A stretch of DNA of 64,000 nucleotides from an uncultured SAR86 cluster bacterium (GTDB lineage Bacteria; Pseudomonadota; Gammaproteobacteria; Magnimaribacterales; Magnimaribacteraceae), in assembly GCA_938048695.1 (NCBI GenBank), contig CALIUO010000018.1, forward strand, positions 1 through 64,000, in the 5' to 3' direction. How positions within the stretch are numbered: position 1 is the first letter of the stretch; each line of letters opens with the position of its first letter. Positions 1 through 64,000 of the stretch are shown here, piece after piece. The position numbers and the translations under genes were made by a program. A model generated the notes under the pieces. That model was not told the DNA's origin. It saw nothing but the letters and a program-made list of their open reading frames with translations, and made no database searches.

Positions 1-268
1 GTTACAAAGCCTTTTGCATCTTCCAGATCTTTTACCCCAATAGGTATTCCTGCAAGTTTGCCGACTGTTTCACCTTTTTGAATTAAAGCATCTATCTGCT
101 TTGCTTGTTCTATTGCGTCTTCGTGATTGACTGCACAAAAAGCATTTAGCCGTTCATCATACTTATCTATGTTATCTAAAGCGGCTTGCGTGACCTCTGT
201 AGCCGACATTTTTTTTGACTGAATATTACTAGCCAAATCTTTCAATGAGTAATCTCTAAAGTCCATAG
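1..268 (-). CDS. Amidase-signature family protein (GatA-like), N-terminal part, truncated by the window edge
   Basis: Reverse-strand translation from ATG at 268: MDFRDYSLKDLASNIQSKKMSATEVTQAALDNIDKYDERLNAFCAVNHEDAIEQAKQIDALIQKGETVGKLAGIPIGVKDLEDAKGF; the GIPIGVKD motif carries the catalytic Lys of the amidase signature family. Confidence 0.85.
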
Positions 269-330
269 TGTTCTCTCCAATTATTTAAACGATGTTATCA
301 TTTTTTTAGTAGTATGATTTCAAATTAATT

Positions 331-1542
331 ATGAACTTTGAACACACACAAAAGACAAAAGAACTTATAGGCCTCGTATCTAATTTTATAGATCAAAAAA
401 TTAAACCGAGAGAAAAAGAATATGATCAAGCCATGGCTTCCTTTAGAGAATCTGGAGATCAATGGCAGGTCCCAGAAGTTTTATATGAGCTAAAACAAGA
501 AGCAAGGGAGATTGGTCTTTGGAATTTTTCTTTAACTGGAGATTTGGGATATGGACTCTCTAATCTAGAGTTTGCCCCTCTAGCTGAATTAATGGGAGTT
601 GGTTGGACATCTGAGGTCTTCAACTCCTCGGCTCCTGATGCAGGCAATATGGAAGTGCTTGATAAGTATGGAAGCGATTATCAAAAGGAAAAGTGGCTTG
701 CTCCTTTACTTCAAGGAGAAATACGTTCAGCTTTCGCAATGACTGAACCAAATGTAGCTTCTTCTGATGCTACAAATATTTCTAGCACCATTATGAGAGA
801 CGGTGATGAATATGTTCTTAATGGAGAAAAATGGTGGACTTCGGGTTACGGTAGACCTGATTGCAAGTTTATGATTTTCATGGGAGTTTCTAATCCTGAA
901 GCTCCTAAGCATCAAAGGCAGTCGCAGATAATTGTTCCAAAAGACAGCCCAGGAATAAGCTTAAAGAGAATGCTTACGGTGTATGGTTCAGATCACGCTC
1001 CAAATGGCCACGCTCATTTAAGTTTTGAGAATGTAAGAGTCCCTAAAGATAATATGATTTTAGGTGAGGGGAGGGGATTCGAAATCGCTCAAGGTAGATT
1101 AGGACCAGGACGTATTCATCATTGTATGAAAATTATCGGTGCTGCAGAAATGGCCCTAGAACTTCTTTGTAAAAGAGCTTCCTCAAGAAAAGCATTCGGT
1201 AAAGCAATCGCTGAATTGGGAGGTAACTACGATGTTATTGCAAAATGTCGCAATGAAATTGAAATGTGCAGACTCCTAACATTAAAAGCTGCCTATATGA
1301 TGGACACTCAAGGAAACAAAAAAGCAAAAAGTGAAATAGCTCAACCTAAGGTTGAAGTACCTAGCATGGCAGTAAGGGTTATTGAGAGAGCTGTCCAAAT
1401 ACATGGTGGAGCTGGGGTTTCTCAAGATACTCCACTAGCAAGTCTATATAGCTCAATAAGATATCTTAGAATCGGAGATGGGCCTGACGAAGTGCACTTA
1501 AGAACTATTGCCAAGGAGGAGTTGAATAAATATATAGATTAG
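331..1542 (+). CDS. Acyl-CoA dehydrogenase family protein
   Basis: [24 protein letters not shown] and [35 protein letters not shown] are ACAD motifs. Confidence 0.92.
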
Positions 1543-1808
1543 TGGTTTAAACCTTTTTCAGTTTCTACTGACTTTATCGAGAGCATTTTTTTAGCAAATT
1601 CCATTTCTTTGTCTGCGTTAAGTTTATTCAGTTTGAACTGCTCTGAGTCTTGTGTAGCTATAATTATCCTTCCAGAATCTGTATCTACCCTGATGCTATC
1701 GGTTTTGAAGATCTTATTTTCTTTAGATATTACAATTGCCTCAAGTTCATTGTTGAGGTCTTCTACATGACAACCTTCAATTAACTGCTTTAATTCTTTT
1801 AATTTCAT
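1539..1808 (-). CDS. Hypothetical protein (89 aa)
   Basis: Open frame filling the gap; shares a TTAG double stop with the upstream + gene. Confidence 0.6.
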
Positions 1809-1853
1809 ATTTACATTGTATCAATAATATAAAGTATATGACAGCGCTGTCTT

Positions 1854-2453
1854 TTAATGAAAGTCAGCTGCCAGGCTCTTCAAAGTAGTTAGAGGTATCT
1901 CTTTTGTTTTTATATTATATTTAGAGTGGTCTATGCCAGCGTATAACATTTTGGCACTTTTGAAGTCGGCGATCATATTCTTGTCAAATTCAAATCTCAA
2001 AAAATGCACAGCTGAAGTTTTTTCTTCATTTGATCTTTCTAGATCTTCATCAGCTACAGCATAAACTCTTTCATTTTCGCCAATTTGTAACCATACCTTG
2101 TTTTCGACAAGGTGCAGATCTTTCAATTTTTCTGCTCTGACTTCTTTATCAGGATATTCTATCAGCATTGTAGCTTTTAAGTTAGCTCCATCAGGTATAA
2201 GTGGGTTATATGCGCCTAACTCCTCTTCGATTCCTTCAGAATCAAATATCTTCTCAATCCTTAGCATTTCTTGTACTTGATACTTAATTGTCTCTATACT
2301 TTCAAAAAGTAAGCTGATATTTTCTCCAATTTGTATGAGTCTATCTTTTTTCAGTTGTATAACCTCGGCACGAAGTTCCTCCCTTCGTTCACTATATTCT
2401 TCTAATGAAAGTAAGTCAGTTTTGTTTAATTTTGTCATTTTATTCAACTCCAT
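1854..2453 (-). CDS. DUF3501-like protein
   Basis: EYSERREELRAEVIQLKKDRLIQIGENISLLFESIETIKYQVQEMLRIEKI resembles DUF3501 proteins; downstream of the Fe-S protein and rubrerythrin genes. Confidence 0.75.
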   Translation of the reverse strand: MELNKMTKLNKTDLLSLEEYSERREELRAEVIQLKKDRLIQIGENISLLFESIETIKYQVQEMLRIEKIFDSEGIEEELGAYNPLIPDGANLKATMLIEYPDKEVRAEKLKDLHLVENKVWLQIGENERVYAVADEDLERSNEEKTSAVHFLRFEFDKNMIADFKSAKMLYAGIDHSKYNIKTKEIPLTTLKSLAADFH

Positions 2454-3786
2454 AAGCTTTTTTGATTAATGAAATTGGATGGGCGGAGTCTGGTTTATTC
2501 TTTGAAACATGTTGTATTTGTTTTGCAGCAAGAGGGCAGTCACTTGTGAGGTGATCAGCTTCTGATTCATCTACTTTTCTTGAAACAGGTCTAGCAATTT
2601 TTACTGAATTATTATGCGTTTCTTCCTTTACTGCATAAGTGCCATCATGACCTGAACAACGTTCGATAGCCTGAACCTCTGTATCGGGAACAAGTTCTAA
2701 CAATTCTTTTGTTTTTGGACCTATATTTTGCACTCTTTGATGACAAGCAACTTGATATGCTATCTTTCCTAGCGACTTTTTAAAGTCCTTATTAAGAAGT
2801 CCTTTATCTTCTCTGTATGATAGATATTCGAAAGGATCAAAAATATGCTGTTTAATCTTCTTTAAATCCTGATTATCATCGAACAGCAATGGCAGCTCTT
2901 GTTTGTACATCAAAACACACGAAGGTACCAACGAGATGATGTCATACCCTTGCTCAATCTCGGCAAGAAGAAGAGGAGTGTTTTGCTTCATCAAACTTTC
3001 TACTGACTTAAGGTCACCTAGATCAAGTTTCGGCATTCCACAGCACTTGTCATCAATCATGAGTTTTGCTTCAACTCCATTGTGCTCCAGAACTTTGAGC
3101 AAATCATTTGCAAGATTCGCATCATTATTTCTGCAATAACAGCCAGTGTAAACAGCTACTTTTCCAGTCGTCTTCTCAGTAGTAGTTACTTTTTCAATAG
3201 TTTTTGGAGTGTACTTTTCTACAGAGCTCTCAAATTTTGGCCAAGGGGCATCTGCATGAACTCCTGTTATTTTTGAAGCTACTTTCCTAGCTGAACTATT
3301 TGAAGAAATTGCTTCATAGGTTATATCTAGGAGCGGAAGTTTCATGAACTTTCCAAGTTTATCTGTCGAGGTCAAGACTTTATCTCTTACTCTTTTTTTG
3401 AGAGATTTATTTTTTTCTTCGTAGGCTATTGCTTTTCCTCTGAGCATTAGGTGGGGAAAATCAAGTGCCCAAGGGTGTGGAGGAACGTAAGGACATTTTG
3501 TTTGATAGCAGAGATCGCACATGTAACATTCGTCTACCACTTTCTGAAAGTCATTTTTGTCGACTCCATCTAATTCAAATGTATCTGACTCATCAATTAG
3601 GTCAAATAAGGTTGGAAAAGATTCGCACAGACTTACGCACCTCCTGCAGGTGTGACAAACATCATAAACTCTTTCGGATTCTTTAAGGAATTCCTCTTTG
3701 TCCATAAAAGATGGATCCTTCCAATCAACAGGATGTCTAGTTGGTGCTTCTAAGCCCCCTTCCTTTTCTGAAAATATATCTGACAT
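2440..3786 (-). CDS. Fe-S oxidoreductase, GlpC/HdrD-like (heterodisulfide-reductase-related)
   Basis: Two [4Fe-4S] ferredoxin motifs (CHTCRRCVSLC, CYMCDLCYQTKCP) and CCG-type domains (YTGCYCRNND, DKCCGMP, RCSGHDG). Confidence 0.85.
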   Translation of the reverse strand: MSDIFSEKEGGLEAPTRHPVDWKDPSFMDKEEFLKESERVYDVCHTCRRCVSLCESFPTLFDLIDESDTFELDGVDKNDFQKVVDECYMCDLCYQTKCPYVPPHPWALDFPHLMLRGKAIAYEEKNKSLKKRVRDKVLTSTDKLGKFMKLPLLDITYEAISSNSSARKVASKITGVHADAPWPKFESSVEKYTPKTIEKVTTTEKTTGKVAVYTGCYCRNNDANLANDLLKVLEHNGVEAKLMIDDKCCGMPKLDLGDLKSVESLMKQNTPLLLAEIEQGYDIISLVPSCVLMYKQELPLLFDDNQDLKKIKQHIFDPFEYLSYREDKGLLNKDFKKSLGKIAYQVACHQRVQNIGPKTKELLELVPDTEVQAIERCSGHDGTYAVKEETHNNSVKIARPVSRKVDESEADHLTSDCPLAAKQIQHVSKNKPDSAHPISLIKKAYGVE

Positions 3787-3796
3787 AGGGATATCA

Positions 3797-3823
3797 AATA
3801 AGGTGCGTTGACCGCACCTTATT
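3797..3823 (-). terminator. Perfect 11-bp inverted repeat, 5-nt loop, between rubrerythrin and the downstream Fe-S gene
   Basis: AATAAGGTGCG-TTGAC-CGCACCTTATT. In the minus-strand sense it follows the rubrerythrin stop and precedes the Fe-S protein ATG; only a weak T-tract follows. Confidence 0.6.
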
Positions 3824-3841
3824 GAGAATTTTAAATAATAA

Positions 3842-4261
3842 TTAAGCTAATTCGTCTAGAGCTTTAGAAAATCTATTAGCATGTGATCTTTCTGCTTTGG
3901 CAAGTGTCTCGAACCAGTCAGCGATTTCATCGAAACCTTCTTCTCTCGCAGTTTTAGCCATTCCTGGATACATGTCTGTATATTCATGTGTTTCACCTGC
4001 TACTGAAGCCTCTAAATTAAGCTTCGTTTCTCCCATAGGAAGTCCTGTTGCAGGATCACCAGTTTCTTCTAAATATTCTAAATGACCATGAGCATGACCA
4101 GTTTCACCCTCTGCAGTTGAACGAAAAACAGCTGCAACATCATTATGACCTTCCACATCTGCCTTTGCTGCAAAGTATAGGTATCTTCTGTTTGCTTGAG
4201 ATTCACCTGCAAATGCATCTTTTAGATTCTGTTCAGTATTTGTTCCTTTAAGACCTGACAT
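3842..4261 (-). CDS. Rubrerythrin family protein
   Basis: LKDAFAGESQANRRYLYFAAKADVEGHNDVAAVFRSTAEGETGHAHGHLEYL and FDEIADWFETLAKAERSHANRF: diiron ExxH motifs. Confidence 0.92.
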   Translation of the reverse strand: MSGLKGTNTEQNLKDAFAGESQANRRYLYFAAKADVEGHNDVAAVFRSTAEGETGHAHGHLEYLEETGDPATGLPMGETKLNLEASVAGETHEYTDMYPGMAKTAREEGFDEIADWFETLAKAERSHANRFSKALDELA

Positions 4262-4338
4262 TATTTTCTCCGTTTATAAAAGACTCTATTTTAGAGTAAT
4301 TTTTTTTTAAATTTGTTGATGAAATCCATTATTACTTT

Positions 4339-4357
4339 GATAACAATTCTCATTAAT
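4339..4357. promoter_or_regulatory. Candidate Fur box
   Basis: Minus-strand ATTAATGAGAATTGTTATC matches 14 of 19 positions of the GATAATGATAATCATTATC consensus by hand comparison; lies between divergent rubrerythrin and oxyR. Confidence 0.4.
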
Positions 4358-4435
4358 AATGAACATTAAATAACTAGTGTGCGAATATTAATTTCTTCTA
4401 TTATATTTGTATAATCATTTATTCAAATTATAATA

Positions 4436-4450
4436 ATAGATAAAAGCTAT
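4436..4450. promoter_or_regulatory. Candidate OxyR half-site
   Basis: ATAGATAAAAGCTAT fits ATAGnTnnnAnCTAT at every fixed position; ends 1 nt before the oxyR-like ATG. Confidence 0.5.
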
Positions 4451-4451
4451 A

Positions 4452-5369
4452 ATGAATCTTAAAGATCTTAAATACTTTTCTAGTTTAGCAAAGCATAATA
4501 ATTTCAGTAAAGCTGCCAAAGAGTGCTTTGTTACTCAACCTACTCTCAGTAATCAAATTAATAAATTGGAGCAAGAGCTGGGACTTACTCTTTTTGAAAG
4601 AACGAATAGAAAGGTAACAATCACTGAAGAGGGTAAATTAATTCTAGAGGCAGCACAAAAAACACTAGAGACAGCTTCAGAGATAGAAAAGATTGCGCAT
4701 AGATTCAAGCAGCCTTTGATGGGAAAAATCACATTAGGTGCAATTCATACTCTTAGTCCTTATCTTCTTCCAATAATACTGTTGCCATTGAAGGATGCTT
4801 ATCCTGATTTAGACTTGGTACTAGTTGAGGCAACAACCTCGGAATTAATTGAAGATCTAAAAGCAGGAAGAATAGACGCAGCCTTATTGGCAACTTCCAT
4901 TAGAAATGAAAAAAATCTTAAAGAACGTCTTTTATTCAAAGAACCATTTTGGTTAGCTCATCCTGCTAATCATGAGATTTATGATGTTGATGATATAAAA
5001 GTTAAACACCTTCAAAAATTAGATTTACTTTTACTGCCAGAGGAACACTGTTTATCTGATCAAGTAAAGTCAGTTTGTGGACTCAAAAATTTAGATACAG
5101 AAGGTCCAATGCAGTGGCTTCATGCTGGGAGTTTGGAGACAATTTTACAATTTGTAGCAATGGGACAAGGGTCCACTTTGGTTCCTGCTTTAGCAACATA
5201 TGAAGGACGTATCAACACTCAAGGAATGATGGTGAGAAAACTTGATATAGGTGAAGCTTACAGAAATATTTCTATATCTTTTAGAAAAGACTATTCCAAA
5301 GAATCTGATCTCAAAGCTTTAGCTAAATTTATCAAAGAAAACCTTCCTAATACTGTCGAGCCTTTATAA
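4452..5369 (+). CDS. oxyR: LysR-family peroxide regulator OxyR
   Basis: N-terminal LysR HTH; HCLSDQVKSVC aligns with E. coli OxyR HCLRDQAMGFC (redox Cys pair, same spacing); SLETILQFVAMGQGSTLVPALA is also OxyR-like. Confidence 0.85.
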   Translation: MNLKDLKYFSSLAKHNNFSKAAKECFVTQPTLSNQINKLEQELGLTLFERTNRKVTITEEGKLILEAAQKTLETASEIEKIAHRFKQPLMGKITLGAIHTLSPYLLPIILLPLKDAYPDLDLVLVEATTSELIEDLKAGRIDAALLATSIRNEKNLKERLLFKEPFWLAHPANHEIYDVDDIKVKHLQKLDLLLLPEEHCLSDQVKSVCGLKNLDTEGPMQWLHAGSLETILQFVAMGQGSTLVPALATYEGRINTQGMMVRKLDIGEAYRNISISFRKDYSKESDLKALAKFIKENLPNTVEPL

Positions 5370-5413
5370 ATTTTCTTGAAGATTTTCTTATGCACGTTAT
5401 TATTGGTTTATAA

Positions 5414-5488
5414 ATGTAAAGGGGAGGAAAAAGCCTGAGAAATAAACCCTTGAACCTGATCCATACAATGATGGCGGAGGAATTACAT
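5414..5488 (+). promoter_or_regulatory. TPP (THI element) riboswitch
   Basis: GGGGAGG..GCCTGAGAAATAAACCCTTGAACCTGATCCATACAATGATGGCGGAGGAA contains the THI-box CUGAGA and ACCCUUGAACCUGAU elements; P1 can form ATGTAA (5414-5419) with TTACAT (5483-5488). Confidence 0.93.
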
Positions 5489-7586
5489 GACATCACATAA
5501 AATTAAGTTTTTTTTATTTCTATATCTCTTCTTTTTCCAAACTAACATTAACTCTCAAATTATCGACGAAGTCATAGTTATTGGTGACTGGAGAGCAATT
5601 TCTGAATCAGACAAGGATTCAAGTTTGATTATTTTTAACGAAGACAAGATCGATAAGAAACAATATAAACATTTTGAAGATCTATCCTATTCTGTTCCAA
5701 ATTTAAATTTTGCTGCTAGTGATTCTCGACCAAGATACTTCCAAATAAGAGGCATTGGGGAAAGGTCTGGATATGAAGGTACTCCCAACTCTTCAGTTGG
5801 TTTTCTCATTGATGATATTGATTTTTCTGGTCAGGGAGGCATCGCTTCTTCGTATGATGTCCAACAAATAGAAGTTTATCGTGGACCTCAAGGATCGAGG
5901 ATGGGGGCCAATTCTCTTGCTGGACTGGTTTATGTAAAGACGAATGACCCAATTGATATTTTTTTTGCTAAAGCTGATCTTATATTAGGTGATTACGGTA
6001 GAAAAGACATTGGTGCAGTGCTTAATGTACCGATATCTTCTGATTTGAAATATAGAATGAGTCTCAAAAAGGAAGATTCAGATGGATTCAGAAAAAATAT
6101 ATATCTAAAACGATCTGATACTTCTAAGAAAGATGAAAGATCTTACAGATTTAAGTTAGATTGGGATTTGAACGCTATATCATCACTAGACTTGGTCTAC
6201 TTTAGTAATGACTTTGATAATCCCGCAGACATATGGACGATAGATGGCTCTTTGAACACACTTTCTGATAGACCTGGAATGGATTCGCAAGACTCCAAAG
6301 CATTGGGGATAAATTATATCTTCAACGCTCCTACTAATAAGATAAACCTCTTATACTCAAAGACTAATACAGACGTAGTTTTTAGTTATGATGCGGATTG
6401 GGGTAATTCTCTTTCGCACGCACCATTTACATATGATTATTTCTCAGAAACTTTCAGAAAAAGAGATACCGAAAATTTTGAAATCCGACTTTTGTCTGAT
6501 GATGTTGATTTTGGTTCTAGGAATTTCAATTGGATAGTCGGATATTCTGTTTTCAAAATAAAAGAATCAAATAACAAATTTGATGATGGTGCCTACGGTG
6601 ACCCTTTTGATGGCTATGACACATTCTTTAGTGAGTCATTTTTTTCAAGCTATTATTCTTCTAAAAGTAATTCTCTTTTTGGAAATTTAGATTATTTTCT
6701 TAGTTCTAGCTTAAAACTATCTTTTGGTATGCGCTGGGAAGATTGGGATGGTGGTTATTCTGATTCCAATGAAGAGTCATTTAATCCAGCAGACAAGATG
6801 AATGGGGGAAAGATCTCTTTAACCAAAACCACAACTGAAGATTTAACTTTTTTTGTCAGTGCAGCAAAGGGGTATAAACAGGGAGGTTTTAATTTAGGAA
6901 CAGGTCTTGGTGATTCAAGTTTTAGTAACAGCATAAACTATCAGCCTGAATCTTTAATAAATTACGAGTTTGGACTAAATGGCTATATAGATGATTTAGA
7001 TACTTATTTAGATTTCGTTATCTTTCTATCTGATAGAAAAGATCAACAAGTTCTTATTTCAACTCAAGTAGATCCCCAAGACCCTAATACATTTTTGTAC
7101 TTAACAAGAAATGCAGCTGAAGGTAATAACTATGGAGCAGAATTGAGTATTAAGAGAGATTTATCTGACCAGATTAATATATTTTTTGATCTAGGATTGC
7201 TCGAAACTGAAATTACTCATTACTCATCTAGACCTGATTTGGAAGGTAGGGAACAGGCGCACGCTCCAAGCTATAGTTTTTCCACTGGCATGTCTTGGAA
7301 ACTATCTCAAAGATTAGAGTTTATTTTAGACTTAACAGGTAAAAGTGATTTTTATTACTCCGATTCTCACGATAATAAATCTGACAATTATATCCTGACA
7401 AATATAAATCTTTCTTACTCAATGAATAAAGTTAAATATAATTTCTGGGTAAAAAACTTATTTGACGAGTATTACTCCTTAAGAGGGTTCTTCTTTGGAA
7501 ATGAACCTCCAAATTTTGAAGATAAGTTATATGAAAGACATGGAGACCCCAGAAATCTAGGTTTATCCATTCAATATGTATTCTGA
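5487..7586 (+). CDS. TonB-dependent outer membrane receptor (probable thiamin/precursor uptake)
   Basis: Signal peptide, plug (YFQIRGIGERSG, VYRGPQGSRMGANSLAG), C-terminal beta-barrel ending ...LSIQYVF; preceded by a TPP riboswitch. Confidence 0.92.
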   Translation: MTSHKIKFFLFLYLFFFQTNINSQIIDEVIVIGDWRAISESDKDSSLIIFNEDKIDKKQYKHFEDLSYSVPNLNFAASDSRPRYFQIRGIGERSGYEGTPNSSVGFLIDDIDFSGQGGIASSYDVQQIEVYRGPQGSRMGANSLAGLVYVKTNDPIDIFFAKADLILGDYGRKDIGAVLNVPISSDLKYRMSLKKEDSDGFRKNIYLKRSDTSKKDERSYRFKLDWDLNAISSLDLVYFSNDFDNPADIWTIDGSLNTLSDRPGMDSQDSKALGINYIFNAPTNKINLLYSKTNTDVVFSYDADWGNSLSHAPFTYDYFSETFRKRDTENFEIRLLSDDVDFGSRNFNWIVGYSVFKIKESNNKFDDGAYGDPFDGYDTFFSESFFSSYYSSKSNSLFGNLDYFLSSSLKLSFGMRWEDWDGGYSDSNEESFNPADKMNGGKISLTKTTTEDLTFFVSAAKGYKQGGFNLGTGLGDSSFSNSINYQPESLINYEFGLNGYIDDLDTYLDFVIFLSDRKDQQVLISTQVDPQDPNTFLYLTRNAAEGNNYGAELSIKRDLSDQINIFFDLGLLETEITHYSSRPDLEGREQAHAPSYSFSTGMSWKLSQRLEFILDLTGKSDFYYSDSHDNKSDNYILTNINLSYSMNKVKYNFWVKNLFDEYYSLRGFFFGNEPPNFEDKLYERHGDPRNLGLSIQYVF

Positions 7587-8166
7587 TTATCTTTTGCTGG
7601 GACTCGAACTTTTAGCTGTTCTTCTTGCCATCACCTATCTTTTGTTGGCAGTGAGACAGGATATTAGATGTTGGTTTGCCGGTATTGTCAGTTCTCTTAT
7701 TTACTTATTATTAATGTATAAAGCTAATCTTTATATGGAATCTGTACTTCAGATTTTTTATGTCTCAATGGGTATTTATGGTTGGAGACAATGGAATATA
7801 AAAAATACACAAGATAACTTGATGAAAGTAAGTCTGTGGAGCTTTAAGAAGCATGCTGTTGTTATTTTGGCGATCTTGGGCCTTGCTTTTTTAGCAGGTA
7901 ATTTATTGGAAGCTTATACAAATGCTGCCTTACCATTTTTGGACTCTTTGACAACTTTTGGAGCTCTGGCAGCAACCTATATGGTTGCCAAGAAAATATT
8001 AGAAAATTGGATATATTGGTTTGTTATAGATGCAATTTCTGTGGTGCTATTTATAGAAAGGGAACTCTATTTAACATCATTACTCTTTTGTCTATACCTA
8101 GTTATTATTTTCTTTGGTTTTAGGTCTTGGTTGAATGCCTATAAATTGGAGGTATCAAAACAATAG
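7576..8166 (+). CDS. PnuC-family transporter, probable PnuT-type thiamin transporter
   Basis: Polytopic protein with YGWRQWN PnuC motif; overlaps the riboswitch-controlled TonB receptor by 11 bp. Confidence 0.85.
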   Translation: MYSDYLLLGLELLAVLLAITYLLLAVRQDIRCWFAGIVSSLIYLLLMYKANLYMESVLQIFYVSMGIYGWRQWNIKNTQDNLMKVSLWSFKKHAVVILAILGLAFLAGNLLEAYTNAALPFLDSLTTFGALAATYMVAKKILENWIYWFVIDAISVVLFIERELYLTSLLFCLYLVIIFFGFRSWLNAYKLEVSKQ

Positions 8167-8233
8167 TCAAATTCTCTTTTGGTACCATTTTTAAAAAATG
8201 TGAGAGAATATGTAAATATTTTTGGAGATAACT

Positions 8234-8713
8234 ATGGCTAAAGCTTTATATCCTGGTACTTTTGATCCTATAACCTTAGGACATATAGATATAATTGAAA
8301 GAGCTCTTCACCTTTTTGATGAAGTAACTATTGCAATAGCCACAAGCGCTTCCAAAAAACCCATCTTCACCCTCGAAGAGAGAATTGAGCAAGTAGAAAG
8401 AATATTTGAGGGAAATAAAAATGTTAAGGCAATTGGCTTCACTGGTCTGGTTGTTGACCTCGCCAAAGAGCAAGAATCAAATATTCTCATAAGAGGTTTG
8501 AGGGCTGTATCGGACTTTGAATACGAATTCCAACTTGCCAATATGAATAGAGCCATGTCTCCTGATTTAGAGAGCATATTCTTAACACCAAAAGCTAAAT
8601 TTTCTTTTCTATCTTCTACTCTTGTAAGAGAAATAGCCTCTATGGGAGGTGAAATAGATTCATTCGTAGACCCGATCGTGAAAGAAGCTTTACAAAAAAG
8701 ATTTAAAACCTAG
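8234..8713 (+). CDS. coaD: Phosphopantetheine adenylyltransferase
   Basis: [45 protein letters not shown]. Start moved from TTG 8222 to ATG 8234 (MAKALYPG). Confidence 0.97.
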
Positions 8714-9521
8714 TCTGACAATTTGGGCAATAAGCACTAGCCCTTTGCCCAATTCTCTGACCTTTTATAATGGTCTTGCACGCATAGCATTCTTTACCTT
8801 CTCTCCCATAAACTTTTAGACTCTGTTTAAAATAACCAGGTTCATTATTTCCGCTCACAAAGTCTCTTAAAGTTGTTCCTCCATCTTTTATAGACTTTTT
8901 AAGAATAGTAACTATTTCATGTGCCAGTATTTCGTATTTATTTCTTGGAACTCTACCTGCTTGAGAAGAAGGCTTTATTCCTGAAGCATATAGTGCCTCG
9001 CTCGCGTATATGTTCCCGACACCCACAACTATTTTTGAGTTCATGATGAAGTTTTTAATTGGAGTTTTTCTTTTCTTTGAGAGTTTAAAGAGATACTCTC
9101 CATTAAAATGATTACCTAATGGTTCCGGTCCAAGATCTTTCAGGAGGAAATGATTATCAAGGTCATCACTCCATAAAAAACATCCAAATCTTCTGGGATC
9201 ACAATACCTCAGAATAGTCCCATCGTTGAAACATATATCTATGTGATCGTGTTTCTTTATATGTTCTTTATCAGAAATCCTCAAACTTCCTGACATCCCT
9301 AGGTGTATTATCAAATGTTCTTTTGAACTCTCAAGTAAGAGGTATTTACCTCTTCTCTTTATGTTATCTATTCTTTTATTTTTTAGTTTCTTTTGAATCA
9401 AAGATACTGGAACAGGCCACCGCAAAGATTTTTGGCGGACTATCACTGAACTAACAGATTTACTTACTATATGAGGCTCAATGCCCCTCAAAGTAGTTTC
9501 AACCTCTGGTAATTCAGGCAC
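8703..9521 (-). CDS. mutM: Formamidopyrimidine-DNA glycosylase
   Basis: [18 protein letters not shown]-terminus; C-terminal [25 protein letters not shown] zinc finger. Confidence 0.97.
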
Positions 9522-9558
9522 TATTGAAAATTTAATCCTTTTGAACTGTGGTACTTTC

Positions 9559-10893
9559 TTATTTCATTTGACTGCTAATATTCATTAGGTCATCAGGGCT
9601 AAGTGATCCAACAGATGCTTTTAGTCTCAGCATAGAAATAATGTATTCATATCTTGAGTTAGCGTAATCTCTCTGAGCTTGGAAAAGTCTCTTTTGAGCA
9701 TCGAGAAGGTCGACTGTATTCCTTGTGCCAACTTCGTATCCAATTTGAGTTGCTTCCAGCGCTGATTCAGCAGATGCTAGAGCTTGTTTCCTTGCAGTAA
9801 CATTTGCTACCTGTGTTTGCACACCGAAGTGGTTTGATCGTACATCCCTCACTGTTGACCTTTCGGCGAAGATAGCTTGCTCTTTAGATCTATCATAATT
9901 TGCATAAGCTTGGCGCCTTGCTGAGCTGATAGCTCCACCAGCGTACAATGGCAAATTGAATTGTATGGAGTATTGCCTAGTGTCTTGCTCAATTCCAAAA
10001 AGAGGATTCTGTATAAAACCGCCAAACTTGCCCTGCTTGGAAGTGCTTTTAGAGACTCTTCCTACAAGGTCAACTTGAGGAAGATGATTAGATGCAGTTG
10101 ATCTGGCCGATGCTTGAGCTGCATCTCTTTGAAGTTTTGCAGCTTTGAGTTGAAAATTATTCTCTAATCCTAATGATACCCAGCTTTCTCTATCTAAAGG
10201 ATCTGGTAAAGAGATCTCAAAATCATCTATAAGCGGTGAAAGCAGTTTAATATCTCTACCCACAATTGAAGTAAGTGACTCTTGAGCTGAGTCTAATTGA
10301 GCCTCGCGAGCTATTCTTGAAACTACTGTTAGATCATAGGCTGCTTGTGTTTCTTGTACTTCTGTAATTGCAGCTAAACCAACATCAAATCTTTTTTTCG
10401 CTAAATCCTTTTGTCTTCCAATAGCTTTCTCTTCAGCTCTGGCTGCATTGAGACTATCTATTGAATTAAGCACGTTAAAATAAGCTGAGGCCACCCTAAT
10501 CATTGTTTCTTGTTGTTGATAGGCGAATTCGGCGCTTGCAGCTTCAGACAAAGCTGTCCCTCTTTCGAATTGGAACCATTTATCTAATCTAAATATGGGT
10601 TGGTTCAAACTTGCCAGATATGAGTTAGAGTTATATTGATCAATTAATTGTTCTTCTACTCTATATTCATTCCAGTTTGTACTTCCACCTACAGACAGAG
10701 TAGGCAATAAACCCGCGATACCCTGAACTCTATTTTCTTTTCCTACTCTATAAGTAGCTTCAGCTGCTTTAAGTAATGGATCATTCTTAAGCGCTAACTC
10801 ATATACGTCAGCTAGATTTTCAGCTTTAATGGGTGCGGAAAATAATACTAAAATTAAAGGTATATATATTTGTAAATTTTTGATTGTGCACAT
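9559..10893 (-). CDS. tolC: TolC-family outer membrane efflux protein
   Basis: Signal peptide, LADVYELALKNDPLLKAAEA, coiled-coil repeats, GTRNTVDLLDAQKRLFQAQRDYANSRY. Confidence 0.92.
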   Translation of the reverse strand: MCTIKNLQIYIPLILVLFSAPIKAENLADVYELALKNDPLLKAAEATYRVGKENRVQGIAGLLPTLSVGGSTNWNEYRVEEQLIDQYNSNSYLASLNQPIFRLDKWFQFERGTALSEAASAEFAYQQQETMIRVASAYFNVLNSIDSLNAARAEEKAIGRQKDLAKKRFDVGLAAITEVQETQAAYDLTVVSRIAREAQLDSAQESLTSIVGRDIKLLSPLIDDFEISLPDPLDRESWVSLGLENNFQLKAAKLQRDAAQASARSTASNHLPQVDLVGRVSKSTSKQGKFGGFIQNPLFGIEQDTRQYSIQFNLPLYAGGAISSARRQAYANYDRSKEQAIFAERSTVRDVRSNHFGVQTQVANVTARKQALASAESALEATQIGYEVGTRNTVDLLDAQKRLFQAQRDYANSRYEYIISMLRLKASVGSLSPDDLMNISSQMK

Positions 10894-10960
10894 ATAAATT
10901 TTAAGGTGTATTACTCTAGTATAACACCTCTTTGACTCGCATCAAAATTAATTCTTAGCC

Positions 10961-10966
10961 TATAAT
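10961..10966 (+). promoter_or_regulatory. Candidate -10 element of the peroxiredoxin gene
   Basis: TATAAT 25 nt upstream of the ATG; no convincing -35 at 17 bp. Confidence 0.35.
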
Positions 10967-10990
10967 GGTGGTTTTAACAAAGGAGAGAAA

Positions 10991-11473
10991 ATGACAATAC
11001 AAGTTGGAGATACTGTACCTTCAGTTGGTTTAACTACTATGACTGCAGAAGGTCCAAAACCCGTTTCTTTAAGCGAACTTTCATCAGGAAAGAAGATGGT
11101 TCTTTTTGCTGTCCCAGGAGCTTTTACGCCTACATGCAGCGCTCAACATCTTCCTGGTTTTTTAGAAAAAAATAAAGACTTGAAGGATAAGGGTGTAGAT
11201 ATAGTGGCATGCGTTTCTGTAAATGATCCTTTTGTAATGAAGGCTTGGGGTGAAGATAGAGGTGTAGGAGAAGATGTTTTAATGCTATCTGATGGTAATG
11301 CAGAGTTTACTGCCGCAGTAGGCTTAGAGATGGACGGGAGTGGTTTTGGTCTCGGCACAAGATCTCAAAGATATGCCATGGTTATAGATGACGGTGTTGT
11401 TTCTGTTCTTAATGTTGAATCTGGCCCTGGTCTTGATGTGAGTTCAGCAGAGACAATTCTAGAACAACTATAG
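10991..11473 (+). CDS. Peroxiredoxin (Prx5 type)
   Basis: FAVPGAFTPTCSAQHLPGF peroxidatic Cys motif; SQRYAMVIDDGVV. Confidence 0.94.
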   Translation: MTIQVGDTVPSVGLTTMTAEGPKPVSLSELSSGKKMVLFAVPGAFTPTCSAQHLPGFLEKNKDLKDKGVDIVACVSVNDPFVMKAWGEDRGVGEDVLMLSDGNAEFTAAVGLEMDGSGFGLGTRSQRYAMVIDDGVVSVLNVESGPGLDVSSAETILEQL

Positions 11474-11479
11474 AGAAAT

Positions 11480-12718
11480 ATGTCCAAACCCATTTTTGAC
11501 ATAGGTCAAATTTGTGAATTAGATAAATGGGAAACGTTTATCGATGGTCAGCCTTTTGATCTTTTTAAAAGGTTAAGGCAGGAAGCCCCTATTTATTGGC
11601 ACGAAGAAAGTTTAGATTTTGAACCAGGTTTTTGGGCTCTTACCAAGCACGAAGATATAGTAAAAGTTTCTAAAGATCCTATGACATTTTCATCGGCTGT
11701 TGGCGGTCATTTGATGTCGATGGGAGATCCTGCAGTAGTCGATCCAGCAGCTGTTGCTGCCATAGTAGGCAATATGATAGGTATGGATCCCCCAGATCAT
11801 CAAATTTATAGAAAAATGGTAGCTCCAAGTTTTACACCAAAAGCTATAAGAAGTCTTGAAGTTGATATGAGAGCAAAAGTAAGAGAACTGCTAGACAATG
11901 TTGAAGATAAAGGAGAGTTTAACTTTGTAACAGAGATATCCGAGCAATTACCCCTCTGGGTATTATGTGAAATGATGGGAATTCCTGAATCTGAGAGACC
12001 AAAAATAAGAGATTTGGTTAACAACCTTACAGATGCTTCAATTCAACAAGATCCTAATAACTCATTTCAAATATGGGTTAACTACATGGAGCTATTTAAG
12101 ATGGGTAGAGACATGATTGAGGAGAGAAGAAAAAATCCAACTGAAGATCTCATGAGTGTTGTAGCCAATACTAAGATTGAAGGAGGAGAGCTTCCTCCTG
12201 AATTGCTTGATGGGTTCTTTTTACTCATGGTTATAGCAGGAAATGAAACAACCAGAAATACCCTTACTGGTGGTCTCATGGCACTCACTGATAATCCATT
12301 AGAAAGAGAAAAGCTTCTTAAGGATCCATCTCTTATATCCAATGCCACTGACGAAATGCTGAGATGGGTAACTTCAGTTATTTATTTTAGAAGAACAGCT
12401 ACGAAAGATACCAATATTAGAGGGCAAGATATTAAAGCAGGAGATAAAATTGTTATGTGGTACGGCTCTGCGAATAGAGATGAAGACGTTTTTCCTGACG
12501 GAGATTTATTCAGAGTTGATAGAGAAAATGCTAAGAAACACCTTGCATTTGGAGCTGGCGAACACCTTTGCTTAGGCAATAGATTAGGGCATATGCAAAT
12601 AAGAATTTTATTTGAAGAGTTATTGAGTCGTTATCCCAATATTCGTTACACGTCTGATCCTGTTAGGATCCCTTCAAACTTTTTAGCTGGGATATCTGAA
12701 TTGAAGGTTAGCATTTAA
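11480..12718 (+). CDS. Cytochrome P450
   Basis: I-helix AGNETTRN, K-helix DEMLRW, heme loop FGAGEHLCLGNRLG. Confidence 0.95.
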   Translation: MSKPIFDIGQICELDKWETFIDGQPFDLFKRLRQEAPIYWHEESLDFEPGFWALTKHEDIVKVSKDPMTFSSAVGGHLMSMGDPAVVDPAAVAAIVGNMIGMDPPDHQIYRKMVAPSFTPKAIRSLEVDMRAKVRELLDNVEDKGEFNFVTEISEQLPLWVLCEMMGIPESERPKIRDLVNNLTDASIQQDPNNSFQIWVNYMELFKMGRDMIEERRKNPTEDLMSVVANTKIEGGELPPELLDGFFLLMVIAGNETTRNTLTGGLMALTDNPLEREKLLKDPSLISNATDEMLRWVTSVIYFRRTATKDTNIRGQDIKAGDKIVMWYGSANRDEDVFPDGDLFRVDRENAKKHLAFGAGEHLCLGNRLGHMQIRILFEELLSRYPNIRYTSDPVRIPSNFLAGISELKVSI

Positions 12719-13807
12719 ATGATTTCTAAAGGCGACGATTTTCCAATCCACCAGCTACCAACTCCAGTTGCTGAAGTTGGAACTGAAAGAAATTTCTATG
12801 ACAGATATTTTTTTAATGGCTACAACCAAGATGGAAGTATCTTTTTTGGAGCTGCATTTTGTGTCTATCCTAACTTAAATATTAAAGACGCTAGTTTTAT
12901 CCTTATTTTAGACGGCATTCAGCACAATTTTAGATATTCAGATTTTCTTGATCATGAGAGGATGAAGACAGAAGTCGGGTCTTTTAAAATAGACATAATC
13001 AAGCCTCTCAAAGAAATACGAATCCTTTTAGGCGATAAAGAGAAAGAAATTTTTGCTGATGTAACTTTCAAGGGTAGATTTGAACCCATGGAAGAACCAA
13101 GAATGACTCTTAAGAATGGCTCAAGAATCTATATGGATTCTACTCGTATGACGCAACATGGATATTGGACGGGTGAGATAAAATTTAAGAATACTGTCTT
13201 AAACTTATCGCAGGAGAGCTATCAAGGCACAAGGGATCGGTCCTGGGGCATAAGGCCTGTAGGTGCTCCTGATTCCCAGATTGTCCCACCTTTGAAGCTT
13301 CCTCAATTTTATTGGTTATGGGCTCCAGCTAATTTTGCCAAACAATCCTCCCATTTCTATTTTGTTGATGATGAAGTTGGGCGAGCAACAAATAGTCACT
13401 GCGTTCAGCAGAAAGAAAGCTTAAGCGAGAAGCTGTATCACTTAAAAAAAGAAATTTCTTATAAAGAAGGAACAAGAAGAATATCTAAAGCAGAATTTTC
13501 TGCATTTAAAGGGGATGGCACCGAGGTAGTTTGGACTCTTAATCCAAAATATCATATATATATGTGCGGATTGGGATATATGCATCCTGAATGGGGCCAT
13601 GGTCAGTTTCAGGGGCAAAATCAGTCTCGCTATGACTTTTATGATCTGAGCGAAGATCCACATGACCCACCATTTTTGCATATACAAGCCATATGTGATT
13701 TTGAGATGAAAGAGAATGAGGTTGTAATGAAAGGCATAGGTGCCTTGGAACAACTTCTGATAGGACCTCATAGCCCAAGTGGATTTAAAGATCTTTTAGA
13801 TTGCTAG
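12719..13807 (+). CDS. Uncharacterised protein, possibly DUF7064/DUF7065-like
   Basis: ATG directly follows the P450 TAA (0-nt gap). YQGTRDRSWGIRPVG and FYWLWAPANF; family recalled, not searched. Confidence 0.7.
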   Translation: MISKGDDFPIHQLPTPVAEVGTERNFYDRYFFNGYNQDGSIFFGAAFCVYPNLNIKDASFILILDGIQHNFRYSDFLDHERMKTEVGSFKIDIIKPLKEIRILLGDKEKEIFADVTFKGRFEPMEEPRMTLKNGSRIYMDSTRMTQHGYWTGEIKFKNTVLNLSQESYQGTRDRSWGIRPVGAPDSQIVPPLKLPQFYWLWAPANFAKQSSHFYFVDDEVGRATNSHCVQQKESLSEKLYHLKKEISYKEGTRRISKAEFSAFKGDGTEVVWTLNPKYHIYMCGLGYMHPEWGHGQFQGQNQSRYDFYDLSEDPHDPPFLHIQAICDFEMKENEVVMKGIGALEQLLIGPHSPSGFKDLLDC

Positions 13808-13811
13808 TCCA

Positions 13812-14816
13812 ATGTCTAAAGATTTAACTTCTGCCTTTCTTTCTTATTATTCAGAATTTCAGAAAAAAGAATATTCTTTAATTTCTCTTGAAAGAATTTT
13901 TGGTGGTGCAAGCAGGGAGACATACAAGATCATTCTTAATGATGATTCTAATAAGAAAGAAAGGCTAATTCTCAGACTTTCTCAAGATAGTTCTTTGATA
14001 GAAACGGAGCAAAGAACTGAATATCTTGCTTATTCTGCATTTCAAGAGTCTAACGTTCCTGTCCCAGTTTTGATAGACATGTCAGAGGAAAATACAGAAT
14101 TAGGAGCACCATTTATGCTAATGAGAGAATTGAACGGAGAGGCTGCTAGTCCATTTACTCCAAATATATATGCTCCTCATGAAAACGAGCTTGGAGAACA
14201 GTTTTGGTCTATCTTAGGTGAGATAGCAAAAAAGAAAATAGACAGCGATATTTACGAAGATTTCATTGGAGAGACAGAAAGACCTTTCTGGAAAAATGAG
14301 TTAGATAAATGGGTCAAAATCATACATGAGGACTCCATTGGAATTGAACCAATTTTAGAAGCTGGCATTAGACATCTGTATAAATATCCACCCAATGAAA
14401 GTGAAATTATAAGTATGGTCCATGGAGATTACAGAAGCGGTAACTTTCTATATGCTGAAAATAAAATAACTGGAATCCTTGACTGGGAAATGGCTCATTT
14501 AGGTGATCCATTAGAAGATCTAGGTTGGGCATTATCTCCTATATGGAGCTGGCAAGATAAAGAGCGTCCTGCATATTTGGTAAAAAGAGAAGATGCTATA
14601 AGTATATGGGAAGCAACTAGTGATATTAGCCTAAATAAAGATGATCTCCAGTGGTGGGAACTCTTTGCCGCTATAAAAGGCATGGCTATTTGGATTTCAG
14701 CAGGTAATGAATTTAAGTCGGGTAAAAATATAGACCCTATTAATTTATTCTCGGCCTGGATTCCTGGTGATATCCACCTTGAAATTATCTTGGATATATT
14801 AGAGAGAAATACATGA
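13812..14816 (+). CDS. APH-family phosphotransferase (ACAD10/11-N-terminal / LvaA-like)
   Basis: MVHGDYRSGNFLYAENKITGILDWEMAHLGDPLEDLGW kinase motifs. Confidence 0.88.
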   Translation: MSKDLTSAFLSYYSEFQKKEYSLISLERIFGGASRETYKIILNDDSNKKERLILRLSQDSSLIETEQRTEYLAYSAFQESNVPVPVLIDMSEENTELGAPFMLMRELNGEAASPFTPNIYAPHENELGEQFWSILGEIAKKKIDSDIYEDFIGETERPFWKNELDKWVKIIHEDSIGIEPILEAGIRHLYKYPPNESEIISMVHGDYRSGNFLYAENKITGILDWEMAHLGDPLEDLGWALSPIWSWQDKERPAYLVKREDAISIWEATSDISLNKDDLQWWELFAAIKGMAIWISAGNEFKSGKNIDPINLFSAWIPGDIHLEIILDILERNT

Positions 14817-15250
14817 AACCAGACATCAATATTGCTCTACTTAATGCTGCGCAGGAAATTATAAATAGATTCAGTCCTTTAATTGAGGATGAGTATGAAA
14901 GATCACGTCTTGGTTCATGGGGAGCACTAATACTTATTTCGGCTATGAAATTTAATGATGCAAGCTCTTCATTGAAGAAAGAGAATGGCGATATCGTAAA
15001 GTGGTTAAAAAATCATACGAAATTAAGAAAGGAAGAACTTGAAAAGTTCGAATCTTGCGAGGACAAAAATCTGGATCAATTAGAACAAGATAATCAAAAC
15101 CTGAGAGAAATTTTGGATAAGCAAATTCAAGAAATACAAGTAAAAGAGGATAATGTTTTATTCAGAGAAGGAATTTATTTGATGAGATCTATGCATCAAA
15201 GACGCAAAGTAAGCGACCTCATAGGTATGTTACAACAGCAGGAAAGTTAA
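14813..15250 (+). CDS. Small protein, possible DUF6285/LvaB-like kinase accessory
   Basis: Start overlaps kinase stop by 4 nt (ATGA); helical KPDINIALLNAAQEIINRFSPLIEDEYERSRLGSW. Family assignment is tentative. Confidence 0.55.
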   Translation: MKPDINIALLNAAQEIINRFSPLIEDEYERSRLGSWGALILISAMKFNDASSSLKKENGDIVKWLKNHTKLRKEELEKFESCEDKNLDQLEQDNQNLREILDKQIQEIQVKEDNVLFREGIYLMRSMHQRRKVSDLIGMLQQQES

Positions 15251-15366
15251 CTGGTCCACTGCACAAAAGATATAAAGCCATAAGCTCCGAGAAACATAGG
15301 TGCTAAATATAAAGTAGGTAGAATTACGCCTGTTACTTTTTTTGCTGTTTTTTCTATTTTTTTCAT
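15247..15366 (-). CDS. 39-aa predicted single-span membrane peptide (absent from ORF track)
   Basis: MKKIEKTAKKVTGVILPTLYLAPMFLGAYGFISFVQWTS; basic N-terminus and one hydrophobic span; stop shared with the + gene through TTAA. Confidence 0.5.
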   Translation of the reverse strand: MKKIEKTAKKVTGVILPTLYLAPMFLGAYGFISFVQWTS

Positions 15367-15399
15367 TATTTTGAGTGGTTATTTGAATGAAGCGCATCA

Positions 15400-15416
15400 T
15401 ATCATTGAAAATGATA
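15400..15416. repeat. Short inverted repeat TATCATT-GAA-AATGATA
   Basis: Perfect 7-bp arms, 3-nt spacer, in one of the few intergenic gaps. Confidence 0.5.
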
Positions 15417-15472
15417 CATGTATATAGATTTTGTGAATAATATGTAAAATAACTGTTAAATAGCTATTTTTT

Positions 15473-16519
15473 TCAATCTGATGTAGAAAATTCTACTATT
15501 CCTATCCCATTTTCACCCCTTAGTGCATATAGAAGATAATTCTTATTTTCTTCAGTGAAAACAGCTGGATCCCTCAGTTGATTTACTGGTGTGTTTATAG
15601 CGCTAGCGACAGATTTATGATTCGGCAATAAAGCACCTTCCCACTCTTTTTCAGGCTTTAATACTTCTATTGGTTTAGTTGCTTTCCATTCGGATACAGG
15701 AAATGTTAAATCAACAGTTCTTAATAGTATCCTTTCTGGCGCATCACCTTTTCTCGTATAAAAAATCAGTAATTGATCTCCGTTTACTAGGACAGCACTA
15801 TGCCTTGCTTCTTCCTCCATGATTTGATTCACAATAGTAAAGTCATCTATTTCTTCTGAACCTTCATAAATAATCCCGGGCATGGATATGGCAAAATTTT
15901 TATTTTTGTAGATAAATTTTCGAAAATAGGGCCATCCCACTATTTTTTTCTTAACCTGAAAATTTAAACCATCTTTTGATTCCGCAACTCTAGTCTTTTG
16001 GAGACCAAATTCATCAAGCCCATGAAAATACATAATGAATCTTTTCTTTTGGTTGTCTATATGGACATCAGGAGAGGCTATGTGGGGAATAGTTAAGTCA
16101 TCAATCTTATGAGGTATATGCTCAATAAGATCTTTATGTGCATCTCTTACTCCTAATGTATCGATATCAAAGTCATGGGGTATTTTGGGATTTTCTGTCA
16201 GAAAATGTGATTCCCTTAAATGTAAAGTACCTCCAATAACTACCTTCCAGGGCCCTTTAAGATTATTGGCATAAGCTAATTTAATCCTATCTCCTTTATG
16301 ATCTGCAAAGTAAAGATAATATTTACCAAGTGGATTTTTTAACCAATTTGGAGCTTTTACAAGAGAAGGTCCTTGAATGTTCGATCCAATTTCTTCAACA
16401 AGAAATGGAGGAATAATTGGCTTATTTACAAAACGAGTAATTTCTATTTTCAAGTTATTTTCCTCTTCAGTACAACTCAATAGTATTAATAAAAATTATA
16501 TTATGATGTAATCCTTCAC
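15473..16519 (-). pseudogene. Lipoprotein with beta-propeller/glycosidase-like (GH43-like) fold, signal peptide interrupted by a stop; ORF track starts at TTG 16480
   Basis: From GTG 16519: (V/M)KDYIII*FLLILLSCTEEENN, with in-frame TAA at 16496-16498 and a good lipobox (LLSC). Body has KNPLGKYYLYFADHKGDRIKLAYA and QLRDPAVFTEENKNYLLYALRGENGIGI. Confidence 0.55.
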
Positions 16520-16585
16520 GGTTAAACTTTCTTTAATTTCTAGTCACTCAGTCTCATACCACAGGTTATAATATGCTAAAACTAA

Positions 16586-18472
16586 ATGGCTAGAGAATAT
16601 ACTGCAAAGTCAATTGAAGTCCTTTCAGGACTAGATCCTGTCAAAAAAAGGCCAGGGATGTATACGGAAACATCGCGGCCGAACCACCTTGCTCTAGAAG
16701 TAATAGATAACAGCATCGATGAGGCCTTAGGAGGCTTCGCTACAAAGATAGAGGTAGCCTTAAAGAAAGATGGATCTTTAAGTGTTGAGGATGATGGAAG
16801 AGGGATGCCGGTCGATATCCATCCTGATGAGGGTATACCTGCTGTTGAGCTAATTTTCACTAGACTTCATGCTGGTGCTAAATTCTCAAATGAGGATTAC
16901 AAATTCTCTGGAGGTCTTCACGGTGTCGGTGTATCAGTAGTAAATGCCTTGTCTCAATATCTTGAAGCTGAGATAAAGCGTGACGGTAAAAAATATTCGA
17001 TTACATTTCAAGATAGTGAAAAAAAATCAGAATTGAAACAAATAGATAAAGTAGGTCAAAAAAATACAGGAACAAAAGTAACTTTTTTAGCTGATCCTCA
17101 GTACTTTGATAATCCTAAGATCTCTGTATCTCAACTTACTGCCGCCTTGAAAGCTAAAGCTGTCCTTTCTCCTGGTTTAAAGATTTCATTTTTAGATGAA
17201 AATACAGGTAACTCCGAAACTTGGTGTTTTGTAGAAGGTTTAGCTTCCTATTTAGCTTCCTCTAATATCGGAGGCGAGGTAGTGCCTGCAGACCCATTTG
17301 AAGGTGAGTATTTATCTGAAGATGGAGGTCTGACTTGGGCTTTACAGTGGGTTCAGGGTATTGCCGATCCCATATCTGAGAGTTATGTCAATTTAATTCC
17401 TACTTCTCAAGGAGGAACACATGTCAATGGAACAAGATCCGGATTAACTGAGGCTTTAAAAGAATTTTGTGAATTTAGAAACTTAATACCAAGAGGGGTT
17501 AAATTAACCGCAGACGACATTTGGCTAAATTGTAGCTCCATCATATCCGCAAAAGTAAAGGATCCTCAATTTACTGGTCAGACTAAAGAAAGATTATCCT
17601 CTAAAGAGTTCACAAATATTTCTTCACAGATTATTAAAGATTCTTTCAGTCTCTGGCTCAATCAACATACTGAAGAAGGTGAAACTATTGCAGAAATCTG
17701 TATAGCTAATGCTCAGGCAAGACAAAAAAGTAATAAGAAAGTAGATAGAAAAAAAATAATATCTGGACCTGCCTTGCCAGGAAAATTAACTGACTGCACT
17801 ACTGATGATCCTGAGAAAGGAGAATTATTTCTGGTAGAAGGTGAGTCGGCAGGGGGATCTGCCAAAAGAGCGAGAGATAGGAATTTCCAAGCTATTCTTC
17901 CTCTTAAAGGAAAAATTATGAATACTTGGGAAGTAGATGTTACTGAGGTACTGGCTTCTCAGGAAGTAAATAACATCGCTATAGCGCTTGGAGTTGAACC
18001 TGGAAGTAATAATTTAGATGGACTTAGATACGGAAAAGTTTGTATTTTAGCTGACGCAGATTCAGATGGTCTCCATATAGCAACTCTCTTGTGTGCATTA
18101 TTTTTGAAGCACTTTAGGCCACTTGTTGAAGCTGGAAGAGTTTATGTTTCGATGCCACCTCTTTATAGAATTGATCAAGGAAAGGATGTTCACTATGCTT
18201 TGGACGATCCTGAGAAAGACAAGTTAGTTGATGAATTACAGAAAAAGAATAAAAGAACTAAAATTGAAGTTCAAAGATTTAAAGGTCTGGGAGAAATGAA
18301 TGCTTCGCAACTTAGAGAGACGACTATGTTGCCTGGTGCTAGACGATTAGTACAACTTACTGTTAAAAATGGAGATAAATCTTCGCAGATGGTTGATATG
18401 CTTCTGTCCAAGAAGAGGTCTCAAGATAGGAAAGAGTGGCTCGAAGATAAAGGAAATCTAGCTAATGTCTGA
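16586..18472 (+). CDS. parE: DNA topoisomerase IV subunit B
   Basis: [73 protein letters not shown]. Confidence 0.97.
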
Positions 18473-20711
18473 AAAACTTGAACAACAGTCTCTTAGTCAG
18501 TTTAGTGAAAAAGCTTACCTTGATTACTCAATGTATGTCATTCTGGATAGGGCCTTACCTCATATAGGTGACGGACTTAAACCGGTTCAAAGAAGAATTA
18601 TCTATGCAATGTCTGAGTTGGGATTAAGTTCAGCTGCAAAATATAAAAAAAGTGCAAGAACAGTTGGAGATGTAATAGGTAAGTTTCATCCCCATGGAGA
18701 TACTGCGGCTTATGAAGCAATGGTTCTTCTATCACAATCTTTCTCAACAAGATATCCTCTAATTGATGGCCAAGGGAATTGGGGCTCTATTGATGATCCA
18801 AAATCTTTTGCAGCAATGAGATATACAGAATGTCGCCTTTCACCTTATGCCAAAAGTCTTCTTGAGGAGCTTGGTCAGGGTACAGTTGATTGGGTAAGTA
18901 ATTTTGATGGCACCCTTTTGGAACCTTGTGTTTTACCGGCAAGGTTGCCTAATTTATTATTGAATGGAGCTACAGGTATAGCTGTAGGAATGGCAACTGA
19001 TATACCTCCTCATAATTTAAATGAAGTTGTTGATGCCTGTATCAAAATCTTAGATGAACCAAAAGTTACTGTAGAGGAACTCTACGCGATTATTCCTGGA
19101 CCTGATTTTCCAACTAAAGCTGAAATCATATCTTCAGAAGAAGAACTTAAAGAAATTTATCAATCCGGACGGGGCTCAGTACGTATGCGATCTACCTATG
19201 ATATTGAGAATGGTGAGATTGTAATTACGGCATTGCCACATCAAACATCCAGTTCCAAGATACTTGAACAAATTGCATTGCAAATGGATGGAAAGAAGCT
19301 ACCTATGATAGTCGATCTAAGGGATGAGAGCGATGAAGAAAACCCTACCAGGTTAGTTTTGGTACCAAAATCAAATAGAGTTGATAAAGATGCAGTTATG
19401 AATCACTTATTTGCAACTACAGACCTTCAAAAAAACTATAGGGTTAATATGAACCTCATAGGTTTGAATGGAAAACCTCAAACAAGAGATATAAAGCTTG
19501 TCCTAAAAGAGTGGCTTACTTTCAGATCTCAAACTGTGACCCGAAGACTTCAACATAGATTAGATTGGGTATTAGATAGACTGCATATATTGGAAGGTCT
19601 TCTCGTTATATATTTGAATATTGATGAAGTAATTAACATTATCCGCAATGAAGATGATCCTAAAAAAGTCTTACAGAAAAAATTCAAATTAAGCGTAATT
19701 CAGGTAGATGCAATTTTAGAGATAAGGCTTAGACAATTAGCAAAACTAGAAGAGATAAAAATCAAGGAAGAACAAGGTAACCTAGATTCTGAAAGAAAAG
19801 AATTAGAAAAGATTTTAGGTTCAAAGACTAGACTAAAGACTCTTATCAAGAAAGAACTAAAAGCTGATGCTGAAATCTATGGAGATGACAGAAATAGCCC
19901 TATAGTAAAAAGAGAGGAGGCATCAGCCTTTGATGAGTCAGAACTAATTTCATCAGATCCGGTAACTGTTGTTTTATCGGAGAGAGGATGGATTAGAGCA
20001 GCCAAAGGACACGATATTGAGCCAGAGTCATTGAATTACAGGGAAGGAGATAAATACTTCTCTTCAACTCCATCCAGAAATAATCTAAATGCAGTATTTT
20101 TTGATTCAAAAGGTAAGGCATACACCTTGCCTTGTCATTCACTGCCTTCCGCTAGAGGGCAGGGAGAACCTCTTTCGGGAAGATTAAACGCTGAATCAGG
20201 CGAAACTTTCATGGGAGTAGTTTCTGGCTCAAACGAAGAAAAAATTATCTTAGCAACTTCTTCAGGTTATGGGTTCATTGCACAACTCGGAGATTTACAA
20301 ACCAAGAATAAATCAGGAAAGGCTGCAATTAAAGTTCAAGAAAAAGCAAAAGTATTAATTCCAAGCCTCATTAGCGATGATAGAGATGTTCTGGCTGCGA
20401 TAACCAATCAAGGCCGTATGCTCGTCTTCCCTCACACTGAGTTACCACAACTTGCCAGAGGAAAAGGTAATAAGATAATTGGTATACCCAAAGCTAATTT
20501 TGAATCTGGTGAGGAGTATTTACAAGAATTAGCTGTAGTTGGTGAGGGAAAAGAACTGAAACTGGTAAGTGGTAAACGCCACTTTACAATCAAATTTAAA
20601 GACTTAGAAAACTTTTTCGGCAATAGGGGAAGAAGAGGAAATTTCCTTCCAAAAGGTTTTAGAAAAGTTGATAAAGTTGAAGTAATTTCGCCTGAGGATA
20701 TAAAATCCTAA
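18465..20711 (+). CDS. parC: DNA topoisomerase IV subunit A
   Basis: [54 protein letters not shown]; overlaps parE by 8 bp. Confidence 0.97.
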
Positions 20712-20752
20712 TTTTTCCAATCAACAAATAAATACATTTACTAGAGTTTTAA

Positions 20753-21214
20753 ATGAAAGAGAAATTTCCATACATAGGTAACGACGTAACTATCACAGAA
20801 GAAATGTGTGACCTAAATGGTCATATGAATGTACTCTATTATGCGCAGATATTTGAGGATGAATTTCCCTTTTATTCATCATTAGGTTTTACCTCAGATT
20901 ATTTTCAAGAGGGGTACTCGTTCTTTACCTTGGAGATGAACATAAGGTATTTGAAGGAAATGAAACAAGGGGAAATAGCCTCTCCTTGCTTTAGATATTT
21001 TGCTGTTAAACCTAAATTAATTCATTACGGAGGTATCATACTTAATGAGTCTGGAGACGTTTCAGCAATTACGGAAAATGTTCTGGTTCATGTAGATATG
21101 AATACAAGGCGGTCATGTGAGATGAAAGAAGAAACAATAAACCACCTGAACGGAATGCTAAAAGAGCACGCTGCCACTGGGGATATAGATTTTGAGTTAA
21201 GGTTGAAGATCTAG
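20753..21214 (+). CDS. Hotdog-fold acyl-CoA thioesterase (4HBT-like)
   Basis: MCDLNGHMNVLYYAQIFEDE motif. Confidence 0.8.
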   Translation: MKEKFPYIGNDVTITEEMCDLNGHMNVLYYAQIFEDEFPFYSSLGFTSDYFQEGYSFFTLEMNIRYLKEMKQGEIASPCFRYFAVKPKLIHYGGIILNESGDVSAITENVLVHVDMNTRRSCEMKEETINHLNGMLKEHAATGDIDFELRLKI

Positions 21215-22179
21215 ATCGAAAGTAATTCCTTTTGGATTTCTTCGTCAAGAAGATCAATCACCTCAGAACTTTTTAAATTCTCTTCTAATTGCTCTAATTT
21301 AGATGCACCCAAAATCACTGTCGAGACATTTTTATTCAATAAGCACCATGCTATAGCAAGATTGGACATGCTTACATTTAGTTTTTCTGCAATAGGCGCC
21401 AAGGTTCTTACCCTATTCATTCTTTCTTGACCTCTATCAGATTCAACCATACTTTTTTTAAGCCATTCATATCCAGAAAGAGAAGCTCTTGAGCCTTCAG
21501 GAATACCTTCAAGGTATTTACCTGTTAAAGCACCTGATGCTAAAGGTGACCAAATCGTAGTGCCTAAACCGTATTTTGTATAGAGAGGTCCGTATTCCTT
21601 TTCAAATCTATTTCTATCGAGAAGATTGTATTGAGGTTGTTCCATAGAAGGAGGTGTTAAATGATTCGAAATAGCAAAATCGTAAGCCTCTGAAATCTCT
21701 TCAGCACTCCATTCAGAAGTCCCCCAATAAAGAACCTTACCTTGCATTACAAGATTATGCATTGCCCAGACCGTCTCGCTGATAGGGGTCTCTGGATCAG
21801 CTCTATGGCAGAAATATAAATCAAGATAATCAACTTGAAGTCTTTCCATGGCTTGATGACAAGCCTCTGTTATATGTTTTCTACTGAGTCCTTTCTGGGT
21901 AGGCAATGGATTCTCGTTGGCTCCAAAAAAGACTTTAGATGAAACACAATATGAATCTCTTGGATTATCCAAGGCTTTCAGGGCTTTTCCCATAACTATT
22001 TCAGATTCGCCCCTTTCATATCCCTCTGCATTATCAAAGAAATTGATTCCAGCATCCAGGCAAGTACCAAACATCTTTTCTGCAAGGTTTGTGTTAACCT
22101 GTTTGTTGAATGTTACCCAAGATCCAAAAGATAGTTCTGAAACCCTTAATCCAGACTTTCCTAAATTTCTATATTCCAT
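21211..22179 (-). CDS. Aldo/keto reductase (potassium-channel beta-like)
   Basis: MEYRNLGKSGLRVSELSFGSW; FFDNAEGYERGESEIVMGKAL; NVSTVILGASKLEQLEENL. Confidence 0.93.
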   Translation of the reverse strand: MEYRNLGKSGLRVSELSFGSWVTFNKQVNTNLAEKMFGTCLDAGINFFDNAEGYERGESEIVMGKALKALDNPRDSYCVSSKVFFGANENPLPTQKGLSRKHITEACHQAMERLQVDYLDLYFCHRADPETPISETVWAMHNLVMQGKVLYWGTSEWSAEEISEAYDFAISNHLTPPSMEQPQYNLLDRNRFEKEYGPLYTKYGLGTTIWSPLASGALTGKYLEGIPEGSRASLSGYEWLKKSMVESDRGQERMNRVRTLAPIAEKLNVSMSNLAIAWCLLNKNVSTVILGASKLEQLEENLKSSEVIDLLDEEIQKELLSI

Positions 22180-22184
22180 AACTT

Positions 22185-23378
22185 CTAGAGTAGCACCTCT
22201 TTCAATAAATCTATACCTTGTTCTATTTCTTCATTAGTAATATTCAACGCCGGTGCCAATCTAAGACAGTTTGAGCCAGCTGAAACCATTATCAGACCCG
22301 CATCATATGCTTGCTCCAAAACTTCATTTGAAGTTTTATCAATCAGATCACATCCTATCCATAGACCTGAAGATCTAATTTCAGAGAAAACTCCTTTAGT
22401 TTGGAATTCAGCAAGAAAACTAAGAAATAATTTTTCCTTTTCCAATACATCGTTGAGAAAATCTTTATTATTAACGATATTCAATACTTCATTTGCAACT
22501 GCACATGCCATTGGATTTCCTCCAAAAGTAGATCCGTGAGTGCCAGGCTGCATGCACTCGCCAATGGATTGAGTTGTAAGAGTGGCACCAATAGGAATGC
22601 CTCCACCCAAGCCTTTTGCCGAAGTGACTATATCGGGTTCAATGTCATATTGCATATAACCGTAGAGAGTTCCCATTCTTCCTACACCACTTTGCACTTC
22701 ATCTATGATTAATAAAGTACCTTTTTTCGAGCACTCTTCCCTCAGTCTCTTAATAAATTCGTTACTGGCTTTAAAAACTCCAGCTTCACCTTGTACAGGT
22801 TCCACAATTACTGCAGCAGTATTATTGGAGATAAGCTTCTCTAAATCGGACTCATTGTTAAATTCTCCATGCTTAATTCCAGGCATTAAAGGTTCAAATC
22901 CATTTCTATGCATTTCTGAACTTCCTAGAGAAATATTTAATAGAGATCGACCATGGAAAGAATTTTTAAAAGATACTAATTCACTTCTTTGATCACCTTT
23001 TGAGGAATGATATTTTCTTGCAATTTTTATAGCAGCTTCATTTGCTTCAGTTCCAGAATTGCTCAAGAAAACATTTTCTGCAAAAGTCGAATCTGTTATT
23101 TGTTTAGCCAAGTTGATAGCTGGCTCATTACTAAGGTAATTGCTTAGATGCCAAAACTTCTGGGATTGATCAGATAATGCTTTTATTAAACTAGGATGCG
23201 AGTGTCCTAGTGAATTCACTGCTATACCCCCACCAAAATCTATATATTCTTTGTTGTCTAGATCCCAGATTCTTGACCCTTTTGCCTCCTTGGGAATGAA
23301 GTTTGCAGGAGAATAATTAGGTAACATTACATTATCGTAAATTCCTCTTAGTTCATTATTCTTGCTATTTTTATTCAT
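22185..23378 (-). CDS. argD: Class III aminotransferase, acetylornithine aminotransferase-like
   Basis: FIDFGGGIAVNSLGHSHP; LLIIDEVQSGVGRMGTLYGYM; TSAKGLGGGIPIGA. Confidence 0.85.
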   Translation of the reverse strand: MNKNSKNNELRGIYDNVMLPNYSPANFIPKEAKGSRIWDLDNKEYIDFGGGIAVNSLGHSHPSLIKALSDQSQKFWHLSNYLSNEPAINLAKQITDSTFAENVFLSNSGTEANEAAIKIARKYHSSKGDQRSELVSFKNSFHGRSLLNISLGSSEMHRNGFEPLMPGIKHGEFNNESDLEKLISNNTAAVIVEPVQGEAGVFKASNEFIKRLREECSKKGTLLIIDEVQSGVGRMGTLYGYMQYDIEPDIVTSAKGLGGGIPIGATLTTQSIGECMQPGTHGSTFGGNPMACAVANEVLNIVNNKDFLNDVLEKEKLFLSFLAEFQTKGVFSEIRSSGLWIGCDLIDKTSNEVLEQAYDAGLIMVSAGSNCLRLAPALNITNEEIEQGIDLLKEVLL

Positions 23379-23428
23379 TCGTAGAAGTTTATTTGGCGAG
23401 ACAATAGTATTATAGATTCCCTTTTTAT

Positions 23429-23911
23429 ATGGTCAAAATCGAAAATAATTCAGAAGATGGTATATATCGGATACTTCTTCGCCCAAATCAATCTACTGAT
23501 TGGAAATCTAGCTTAATCTTTATTTCAATAATTGCTTTTACATGCTTAACAATTGGAATAGGTTTTGCTCTAGCAGGTGCAACCATGATATTGCCTTTTG
23601 CCGGACTAGAAATTTTATTTGTAGCAACATGCGTTTATTTAGTTATGAAGCAGACTTATAAACAAGAAGTAATAACCCTGACAAAAGAAAAATTAACAAT
23701 AGCAAAGGGTGCTGGAAAAATAGATCAAGAATGGGAATATTTTAGAATGTGGTCTTTTATATCAGTAGAAAGACCAGAACATCCCTGGTACCCAGCACAT
23801 ATAATAGTATCTTCTAAAGGAGAAAGAGTTCCAATCGGAGACTTCCTCAATGAAGATGAAAAAGAAGAATTAGTTAAAAATCTAGAAAGGGTAATTCAAG
23901 AACTTAAATAA
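23429..23911 (+). CDS. DUF2244 membrane protein
   Basis: RPNQSTDWKSSLIFISIIA, two TM spans, WEYFRMWSFISVERPEHPWYPAHIIVSSKGERVPIGDFL. Confidence 0.8.
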   Translation: MVKIENNSEDGIYRILLRPNQSTDWKSSLIFISIIAFTCLTIGIGFALAGATMILPFAGLEILFVATCVYLVMKQTYKQEVITLTKEKLTIAKGAGKIDQEWEYFRMWSFISVERPEHPWYPAHIIVSSKGERVPIGDFLNEDEKEELVKNLERVIQELK

Positions 23912-25075
23912 TTATTTTCTTTGATTAAATCTTTTTCCAACAATTGCAGAAGCTATATTAATCTTTTGTATATCAATCGTACCACCTGCAATACCCCATC
24001 CCCATACATCTCTATACTTTCTTTCCATTCCATATTCTTTGTTAAATCCATATCCCCCCATGAGCTGCATCGCAGAAGCAACAACCTCTCTGGCAGTTTC
24101 ATTTGAAAAACATTTCCCTACGCTCGACTCAAATATACTTGGAAATCCTTCTTGAGCATTATGAGCTGCTCTATGAATCAGCAGTCTTGAAGCCTCAACT
24201 TTCATGGCCATTTCGGCCAGTTTCATTTGAACAGCCTGAAATTCAACAATTTGCTTGCCAAATTGCTCTCTTTCTTGGACATAATCAACTACACTTTCCA
24301 ATGCACCCGACGCTTGCCCAAGGCACATTATTGCGTTTCCACATCTTTCCAAATCGAAAGCTTCCATTAGTTTCTTAAATCCACCGTTGGCCTCAACAAT
24401 AATATTTTCCTTGGGTACTTCTACATTATCAAAATAGATGTCTGCAGAGGGAATTCCATTCCATCCCATCAATTTTTCTTGCTGGCCGAAACTTAATCCT
24501 GCAGCACCTTTTTCAACATACACTGCTCCAATTCCATTTGCTCCTGGTTCATCTGACATTCTGCAGTAAACCACATAACCTTCAGAATGACCTCCTCCAG
24601 AGCACCATCTCTTAGTACCGTTTAAGATAATTTTTTCTTCTTTAATTTCTGCTTTTGTCGTCAAGTCGGTTAGGGCAGATCCAGCATTAGGTTCTGACAT
24701 GGAAACAGCTACTACAATATCGCCTTTACAAACCTCTGGAATAACTTTTTGCTTTAGTTCCTCCGATGCAAAATGTTCAATCGCTTTTACTGGTCCCACA
24801 CAACTTTCAAATATTGGAAAAGCAACTGCAGAAGATATCTTTGCAAATTCTTCCATGACAAGTAATGCATCAAGATTGGATAAACCCAATCCACCATACT
24901 TTTCAGAAACATTGATCCCTAGAAATCCCATTTCAGAATACCTTTTTAACCATTCTTTCGATAAAGGTTCACTTGTTTGCTCCATCGATTGAGCTACATC
25001 AACCATTTCCTTTTGCGCAAAGTTCCTTGCTGTTTCTTGGAGCTCTCTTTGTTGGTCTGAAAGTTTAAAATCCAT
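23912..25075 (-). CDS. Acyl-CoA dehydrogenase
   Basis: VSMSEPNAGSALTDL; REQFGKQIVEFQAVQMKLAEMAMKVEASRLL; QLMGGYGFNKEY. Confidence 0.94.
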   Translation of the reverse strand: MDFKLSDQQRELQETARNFAQKEMVDVAQSMEQTSEPLSKEWLKRYSEMGFLGINVSEKYGGLGLSNLDALLVMEEFAKISSAVAFPIFESCVGPVKAIEHFASEELKQKVIPEVCKGDIVVAVSMSEPNAGSALTDLTTKAEIKEEKIILNGTKRWCSGGGHSEGYVVYCRMSDEPGANGIGAVYVEKGAAGLSFGQQEKLMGWNGIPSADIYFDNVEVPKENIIVEANGGFKKLMEAFDLERCGNAIMCLGQASGALESVVDYVQEREQFGKQIVEFQAVQMKLAEMAMKVEASRLLIHRAAHNAQEGFPSIFESSVGKCFSNETAREVVASAMQLMGGYGFNKEYGMERKYRDVWGWGIAGGTIDIQKINIASAIVGKRFNQRK

Positions 25076-25084
25076 ATTAATCTC

Positions 25085-26269
25085 CTATATTATTCTTTCT
25101 GATTTCAATTGATCTATCTCATCCAGGCTGTAACCAAGATCTGAGAGTATTTTTATATTATGTTCACCTAACTGAGGAGATCTACTTTTGATCGCCCCAG
25201 GATTCTCCGATAACTCTATTGCCGGACCCACAACAGAATATTCCTTATCCATTGTTGGATAATTCATTTTCACAAAAGAGCCTTTCTTCAGAATATGTTC
25301 TTCTACTAAAGTTTCACTAGCTTTGAGAACTTCTCCTACTGGTATTCTTGAATTTTCTAATTCTTTAATAGCTTCTTGTGAAGTTCTCTTGGAACACCAG
25401 TCAGACATCCTGGCACTAATTAAGTGACCATTTTCTCCTCTACTTAAATCATCTTTGAATCTCTCATCATTTAGCCAATCTGTTTCTCCCATTAAAGCAA
25501 CCCATCTTTCAAAAAGAGGTCCACCTACTGTTTGCACAAGAATCCAACCATCCTTAGTTTGGAATGTATCAGAAGGTCCAGAAGTTTGTGCTCTATTAAG
25601 CGAGGCTACCCTGTTAACATTTAAAATTTCTTGCTCTATCAATAGACTGTTAGTTGTCGTAAGAGCTGTCTGTAGAAGAGAAGTTTGAACTCTTTGACCC
25701 TTACCTGTTTTTTGTTTTTCAAGATAAGCCAAGAGAGTTCCAAAAGCAGCTAATGAAGCACTGCAAAAATCTACATAAGGAGCATATGCCTTTGTTGGTT
25801 GATCTGGATCTCCTGTCATATCCATTGCACCCGACATAGCTTGGGCTACACCATCAAAACCTACTCTTTCTGCATAAGGTCCAGTAGTTCCAAAAGCAGT
25901 ATTAGAAGTAAGAATTATTCCGGGATTTATTTTTTTTAGTTCTTCATAATCGAGACCCATAGATTTTAAAGTTTGCTCAGGAAGATTAGCGATTACTATG
26001 TCAGAGTTTTTAACTAACTTATTAACTATTTCTTGACCTTTCTCTTTAGTTGGATTGAGTGTTAAGCCTAGCTTATTTCTATTTAACTGGAGAAACATAG
26101 CGCCTTGTCCATCTTCACTAACTGGGGTGACATATCTATCCTCACTTCCATTTACTCTTTCTATCCTTATTACCTCAGCTCCATAATCAGCAAGCAGCGC
26201 ACCACAAAAAGGTCCTGCAATATATCTTCCAAAGTCTAAAACTTTTACACCTTCTAAAACTCCGCTCAT
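25085..26269 (-). CDS. CaiB/BaiF family CoA transferase
   Basis: VLDFGRYIAGPFCGALLADYGAEVIRIE; RNKLGLTLNPTKEKGQEI. Confidence 0.95.
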   Translation of the reverse strand: MSGVLEGVKVLDFGRYIAGPFCGALLADYGAEVIRIERVNGSEDRYVTPVSEDGQGAMFLQLNRNKLGLTLNPTKEKGQEIVNKLVKNSDIVIANLPEQTLKSMGLDYEELKKINPGIILTSNTAFGTTGPYAERVGFDGVAQAMSGAMDMTGDPDQPTKAYAPYVDFCSASLAAFGTLLAYLEKQKTGKGQRVQTSLLQTALTTTNSLLIEQEILNVNRVASLNRAQTSGPSDTFQTKDGWILVQTVGGPLFERWVALMGETDWLNDERFKDDLSRGENGHLISARMSDWCSKRTSQEAIKELENSRIPVGEVLKASETLVEEHILKKGSFVKMNYPTMDKEYSVVGPAIELSENPGAIKSRSPQLGEHNIKILSDLGYSLDEIDQLKSERII

Positions 26270-26337
26270 AGTATTTATTTCCTTAATAATTTTAAGTTCG
26301 ATATTTATTTCGAGCTTTCAGGGATTATAATCAAGGT

Positions 26338-26745
26338 ATGACAGATCAAGAAATACCTGAAGGCTTTAAAGAACTCAAAATTCCTCAACCCCATATAGAA
26401 AATATGGGTCCAGGATATTATAAAAAAGAAGATGATCAATTATTTATGATCTTCTTTACTAAAAAAGAGCATAGTAATTTCTATGAATCAGCGCATGGAG
26501 GAGCGCTTATGGCATTGGCTGATTTTTGCATGACTTCTTCCATGATGAAAGATAGAAATAGCTTAGTAACAACTGTTAGCTTCCACACAGAGTTTTTAGC
26601 TCCAGCGCCTCTGGGAAGTATGTTACTTATACGTTGCAGACCTACTAAGATAGGAAAATCATTAGGTTTCTCAGAAGGAGATATAACCATTGATGGCAAG
26701 ACTATAATTACCTTTGGAGGAGTAGGAAAAATACTAAAAACATGA
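26338..26745 (+). CDS. PaaI-type hotdog thioesterase
   Basis: ESAHGGALMALADFCMTSSM; LGSMLLIRCRPTKIGKSLGFSEGDI. Confidence 0.88.
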   Translation: MTDQEIPEGFKELKIPQPHIENMGPGYYKKEDDQLFMIFFTKKEHSNFYESAHGGALMALADFCMTSSMMKDRNSLVTTVSFHTEFLAPAPLGSMLLIRCRPTKIGKSLGFSEGDITIDGKTIITFGGVGKILKT

Positions 26746-27923
26746 TGGAAAGAAAATACGAAATAATTTTATATGGTGCGACTGGATTCACTGGTCAAAT
26801 ATGCTGTAAGTATTTAAGAGATAATTATAGTGATTTAGGCTGGGCTATGGCAGGGAGGAACAAAGATAAGTTAGAAGAAATCAAATCAAATTTTAGTTTA
26901 GATTGTGACGTGATTGTCGCTGATGGTGACGATCTAGAGTCCTTAAAATCATTAGCCAGTCAGACCAAAGTTGTTCTGTCAACGGCTGGTCCCTTTGCAA
27001 GATATGGATCTTTACTTGTGCAAGCATGTGTTGAAGAAGGTACGCACTACACAGATATAACTGGAGAAAATCATTGGGTTAGAGGATTAATTGATAAACA
27101 TCATTCCGAGGCGGCCTCTAAGGGCATAAGAATAATCCCGTCTTGCGGATATGATTCTATACCTTCGGACCTGGGAGCCTTTTTTACTGTCTCCCAATTC
27201 AATAAGCCAGTTAAAAGAGTTGATGTTTATCACGAGGCTCAAGGCGGAGCTTCTGGGGGCACTACTGAAACAATTTTTACGATGGATGGGTTGACTAAAG
27301 AGATGAGAGATCCATTCGTGTTAAATCCTGATGAGACTGTCTCAGAAGAACAAAGGCAAAAATCTAAAGATGGCTTTGTTGTAGAGAAGGTAGAGGGAAT
27401 AGATGGTTGGTCTGGAGTAGGCATGATGGCTGTAGCTAATACAAGAGTTGTCAGAAGATCTGCAGCCTTGATGGAGCAGAATCAAAAATCCTATGGAACT
27501 AATTTTACCTTTGGTGAGCATGGTTTATTTTCGACCAAGAGAACAGCAAGACTGGCCTCATACGGTTCAATCATTGCATTTCTTGTTCTGGCTACCCCAT
27601 TAAAGCGACTAGTAAGACCTTTTCTTCCAAAACCAGGAGAGGGTCCTAGTCAGGAAACGCAAGATAAAGGATGGTTCAGGGCTACTTTTGTAGCTTACTC
27701 GGAAGATAATGATAGAAAGATTTGCTCTATGTATGGCTCAGGAGATCCTGGGTATAAATCTACTGCTAAGCTTGTATGCGAGTCGGCTCTTTCTTTGGCC
27801 AGATCTAATGATTTGCCCGGTGGAAGCGAATATGGAGGAGTACTTACGTCTGCAGTGGGTTTAGGAGATGTATTAATTGCAAGACTAAGGAATAAAGAAA
27901 TAGAATTTAAGGTATTGAATTAG
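26742..27923 (+). CDS. Saccharopine dehydrogenase-like oxidoreductase (trans-enoyl-reductase-like)
   Basis: YEIILYGATGFTGQICCKYL; STAGPFARYGSLLVQACVEEGTHYTDITGE. Confidence 0.92.
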   Translation: MMERKYEIILYGATGFTGQICCKYLRDNYSDLGWAMAGRNKDKLEEIKSNFSLDCDVIVADGDDLESLKSLASQTKVVLSTAGPFARYGSLLVQACVEEGTHYTDITGENHWVRGLIDKHHSEAASKGIRIIPSCGYDSIPSDLGAFFTVSQFNKPVKRVDVYHEAQGGASGGTTETIFTMDGLTKEMRDPFVLNPDETVSEEQRQKSKDGFVVEKVEGIDGWSGVGMMAVANTRVVRRSAALMEQNQKSYGTNFTFGEHGLFSTKRTARLASYGSIIAFLVLATPLKRLVRPFLPKPGEGPSQETQDKGWFRATFVAYSEDNDRKICSMYGSGDPGYKSTAKLVCESALSLARSNDLPGGSEYGGVLTSAVGLGDVLIARLRNKEIEFKVLN

Positions 27924-29176
27924 ATTCTAAATGTCTTAAGTTTTTTTCTTACGAGCTTGTTCTTTAGTTGGGCGGTTTGTATTACTCCTTGTTCAAAAGG
28001 CGCCCAAGCTTCTCCTTGGATCAAGGGGCTAAGATAGTTTTTGCAAGCAGTTGTAATTCCGAAACCATCTTTAGAGATGAAATTCTTTGGCATTTTCTTT
28101 TCAATGTTGGCAACTTTAGATAATTCTACTTTACCTATCTCCCATGAATAAGGTTTTGTCTTTTTTCTTATAATTACTGGCATGATTGAATTTTCCCCTG
28201 ATATAGCAAATTCCACAGCTGCTTTTCCCACTGCATACGCTTGATCTAAGTCTACTTGAGAAGAAATATGTCGGGCAGATCTCTGTAAATAATCTGAAAT
28301 AGCCCAGTGATATTTCAATCCCAATTTTTTACTAATCATTTCTGCTACAGTTGGTGCGACTCCACCTAGTTGCTTGTGCCCAAATGAATCAACTGTTCCA
28401 GCATCAGCTAGAAAATCACCATTTTTATATCTTGTTCCTTCTGAAACAACGATAACGCAATAGTCTTCTTTCTTTATTACTTCTTTTACTTTCTTCAAGA
28501 ATTTATTCTCATTAAAAGGAACTTCAGGGAGCAAAATAATGTGCGGAGCAGAATTTCCTTTATCTTGTGCAAGGCCTGATGAAGCTGCTAGCCATCCTGC
28601 GTGTCTGCCCATTACTTCAAATATAAAAACTTTAGTTGAGCTTTTAGACATGCTCTTGACATCTAAAGCTGCTTCTTTTGTAGACGTTGCTATATATTTT
28701 GCTACTGATCCAAAGCCAGGACAGTTATCAGTGAAAGGCAAGTCATTATCGATTGTCTTAGGGATGCCGATACAAGTAACAGGAAATCCAGCATCTTTTG
28801 TATATTGAGCTATCTTATTGGAAGTATCTTGAGAGTCACCTCCACCGTTGTAGAAAAAATATCCAATATTATGTGCCTTGAAAACTTCTATAAGTCTTTT
28901 GTATTCTCTTTCACTTTCTTCAACATTTTTTAATTTGTGCCTGCAAGATCCAAATATTCCACCAGGAGTGTGCTTTAATTTTTTAATTTCACTAAGATCT
29001 TCAAGATTGGTATCTATAATCTCTTCGTTTAAAATTCCAACTATTCCGTCTTTTCCCGCATAAAGTTTATTAATGTTCTTTGACTTTCTAGCGGCTTCTA
29101 TAACTCCGCACGCAGTTGTATTTATAACTGAAGTTACTCCCCCAGATTGAGCATAGATTGCGTTCTTAGCTTTCAT
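27920..29176 (-). CDS. 6-phosphofructokinase, probably pyrophosphate-dependent
   Basis: GGGDSQDTSNKI and IPKTIDNDLP (Lys in PKTIDND typical of PPi-PFK), EVMGRHAGWLA. Start moved from 29260 to ATG 29176 (MKAKNAIYAQSGG). Confidence 0.88.
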   Translation of the reverse strand: MKAKNAIYAQSGGVTSVINTTACGVIEAARKSKNINKLYAGKDGIVGILNEEIIDTNLEDLSEIKKLKHTPGGIFGSCRHKLKNVEESEREYKRLIEVFKAHNIGYFFYNGGGDSQDTSNKIAQYTKDAGFPVTCIGIPKTIDNDLPFTDNCPGFGSVAKYIATSTKEAALDVKSMSKSSTKVFIFEVMGRHAGWLAASSGLAQDKGNSAPHIILLPEVPFNENKFLKKVKEVIKKEDYCVIVVSEGTRYKNGDFLADAGTVDSFGHKQLGGVAPTVAEMISKKLGLKYHWAISDYLQRSARHISSQVDLDQAYAVGKAAVEFAISGENSIMPVIIRKKTKPYSWEIGKVELSKVANIEKKMPKNFISKDGFGITTACKNYLSPLIQGEAWAPFEQGVIQTAQLKNKLVRKKLKTFRI

Positions 29177-29239
29177 CGACTGAATGATACTTGAAAACAA
29201 ATCTATCTTGTAATCATTCTTGCTAGTTATAATGAATAA

Positions 29240-30589
29240 ATGTCTAAGGATAGAGTGCACATACTTGGTATCTGTGGAACTTTCATGGGTGGGCTGGCTA
29301 TACTCGGAAAAGAGGAGGGCTTAGAGATTTCTGGTTGTGACGCAAATATATATCCACCAATGTCAGATCATCTCAATGAAATGGGTATAGAAATAGCTGA
29401 AGGCTATGATTCCTCCAAACTACCTGAAGCTGATTATTATGTAATAGGCAATTCCATTTCAAGAGGCAATCCAGCTTTAGAGTTTTTACTTTCCAAAAAA
29501 GCTGACTTAATATCCGGACCAGAGTGGCTGTATAAAACAATACTCAAAAATAAGCGAGTCATTGCCGTATCTGGAACACATGGAAAAACAACAACCACAG
29601 CCATGATCGCATGGATTCTTGAAGATCAAGGTATTGATGCTGGTTATTTAATAGCAGGCAAACCTAAGGATTTTAAAAAGTCAGCTAGGAAAGGTGAAGA
29701 TGATATATTCGTAATTGAAGCTGATGAATACGACACAGCTTTCTTTGATAAAAGATCAAAATTTATTCACTACAAACCTGATACCTTAGTTATCAATAAT
29801 TTAGAGTTTGATCATGGAGACATTTTTCCAGACATATCCTTTATATTCAGAGAGTTTCATCATTTAATTAGAACACTTAAGGAAGAGGCACATATAATCT
29901 TTCCCATAGATGATTTGAACGTATCTAAAGTACTTAATATGGGTTGTTGGAGTAATCTGATAAGTTACGGTGTAGATGGCAATCATGAAAATGCCATCAG
30001 CTTAAAAGGATCAAAAAATTTAACTTTCACAGTTGAGAAAGAAAAAGGAGATTTAAGTTGGGAGATGTATGGTGAGCATAATGTCCGAAATGCTATGAGT
30101 GCTGCTTTAGCAGTAAAACAATATGGCATTTCTCTTGAAGAGGCTCTTTCCTCGCTAAGCAAATTTACGGGTGTTTCAAAACGCCAAGACATCCTTTTAG
30201 ATACAGAAAGATTATTGCTGATAGAAGATTTTGCGCATCATCCCACTGCAATAAAAACTACCTTAGAAGGCATAAAAGAAAAGTATCCAAGTCGTCGCTT
30301 AGTTGCCGTTATAGAGTTAAGATCAAATACTATGAAATCCGGATATCATGATGACCGTCTAGTTGACGCCGTTTCTCTTGCTGATGAAGTGTTTTGGAAG
30401 AGTGAAGATTTCGTGCAAGTTGAGAACTTAGTCAATAAGAACGCTTCAAATTCAAGACCAATTATTGATGTAGATTCTTTTATAGCCGATTTTGATTCAG
30501 TTTCTTCAAGAGGTGATATTTTTATAGTTATGTCTAATGGAAATTTTGATGATATTTCAAAAAAGATTATTGATAAGGTAAATGGCTGA
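29240..30589 (+). CDS. mpl: UDP-N-acetylmuramate:L-alanyl-gamma-D-glutamyl-meso-diaminopimelate ligase
   Basis: HILGICGTFMGGLAILGKEEG; AVSGTHGKTTTTAMIAWILE; FEDFAHHPTAIK-like motif. Confidence 0.95.
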   Translation: MSKDRVHILGICGTFMGGLAILGKEEGLEISGCDANIYPPMSDHLNEMGIEIAEGYDSSKLPEADYYVIGNSISRGNPALEFLLSKKADLISGPEWLYKTILKNKRVIAVSGTHGKTTTTAMIAWILEDQGIDAGYLIAGKPKDFKKSARKGEDDIFVIEADEYDTAFFDKRSKFIHYKPDTLVINNLEFDHGDIFPDISFIFREFHHLIRTLKEEAHIIFPIDDLNVSKVLNMGCWSNLISYGVDGNHENAISLKGSKNLTFTVEKEKGDLSWEMYGEHNVRNAMSAALAVKQYGISLEEALSSLSKFTGVSKRQDILLDTERLLLIEDFAHHPTAIKTTLEGIKEKYPSRRLVAVIELRSNTMKSGYHDDRLVDAVSLADEVFWKSEDFVQVENLVNKNASNSRPIIDVDSFIADFDSVSSRGDIFIVMSNGNFDDISKKIIDKVNG

Positions 30590-31181
30590 TAACAATTTAG
30601 TCACACCTTTATTCCCTCTTATAGTTAATGTCCTACCGGGAGCTTTCTTACCTCTGCAAATATTCGAACCAAGATATATTGATATGGTTAAGAAAAGCCT
30701 CAGTAATTCTGAGGGATTCTGCATAGTATTATCGAGACAAGATAGCACTAACCAAGAGAGTCACTCTGCTTACTATCACGATATAGCAACCTATGTGGAA
30801 ATTGTAGATTTCAATCCTTTGGATAACGGTTTGCTAGGTATCACCGTTCAAGGTAAGCAAAAGATAATCATTGAAGATACGTGGAAACAAGATGATCAAT
30901 TACTCATTGGCAAGATTAAGAGAGTTCATGAAGATGATGATGATCTATCTTCTGACCCTCTTTATGTTGATTTATGGAATATGGTTAAGGAAATAATCAG
31001 TCATCCAGAAATAAAAAAACTTAACCTGGAATTAAATCTAGATAGTGCTGTTAGTGTCGGCTACATATTGGCAAGCGTATTGCCTCTTAGGCCTCAAGAA
31101 AAACAGACTATTCTCGAATTTGATGATCCCAGAGATAAACTTAATTACTTAAAGGAAATAATCAAAAGGCTAGGGGGTTGA
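30582..31181 (+). CDS. LON N-terminal substrate-binding domain protein
   Basis: TPLFPLIVNVLPGAFLPLQIFEPRYIDMVKKSL. Confidence 0.9.
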   Translation: MADNNLVTPLFPLIVNVLPGAFLPLQIFEPRYIDMVKKSLSNSEGFCIVLSRQDSTNQESHSAYYHDIATYVEIVDFNPLDNGLLGITVQGKQKIIIEDTWKQDDQLLIGKIKRVHEDDDDLSSDPLYVDLWNMVKEIISHPEIKKLNLELNLDSAVSVGYILASVLPLRPQEKQTILEFDDPRDKLNYLKEIIKRLGG

Positions 31182-32582
31182 TTAGCCTTGTCTCCAATTT
31201 CCATGGAAACCATAAGGTATTCTGTGTGGCAACATAGCCCTTGCAAGAGGCCCGGTTGCAACATTCTCTGCATCAAAAATCATCAAGTCCGAGCGGTTTT
31301 CTTGTCCCAGATAAGCCAACGCAATCAGATACCCTTCACCCTCTCTTGAGCTTTCATTTTTAGGTACAAAGATCGGCTCGCCAACCGCATCAAACTCAGA
31401 GAGTGTGTAGTTATCTTTATGTCCACTTTCAAAGTCATAACTTGTTATCGTGTTGAAGCTCACACCTTTTGGGGATTCGCCATTATTCGAAGCGTAATAA
31501 CCGTATCTATATTTAGACATTGACTTTCTTTCATCTAACCTCGGAAATTCACCGATACTTTCATCAAGATAATTTTTCTTAATAGAACCTGAATTAGATC
31601 CGAGATCTATTTCCCATCTATTCAACCTTGCTTCTCCTTTCTTTAGATCTGGTCTTGATCCATCAAGATGAGGAAACATAGGAGCTTCTTCAAATTGCAT
31701 CATGTCTGCAATAATTTTTCCTTCATCTTCATAAGCATTCATCGGATGAAAAACGAAACAAGGATCGCTTTCTATCCATTTAATATCTTTAGCCGTGCCA
31801 TCTCTGGGCATGATCCCAATTTGACTAGGCCTATGAGCATCCCATGCAATTGGAGATTTACCTTCAGCTACTAGTTGAAAGTCAATGATGAGAGGGAATA
31901 CCGGAAAAATTACATGCTTAGTAGTAACAACAAAGTCATGAACCATACTAGAATAAGGCGTTTCAAATTCCGTATATGTAGTCATAACACCCTCTGCATT
32001 CACCACAAAATAACTCATTTTATTCACGCCAAATCCGTAGCTAAAACCTATCATCTCGCCTGAAATTGGATCAATTTTAGGATGGGCAGTCATTGCAGAA
32101 TCTAATTTTCCTTTGTAGTTCCAAGCACCTTTTGATTCTAAAGAAAGTGGATCTAATTCAAATGGTTTATGACCTTCTTCTAGAGCAAGCAGTTTTCCTG
32201 AATGAAATACAATATTTGTATTGGCTGTTCCATCATCTCCTTCAAAATTGTATTCAGGATCTGGAGCCATAGGATTCAAGGCATTTACTAAAGATCTTCC
32301 TGCTTTTCTTTCTTGCTTCCATTTGGAGGTTTTAGCCCATCTGTTGAGATAAGAAATCTTTCCATTTTCAAAATGAAAAGCATGAATCATGCCATCACCG
32401 GAAAACCAATGATAATCTCCTCCCATAGGAGGGAATTGAGGATCAGGTCCGTTTCTGTAATAGCTTCCAAATAGATCTCTTGGTACTTCTCCGTCAATTA
32501 TCAAGTCCTGAATATCACACTCCATTCTGAGCGGAGCATAGTTTCCTCTTAAATTAGGATGATCTGGATATGTTTCTGTCAT
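31182..32582 (-). CDS. Carotenoid cleavage oxygenase family protein
   Basis: GSYYRNGPDPQFPPMGGDYHWFSGDGMIHAFHFENG; TAHPKIDP; MVHDFVVTTKHVIFP; C-terminal IPYGFHGNW. Confidence 0.93.
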   Translation of the reverse strand: MTETYPDHPNLRGNYAPLRMECDIQDLIIDGEVPRDLFGSYYRNGPDPQFPPMGGDYHWFSGDGMIHAFHFENGKISYLNRWAKTSKWKQERKAGRSLVNALNPMAPDPEYNFEGDDGTANTNIVFHSGKLLALEEGHKPFELDPLSLESKGAWNYKGKLDSAMTAHPKIDPISGEMIGFSYGFGVNKMSYFVVNAEGVMTTYTEFETPYSSMVHDFVVTTKHVIFPVFPLIIDFQLVAEGKSPIAWDAHRPSQIGIMPRDGTAKDIKWIESDPCFVFHPMNAYEDEGKIIADMMQFEEAPMFPHLDGSRPDLKKGEARLNRWEIDLGSNSGSIKKNYLDESIGEFPRLDERKSMSKYRYGYYASNNGESPKGVSFNTITSYDFESGHKDNYTLSEFDAVGEPIFVPKNESSREGEGYLIALAYLGQENRSDLMIFDAENVATGPLARAMLPHRIPYGFHGNWRQG

Positions 32583-32584
32583 AG

Positions 32585-33184
32585 TTATTTAAATTTTTTA
32601 CTAAGGTATCTTATAAGTACTAATAAAACAACAATTCCAATCCAGAACCAGACCGATTCAAGTGGGTTTGTACTCTCTGATACAACAGCCTGACCGGCAT
32701 AGTATCCTGGCACAGTGTAAACTAATGCCCATATGAGACAGGAAATGATCTCAATCATAAAAAACCTCTTTCTATCCATATCTAAAGAGCCGGCTGTAAT
32801 AGGCAGTAATGGTCTTATGGGTCCGATAAACTTCCCCACAAAAAGTCCAATCATTCCATACTGCTTAAAGAACTTCTTACCATTCATTAAAAATTCAGGA
32901 TGATTTTTAAAAGGCCAAATATTACTTAAAGAATTCCTCAAACCAAAACCTATAAAAAAACTAGCTATATCAGAAAAGAGACTTGCAAAATAAGCTAATA
33001 AAACAACTTCGTATAAACTAAGAGAGGCAGATGCGAGTCCTGATATTACAGCTATTAAGACCACACCGGGAACAATAATTCCTATCAAGGCAAAGGATTC
33101 AATAAAAGAAGCTCCTATAATTCCTAGTGCAATCCATTGTGGATTATTTTCAAGCCATATTATTATTTCATTAATTTCAAACAT
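32585..33184 (-). CDS. DedA-family membrane protein
   Basis: FVGKFIGPIRPLLPITAGSLDMDRKRF; start moved to ATG 33184 (MFEINEIIIW). Confidence 0.92.
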   Translation of the reverse strand: MFEINEIIIWLENNPQWIALGIIGASFIESFALIGIIVPGVVLIAVISGLASASLSLYEVVLLAYFASLFSDIASFFIGFGLRNSLSNIWPFKNHPEFLMNGKKFFKQYGMIGLFVGKFIGPIRPLLPITAGSLDMDRKRFFMIEIISCLIWALVYTVPGYYAGQAVVSESTNPLESVWFWIGIVVLLVLIRYLSKKFK

Positions 33185-33228
33185 CTTTGGTTTTTGAAAG
33201 CGAAGATACTTAGGTAGAATATTCAACC

Positions 33229-34497
33229 ATGTCTCAGAGTAAAGAAATAATTACATATATGGATAGGTTGGGCTCGGAAGCCAAGGTGGCTTCTTCAATA
33301 CTGTCCCAAGCTTCACTAGAGCAAAAAAATGAAGCTTTAAAGCATATCTCAGAAGAAATTAAGTTAAATAGAGAAGAAATTCTTAGGGTTAATCAGTCTG
33401 ATTTGGCATCAGCCAAAGAAAAGTCAATAGGATCTGCCTTAATAGACAGACTTGAGCTAAATGATGCCAGAATTGATTCTATGATTTCTGGTTTAAAAGT
33501 AGTATCTGAATTGCCTGATCCTGTTGGAGAGATTACTCATCTTGATCCAACTCCTTCAGGAATTAGAGTAAGTAAAATGCGTGTTCCTCTTGGAGTTGTG
33601 GGAATAATTTACGAATCTAGACCGAATGTCACAGCTGATGCAGCAGCCCTATGTTTGAAGTCAGGCAATGCCTGTCTATTAAGAGGAGGCTCAGAAGCTA
33701 TTCAATCTAATAAACTTATCTGGAACTGCCTTCAAAACGGTTTAATCAAAGCAGGGTTACCTAAAGAATGTATCCAGTTAATTGAGACCATTGACAGAGA
33801 GGCAGTAAAGACTTTACTTCATTTAGATGAGTACCTAGATGTAATAATACCGCGAGGAGGAAAAGGTTTAGTGAAACTTATCACGGAGGAGTCAAGAGTT
33901 CCAGTTATTAAACACCTTGATGGAATATGTCATGTTTATATAGATCACAAAGCAGACCTTAAAAAGGCAGAAGAAATTGCATTCAATGCCAAGACTTATA
34001 GATACGGTATATGTGGAGCAATGGAAACGCTTTTAGTTCATAGCAAAGTTGCCTCTGATGTTTTGCCTTCTTTAACTAGTAAATTAAAGAAAGAAGGAGT
34101 TGAAGTCAGAGGATGCATGGAGACGACTAAATTTGTAGATGTTTCTGATGCAACAGATGAGGATTGGACAACAGAATATCTTGCTCCAATTCTTGCAATA
34201 AAAGTTGTTGAATCAATGAATGACGCTATAAACCATATACAAAAGTATGGATCTCAGCATACCGATTCTATAGTTTCTGAAGATCAAAAAAGAGTTGATA
34301 TATTCTTTAAGCAAGTCGATTCAAGTTCCGTAATGCATAACCTGCCTACGTGTTGGGCTGATGGGTTTGAATATGGTCTTGGAGCTGAAGTAGGAATATC
34401 TACAGATAAAATCCATGCAAGAGGGCCTGTTGGGTTGGAGGGCTTAACTTCACAAAAATTTATTGTTAAAGGTAATTCAGAGCTAAGAGGAGTTTAA
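33229..34497 (+). CDS. proA: Gamma-glutamyl phosphate reductase
   Basis: VPLGVVGIIYESRPNVTADAAALCLKSGNACLLRGG; KTYRYGICGAMETLLVH. Confidence 0.97.
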   Translation: MSQSKEIITYMDRLGSEAKVASSILSQASLEQKNEALKHISEEIKLNREEILRVNQSDLASAKEKSIGSALIDRLELNDARIDSMISGLKVVSELPDPVGEITHLDPTPSGIRVSKMRVPLGVVGIIYESRPNVTADAAALCLKSGNACLLRGGSEAIQSNKLIWNCLQNGLIKAGLPKECIQLIETIDREAVKTLLHLDEYLDVIIPRGGKGLVKLITEESRVPVIKHLDGICHVYIDHKADLKKAEEIAFNAKTYRYGICGAMETLLVHSKVASDVLPSLTSKLKKEGVEVRGCMETTKFVDVSDATDEDWTTEYLAPILAIKVVESMNDAINHIQKYGSQHTDSIVSEDQKRVDIFFKQVDSSSVMHNLPTCWADGFEYGLGAEVGISTDKIHARGPVGLEGLTSQKFIVKGNSELRGV

Positions 34498-34498
34498 T

Positions 34499-35137
34499 AT
34501 CGCCCCAAAAAAATTGATTGGTATCTTTGGTGGAACTTTCGATCCTATTCATAACGGTCATGTTCAAGTTATTGAAAATTTATTGAAGATCATCCATTTT
34601 GATAAATTGATAGTTATACCCAATGGCTATCCACCGCATAAAGATAAAGGTATTGACCCAAAAGTTAAGTTGGAACTAGTTAATATTGCGTTGGCTCACC
34701 TCGATAATATTCAAATTGATGAAAGAGAACTAAATGCCGAAATTCCTTCTTATGCTTATTTAACCTATAAGCAAGTTCAGCTTGAAAATGAAGGTTCTAG
34801 TTTGGCATGGGTAATGGGTTCAGACTCTTTTCTCGGAATAGAAACTTGGTATGAATATGAAAAGCTTCTTCAGGAAGCTAATTTATTGATTCTTGAAAGA
34901 CCTGGATACTCTTTAGACAATGAATTTTCTGTAAAGCATATTCTTGAACAAAGAAAGGTAAATAACATTTCTGATTTTTATGAGGATTCAGGCAGGATAT
35001 TTATTTCAAAAATAGATCCAATTGAATTAACCTCAACAAAAATTAGAGACTCAATTAGAAGGAATGAAGATGTATCTTCTTTGTTGAATCATGATGTATA
35101 CAGATTAATTAAGAATAAAAATTTGTACAAAGAATAA
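34499..35137 (+). CDS. nadD: Nicotinate-nucleotide adenylyltransferase
   Basis: IGIFGGTFDPIHNGHVQ. ORF track uses TTG 34514; an in-frame ATC at 34499 lies at ideal distance from GAGGAG (34487-34492), giving (M)APKKLIGIFGG. Confidence 0.93.
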   Translation: MAPKKLIGIFGGTFDPIHNGHVQVIENLLKIIHFDKLIVIPNGYPPHKDKGIDPKVKLELVNIALAHLDNIQIDERELNAEIPSYAYLTYKQVQLENEGSSLAWVMGSDSFLGIETWYEYEKLLQEANLLILERPGYSLDNEFSVKHILEQRKVNNISDFYEDSGRIFISKIDPIELTSTKIRDSIRRNEDVSSLLNHDVYRLIKNKNLYKE

Positions 35138-35461
35138 ATGACTAATAATTTAAAAAAAACAATCCTGAACAATCTTGAAGATATTAAAGCTGTTGATCCA
35201 GTGGCAATAAATGTAACTAACATTAGCTCTTTGACAGATTATATGGTGATTGCTTCTGGGACATCTAGCCGACATATCGCTGCAATGAGCGAACGTGTTA
35301 TCGAAGGACTTAAACAAATTAATATTCCAGGCATTAAAATAGAAGGTCAGGGAGGCGATGACTGGTTATTGGTTGATGCTGGAGATGTAATAATCCACCT
35401 CATGTCTTCTGAGGCAAGGGAGTTTTACGATTTAGAGAGCTTGTGGGATCCTGAGCTTTAA
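35138..35461 (+). CDS. rsfS: Ribosome silencing factor RsfS
   Basis: SSLTDYMVIASGTSSRHIAAM; EGQGGDDWLLVDAGDVIIHLMSSEAREFYDLESLW. Confidence 0.96.
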   Translation: MTNNLKKTILNNLEDIKAVDPVAINVTNISSLTDYMVIASGTSSRHIAAMSERVIEGLKQINIPGIKIEGQGGDDWLLVDAGDVIIHLMSSEAREFYDLESLWDPEL

Positions 35462-35928
35462 TGAAGATCAATTTTATTTGCATAGAGTCAAATCGACCTG
35501 ATTGGGCTCAAATGGCTTTCAAGTCATATGAATCAAAATTTAATAAATCCATAAACATAAATTGGATAGGTGTGAAGCCTCTCAACAGAAATAAGAACTA
35601 TAATGTTCAAGACATTGTCCAAAGAGAAAGTGTGCTGCTATCGTCAAAACTAAAGAAAGATGATTTTGTTATAACATTGGATAAAGAAGGTCAGAGTTTG
35701 AGTACCGAGAAATTGAGATTTCATTTTGATAACTGGATATCAAATGCAAAAGATCTATCAATTATTGTCGGTGGTCCAGATGGATTGGGAAAAGAATTAA
35801 TACATCAATCTAACTTCTGCTTATCTTTATCCAAGTTAACTTTTCCGCATGCAATAGTACCTGTTATGGCTCTAGAACAGATATATAGAGTCTGGTCCAT
35901 TACCCAAAACCATCCTTACCATAAGTAA
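35461..35928 (+). CDS. rlmH: 23S rRNA pseudouridine-1915 N3-methyltransferase
   Basis: LDKEGQSLSTEKL; IVGGPDGLGKEL; LSKLTFPHAIVPVMALEQIYRVWSI. Confidence 0.95.
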   Translation: MKINFICIESNRPDWAQMAFKSYESKFNKSININWIGVKPLNRNKNYNVQDIVQRESVLLSSKLKKDDFVITLDKEGQSLSTEKLRFHFDNWISNAKDLSIIVGGPDGLGKELIHQSNFCLSLSKLTFPHAIVPVMALEQIYRVWSITQNHPYHK

Positions 35929-35932
35929 ATTT

Positions 35933-37762
35933 ATGAGGAATATTCAGGATTTAAAGAAAGATGAGCAAGATGTTCTTTCTCTTAAAAGAAGATCCAAAGT
36001 AGTTTTTGCTTTTCTGTTTATCTTGATTCTTGCAAGTATCTTTAAAATATTTCAATTAACAGTTTTAGAAAGAGTTAATTACTCAGTTGAATCAGAGAAA
36101 AATAGAATAATTGAGGTTCCCATATTCCCCTCTAGGGGGCTTATTACATTAGAAGATGGAACAATTATTGCAGAAAATATAGTTACTCAAGATATATTTA
36201 TTCAGGGCAGTTTGCTTGAATCATCTAAAGACCAACTAGATATTTTGTATAGAGATGTTCTTGATTTAGAGAGAAAATTTCCTGTACCTCAAACTACAAA
36301 ACAAAATCAAAAAATATGGCTTGCAAGAGATTTAAGTAGCAAAGAACTTGCAAAATATGAATTTCATAAAAATTCATTATCTAATGTAAAGCTAGGAATA
36401 AGCTTAAGAAGATATTTACCTCACAAAAATCTTTTTTCTCATGTTATTGGTCACTTAGGTCCAATTACTAGCGATGAGAGGCTGTCGTTGTCAAAAAAGG
36501 ATTATCCAGTTGATTCTTTTATTGGCAAAGTTGGCATAGAGAAGGTATACGAGAAGTTACTAAAGGGTTCAGTCGGAAAAAGTATTATCGAAGTAGATGT
36601 ATATGGAAATAAGATTAGAGAGATTGAGAGGATAGACCCAGAAAGACCTCAAAATATAACCTTAAGTCTCAATCTTAAACTACAGAAAATAGCTAGAGAG
36701 GAGCTAGGTGGCAGGAGAGGTGCGGTAGTAGCTTTAGACCCTAATACGGGTATGATCAAGGCCCTAGTAAGTTCTCCAGACTACAATCCTAATATTCTAA
36801 ATGGTTCAGAAAAAGGAATTTTAGTTAAAAACTCCTCAAAGGAAGAAGCCCCTTTTTTTAATAGGGCTATATCAGGATCTTATCCTCCGGCTTCCATCAT
36901 CAAGCCCTTTATTGGCTTACTCGGGCTAGAAGAAAATATAATCAATGAAAGCACAATTATTGAAGACGTTGGTTTTTTTCAGTTAAAAGAAGATGGAAGA
37001 AAATATAGGGGCTGGAAAGAAGATGGGCATGGAAGGGTGAATTTAAATAAAGCCATTGTTGAGTCTTCTGATGTGTATTTTTATCAATTAGCTTCCCAGT
37101 TAACGATAGACCGTATCTCAAATTTTTTGTCCAAGTTTGGATTTGGAATGATGAGTGGTATTGATTTATACAATGAGTCAAAGAGTATCTTGCCTACAAG
37201 AAATTGGAAACTAGGCAATATTGGCGAAGCCTGGTTTGTCGGAGATACAATTAATATTGGGATAGGACAAGGCTATATAACATCCACGCCTATACAACTT
37301 GCAGTATCTATTTCTGCCATCGCAACTAGAGGAACAATCTTCAGGCCTAAATTAATTATTAGTAATCAAGATTCTAAAAAGCCAGAAATATTTAAGAAAG
37401 TCCAAATCGGAAATGAGAAACATTGGGACTCAATAGAAAAATCAATGATCTCTGTAATCAATTCCTGGAATGGAACTGCCCATAATTTATATGAAGAGGA
37501 CGGTATCCTTATCGCAGGTAAAACTGGAACTGCACAAATTAAAAGTTTGGTTGATCAAGAGCTTACGGTTAGAGAAGAGTACGAAGGAGTAAGACAAAAT
37601 ATTCAAGATAGAGATCACGCACTTTTTGCAAGTTATGGACCTGTACCAAATCCTAATTTAGTTGTCATTGTTATTGTTGAAAATGGTGAATCAGGCAGTG
37701 CAGTTGCAGCTCCGATAGCTAAAAAACTCATCGAGCAAAATCAAATTAACCTTGCAGAATAA
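35933..37762 (+). CDS. mrdA: Penicillin-binding protein 2
   Basis: SYPPASIIKP (SxxK), SSDVYFYQLA (SxN), AGKTGTAQI (KTG). Confidence 0.96.
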   Translation: MRNIQDLKKDEQDVLSLKRRSKVVFAFLFILILASIFKIFQLTVLERVNYSVESEKNRIIEVPIFPSRGLITLEDGTIIAENIVTQDIFIQGSLLESSKDQLDILYRDVLDLERKFPVPQTTKQNQKIWLARDLSSKELAKYEFHKNSLSNVKLGISLRRYLPHKNLFSHVIGHLGPITSDERLSLSKKDYPVDSFIGKVGIEKVYEKLLKGSVGKSIIEVDVYGNKIREIERIDPERPQNITLSLNLKLQKIAREELGGRRGAVVALDPNTGMIKALVSSPDYNPNILNGSEKGILVKNSSKEEAPFFNRAISGSYPPASIIKPFIGLLGLEENIINESTIIEDVGFFQLKEDGRKYRGWKEDGHGRVNLNKAIVESSDVYFYQLASQLTIDRISNFLSKFGFGMMSGIDLYNESKSILPTRNWKLGNIGEAWFVGDTINIGIGQGYITSTPIQLAVSISAIATRGTIFRPKLIISNQDSKKPEIFKKVQIGNEKHWDSIEKSMISVINSWNGTAHNLYEEDGILIAGKTGTAQIKSLVDQELTVREEYEGVRQNIQDRDHALFASYGPVPNPNLVVIVIVENGESGSAVAAPIAKKLIEQNQINLAE

Positions 37763-38886
37763 TGAGTAACCGTAATCCCCTAGATTATTCTTTAAATCGA
37801 CCATTATCTAAAGGATATAACCCCATTAGATATCTTTTTAAAGATGTTGTTTTATATTTGTGTCTTCTATCTATTCTAATTTTTGGCTTAGCAATGCTCT
37901 ACAGTTCAAGTGGACAATCAGTTGCAATGGTCATTAGACAGTCCGTCTATGTATTCTTTGGTCTAATATTAATGACTTTTATTTCTCATTTAAAACCGGA
38001 TTCATATAAAAACATTTTAATGCATTCATACTGGGTAGGTCTTTTACTATTGATTTATGTTCTGGTCTTTCCTGCAAGCGGCTACTCTACCAGTAGGTGG
38101 ATTGATTTTGGTTTCTTTTCTTTTCAGCCTTCAGAAATCATTAGATTGATTTTACCTTTATCATTAATTGCCTACTTATGCAGAAAGGAATCTGCCATTC
38201 AGTTTTCTGACTGGTTTTCTGCAACATTGGCTGCATTTATATGCGCTTATTTGGTATTTGAACAGCCAGATTTAGGAACTGCTATTATTGTCTTTACTTC
38301 AGGACTTATCCCAATTTATCTTGCAGGTCTGCCATATAATATAGTACTAGTTTATCTCGGATCGGCAGCCTTAGCTGCCCCTTTCATCTGGGCTAATCTT
38401 CTAGATTATCAAAAACAAAGAGTGCTAACTTACTTCGATAATAATGTAGATCCTTTAGGTGATGGATGGAATATTGCTCAATCAAAGACTGCTATAGGTT
38501 CAGGTGGTTTTTTTGGAAAAGGATACCTGGAAGGAACTCAAAGCCAATTAAACTTCTTACCAGAAAGTCATTCAGACTTTATTTTTTCAGTTGTTGGAGA
38601 GGAGTTTGGACTTTTAGGCATCTTAATCTTGTTTTTTATTTATACACTTATCATTTGGAGGATTTTCAAGATTGGATTTGAAGCACAATCTAACTTTGAA
38701 AGATTGGCATGCAGCTCTCTTGGTTTTATTTTCCTTTTATTTATTTTAATAAATGTCTCAATGGTTATAGGTATAATTCCTGTTGTTGGAGTTCCTTTGC
38801 CTTTAATTAGTCAAGGGGGTACCTCGATAGTTGTGCATTTACTAGCATTTGGAGTTATTCTTTCTGCGAAAAAACCTTATTTATGA
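37762..38886 (+). CDS. rodA: Rod-shape-determining protein RodA
   Basis: ILIFGLAMLYSSSGQ; LPESHSDFIFSVVGEEFGLLG; PLPLISQGGTS. Confidence 0.97.
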   Translation: MSNRNPLDYSLNRPLSKGYNPIRYLFKDVVLYLCLLSILIFGLAMLYSSSGQSVAMVIRQSVYVFFGLILMTFISHLKPDSYKNILMHSYWVGLLLLIYVLVFPASGYSTSRWIDFGFFSFQPSEIIRLILPLSLIAYLCRKESAIQFSDWFSATLAAFICAYLVFEQPDLGTAIIVFTSGLIPIYLAGLPYNIVLVYLGSAALAAPFIWANLLDYQKQRVLTYFDNNVDPLGDGWNIAQSKTAIGSGGFFGKGYLEGTQSQLNFLPESHSDFIFSVVGEEFGLLGILILFFIYTLIIWRIFKIGFEAQSNFERLACSSLGFIFLLFILINVSMVIGIIPVVGVPLPLISQGGTSIVVHLLAFGVILSAKKPYL

Positions 38887-39857
38887 GAATTAAAGAAATA
38901 TATCTAATCCCTTTAATGGCAATGTTTATTTCTCAGTTCATTTATACCGATTATTCTTCTAAAGAAGAAACTATCCAGTTCATCGAGTACATGAATGAAA
39001 AACATGGTTATGATAAATCTTATCTAAACAGCGTCTTTAAAAATGCTGCTTATCAAGACAAGGTAGTCAGAATAATGAACAAACAGCCGGAAGGGACAAT
39101 GACTTGGCAGCGATATAAAGGAATCATGGTTAATGACTCTAGGATTTCTGCTGGACAGGAATTCATTGGAAGATTCAAACAAGAACTGAAGAGAGCTGAG
39201 AAAATATACGGAGTACCTGCCGAAATAATTGCATCAATAATTGGAATTGAAACAAGATACGGAAGAATTAAAGGAAATATTAAAGTAATTGATTCCTTAT
39301 CAACCCTTGCTTTCGATTACCCTCGTAGGTCTAAATTTTTCAAAATTCAACTTGAAGAATTCTTACTCCTGAGCAGGGAAGAAAACTTCGATCCGGAAAC
39401 AATAAAGGGTTCCATAGCTGGAGCTATGGGTTATGGTCAATTTATGCCTGATAGTTATAGAGATTATGCGGTTGATTTTGATAATGATGGCATAAGAGAT
39501 ATCTTAAATAATCCAGTAGATGCTATTGGAAGTGTTGCTAATTTTCTTAACAAGAAAGGAAAATGGAAGCCTAATACACCGGTAGCAATAAAAGCGTTTG
39601 CGGTTAAAGAAATGCAATCAATCAAATCTTCTTTCAAACCCCATATGACAAGTATCGATTTAGAAAAATTTGGATTAGGGGCTAATGAAGCTATTCCCAA
39701 TAACTTAAAATTTGTGCCAATATCTCTTAAACTTGAAGAAGGATACGAATACTGGCTCGGGTTTGATAATTACCAGTCTATATCGAGATACAATCGTAGT
39801 AAGCTATATGTCATGGCAGTATTCGAATTTAGTAATGCGTTATCTAAGTTTTTATAA
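38883..39857 (+). CDS. mltB: Membrane-bound lytic transglycosylase B
   Basis: ASIIGIETRYGRIKGNIKVIDSLSTLAFDYPRRSKFF; SIAGAMGYGQFMPDSYRDYAVDFDNDG. Confidence 0.95.
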   Translation: MRIKEIYLIPLMAMFISQFIYTDYSSKEETIQFIEYMNEKHGYDKSYLNSVFKNAAYQDKVVRIMNKQPEGTMTWQRYKGIMVNDSRISAGQEFIGRFKQELKRAEKIYGVPAEIIASIIGIETRYGRIKGNIKVIDSLSTLAFDYPRRSKFFKIQLEEFLLLSREENFDPETIKGSIAGAMGYGQFMPDSYRDYAVDFDNDGIRDILNNPVDAIGSVANFLNKKGKWKPNTPVAIKAFAVKEMQSIKSSFKPHMTSIDLEKFGLGANEAIPNNLKFVPISLKLEEGYEYWLGFDNYQSISRYNRSKLYVMAVFEFSNALSKFL

Positions 39858-39859
39858 AA

Positions 39860-41029
39860 ATGAATAAAATAATTAAATTCCCTCTCTTCCTATTGTTTCT
39901 ATCAATATCTTCTCTAAGCAGTTTGATTTATTCAGAGGAGAGTTTCATTCCTAAGCCGCCCTCATTAAATGCTTCTAATTACATTCTTATAGATTCTGTT
40001 TCAGGAAGGATCTTGGCAGAAAATGGGGCTGATGAGAGAATAGAACCAGCAAGCATAACAAAAATTATGACAGGATACGTTGCTGCCGATCAAATTTCTA
40101 AAGGTTTTGTTAACTTAGATGATGAAGTCTTCATCAGTGAAAATTGCTGGAGAAAAGGTGGTTCAAAAATGTTCATCAGAGAGGGAACAAGAGTCCTTTT
40201 ATCAGATCTCATGAAAGGGATGGTCATACAGTCTGGTAATGATGCCAGCTGTGCGATAGCTGAGCATGTGGCTGTTTCTGAAGAAGGATTTGTAGAGTTG
40301 ATGCAGCTTTATGTTGAGGAACTCGGCATGAATAATACGCAATTTAAAAATGTAAGTGGATGGCCTGACCCGGAACATTTTTCCTCAGCAAGAGACCTGG
40401 CTTTACTAACCAAAAGCCTGATAGTTAAATTTCCAGATCACTATGCCTTGTATAAAGAGAAGTATTTTACTTTTAATGAAATTAAGCAGAGAAATAGGAA
40501 TAGCCTACTCTGGCAAGATGAATCCATAGATGGAGTAAAAACCGGACATACCGAAAGTGCTGGCTATTGCTTGGTATCCTCTGGAGTAAGAAACGATACT
40601 AGATTAATCGCGGTCACATTAAAAAGCGCTTCAGAAAAGGCTAGATTAACTGACAACAGAAGATTACTAGATTATGGTTTTAGATATTACAGGACAAAGA
40701 AAGTTCTCGAAGCCAATACTTCTATAGTAAAGGAACAGGTTTGGGGGGGCGAAGTTGATTCTGTAGACTTATCTTCTGCAGAAGATTTGTACCTGACACT
40801 TTCTCCAAGGGACTTTCCTAGAGTAGAACCTCTTATCAAGCTTAATGATTATCTCCAGGCACCTATAGAAAAAGGTCAAGTAGTTGGTAAAGTAGATTTA
40901 ATTTTAGATGGAGACTCTATTTCTTCAATTGATCTGGTATCTATGCAAGGAGTTCCAGCCTTAGGATTTTTTGGCAGGGCCTGGTCTAATATCAAGCTAT
41001 TAACCTATCAATTCTTAATGGAAGAATAG
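39860..41029 (+). CDS. dacA: D-alanyl-D-alanine carboxypeptidase (PBP5/6)
   Basis: EPASITKIMTGYVA; QSGNDASCAIAEH; DGVKTGHTESAGYCLV. Confidence 0.96.
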   Translation: MNKIIKFPLFLLFLSISSLSSLIYSEESFIPKPPSLNASNYILIDSVSGRILAENGADERIEPASITKIMTGYVAADQISKGFVNLDDEVFISENCWRKGGSKMFIREGTRVLLSDLMKGMVIQSGNDASCAIAEHVAVSEEGFVELMQLYVEELGMNNTQFKNVSGWPDPEHFSSARDLALLTKSLIVKFPDHYALYKEKYFTFNEIKQRNRNSLLWQDESIDGVKTGHTESAGYCLVSSGVRNDTRLIAVTLKSASEKARLTDNRRLLDYGFRYYRTKKVLEANTSIVKEQVWGGEVDSVDLSSAEDLYLTLSPRDFPRVEPLIKLNDYLQAPIEKGQVVGKVDLILDGDSISSIDLVSMQGVPALGFFGRAWSNIKLLTYQFLMEE

Positions 41030-41036
41030 TTCTTCG

Positions 41037-41876
41037 ATGTGGGTTTATCTGAATGGGGAATTCTTAGATTCTGCTGAAGCTAAAATATCTCCTCTAGATA
41101 GAGGTTTCACCTTCGGAGAAGGAGTGTATGAAGTTATCACATCCTACGATAAGAATTTTTTTCTTTTTTATGAACACTTGGATAGGCTGAAATCGTCTTT
41201 AGAAAAAACTTTTATACCTTATCCTAAAGAACTTTCCAATCTTGAAAATATTTTAAGTGATTTACATGATAAAAATGGATTCTCCAATCAATCTTTTTAT
41301 ATTCAGATTACTAGAGGTGTGCAAGAATTCAGATCTCATCAAGATAACATATTAAAAGCACCAACTGTTTTTATAACTTCTCAGAATTTAGAATTAAATC
41401 CCTATCGTATTAATCCAGAAAAAAAAGGATTAAGAGCGCGTCTAGAAGAAGATATAAGATGGGCTAGATGTGATATTAAAACCACAGGTTTGATTGGAAA
41501 TGTTCTCTCCTTGCATGACCAGACAAAGGATGAGGTCGATGAAATACTCTTTCACAAGAATGGAATCATTCATGAAGGGTCAAAGAGCAATGTTTTTTTT
41601 GTAAAAGAAAATATCGTTTATACACCCTCTTTAAAGCACAATATCCTTCCTGGAGTCACAAGGGCTTACGTGATTCGATTATTAAAAAAAAATAAGATAA
41701 CCTTATTTGAAGACTCTATTCCATTGGATTTTATCTATAAGTCAGATGAGATTTGGCTAACAAGTTCTACTAAAGAGATACAGCCCGTTGAAAGTATAGG
41801 GGATTATAAAATCCCCAAAAAGAACTCTGATTTATTGATTTGGAGAAGAATACTTGAATCATTTGATGACTCTTAA
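41037..41876 (+). CDS. dat: D-amino-acid aminotransferase (class IV)
   Basis: VYLNGEFLDSAEAKISPLDRGFTFGEGVYEVI; HKNGIIHEGSKSNVFFVKENIVYTP. Confidence 0.88.
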   Translation: MWVYLNGEFLDSAEAKISPLDRGFTFGEGVYEVITSYDKNFFLFYEHLDRLKSSLEKTFIPYPKELSNLENILSDLHDKNGFSNQSFYIQITRGVQEFRSHQDNILKAPTVFITSQNLELNPYRINPEKKGLRARLEEDIRWARCDIKTTGLIGNVLSLHDQTKDEVDEILFHKNGIIHEGSKSNVFFVKENIVYTPSLKHNILPGVTRAYVIRLLKKNKITLFEDSIPLDFIYKSDEIWLTSSTKEIQPVESIGDYKIPKKNSDLLIWRRILESFDDS

Positions 41877-42844
41877 AAATTCAAAGCCAATTCCCTTATG
41901 GATTGCCAGGGGCTTTTATCAGATAAACCTTTAATGGCTGCATCTATCTCTGCTATTTCTTTTAAAGAGTTTTTAACTTGAAAGGGAGATAATTTTTTTG
42001 AACGCTTAGCAAGTAAATCTAGATAATATCTTGGACCCCAAATACTCTTTGTGCTTCCTTCTTCCATGACTGTGTACAAATTACTTACTTCTTTAGATAG
42101 CGCCCATAGAACAAGAGGAGGTTGAGTTCCTTCAGCTCTCAGAGTTTCAATGATTCTTACTGTTCTCTTTTTATTACCCTCCAAAAAAGAATTTGAGAGG
42201 TCAAATATTCCAAATTTTGAGGAATTAGAGATTGATTTCTTCATATGCTCTAATGAAATATCTTGTTCTGGAAATAGAAGACTTAACTTCGTCAATTCCT
42301 GAGAAGCAGCAAGTAAATTTCCTTCCGTTCTATCGGCTAAAAGTCTTATGGCCTCTTTGCTAATCTCTAGGTTTAATTCTTTAGACTTAGTTTCTATCCA
42401 ACCTGGCATAGAGTCTTTATCAATTGCAGGCTCTACAACTTGAATACCATGTTTGAGAAGAGCTTTAGACCATGCACTATCTTGTTGTTTTTTATCAAGT
42501 CTTTCTGCAGAAATAATAACCAGTTTATCCTCATCAGGTTCTAGGCAGTAATCTTTGATAGCCTTTGAACCTTTATTACCAGGGCCAGTTCCAATAAGCT
42601 TAATCTCTATAATTTTTTTCGACCCAAAAAGGTCAAAATTTTCATTTTCTGAATTTAGAAAAGACCAATCTGTATCTTTTGAAACGATATAAGTTTGTTT
42701 CTCTTCAAACGATTCCAGTTTTGCTTTTTCTGTAACCAAATCAACTAATTCCGATATTTGAATAGATTCCTCTGCAAAAAAAGAGTAAACGCACCGAAGT
42801 TGTTCATCAATGTCTTTTTTGAGATGAGCTTTACTTAACTTCAT
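41873..42844 (-). CDS. holA: DNA polymerase III subunit delta
   Basis: NLLAASQELTKLSLL; position in leuS-lptE-holA order. Confidence 0.9.
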   Translation of the reverse strand: MKLSKAHLKKDIDEQLRCVYSFFAEESIQISELVDLVTEKAKLESFEEKQTYIVSKDTDWSFLNSENENFDLFGSKKIIEIKLIGTGPGNKGSKAIKDYCLEPDEDKLVIISAERLDKKQQDSAWSKALLKHGIQVVEPAIDKDSMPGWIETKSKELNLEISKEAIRLLADRTEGNLLAASQELTKLSLLFPEQDISLEHMKKSISNSSKFGIFDLSNSFLEGNKKRTVRIIETLRAEGTQPPLVLWALSKEVSNLYTVMEEGSTKSIWGPRYYLDLLAKRSKKLSPFQVKNSLKEIAEIDAAIKGLSDKSPWQSIRELALNF

Positions 42845-43325
42845 TTAGCTGGGTAGACAAGAAGAATTCCATATTCTTCAGAGCTCTTGTGATGAATAAA
42901 CCTGTTACGGTCTCTATTTCACTTTCAAAAGCAAGAAGATCAGATTGATTAAAATCAATATAAGACATGTCCTTATAAGTTTGCATCACAGTTTCATTTT
43001 TATCGCCAATCTCATATATGAGTTGATAGTCTAATCTTACTTGTGTAGTACGTGCACCCATACCGATTGATCCCACAAACTGTGTAATGGAATGATCTTT
43101 AATTTTAATTTTTAAATCAGATCCGGAAATATTCGAAATTAGTTCATTATTCATAGATGCCAACTTATTTCTTAGATCAAGATTTAAATTGGAACTGTCG
43201 GCATCAAGGTAAATAGTTTGATTAGATAGAGTTTTTGAGTAAGTCCTCAACTCATATCCACAGGAACTTAAGAAAATGCTAAATATTAGAAAAGTTTTAA
43301 AAGTTAGTGCAGACGATAACTTCAT
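42831..43325 (-). CDS. lptE: LPS-assembly lipoprotein LptE
   Basis: Signal peptide with lipobox LSSC; GYELR start of the mature protein; between leuS and holA. Confidence 0.88.
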   Translation of the reverse strand: MKLSSALTFKTFLIFSIFLSSCGYELRTYSKTLSNQTIYLDADSSNLNLDLRNKLASMNNELISNISGSDLKIKIKDHSITQFVGSIGMGARTTQVRLDYQLIYEIGDKNETVMQTYKDMSYIDFNQSDLLAFESEIETVTGLFITRALKNMEFFLSTQLNEVK

Positions 43326-45769
43326 ATAACGATATTTAAAATTTTTCCTGGGACATAAATTATTTTTTTAATCTCATTATTATCTAGATATTTCTCAACC
43401 TTCTTATCCAACATTGCTAGGGACTTTATCGTCTCTTCCCCTGTATCTTTTTCAATCTCTATCTCAGACCTAAGCTTCCCGTTAATTTGTATAGCTATTT
43501 TTACCTTATCATCTACAAGCAGCTTTTCATCTATTACAGGCCATGGTTTATCTAAAATGGATTCAGATGGATGAAGTTGCCACCAAAGATGTTGAGAAAG
43601 ATGGGGTGTAATAGGATTAAGCATTAATAAAATTGATTCAATAGCCTCATTTGCAACTTCTCTTTCTTCAACACTTGCTTCTGAATCCAAAAATTCTGCA
43701 GGAACGTCATTAGATAATTCCATTATTGCGGCTATAGCCGTGTTAAAGCTATGTCTTCTAAGATAATCATCTTTTACTTTTGCTAATGTTTTGTGAATTT
43801 TTGATTTTAAAACCTTACATTCTTCGTTGTATATTTCAGTAGTTCCTTCGTTTACACCAGCTTGAATATGCCCATTAACCAATCTCCAAATTCTATTTAT
43901 GAACCTATGAGCTCCCTGAACTCCTTGATCGGACCACTCCAATGATTGCTCAGGTGGAGCAGCAAACAAAACAAATAATCTGACGGTGTCAGCTCCATAT
44001 TTTTCAATCAATCCTTGAGGGTCAACAGTATTACCTTTTGATTTAGACATCTTGGCTCCATCTTTTAAAACCATGCCCTGACACAAAAGGTTTGAAAACG
44101 GTTCGTCTCCCTCGACAAGTCCCATATCTCTCATACATCTAAAGAAGAACCTAGAGTATAAAAGATGTAGCACGGCATGCTCTATCCCTCCAATATATTG
44201 ATCAACTGGTAGCCAGTACTTGGCCCGCTCATCAAGCATAGATTCTGTATTATCATAGCTGGCAAATCTAGCGTAATACCAAGACGATTCAAAAAATGTA
44301 TCGAAGGTATCAGTCTCTCTAGTTAATTTTTTGCCATCCTGCTCTGTATTTAAAAATTCAGGCATTTCATTCAAGGGTGAACTTACTCCTTTGAATTGAA
44401 CTTTTTTAGGAAGGACAACTGGTAAGTCTTTAGCTGAATAGATATCTTTTCCATCACTCAAAACTGGAATTGGTGCACCCCAATATCTTTGCCTTGAAAC
44501 TCCCCAATCTCTTAATCTGAAGTTGGTCTCTCTGTAACCGCAGTCCAGATCTTTAGCTTTCTTTTCTATAGCTTGAAAGGCTTGATCAAAGTCTAAACCA
44601 TCAAACTCATCTGAATTAATTAAGACATTTTTTTCAACTGAAGCTTGAACCAAGCTATCAACATTTTCTTCATTATTTTGTATTACAGGTAAGATCGGCA
44701 ATTTATATTTTGTCGCAAACTCAAAGTCCCTTTGATCATGCGCAGGAACTGCCATTAAAGCACCTGAGCCGTAATCACTCAGAACAAAATTAGCAATCCA
44801 GATTGGGATTTCTTTCTGTGTAAAAGGATGGATAGCATATTTCCCTGTAAAAAGACCTTCTTTGTCTTGTTTTGCAAATTCCGCCTCAGATTGTTTAATT
44901 TTATTTTGTTCAGTTATGAATTCTCGTATTGCCTCGTTATCTTTCGCTATATCTGAACTTAAAAAATGAGACGTAGAAATAGCAATGAAAGAGACACCCA
45001 TTATTGTGTCTGGTCTGGTTGTGAATACTTCAATTTTTGATTCTTCTTCTTTTACAGCAAAACTAAAGTTCATCCCTTGAGATTTCCCTATCCAATTCTT
45101 TTGTTGTATTTTTACTTGTTCAGGCCAACCATTTAATTTATCTGTCCCTTCAAGCAGTTCTTCTGCATAGTCTGTTATTTTTAAAAACCATTGCTTGAGT
45201 CTTTTCTTTTCAACTTCAGCACCAGATCGCCAGCCCTTCCCGTCAATGACTTGTTCATTTGCTAAAACAGTTTGATCAACTGGATCCCAGTTAACCTCAG
45301 CTTCTTCTTGATATGCTAATCCCTTCTCCAACATTTGAAGAAAGAACCATTGTTCCCATTTATAGTAATCTGACTCTGAAGTAGCAAATTCTCTTTTCCA
45401 GTCATAAGCAAAACCAAGTCTTGTAAGTTGTTCCTTCATGCTTGCAATATTCTCAAGAGTCCAATCAGAGGGTTGAACTTTATTATTTATTGCAGCGTTT
45501 TCTGCAGGGAGACCGAAAGCATCCCACCCCATTGGTTGAAGAACATTTTTACCAAGCATTCTTTGGAATCTGCTTATGGCATCGCCAATAGAATAGTTTC
45601 TGACATGACCCATATGTATTGATCCGCTTGGGTAAGGGAACATACTTAAACAAAAATATTTTTCTTTATTCGGATCTTCGGTAACGGCGAAAGATTGATT
45701 TTCTTTCCAATATAATTGAACCTGCTCTTCAATGTCTCCCGGTTCATAAGGAAGATCTTTTTCAGGCAT
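43322..45769 (-). CDS. leuS: Leucyl-tRNA synthetase
   Basis: FPYPSGSIHMGHVRNYSIGDAISRF; KMSKSKGNTVDPQGLI. Confidence 0.98.
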   Translation of the reverse strand: MPEKDLPYEPGDIEEQVQLYWKENQSFAVTEDPNKEKYFCLSMFPYPSGSIHMGHVRNYSIGDAISRFQRMLGKNVLQPMGWDAFGLPAENAAINNKVQPSDWTLENIASMKEQLTRLGFAYDWKREFATSESDYYKWEQWFFLQMLEKGLAYQEEAEVNWDPVDQTVLANEQVIDGKGWRSGAEVEKKRLKQWFLKITDYAEELLEGTDKLNGWPEQVKIQQKNWIGKSQGMNFSFAVKEEESKIEVFTTRPDTIMGVSFIAISTSHFLSSDIAKDNEAIREFITEQNKIKQSEAEFAKQDKEGLFTGKYAIHPFTQKEIPIWIANFVLSDYGSGALMAVPAHDQRDFEFATKYKLPILPVIQNNEENVDSLVQASVEKNVLINSDEFDGLDFDQAFQAIEKKAKDLDCGYRETNFRLRDWGVSRQRYWGAPIPVLSDGKDIYSAKDLPVVLPKKVQFKGVSSPLNEMPEFLNTEQDGKKLTRETDTFDTFFESSWYYARFASYDNTESMLDERAKYWLPVDQYIGGIEHAVLHLLYSRFFFRCMRDMGLVEGDEPFSNLLCQGMVLKDGAKMSKSKGNTVDPQGLIEKYGADTVRLFVLFAAPPEQSLEWSDQGVQGAHRFINRIWRLVNGHIQAGVNEGTTEIYNEECKVLKSKIHKTLAKVKDDYLRRHSFNTAIAAIMELSNDVPAEFLDSEASVEEREVANEAIESILLMLNPITPHLSQHLWWQLHPSESILDKPWPVIDEKLLVDDKVKIAIQINGKLRSEIEIEKDTGEETIKSLAMLDKKVEKYLDNNEIKKIIYVPGKILNIVI

Positions 45770-45771
45770 TT

Positions 45772-47106
45772 TTATTTTTCCTTATTAAGGTTTTCTAGAT
45801 AATTTATATTGAAAGTTCCATTAATAAAATTAGGATCATTTATTAATTTCCTGTGCATATCTAAATTGGTATCAATACCCAAAACATACATTTCATCTAG
45901 AGCTCTCTCTAGTCTGGCTCTTGCATCTTCTCTATCGTTTGCTCTGCAAATTACTTTAGCGATTAGTGAATCATAGTAAGGCGGAACAACATAATCTTTA
46001 TAAAGATGCGAATCCATTCTCACACCTATACCGCCAGGAGCATGATATTCTAGAATTTTTCCTGGAGAGGGCATAAAAGTCTCAGAATTCTCAGCATTGA
46101 TCCTGCATTCAATGGCATGGCCGTCTAGAACAATATCTTCTTGCTTTATCTTAAGTTCTTCATCTCTAGCTATTCTTAGTTGAAGTTTTACTAAGTCTAA
46201 GCCAGTTACACTCTCAGTAACTGGATGCTCAACTTGTATTCTTGTGTTCATTTCGATGAAATAAAAATTATCGTCTTCGTAAAGAAACTCAAAAGTTCCG
46301 GCACTCACATAATTAAGTTGTCGACATGCCTCTATACATTGAGCATATATTTCTTGCCTTTTTTCCTCCTTAATTCCCATAGCTGGCGCTTCTTCGATAA
46401 CCTTTTGATGTCGTCTTTGCAGTGAGCAATCTCTATCTCCTAAATGGAGAACATTACCATGCCTATCAGCTATAACTTGTACTTCAATATGTCTTGGACT
46501 CTCCAAGAATTTTTCTAGGTAAACTGTAGAATCTCCAAATGCCGCAGCGGACTCTTGCTGAGTTAGCTCAATTGCACCATCTAACTCTTCGGGATTATAG
46601 ACAATCTTCATACCTCTACCGCCACCACCAGAAGCAGCTTTGATTATTACCGGATAACCAATCTTTTCTGCTTCTTCGTGGACATTTTCATCGATTGGTC
46701 CTGAAGAACCAGGAACAATAGGTAATCCAGACTTAAGTGCAAATTCTTTTGCCGATACTTTATTTCCCATCATCCTTATGACCGAACCCGGGGGACCTAC
46801 AAAATCAAAACCACTTTTCTCAACTTTATCTGCAAAATCAGGGTTTTCAGAGAGAAAACCATATCCAGGATGTACACCATCAGCTCCAGATAGTTCCATT
46901 GCACTAATTATTGCTGGTATATTTAGATAACTTTGACTGGAATCTGCAGGACCTATACATATAGATTCATCAGCCATTTTCACATGCATCAAATCTTTAT
47001 CAGCTTCAGAATAGGCTGCAACAGTAGGGATTTTTAATTCTTTAGCAGCTCTCAATATACGTAAAGCTATTTCGCCTCTATTGGCGATTAGAAGTTTATT
47101 AATCAT
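45772..47106 (-). CDS. accC: Acetyl-CoA carboxylase biotin carboxylase subunit
   Basis: [53 protein letters not shown]. Confidence 0.97.
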
Positions 47107-47555
47107 TATTTAGAAAGTTCAAAAAGTGATTGACCGTATTCTACTGGCTCAGCATTCTCTACATTTACAGATAAGACAGTACCCGAATATTCAGATTTTA
47201 TCTCATTCATCATTTTCATTGCTTCTACAATACAAACAACATCTCCTTCAGATACAATATCTCCAACAGAGATAAAAGGTTTCGCACCTGGAGAGGCAGA
47301 TGCATAAAAAGTCCCAACCATAGGAGAGTTAATTGAATTGCTATCTCTTGCAGTCATCTCGGGAGACTCGATTTCTTGTGCAATAACTTCAGGCTGAGCT
47401 TCTTGAGGCAAGACAATAGATTGAGGTTGAATGCTTTGCAGACTTCCGTGACTTTTAACTAATCTCACAGACTCTTCTCCTTCTTGTATTTCTATCTCCT
47501 CAAGATTAGAGTTTTCTAACATCTCTATTAATTTTTTTACTTTTCTTATATCCAT
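47106..47555 (-). CDS. accB: Biotin carboxyl carrier protein
   Basis: [13 protein letters not shown] biotinylation motif. Confidence 0.97.
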
Positions 47556-47570
47556 CTCTTCTCCTTAATT

Positions 47571-48008
47571 TCAATTAAACTTTTTTATAGCTACATCTAG
47601 AGCAAGCTCATAACCTTGAATGCCCAAACCTGATATGACTCCCTCAGCAATATCAGACAGATAAGAATTTTTCCTAAACTCTTCTCTAGAGTAAATATTA
47701 GATATGTGGACCTCAATGAAAGGTATGTTTACTCCTGCAAGAGCATCTCTAAGGGCAATGCTACTATGGGTGAGTGCCCCTGGATTAATTACTATACATT
47801 TAACATTTTGACTCTTCGCATCGTGTATGAAATTTACCAATTCATGTTCAGCGTTGCTCTGATGGCAAAGTAATTCACAATTATTTTTTTTTGATATCTC
47901 TGTTAAGTTAGCTTCGATGTCACCCAAGGACTCTGATCCATAAATTTCTGGTTCTCTCGTTCCCAAAAGATTTAAGTTAGGTCCATTTAGAAGCATGAAT
48001 TTAGTCAT
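47571..48008 (-). CDS. aroQ: 3-dehydroquinate dehydratase, type II
   Basis: [51 protein letters not shown]. Confidence 0.96.
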
Positions 48009-48072
48009 TTACATGTAAATTGCTGATTTTCGACGATTTTAAATGAATTTAATTAAAAAAGGTATAAATTAG

Positions 48073-48543
48073 TTATGAATTGCCAAGCTCTTCAATAGAA
48101 ACTATTTTATTTATGAGTGGATAGCAAAACCCTTTTTCATTGCAACCTTGATAAGTCACATTTATTGTATCTATTTCCTCTTCTATGTATATTTCTTTTT
48201 CATACTGATCAAAATAGACTTCTACCTCTCCGAAATATATATCATTAATTCTTTGAGACTCTCCTTTTTTATTTTGACTTTTCAACTCTTCACCATTAAA
48301 ACTGACCTTAAATTTATCTTTGTATAGAAAGCAGTTTTCTTTCATGACCCATGTCAGTATGATGCGATCATCACTAAGCTTCGCGGCGCTGAAGAGAAAA
48401 GCTTCATCAGCATTAGGAATCTTATCTACTGTTAATTTTTCTAAAAAAGAATCTTCTGTGTGGCTAAAAGACGAAAATAAAAAAATGCAAATGAAAATAA
48501 AACATCTATTCAAAGCATCTTTAATAGGTTTACTACTTGTCAT
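48073..48543 (-). CDS. Stand-alone DsbD N-terminal (alpha) domain protein
   Basis: Signal peptide; VTYQGCNEKGFCYPLI matches nDsbD YQGCADAGFCYPP; no TM or thioredoxin domain attached. Confidence 0.82.
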   Translation of the reverse strand: MTSSKPIKDALNRCFIFICIFLFSSFSHTEDSFLEKLTVDKIPNADEAFLFSAAKLSDDRIILTWVMKENCFLYKDKFKVSFNGEELKSQNKKGESQRINDIYFGEVEVYFDQYEKEIYIEEEIDTINVTYQGCNEKGFCYPLINKIVSIEELGNS

Positions 48544-48928
48544 AATTTCAAATTGTACAAGGTCTCCTGAGGTTTTAGTAATAAACGATGCTCATCTTTA
48601 TGTTCCACTAAATGGTTCTATGATGACTGGTGGTTATTTAAGCGTTTCTAATATTACAAAAGAACCTATAGAAATTTTAGAAATTAATTGCTCACCTTAC
48701 AGAGCCGAGATACATGAAACGAAAATGGATGAAAAAGGAATTATGAAAATGGAACGACTTCAAAGTATTGAGTTGAATCCAGGTTCAAAAATTATTTTTG
48801 TTCCCGGCGGAAAACACATCATGTTTTGGGGGTTATCTGACTTTCAAGAGGCTTATCTTGATTGTTCGTTCAAACTAAAAGGCAAAGATTCTATAATGTT
48901 TAAATTTGAGGTTCTCAAACGTGAATAA
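48485..48928 (+). CDS. PCuAC-type copper chaperone (DUF461-like)
   Basis: YVPLNGSMMTGGYLSVSNITKEPIEI; AEIHETKMDEKGIMKMERLQSIELNPGSKIIFVPGGKHIMFWGL: His/Met copper motif. Start moved from 48320 to ATG 48485. Confidence 0.85.
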   Translation: MQMKIKHLFKASLIGLLLVIISNCTRSPEVLVINDAHLYVPLNGSMMTGGYLSVSNITKEPIEILEINCSPYRAEIHETKMDEKGIMKMERLQSIELNPGSKIIFVPGGKHIMFWGLSDFQEAYLDCSFKLKGKDSIMFKFEVLKRE

Positions 48929-50513
48929 AATACTAGAAATTAAAAATTTAGTTATAGATTTTGAGTCTAAAGAATCCACTTTTAGGGCTGTTGATGACAT
49001 CTCCTTAGCAATTGAGAAAGGTAAAACGTTATCGCTGGTCGGAGAATCAGGATCCGGCAAATCTGTAACTGCTTTATCCGTCCTGCAACTATTACCAGAG
49101 GGCACTGCTAGATACTCAAAGGATTCTTCAATTGAGTTTGAAGGAAAGGAGATAATTGGTAGCTCTAAAAGAGATATCACCTCATTAAGAGGAAATAAGA
49201 TTTCTATGATATTTCAAGAACCAATGACGTCTCTTAATCCTTATCAAAAGGTAGGTTTTCAAATAGATGAGTCTTTGATCATTCATAGAGGTTTAACCAA
49301 AAAAGAAGCTAGAAAAAAGACTTTAGATCTGTTGATGAAAGTAAAAATTCCTGAACCTGAAATTAAGGTAAACTCTTTTCCACACCAATTATCTGGAGGT
49401 CAACGACAAAGAATCATGATAGCCATGGCTCTTGCTAATGAACCGGATTTATTGATAGCAGATGAACCAACAACAGCTCTCGATGTAACAGTAGAGAAAG
49501 CACTTTTAGAGTTATTATCCGATCTTCAAAAAGAATTTGGCATGTCTATTCTTTTTATCACTCATGATCTTAATATCGTAAAAAAATTCTCTGATGATGT
49601 TTGTGTGATGAAAGATGGTGTAATTGTAGAGGCAGGGAGAGTGAAAGAGTTATTTGAAAATCCCAAACATCCTTATACCATCAAATTACTTAATTCTATC
49701 CCAGGCAATAAAGAAGAGCTCAATACCGAAAATGATCTGCTTTTAAGCGGCGATAAAGTCGACATTAATTACCCCGTAGCAAAAAATATATTTGGGAAAA
49801 CTACAGAATTTCTTAATGCTGTAAAGAAAGTTGATATCAAAATCTACAGTGGCGCAACAACTGGTCTCGTCGGAGAATCAGGTTCTGGGAAATCTTCCCT
49901 TGCCAGGGCATTATTAGGAATCGAACATTCTCAAGGAGAGATAATATTCGATAAAAAAAATATAAATACTCTTAACTCTAATGAAACTAGAAAATTCAAG
50001 AAAGATTTCCAAATAGTTTTTCAAGATCCGTTTGGTTCGCTTTCGCCAAGGATGACTATAGGAGAGATAGTAGGAGAGGGTTTAAAAGTTCACCAACCTA
50101 ATTTGAACAAAGAAAAAAGGAAAGATAAGATCCTCAAAGCTCTTCAAGATGTTGAGTTAGAGTCTTCTTCCTTTTCAAGATTTCCTCATGAACTTTCAGG
50201 AGGTCAGAGACAAAGAGTAGCCATTGCGAGAGCAATTATTCTTGAACCTAAACTAATTCTTTTAGATGAACCAACTTCAGCATTGGATGTTTCAATTCAG
50301 ATGCAAATTTTACATTTATTGAAAGATCTTCAATCTAGATTAGGATTGGCTTATTTATGTATCAGTCACGACTTAAAAGTTATTAGATTTTTATCGGACT
50401 ATGTTTACGTAATGAAAGATGGGAATATAGTTGAAGATGGAATATCGGAAAACCTATTTGAATCTCCACAGCATATTTACACACAAGAACTTCTAGCAGC
50501 ATCAATTGCTTAA
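48921..50513 (+). CDS. Duplicated ABC ATPase, peptide/nickel type (YejF-like)
   Basis: Two Walker A (GESGSGKS) and two LSGGQRQR signatures. GTG 48921 preferred over 48906; overlaps the PCuAC stop (GTGAATAA). Confidence 0.92.
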   Translation: MNKILEIKNLVIDFESKESTFRAVDDISLAIEKGKTLSLVGESGSGKSVTALSVLQLLPEGTARYSKDSSIEFEGKEIIGSSKRDITSLRGNKISMIFQEPMTSLNPYQKVGFQIDESLIIHRGLTKKEARKKTLDLLMKVKIPEPEIKVNSFPHQLSGGQRQRIMIAMALANEPDLLIADEPTTALDVTVEKALLELLSDLQKEFGMSILFITHDLNIVKKFSDDVCVMKDGVIVEAGRVKELFENPKHPYTIKLLNSIPGNKEELNTENDLLLSGDKVDINYPVAKNIFGKTTEFLNAVKKVDIKIYSGATTGLVGESGSGKSSLARALLGIEHSQGEIIFDKKNINTLNSNETRKFKKDFQIVFQDPFGSLSPRMTIGEIVGEGLKVHQPNLNKEKRKDKILKALQDVELESSSFSRFPHELSGGQRQRVAIARAIILEPKLILLDEPTSALDVSIQMQILHLLKDLQSRLGLAYLCISHDLKVIRFLSDYVYVMKDGNIVEDGISENLFESPQHIYTQELLAASIA

Positions 50514-50550
50514 TTTATAGGATAGCTAGTTTGTAACTTATAATTGATCC

Positions 50551-52224
50551 ATGTCAAAAGATAAAAGGAAATATTCTTCAGAAATTGTTGATGGAGTAGA
50601 GCAGACGCCGTCCAGAGCAATGCTCAGAGCTGTAGGTTTTGAGTCTGAAGATTTCGAAAAACCTCAAGTTGGTATTGCTTCAACATGGAGTATGGTTACA
50701 CCTTGCAATATGCATATAGATAAACTTGCTGAGTCAGCTGCAAATGGAGTCAACTCGGTGGGCTCTAAGGCAGTAATATTCAATACAATTACAGTTTCTG
50801 ATGGAATATCAATGGGTACCAAAGGAATGAGATATTCACTCGTCTCTAGAGAAGTTATTGCAGATTCAATAGAAACGGTAGTAGGAGGACAAGGCTTCGA
50901 TGGCTTAGTCACGATTGGTGGATGTGATAAAAATATGCCTGCCTGTGTTATGGCCATGGCTAGATTAAATAGGCCATCGATTTTTGTATACGGAGGGAGC
51001 ATAAAACCTGGCTCTAACAGAACAGATGTGGTTTCTGTTTTTGAAGCTGTAGGCAAGCATTCCGAAGGTGCAATTTCTGACATTGAACTTCTGGATATTG
51101 AGTCATCAGCTATACCTGGCCCTGGATCATGCGGCGGTATGTATACTGCAAATACAATGGCTTCAGCAATAGAAGCTTTAGGCATGAGTTTGCCTAATAG
51201 CTCTGCTCAGGAGGCAGTCTCAGAAAGTAAAATATTAGATTCTGTAAGCGCAGGCGAAGCAATAATGCATTTAATCGAAGAGGACATAAAGCCTCGTGAC
51301 ATAATGACTAAAGGGGCCTTTGAAAATGCAATTGCTGTCGTTATTGCACTCGGTGGTTCGACAAATGCAGTTTTACACTTGCTTGCGATAGCGCATGAGG
51401 CCAAAGTTGATTTATCCTTAGATGATTTTGAGAGGATAGGTAAAAGAACCCCCGTTCTCGCAGACCTCCGTCCTAGTGGTAATTATTTAATGTCTGAATT
51501 AATAGAAATCGGAGGGATTGTTCCTTTGATGAAAACTATGCTTGAAAGAGATCTATTGGATGGTAAGCAAATGACGGTGACTGGAAATACACTCGAAGAA
51601 AATTTGCTTAAATTTGATGATTACCCCAGAGATCAACAAATTGTTTCTCATATAGATAAACCCATAAAGCCTGATAGTCATTTAAGAATTTTATACGGTA
51701 ATCTTGCACCTCAAGGAGCTGTTGCAAAAATTTCTGGAAAAGAAGGTTTAAGATTTGAAGGAAGGGCAAAGGTATATAATTCAGAAGAGGATGCGATGGA
51801 AGGCATATTATCGAATCAAATTACTGAAGGTGATGTTCTGGTTATTAGGTATGAAGGCCCAAGAGGAGCTCCCGGAATGAGAGAAATGTTAAGTCCTACA
51901 TCAGCAATTATGGGTAAAGGTTTGGGCGATAAGGTGGCATTTTTAACGGATGGAAGATTTTCAGGAGGTACCCATGGCTTTGTTGTGGGTCACATTACAC
52001 CAGAAGCTTTTGATGGTGGTCCCATTGCTTTCATACAAAATGGCGACTTAATATCTATCGATGCAGAATCAAATCAAATTAACCTAGATATAACGGAAGA
52101 AGAAATATTTAAACGAAAAGACTCGTGGGTGTGCCCTGTTAAAGATGAAGAAGGAGGAGTGTTAGACAAATACAGATCTCTAGTAACTTCTGCGTCCGAG
52201 GGTGCAGTAACTACAAAAAAATAA
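50551..52224 (+). CDS. ilvD: Dihydroxy-acid dehydratase
   Basis: [64 protein letters not shown]. Confidence 0.97.
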
Positions 52225-52316
52225 TTAGAATCTTGAAAAATTAAGTATTTAGACCAATAATGAGTTCGTTAAATGATTCCACATAAATTTCAATTCAAAA
52301 TTTCCAAGGAGGAAGT

Positions 52317-52637
52317 ATGAACGTTGTCACATTAACAGATGACAATTTCGAGACTGAAGTGAACGCATCTGAAAAACCCGTATTAGTAGATTACTGGGCT
52401 ACTTGGTGTGGACCTTGCAAGATGGTCGGTCCTATAGTTGAAGAGATAGCTATAGAGTTTTCAGATAAGATCAAAGTTGGAAAACTAGATGTAGATGCCA
52501 ACCAAGCCTCAGCAGCACAACAAAATGTTATGAGTATTCCGACCTTAGCAATTTTCAAGGGTGGAGAACTGATTGCCCAACAAGTGGGTGCTCTGAGTAA
52601 AACTCAACTTACAGAATTTATAGAAAGTAACCTTTAG
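52317..52637 (+). CDS. trxA: Thioredoxin 1
   Basis: VDYWATWCGPCKMVGPI; SIPTLAIFKGG. Confidence 0.97.
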   Translation: MNVVTLTDDNFETEVNASEKPVLVDYWATWCGPCKMVGPIVEEIAIEFSDKIKVGKLDVDANQASAAQQNVMSIPTLAIFKGGELIAQQVGALSKTQLTEFIESNL

Positions 52638-52679
52638 AAAACACTAGACTCTAATTTCCAACAAGGTTACTATGAACTT

Positions 52680-52696
52680 ACCAAAGTTTCTTTGGT
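52680..52696 (+). repeat. Hairpin in the trxA-rho leader
   Basis: ACCAAAG-TTT-CTTTGGT, perfect 7-bp arms, not followed by a U-tract. Confidence 0.4.
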
Positions 52697-52728
52697 CAAC
52701 CCCTTTATTCAAGCATTAACTTTATTTT

Positions 52729-53988
52729 ATGCAATTAACAGAACTAAAAAAAATGCCAGTTGAACAGCTCATCGAGCTTGGCGAAGAGTGCGGAATCGAA
52801 AATGCTTCTCGCGCTAAAAGACAAGATATAGTATTCGGAATCCTTAAGAGTAAAGCCAAAAGCGGTGAAGACATTGAAGGAGAAGGTGTTCTAGAAATAC
52901 TTCAAGATGGATTTGGTTTTCTCAGATCTCCAGACTCATCTTATTTAGCTGGCCCTGATGATATTTATGTTTCCCCAAGTCAAATTAGAAGGTTTGGTTT
53001 AAGAACAGGCGACACCATAAAAGGAAAAATTAGATCTCCTAAAGACGGAGAACGATACTTTGCCATATTAAAAATAGAAGAAATAAACTACGAAGAGCCC
53101 GATAAAACAAAAAATAAGCCCTCTTTCGAAAACTTAACTCCACTTTTTCCTGATGAGCGTATGCTGTTTGAGCTCGGTACGGGTAGTACGGAAGATCTTT
53201 CATCAAGAGTTATTGACCTGACTGCTCCTACGGGCAAAGGACAGAGATCACTGATTGTTTCTCCACCAAAAGCTGGTAAGACATTACTGCTTCAAAGCAT
53301 AGCGCATTCGATAGAGAGAAATAATCCAGAGTGTAAAATTATGGTTCTTCTGGTTGATGAAAGGCCTGAAGAGGTTACAGAAATGAAACGCTCCGTGAAA
53401 GGTGAGGTTATAGCAAGTACATTCGACGAAGCACCTACAAGACACGTACAAGTTGCAGAAATGGCAATCAATAAAGCTCGAAGATTAGTAGAACATAAGC
53501 ATGACGTTGTTATTCTGTTAGATTCTATAACTAGATTGGCAAGAGCTTACAATTCTACACAGGCCGCTTCGGGAAAAATTCTAACGGGTGGTGTAGATGC
53601 TAATGCTCTTCAAAAACCTAAGAGATTCTTCGGTGCTGCCAGAAATATTGAAGGTGGTGGTAGCCTGTCAATCATAGCTACTGCTCTAATTGACACTGGG
53701 TCAAGAATGGACGAAGTTATTTTTGAAGAGTTTAAAGGAACAGGTAATTCTGAAATAAATCTTGATCGTAAGATTGCTGAGAAAAGAGTATTCCCTGCAA
53801 TAAATGTTAGGAAAACCGGAACAAGAAGAGAAGATCTTTTAACCTCAGATTTAGAACTGAGGAATATAACCGTTTTGAGAAAACTCCTAAATGAAATGGA
53901 CGATACTGCCGCAATGGAGTGGATGCTTGATAAGCTCAAAGACTATAAAACTAATGCAGAATTTTTTGAATCTATGAAAAGAAAATAG
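52729..53988 (+). CDS. rho: Transcription termination factor Rho
   Basis: [75 protein letters not shown]. Confidence 0.98.
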
Positions 53989-53990
53989 TC

Positions 53991-54230
53991 TTATTGATCT
54001 TCTTGCTTTTCATTGCCTTTTGAAAAAAATATCTTTTCAATCAATCCAATAAATAAAACTCCTAAGAGAGTGCTCAGGACAATCAAAGAAGTTGTCAGTT
54101 CTGTATTTAAAATAACCTTTTTATCGAAGACTAAAACCTCTATCGGGTTAATGAGATCATATAACCCGTTAGTCACTATTACGATTAATATAGAAAAAAA
54201 AATAAGTATTAGAAATAATCTAGCTTTCAT
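53991..54230 (-). CDS. Hypothetical membrane protein (79 aa, two predicted TM spans)
   Basis: Hydrophobic segments LFLILIFFSILIVIVTNGL and LIVLSTLLGVLFIGLIEKIFF; overlaps rsmD by 11 bp. Confidence 0.65.
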   Translation of the reverse strand: MKARLFLILIFFSILIVIVTNGLYDLINPIEVLVFDKKVILNTELTTSLIVLSTLLGVLFIGLIEKIFFSKGNEKQEDQ

Positions 54231-54807
54231 AGAGATAATATTTAGTTTCTCCTCCTTTTGCCTGTTTCAATTGAGAAAGGTTGGTTTCTATAGATTCTAA
54301 CTCTAGATCTTTTTCGCATTCTATATAGATCAAACCTTTCTTTGTTAACAATTCATATTTAAAGATAGTATCAAGAGACTTTTGGATGAGATTCTCATAA
54401 AAAGGTGGATCTAAAAAAATCAAATCGAATTCACTATTCAAGAAAGTAAAATCAAATGTAGTTGAATTTGCGTTGATAACTTTGCATTTATTTTTTATAC
54501 CTAGCTTCTTTACTACACTCTCTAATGAGTTACAGAGATTTTTTTGTTTTTCAAAAAATACTACCTCACTTGCACCTCTTGAAAGGGCTTCCAGTCCTAA
54601 TGCACCCGTACCAGCAAACATGTCCAAACATTTTTTTTCATGTAAATCATTTAAAAGCCAATTAAAAAGAGTTTCTTTAGTTTTACTTTCAGTAGGACGC
54701 AAATTCTTATTTGGCTTGAATGAAAGTTTAGTACCCTTGTAATTTCCTGCAATAATTCTTGATGTAGCTTGTCTTTTAGCCATATGGACAATATTATGCC
54801 TCTTCAA
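54220..54807 (-). CDS. rsmD: 16S rRNA (guanine966-N2)-methyltransferase
   Basis: RIIAGNYKGTKLSF; RPTESKTKETLFNWL; LDMFAGTGALGLEALSRGA; LIFLDPPF. Confidence 0.95.
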   Translation of the reverse strand: MKRHNIVHMAKRQATSRIIAGNYKGTKLSFKPNKNLRPTESKTKETLFNWLLNDLHEKKCLDMFAGTGALGLEALSRGASEVVFFEKQKNLCNSLESVVKKLGIKNKCKVINANSTTFDFTFLNSEFDLIFLDPPFYENLIQKSLDTIFKYELLTKKGLIYIECEKDLELESIETNLSQLKQAKGGETKYYLYES

Positions 54808-54842
54808 ACCATCAGTAGCTAAATTTAACTGGTGTTTTCTAA

Positions 54843-55316
54843 ATGCAAGACTCTGATATAAAGCAAAACTTTTTAAAATCCATGAGAGGAATAACCTCTA
54901 CTGTGAATGTTATCTCGGCTTCTGCTAATGGTCAAAGACATGCCATGACAGCTACTTCAGTTACTTCTTTATCGTTAGATCCTCCCTCTATGCTGGTATG
55001 TATTAACAAAGATGCTTCTTTGCATGGAATATTGTCGGGCGGCTCTAACTTTTGTATAAATGTATTATCAAGTTTGCAGAAAGAACTTGCTGAAGTTTGC
55101 AGTAATAGCGAAGAAGGCGAATCACGTTTTCTTAGTAAATCTTGGAAAGACCTAGACTCATATATCTTCAACGAAGATGCCCTATCTAATATTTTTTGTA
55201 CCTTAACAAACCAGATTGACCATACAAGCCATACCGTTTTCATTGGCACTGTAGACAGAGTTATAAACAATGCTGACTTGAAACCACTTTTATATGGATC
55301 TGGTGGATACTTATAA
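54843..55316 (+). CDS. Flavin reductase domain protein
   Basis: GQRHAMTATSVTSLSLDPPSMLVCINKDASLHGIL; PLLYGSGGYL. Confidence 0.9.
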   Translation: MQDSDIKQNFLKSMRGITSTVNVISASANGQRHAMTATSVTSLSLDPPSMLVCINKDASLHGILSGGSNFCINVLSSLQKELAEVCSNSEEGESRFLSKSWKDLDSYIFNEDALSNIFCTLTNQIDHTSHTVFIGTVDRVINNADLKPLLYGSGGYL

Positions 55317-55320
55317 GACT

Positions 55321-55713
55321 ATGAAATTTTTTTTAATTTTTGTTGCATGTTCGGTTGCTTTCTCAGTCAATGCTGATCCTAAAGTTTATTTCATTAATTT
55401 AGAAGATGGAGACAGAATAGAATCTCCTTTTCTCATCCAATTTGGATTATCTAATATGGGTGTGGCACCTGCAGGTACGGATAGAAAAAATACAGGTCAT
55501 CATCATTTGCTTATCAATGTTGATGATATTGATCTAACTAAACCTATACCTTCTTCTTCAAATCATATCCATTTTGGAAGTGGGCAGACTGAATCACTCG
55601 TAGAACTCTCACCTGGCAACTATTCTATGCAACTTGTTCTTGGGGATATGACCCATACACCTCATAAACCTCCAATAATCTCGAAAAAAATAAATATTAC
55701 TGTTGTAGATTAA
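55321..55713 (+). CDS. DUF4399 secreted protein
   Basis: Signal peptide; VYFINLEDGDRIESPFLIQFGLSNMGVAPAGTDRKNTGHHHLLIN. Start moved from 55294 to ATG 55321. Confidence 0.85.
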   Translation: MKFFLIFVACSVAFSVNADPKVYFINLEDGDRIESPFLIQFGLSNMGVAPAGTDRKNTGHHHLLINVDDIDLTKPIPSSSNHIHFGSGQTESLVELSPGNYSMQLVLGDMTHTPHKPPIISKKINITVVD

Positions 55714-57993
55714 ATGCGCTATTTACAGATCACAGGTCTCATTCTGACCTTTATATTGTCGTTTTCCTTGGGATCTGAAATAAAAATTGATGGGTCGCTT
55801 GATGAGGCTGAGTGGCAGAAAGCCAAGGTAATTGATAAGTTTTTTGAAGTTTATCCATATTCCTTGCGAGAAGTAAATGATTATAAGACACAAATACTGA
55901 TTATTGAATCTGAGCAAGGTCTCTATTTTGGTTTTAAGAATTTTCAAACAAACGAAACAATGAGACTTAATAATCATTTACGTGATCAAGAACGATCATT
56001 GTCAGACAAGAATGGAATAGTAATAGACTTTGATGGAGATGGTATTGAGGGCTATAACTTCTTTATTTCTTCCAGTGGATCAGTCGGTGATGCAACAGTA
56101 ACCGACGAAAAGGAAAGAAATTGGGACTGGGATGCAGATTGGCAATCTGCCGCTTTAGTTAAGGATGGCGTTTGGTATTCAGAAACTTTTATACCTTGGA
56201 CGATTGCCTCAATGAAAACTCAAACAGGTGATAAAAGAAAGATTAAGATGGCTTTTTATAGGATGCTCATGGGAGTTGGAAGAGGTTTCTCAACTATCAA
56301 AGGCAGTGTTTATGAAAATGTTTACTTATCTGTTTTTGACGAATTCCAATTTAATAACTACCCAGGTACAAAATTAGATTTTTTCCCCTACATGACCCTG
56401 ACTGAAGATATTGCTAACTCAGATCAAATTTCTAAAGCCGGAGCTGAAATTTTTTGGAAAATTGATTCTAGTAAACAGCTTAACCTCACCTTGAATCCAG
56501 ATTTTGGGCAAGTTGAGAGCGATGAGGTTGTTGTAAATTTTTCTGCTTTTGAAACCTTCTACTCAGACAAGAGACCATTCTTTGCTGAAAATAATAGTAT
56601 GTTTGATGTGAGTGATCGCATGCATAGAATTATTAACACAAGAAGGATAGGCGGTAGGCCTGATTATGATTGTGCTATATCCGGCGACTTAGAGGAATAT
56701 TGCCTAGAAAATAGAGCAGAAACTAGTGAAATAGATTTCGCCTTAAAATACACCCAAAAGGGTGAAGTAGATTTTGGTTTCATGAGTGCCTCCGAGAGGG
56801 ATGAAAAGTTTTCACAAGGTAGAGATTTTTATGCCTTGAGGCTAAATACAAAAGTAAATGACTTGAAATATGGATATCTTGGGACATATGTCGATAAACC
56901 AGTTTCAGGAGAAAATGCTCAAGTTAATTCATTAGATTTTATTTATCTTCCTTCAAAAGTTCATAGAATGAACGGCAATTTTATGCATTCAAAAGCTAAC
57001 AATCAAGATGGCTTTGGTATGACGATGGGTTATACGTATAACCCTAATCAAGACTTTTCTTCAGGTATCGGCATAAATTTCTATGATGATCAGCTTGATC
57101 TCAATGATATGGGATATCTCATATTGAACGATCGCTTAATGTTCAATGGTAGAACACAATTCAAAAAGACTAGATTTTCACCAGGCTCTGTTTTGAGGTC
57201 CAGATTATTTGAGGTAGGTTATGGATCAAAATTTAATGCAGATACTGTTAGGGAGTCATCAAATTTTGCTTTAAAAGTTGAAGCTAACTTTATTGACCTT
57301 TCTGAAATAAAAACTGAAATTTTTTATAGAAGTACAGGCAGAAATACAAGAATCACTAGAGGTTCTTTACTAGCTCCTTATGTTGATATGCCCAAAGGGG
57401 TGGGAGGTTATATTGAATTTACCGGCCCACGCAAGCCAAAATACATATATAGCTTGAGATTTGAAAGAGGTAAGGGCAGCGAACATTCTCCGGGTATAAG
57501 TTGGAAAAATTCTTCAAGGGCCTTTATAAAGTTTATGCCTCGCGACAATCTATCATTCAATATGTCATATAACCATGCTGAAGAGAAAAATTGGCTAAAT
57601 TGGCTAGATGATAACCTCTTGGCTACCTACAAAAGAAAACAAAGAACTAGTGTTTTTGAACTTGAATGGTTCAAAAATAACAAACATGAGTTAAGAATAA
57701 AGGCTCAACTAGTAGCATTTACTGGCAGAGATCCTACTCCTTATCTAGGAGATAAAAAGGGAAAGTTAACTCAAACAGATATACCTCTCTCACCTCTTAC
57801 GATAAGTGAATTGGCATTTCAGATTAGATATAGATATGAAATCATGCCTCTTTCCTATCTCTACTTAGTTTATTCCAAAGGGGGTCGAGTTTCTCTTGAT
57901 GACGAAGAGGATAATCTTTCAAACCTCTACAGACGACCTTGGAATAGTCCACAAAAAGAAAACTTTACGGTAAAACTTAGATATAGATTTTAA
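55714..57993 (+). CDS. Outer-membrane protein with N-terminal CBM9-like domain and C-terminal beta-barrel (DUF5916-like), copy 1
   Basis: IKIDGSLDEAEWQKAKVIDKF; SKQLNLTLNPDFGQVESDEVVVNFSAFETFYSDKRPFFAEN; ends VKLRYRF. Confidence 0.88.
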   Translation: MRYLQITGLILTFILSFSLGSEIKIDGSLDEAEWQKAKVIDKFFEVYPYSLREVNDYKTQILIIESEQGLYFGFKNFQTNETMRLNNHLRDQERSLSDKNGIVIDFDGDGIEGYNFFISSSGSVGDATVTDEKERNWDWDADWQSAALVKDGVWYSETFIPWTIASMKTQTGDKRKIKMAFYRMLMGVGRGFSTIKGSVYENVYLSVFDEFQFNNYPGTKLDFFPYMTLTEDIANSDQISKAGAEIFWKIDSSKQLNLTLNPDFGQVESDEVVVNFSAFETFYSDKRPFFAENNSMFDVSDRMHRIINTRRIGGRPDYDCAISGDLEEYCLENRAETSEIDFALKYTQKGEVDFGFMSASERDEKFSQGRDFYALRLNTKVNDLKYGYLGTYVDKPVSGENAQVNSLDFIYLPSKVHRMNGNFMHSKANNQDGFGMTMGYTYNPNQDFSSGIGINFYDDQLDLNDMGYLILNDRLMFNGRTQFKKTRFSPGSVLRSRLFEVGYGSKFNADTVRESSNFALKVEANFIDLSEIKTEIFYRSTGRNTRITRGSLLAPYVDMPKGVGGYIEFTGPRKPKYIYSLRFERGKGSEHSPGISWKNSSRAFIKFMPRDNLSFNMSYNHAEEKNWLNWLDDNLLATYKRKQRTSVFELEWFKNNKHELRIKAQLVAFTGRDPTPYLGDKKGKLTQTDIPLSPLTISELAFQIRYRYEIMPLSYLYLVYSKGGRVSLDDEEDNLSNLYRRPWNSPQKENFTVKLRYRF

Positions 57994-58036
57994 AATCCTT
58001 AAAGAATAGAATGACCGCCTCTTAAGGGGAAACATC

Positions 58037-60343
58037 TTGCACAGGAAGCTTATTAAATTCTTTTATCTCACATTATTTTTTTTATCCCCCTTACTACATT
58101 CCCTGGAAATAAATATTGACGGAGTGCTTGATGAGAATGAATGGTCTGAAGCTAGAGAAATCACCAAGTATTACGAGAGTCTTCCATATACTCTGAATGA
58201 TGCTTCTGGCACTCAAAAAGTCCTTGTTTTGGAAGATGAAAATGGAATTTACTTTGGCTTCATAAGTTACCAAGACATAGAAAGTATAAGGGCCCAGAAA
58301 CATCAAAGAGATGAAGAAATGGCTAATGCTGATATGGTTGGAGTATCAATAGATTTTGATGGTGACGGCCTATTATCTTATGGATTCTCTATTTCAGCAG
58401 GCGGCTCAATACTTGATAACGTTGTACGTAATGAAAATGAAATGAACTACGATTGGGACGCTGATTGGGGCCATGGCGTAAGTATTGATAATGATGGATG
58501 GTACGCTGAAATGTTCATACCTTGGAGTGTGGCTCCGATGAAAGCTCAAAAAGGAGAGAAAAGAAAAGTTAAACTTTCTTTTTATAGATGGCTAAGAGGA
58601 GATTTTAAAGTCTATACGACCATTAAAGGCAATCCGAGAACAGAGAAATTCATCTCAATTTTTAATGATTACGAGTTTAATAATTATGATGTCTCGAAGA
58701 TAGACTATTTTCCTTATGTAAATTTTTCCGATGACCGAGTAATCGAAGATTTAGATAAAAAAGTAGGTGCAGAAATCTTTTGGAAGATAGATGCAGGTAA
58801 ACAATTAAATATCGCGTTGAATCCAGATTTTGGACAGGTAGAAAGTGATGAATTAGTTGTAAACTTTGATTCTAGTGAAACTTTTTATTCAGATAAGAGA
58901 CCTTTTTTCTCTGAAAATCATTCTTTATTTGATGTTAAAGGTTTCAGATTCTTCTACGTAATAAATACTAGACGAATAGGAGCTGCTCCGGATTATGATT
59001 GCTCTGAATATCTTGAATCTTTAAAAGCTCTGTGTGAATCTTCTCAAGTAGGTATTTCCGATATAGATTATGCAGTTCGCTATACTCAGCAAAACGAATC
59101 CTTTGATTTTGGTTTCTTGGGCGCTTCGGAAGCAGATGAAGAATTCAGCCAAGGAAGAGATTTTTATTCCGTAAGATTACGAAAAGCAGAAAAGAAATTT
59201 TCAATTGGTTATTTAGGCACATTTACAAAAAGACCCGTTTTAGATCGGGAAGCAAATGTCAATTCGGTAGATATGATCTACAGACCGAAAGATACTTTGC
59301 GTTTTGATGCTATCTTCATCAATTCACAGGTTGATGACCCCAGAGTTGAAAAAGACTCTGGAAATGCTTTTAGGTTTAGGATGACAACCTCTCCAAGCAA
59401 GCAAAGATATCATGATGTAGGAATTTTTTATTTTGATAAGAACCTAGATATTACTGATATGGGTTATCAAATGGAAAATAACTGGCTATTTGCTGGTTCT
59501 CAAAATGGTTTAAAGTTTACTGACTATGATGAGGATTCGCCTTTTCAATCGAACCAGATTGAATTAGGTGTGGGTTATGAATCTAATGGAAATCTTGATA
59601 AATCAGCTGACTTTACATATCTGACACTAAAGACTTATTTTAAAAATACAACTTATATAGAATTTACTAACTTTTTTAGAACTTCTAGCAAGGATTATTG
59701 GATTACAAGAAAAGATCCTACAGCTCCATTTATTGTAAAACCAGAAAACTACGGAACAAACATTCAATATAGTGGCCCCTCTAGAAACTTCTTTAATTAC
59801 TTCATAGAAATAAAGAGAGAGAAGGGGAGTCAGTGGAGGTCTGCTTTGGGATTTGCGAATTCTTACGCAACAAAACTCAGCTTTGCCCCAAGAGATAATC
59901 TTAATTTTTCTATTTATTATCAGCACCTTGAAGAAGAGCAATGGCTAAATTGGATTCAAGATAATTTATTAGGTATTTATTCAAGAAAACAGAGAACCAC
60001 TGTTGCAGACCTTAATTGGTTTGTTGGGGACAAACATGAATTAAGGGTTAAAGCTCAAATGGTGGGTTTTACCGCAAGAGATCCAAAGCCATATCTGGGT
60101 GATTCACTAGGTCAACTCAATCCTGTTAACATTTCACTGGATCCCTTTACTTTAAGTGATCTTGCTTTCCAGATAAGATATCGTTACGAAATTCTTCCAT
60201 TGGCGTATCTTTATGTTGTTTACTCTAGAGGAGGCAGAATCATTCAAACAGACCTAGAAAATGATCTTGAAGAAATCTATAAGAGGCCCTGGAATGAGCC
60301 TCAAGCGGATACTTTTACTGTAAAAGTTAGATACCGTTTTTAG
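58037..60343 (+). CDS. Outer-membrane protein with CBM9-like domain and beta-barrel (DUF5916-like), copy 2
   Basis: INIDGVLDENEWSEAREITKYY; GKQLNIALNPDFGQVESDELVVNFDSSETFYSDKRPFFSEN; ends VKVRYRF; TTG start with AGGGGA upstream. Confidence 0.87.
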   Translation: MHRKLIKFFYLTLFFLSPLLHSLEINIDGVLDENEWSEAREITKYYESLPYTLNDASGTQKVLVLEDENGIYFGFISYQDIESIRAQKHQRDEEMANADMVGVSIDFDGDGLLSYGFSISAGGSILDNVVRNENEMNYDWDADWGHGVSIDNDGWYAEMFIPWSVAPMKAQKGEKRKVKLSFYRWLRGDFKVYTTIKGNPRTEKFISIFNDYEFNNYDVSKIDYFPYVNFSDDRVIEDLDKKVGAEIFWKIDAGKQLNIALNPDFGQVESDELVVNFDSSETFYSDKRPFFSENHSLFDVKGFRFFYVINTRRIGAAPDYDCSEYLESLKALCESSQVGISDIDYAVRYTQQNESFDFGFLGASEADEEFSQGRDFYSVRLRKAEKKFSIGYLGTFTKRPVLDREANVNSVDMIYRPKDTLRFDAIFINSQVDDPRVEKDSGNAFRFRMTTSPSKQRYHDVGIFYFDKNLDITDMGYQMENNWLFAGSQNGLKFTDYDEDSPFQSNQIELGVGYESNGNLDKSADFTYLTLKTYFKNTTYIEFTNFFRTSSKDYWITRKDPTAPFIVKPENYGTNIQYSGPSRNFFNYFIEIKREKGSQWRSALGFANSYATKLSFAPRDNLNFSIYYQHLEEEQWLNWIQDNLLGIYSRKQRTTVADLNWFVGDKHELRVKAQMVGFTARDPKPYLGDSLGQLNPVNISLDPFTLSDLAFQIRYRYEILPLAYLYVVYSRGGRIIQTDLENDLEEIYKRPWNEPQADTFTVKVRYRF

Positions 60344-60536
60344 AGCTACATTCAGAAGAGCAGAATAAGCTTTCGCCATTTTTTACAGACTCGTTATCAG
60401 GAAAGTTTAGCCCACAAGCACTGCACTTAACCATTTCAGGTTGGTTAGAAGAAATAACACCCGCTGAATTCCTAGACATTTTGGTAATGACATAAATCAA
60501 GAGAATGACAGTAATTAATATTAAAACCTGAAACAT
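60327..60536 (-). CDS. Small membrane-anchored protein with four-Cys zinc-ribbon-like C-terminus
   Basis: N-terminal TM then CSACGLNFPDNESVKNGESLFCSSEC; 17-bp convergent overlap with the + gene. Confidence 0.65.
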   Translation of the reverse strand: MFQVLILITVILLIYVITKMSRNSAGVISSNQPEMVKCSACGLNFPDNESVKNGESLFCSSECSSKNGI

Positions 60537-60538
60537 AT

Positions 60539-61414
60539 TTACTCTGTATCGATTGCAGGTTTTTCAATATTATCTTTTCCAATTAAGCCCAAAGTAAGAA
60601 TATTTGTCCAAGAACGCTCTTTTAGGGATTCGTTATCAGCAAGATCAAATTCAGGAAAGTTAGCTTTTAAAATATCAAAACTTGTTTTTCTTAGTTCTTC
60701 ATATTCTAAGATTTCATATGCCTCGACAAGAATAGATAATGCATAAGGTGTTTGTGGGGTATTAGGTAAGTGCTCAATAACATATTTAGCTCTACCAATC
60801 GCAGCAAGGTAAGCACCTCTTTTCATATAGAAGTCGGCCACATAAATTTCATGCTCTGCTAGCAAATTTCTTAAATAGATCATTCTTTGCTTAGCATGTG
60901 GCACATATTTACTGCTCGGGTACCTGGAAATAAAATCAGAGAGCTCATCGAAAGAAGTTTGTGCCATAACAACCTCTCTCTTCGCTAAATCAGATTGGAA
61001 ATATCTTGAGAATAAACCTGAATCATCCGTGAAAGCTGCAAGACCTTTCATATAGAAAGCATAACCTGTATGTGAGTGTCTTGGATGAAGATTGATAAAT
61101 CTCTCTGCTGCGGACTGACTGGCTTCGAATTGAGAATTCATATAGTAAGCATAGATAAGTTCTGCTTGTGCTTGTTCAGCATACCTGCCAAACGGAAACC
61201 TCGATTCTAGAGCCTCTAGACTCATTATTGCAGTTGAAAAACTTCCATTTTTTAACCTAGTTTGAGCTTGATCATATAGTTCTTTCTCTATGAGCCTTTC
61301 ATCTGGTATTTCATCATTGGAAGAACAGGATGTTAGGACTGTTAAAACAAAGAAAACAGCTAAAAGACCAAGATTTCTCTTGCTAGAACCGGAAAAATTG
61401 TGAACGATTGTCAT
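60539..61414 (-). CDS. bamD: Outer membrane assembly lipoprotein BamD
   Basis: Lipobox LTSC; LYDQAQTRLKNGSFSTAIMSLEALESRFPFGRYAEQAQAELIYAYY TPR; divergent from rluD. Confidence 0.95.
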   Translation of the reverse strand: MTIVHNFSGSSKRNLGLLAVFFVLTVLTSCSSNDEIPDERLIEKELYDQAQTRLKNGSFSTAIMSLEALESRFPFGRYAEQAQAELIYAYYMNSQFEASQSAAERFINLHPRHSHTGYAFYMKGLAAFTDDSGLFSRYFQSDLAKREVVMAQTSFDELSDFISRYPSSKYVPHAKQRMIYLRNLLAEHEIYVADFYMKRGAYLAAIGRAKYVIEHLPNTPQTPYALSILVEAYEILEYEELRKTSFDILKANFPEFDLADNESLKERSWTNILTLGLIGKDNIEKPAIDTE

Positions 61415-61486
61415 TTAAGTTAAGAATTCTACAGATCAAGTTAGTTCTTGGACAGAAAAAGGTTTGTTGGGTTCAATTTTTCTAAA

Positions 61487-62434
61487 ATGGAAAACAAAAA
61501 AAAGATATTCATTAATTATACTGCAATTGACTCTGACAAAGGCTTACGAGTTGATCAAATAGTTGCGAGGGAGTTTCCAGAATACTCAAGAGCGCATATA
61601 CAAAAATGGATCAAAGATGGAGTTTTGTTAGTTAATGGTAAAAAGGTAAAAGCGAAGCAGACGCTTAGTTTAACTGATAATGTCATCGTAGATTTTTTGG
61701 AGGATGCACAATTAGTTGATCTTCCAGAAGACATACCTCTTGAGATAGTTTTTGAAGATAAAGATTTAATCATTATTAACAAACCCGTGGGATTGGTAGT
61801 GCACCCTGGTTCAGGAAATACTACCGGCACATTGGTTAATGCATTATTGAATCATGATTCAAGTCTAGGTTTTTTACCTAGAGCTGGGATTGTGCATAGA
61901 TTAGATAAAGACACTTCAGGTCTTATGGTTATATCAAAGAATGAGAGTTCCTATTTAGATCTTGTTCAGCAATTAAAAGAACGCACTGTAAAACGAACCT
62001 ATTTAGCTTTGGTTGTAGGGGTTCCTGTTGTTAGTAAGACTATAAATGAGCCAATTGGTCGTCATTCAAAAATCAGAACCAAGCAGGCAGTATTGCAAAG
62101 AGGAAAAGAGGCAATTACAAGGTTTACCATTCTAGAAAAATATGAGGGTTACTCTTTATTGAAAGTAAATCTAGATACTGGTCGCACACATCAAATACGA
62201 GTTCACTTGTCGCATATAGGATATCCAATAGTTGGTGATCCTCTTTACGGAAATAGGAATAAGTTTTCATCTGGCACTAACGAAGAACTTAAAAGCATTA
62301 TTTCTTCTTTTAAAAGACAAGCTCTTCATGCTCAGGCGTTGGAGTTAGTTCACCCGTCATCTGGCAAGTTAATCTCTTTCAATGCTGAGATTCCCGAAGA
62401 TATGGAAACATTAATAAATCAAATGAAAGAATGA
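61487..62434 (+). CDS. rluD: 23S rRNA pseudouridine synthase RluD
   Basis: S4 domain plus GIVHRLDKDTSGLMVISKN; LDTGRTHQIRVHLSHIGYPIVGDPLYG. Start moved to ATG 61487. Confidence 0.95.
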   Translation: MENKKKIFINYTAIDSDKGLRVDQIVAREFPEYSRAHIQKWIKDGVLLVNGKKVKAKQTLSLTDNVIVDFLEDAQLVDLPEDIPLEIVFEDKDLIIINKPVGLVVHPGSGNTTGTLVNALLNHDSSLGFLPRAGIVHRLDKDTSGLMVISKNESSYLDLVQQLKERTVKRTYLALVVGVPVVSKTINEPIGRHSKIRTKQAVLQRGKEAITRFTILEKYEGYSLLKVNLDTGRTHQIRVHLSHIGYPIVGDPLYGNRNKFSSGTNEELKSIISSFKRQALHAQALELVHPSSGKLISFNAEIPEDMETLINQMKE

Positions 62435-63126
62435 AGGAGCTTAGTTTTATCAGCCCAGAATCTTCTCTTGGAGAGGATATAAACTGTTTAACTTTGACTA
62501 GCCATTACTTTTTAGAGAATCAAATAGATCCTAAGAAGGATGCCTTAATTAAAAATCTTTCCTTTTTTGAAGGAATCCCGATTCAATATATGGATCAAGT
62601 CCATGGTAATAATATTGAACTTGTCACGACACATAATTCTGAGCCCATAAAAAGTACCGATGCGATATTCACATCTAAAAAAGGTCTAGCTTTGGCAGCT
62701 CTGACAGCTGACTGTATGCCAATTGTTTTATCTAAGATGGATGGGAGTGAATTTTCTATTATTCACGCTGGATGGAAAAGTTTGTTCTCAGGCATTATTG
62801 AAAAGTCGATATCTTCATTTGCAACCGACGGTTTGGAAATATCAGCATGGATTGGTCCATCTATATCTTGTAGGAATTATGAAGTTGATAATGTTTTTTA
62901 CGACAAATTTATAACCAAAGACAAAGATTCTGAATCAAACTTCTTAAAAAAGGACTCAGCAAAATGGCTTTTTAGCTTGCAAGGAGAAGCCGAAAGAATA
63001 TTAAAAAAATATGCTATACACACACAGAAAACAATGATGTGTACTTACGAGTCAGAATTACTATATTCCTTTAGAAAAGAACAAACTCAGGACAGGTTAG
63101 TAACAATTATTTGGAGAAGTGAATGA
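62431..63126 (+). CDS. pgeF: Purine nucleoside phosphorylase/YfiH (PgeF) laccase-domain protein
   Basis: YMDQVHGNNIELV; ALTADCMPIVLSKMDGSEFSIIHAGWKSLFSGI; WIGPSISCRNYEV. Confidence 0.94.
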   Translation: MKELSFISPESSLGEDINCLTLTSHYFLENQIDPKKDALIKNLSFFEGIPIQYMDQVHGNNIELVTTHNSEPIKSTDAIFTSKKGLALAALTADCMPIVLSKMDGSEFSIIHAGWKSLFSGIIEKSISSFATDGLEISAWIGPSISCRNYEVDNVFYDKFITKDKDSESNFLKKDSAKWLFSLQGEAERILKKYAIHTQKTMMCTYESELLYSFRKEQTQDRLVTIIWRSE

Positions 63127-63992
63127 AAACCAAAGGTTTCATCGGACTAGGGGTTATGGGATTTCCAATGGCAGGACATATCTCGAAGGCGTATCCCACA
63201 CAAGTTTATAATCGGAGCTTGTCTAAAGCGAAAGATTGGGTAGATCTATATTCGGGAACTATTGCATTGAGCCCGGAAGAAATGGGTAATGCTTGTGAAG
63301 AGATATTCATGTGTATAGGAAATGATGATGATGTTAGAGAGGTTGTTTCAGGGGAAAAAGGATTATTAAAGTCGCTGAAGTCAGGAAGCATCATAGTTGA
63401 TCATACGACTACTTCTGCGAAGCTATCCAGAGAGATGAGTGATTTTTGTTCAGAGAGGGGTGTTCATTATATAGATGCTCCTGTATCAGGCGGTCAAGCT
63501 GGTGCAGATAATGGTTCTCTGACAATTATGGCAGGAGGTAAGGAAGATCCTTTCAATATCGCTTGTGAAACTATGAGTTGCTATTCTAAATTTTATAAGC
63601 TGATGGGCCCATCGGGATCTGGACAACTGACGAAAATGGTCAATCAGATATGCATAGCTGGATTAGTGCAGGGGTTAGCTGAAGGAATTAACTTTTCTCA
63701 AAAAGCAGGATTAGATGTGAGCAATGTTATCGAGGTTATTTCGAAAGGAGCGGCACAATCTTGGCAAATGGAAAACCGCTGGGAAACCATGACCCAAGAT
63801 CAATATGACCATGGTTTTGCTGTTGATCACATGAGAAAGGATCTCAAGATCGCAATAGAAGAAGCACATAAACAAGGCGCTATTGTAGAAATAACAGAAC
63901 TAATAGATGGTTACTATGGAGATATACAAGACATGGGTGGCAATAGATGGGATACCTCGAGCCTATTGAAAAGACTTCAAGATAATGACTAA
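63123..63992 (+). CDS. NAD(P)-dependent beta-hydroxyacid dehydrogenase
   Basis: KGFIGLGVMGFPMAGHI; YIDAPVSGGQAGADNGSLTIMAGG; GSGQLTKMVNQI. Confidence 0.93.
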   Translation: MKTKGFIGLGVMGFPMAGHISKAYPTQVYNRSLSKAKDWVDLYSGTIALSPEEMGNACEEIFMCIGNDDDVREVVSGEKGLLKSLKSGSIIVDHTTTSAKLSREMSDFCSERGVHYIDAPVSGGQAGADNGSLTIMAGGKEDPFNIACETMSCYSKFYKLMGPSGSGQLTKMVNQICIAGLVQGLAEGINFSQKAGLDVSNVIEVISKGAAQSWQMENRWETMTQDQYDHGFAVDHMRKDLKIAIEEAHKQGAIVEITELIDGYYGDIQDMGGNRWDTSSLLKRLQDND

Positions 63993-64000
63993 TTTTCCAA

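Follow-up and report, generated by a model that had tools for sequence, protein, structure and literature searches.

A conserved SAR86 operon that probably encodes a P450-fed, ATP-driven dehydration module

The window, a 64,000 nt stretch of contig CALIUO010000018.1 from an uncultured SAR86 cluster bacterium, contains a five-gene operon that probably (we put the chance at roughly two in three) encodes an ATP-driven dehydration, or desaturation, module composed of hydroxylation, phosphorylation and phosphate elimination steps. The genes are as follows:

10991-11473, + strand: redoxin-family peroxiredoxin (Pfam Redoxin, 3.6e-40), the first gene of the operon
11480-12718, + strand: cytochrome P450, 412 amino acids (Pfam p450, 1.8e-26), ATG start
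12719-13807, + strand: Rv3169-family protein, predicted phosphate lyase, 362 amino acids (NF053593, 336 bits), ATG start
13812-14816, + strand: APH-superfamily small-molecule kinase, predicted alcohol kinase (Pfam APH, 9e-30), ATG start
14813-15250, + strand: all-helical 145 amino acid protein, predicted LvaB-like kinase partner, ATG start; such proteins follow clade A kinases (see below)

In the proposed cascade the P450 would insert a hydroxyl group (the likeliest site being an unactivated carbon at a branch of an isoprenoid-like chain), the APH-type kinase would phosphorylate that alcohol with the assistance of the 145 amino acid helical protein (much as LvaB assists LvaA), and the Rv3169-family protein, a homolog of 25-phosphosteroid lyase, would eliminate the phosphate to leave an alkene; the peroxiredoxin may handle P450-derived peroxide or lipid hydroperoxides. 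The lyase step is assigned by homology and the kinase step by both family and linkage; for the P450 step, linkage is the sole basis. The kinase/phosphate-lyase dehydration logic is already known from bacterial cholesterol breakdown, and what is probably new here is a module of this kind that is fed by a P450, uses a kinase of a different lineage and includes an unannotated kinase partner. SAR86 is one of the most common uncultured groups in surface seawater, with a diet that is largely inferred; the operon suggests a series of enzyme reactions, in a set order, that can be tested.

The initial annotation described the last four of these genes as joined by 0 nt, 4 nt and 4 nt overlap junctions, and this is correct (a TAA immediately followed by ATG, a 4 nt gap and an ATGA overlap, respectively). 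Its left boundary at 11480 is too narrow, as the redoxin gene, retained in all 21 large family loci, ends 6 nt 5′ of the P450 gene. Neighborhood analysis likewise bears out the conservation of the linkage; the order redoxin, P450, lyase, kinase, small protein is constant in all 21 large loci, drawn from seven genera of this SAR86 family, and an identical order in so many loci places the operon beyond chance. The P450 and lyase genes are 0–10 bp apart in the family loci, which are mostly flanked by a TolC-like gene on one side and by gyrase/topoisomerase-type subunit genes on the other. The source genome is a 1.33 Mb assembly that is 85% complete, and its nearest named records are SAR86 cluster bacteria. 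The encoded redoxin, P450, lyase, kinase and small protein are 88, 92, 78, 75 and 59% identical, respectively, to those of a near-complete relative (G005), values which indicate that the operon is maintained and that the small protein is evolving fastest.

The 362 amino acid protein exceeds the curated NF053593 (Rv3169 family) cut-off of 150 bits more than twofold over residues 3–348, its residues 2–228 match the 25-phosphosteroid lyase structures (PDB 9fzn, 9g2i and 9g4c; E=2e-39), and it has the motif RDRSWG(V/I)RPVG in common with that enzyme; by sequence it is thus clearly homologous to the solved lyase. The initial annotation suggested DUF7064/DUF7065 for this gene. The Pfam search gave no direct match to either domain, and NF053593 is the family that it hits, but the guess was near the mark, since a DUF7064/7065 protein encoded elsewhere in the same genome is its remote homolog (hhalign E=1e-19). 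A gene for such a protein on contig C22 (L063:7347-8360, + strand) overlaps a luciferase-like monooxygenase gene (8357-9343, + strand) by 4 nt, and the two are possibly a second oxygenase-plus-lyase pair. In one genome of a sister SAR86 family the lyase gene is split into two reading frames (L112:5839-6937, - strand); it is whole in the close relatives L162–L164.

Of the known systems, the operon comes closest to the 25-hydroxysteroid kinase (25-HSK) and 25-phosphosteroid lyase pair of Sterolibacterium denitrificans, rather than to the levulinate pathway. There, 25-HSK adds a phosphate to the tertiary alcohol at C25 of steroids, and loss of this phosphate gives a delta-24 alkene (PMC8449060, PMC11061730). 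The SAR86 operon shares with it the lyase homolog (9fzn), an APH-superfamily kinase and the logic of hydroxylation, phosphorylation and elimination. They differ in that the hydroxyl group comes from the molybdenum enzyme S25DH in S. denitrificans and would come from a P450 in SAR86, that the SAR86 kinase belongs to a different clade and has a small partner, and that the kinase and lyase genes are adjacent in SAR86, whereas no lyase candidate lies near the S. denitrificans kinase gene (PMC8449060). Mycobacterium tuberculosis Rv3168 and Rv3169 form an operon of a kinase and a lyase-family protein (PMC5340868) and so resemble the SAR86 pair in their adjacency, but no P450 or small protein is reported in that two-gene operon. 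A more far-reaching form of our reading, which as a whole falls somewhat short of even odds, is that the operon, near-universal in one SAR86 family, does with oxygen what the sterol cascade does anaerobically: a P450 would make the tertiary alcohol, the kinase and lyase would dehydrate it through a high-energy phosphoester so that ATP is spent on an isoprenoid double bond, and the kinase would depend on an undescribed family of small helical proteins distantly related to LvaB.

The kinase has the APH fold, and its intact VHGDYRSGN and DWE (LDWEM) motifs are of the HxDxxxxN and DxE types, as in 25-HSK. Among solved structures, however, it scores only 26 bits with 25-HSK and 34 bits with Rv3168, and it is not of their lineage (WGDxRxGN); a kinase from a sister SAR86 family scores 126 and 110 bits with its best PDB matches, 9fsg and Rv3168, respectively. 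Judging from its annotated name, its length and adjacent accession numbers, 9fsg is probably 25-HSK. In a maximum-likelihood tree the window kinase falls in clade A (support 94/93), separate from a DUF6285-linked clade D (98/99) and an EcKL-like clade (100/100).

Survey of 100 lyase-family loci (80 from named records and 20 from genome samples) found a kinase gene directly downstream in 62; four of the other 38 have one upstream. Lyase–kinase linkage is thus common but not universal. The linked kinases belong to at least three lineages, namely clade A (“HGDYR”), EcKL-like and WGDxRxGN. Outside this SAR86 family, clade A kinases are present at 25 lyase loci in Alphaproteobacteria, other Gammaproteobacteria and one Desulfobacteria genome. 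EcKL-like kinases occur at 18 loci, none of which has the small protein, and the WGDxRxGN type follows the lyase gene in sister SAR86 families and in an OCS116 bacterium. A lyase that stays constant while its kinases are exchanged fits a “phosphorylate, then eliminate” function. The operon further suggests that members of the Rv3169 family, that of M. tuberculosis among them, act as phosphate lyases with interchangeable kinases. Linkage of a P450 to the lyase is confined to this SAR86 family. When the neighbors in 90 loci were clustered, only the kinases and the small protein were recognizable as recurring partners. This led us to drop the idea of an operon for light response or carotenoids, which a photolyase gene in L181 and a ferrochelatase gene in L161 had brought to mind.

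The small protein has no Pfam, NCBIfam or PDB match. It is modeled, with fair to good confidence (pLDDT 82), as a helical bundle, and a fold search with this model returned only weak helical-bundle matches, none of them significant (E≥0.16). It is present in 32 of 35 genomes of the SAR86 family, many of which are incomplete, and was not found in the other 116 genomes searched alongside them. In a separate 398-genome sample, all six genomes that carry it are among the 22 with a lyase-family gene (hypergeometric p ∼1e-8, not corrected for relatedness). It is paired exclusively with clade A kinases, and a homolog follows the kinase in all 25 clade A lyase loci outside the family, except that in three of these it is fused instead. 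The fusions are Sphingomonas kinases of 469 amino acids (L222:7107-8516, L223 and L229), whose C-terminal domain weakly matches the small protein (∼22 bits). A role as kinase partner is thus likely for this unannotated protein family, which extends across Pseudomonadota and into one Desulfobacteria genome.

The similarity of this gene pair to LvaA–LvaB, which the initial annotation proposed, stands in part. According to the summary in PMC6692424, LvaB of Pseudomonas putida comes down with LvaA in pull-downs and is required for growth on levulinate, and in both systems a kinase gene is followed by one for a small helical protein, with kinase fusions known in both small-protein families. The identification of the 145 amino acid protein as DUF6285 does not hold, since neither it nor its homologs match PF19802 at E≤1; what is found is a weak, colinear profile similarity. 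When both families were widened, hhalign aligned 102 colinear columns with P=1.2e-4 and a probability of 56% (single-reversed controls gave 0.04–0.07), and reversing both families, which leaves a true match intact, gave P=3.6e-4; the earlier narrow and intermediate sets gave P=0.56 and 0.0022, respectively. This similarity is not proof of homology, because the family sets were widened stepwise, there were few controls and the two families share a helical character. Helix order is similar in the models of the two proteins, but the DUF6285 model has a pLDDT of 67, so this likeness is merely suggestive. LvaB and the 145 amino acid protein may be distant relatives, or else analogs. Two unannotated proteins of 160–162 amino acids encoded beside lyase/kinase genes in distant genomes (L113:4430-4918 and L128:6552-7034, both - strand) each show weak profile similarity to either DUF6285 or the small protein of the window.

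These likenesses, together with the 4 nt overlap of the kinase and small protein genes, are what favors a pathway of the LvaA–LvaB type, in which the kinase would phosphorylate a gamma-hydroxyacyl-CoA, an acyl-CoA dehydrogenase (ACAD) would eliminate the phosphate and the small protein would be LvaB. We regard it as very unlikely here, as the small protein fails DUF6285, the kinase lies apart from the DUF6285-linked clade, and the operon has no ACAD, its place beside the kinase being taken by the phosphosteroid lyase homolog. In addition, the same genome carries an LvaC-A-B-like set elsewhere, with ACAD and kinase genes at one end of contig C32 and a DUF6285 gene terminating C31 (L064 and L060 are the loci at the C31/C32 ends); in relative G005 the set is contiguous (L237:4796-7353, - strand), and it is likely a 4-hydroxyacyl-CoA pathway. 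Its kinase belongs to the DUF6285-linked clade and has ACAD11 as its nearest solved structure. In ACAD10 and ACAD11, which combine a 4-hydroxyacyl-CoA kinase with a dehydrogenase, an APH-type kinase domain activates the hydroxyl group for elimination (PMC12440821, PMC11342911); the window kinase has such a domain in common with them but scores only 24 bits with ACAD11, compared to 40 bits for the DUF6285-linked kinase. The general logic of oxygenase, APH-type kinase and phosphate elimination in the initial annotation is thus supported, as is the pairing of the kinase with a small protein, but levulinate is not the closest parallel, and nothing was found in favor of a hydroxyacyl-CoA substrate or of a role for the unlinked ACADs of the window. 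The idea that the kinase and Rv3169-family protein detoxify or give resistance to some compound by phosphorylation, with no elimination step, appears highly improbable; the APH fold is common to resistance kinases, but all NCBIfam resistance-kinase matches of the window kinase are far below their curated cut-offs, and linkage to the lyase homolog recurs with three types of kinase.

The remaining alternatives concern the substrate and its fate. The P450 heme-binding FGAGEHLCLG, I-helix AGNETT and ExxR motifs are intact in all 22 family P450s, and the best solved relative of the window protein is CYP125MRCA, a reconstructed ancestor of CYP125 (PDB 8vxi, E=3e-98), which ranks ahead of CYP126, CYP153 and CYP124. 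The two are 42% identical, just above the >40% usual for family membership, but this value refers to the reconstructed ancestor; natural CYP125 chains score lower (∼215 bits) than CYP126 (267 bits) with the window P450 as query, so assignment to a P450 family is tentative. With the homology of the lyase to 25-phosphosteroid lyase and the prediction that SAR86 genomes carry a testosterone/cholate pathway (PMC4810484), this likeness would fit true sterol side-chain degradation, in which the P450 hydroxylates the side chain and the kinase and lyase act as in S. denitrificans to feed steroid catabolism. We consider this unlikely, since a terminal-oxidizing P450 such as CYP125 would not need dehydration at C25, and KshA_C, the ring hydroxylase domain that marks aerobic 9,10-seco steroid ring degradation, is missing from four genomes of this genus (G000, G005, G012 and G015) and from G019, all of which keep the operon. 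Because the operon is kept where this marker is absent, an isoprenoid or other branched lipid is as likely a substrate as a steroid. Among the genomes searched KshA_C was present only in G024, which represents one genus of the family and has four KshA_C and eight P450 matches (contigs C8, C9 and C13; L241–L244), compared to none and two in the window genome; members of the SAR86 family thus probably differ greatly in steroid degradation.

A biosynthetic or tailoring role, in which the module would introduce a double bond into an isoprenoid or lipid of the cell itself (a carotenoid, hopanoid or membrane lipid, for example) instead of serving catabolism, is conceivable though rather doubtful. 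It is favored by the family-wide presence of the operon in small genomes (roughly 1–1.8 Mb), by the redoxin within it and by the fact that no CoA ligase, ACAD or regulator gene directly adjoins it. On the other hand, relatives of the lyase elsewhere lie in varied contexts. Two other parts of the window stood out. The gene at 31182-32582 (- strand) encodes a protein that by eye resembles carotenoid oxygenases (RPE65-like), and 55714-60343 (+ strand) encodes two adjacent, clearly similar proteins of 759 and 768 amino acids that look secreted or outer-membrane.
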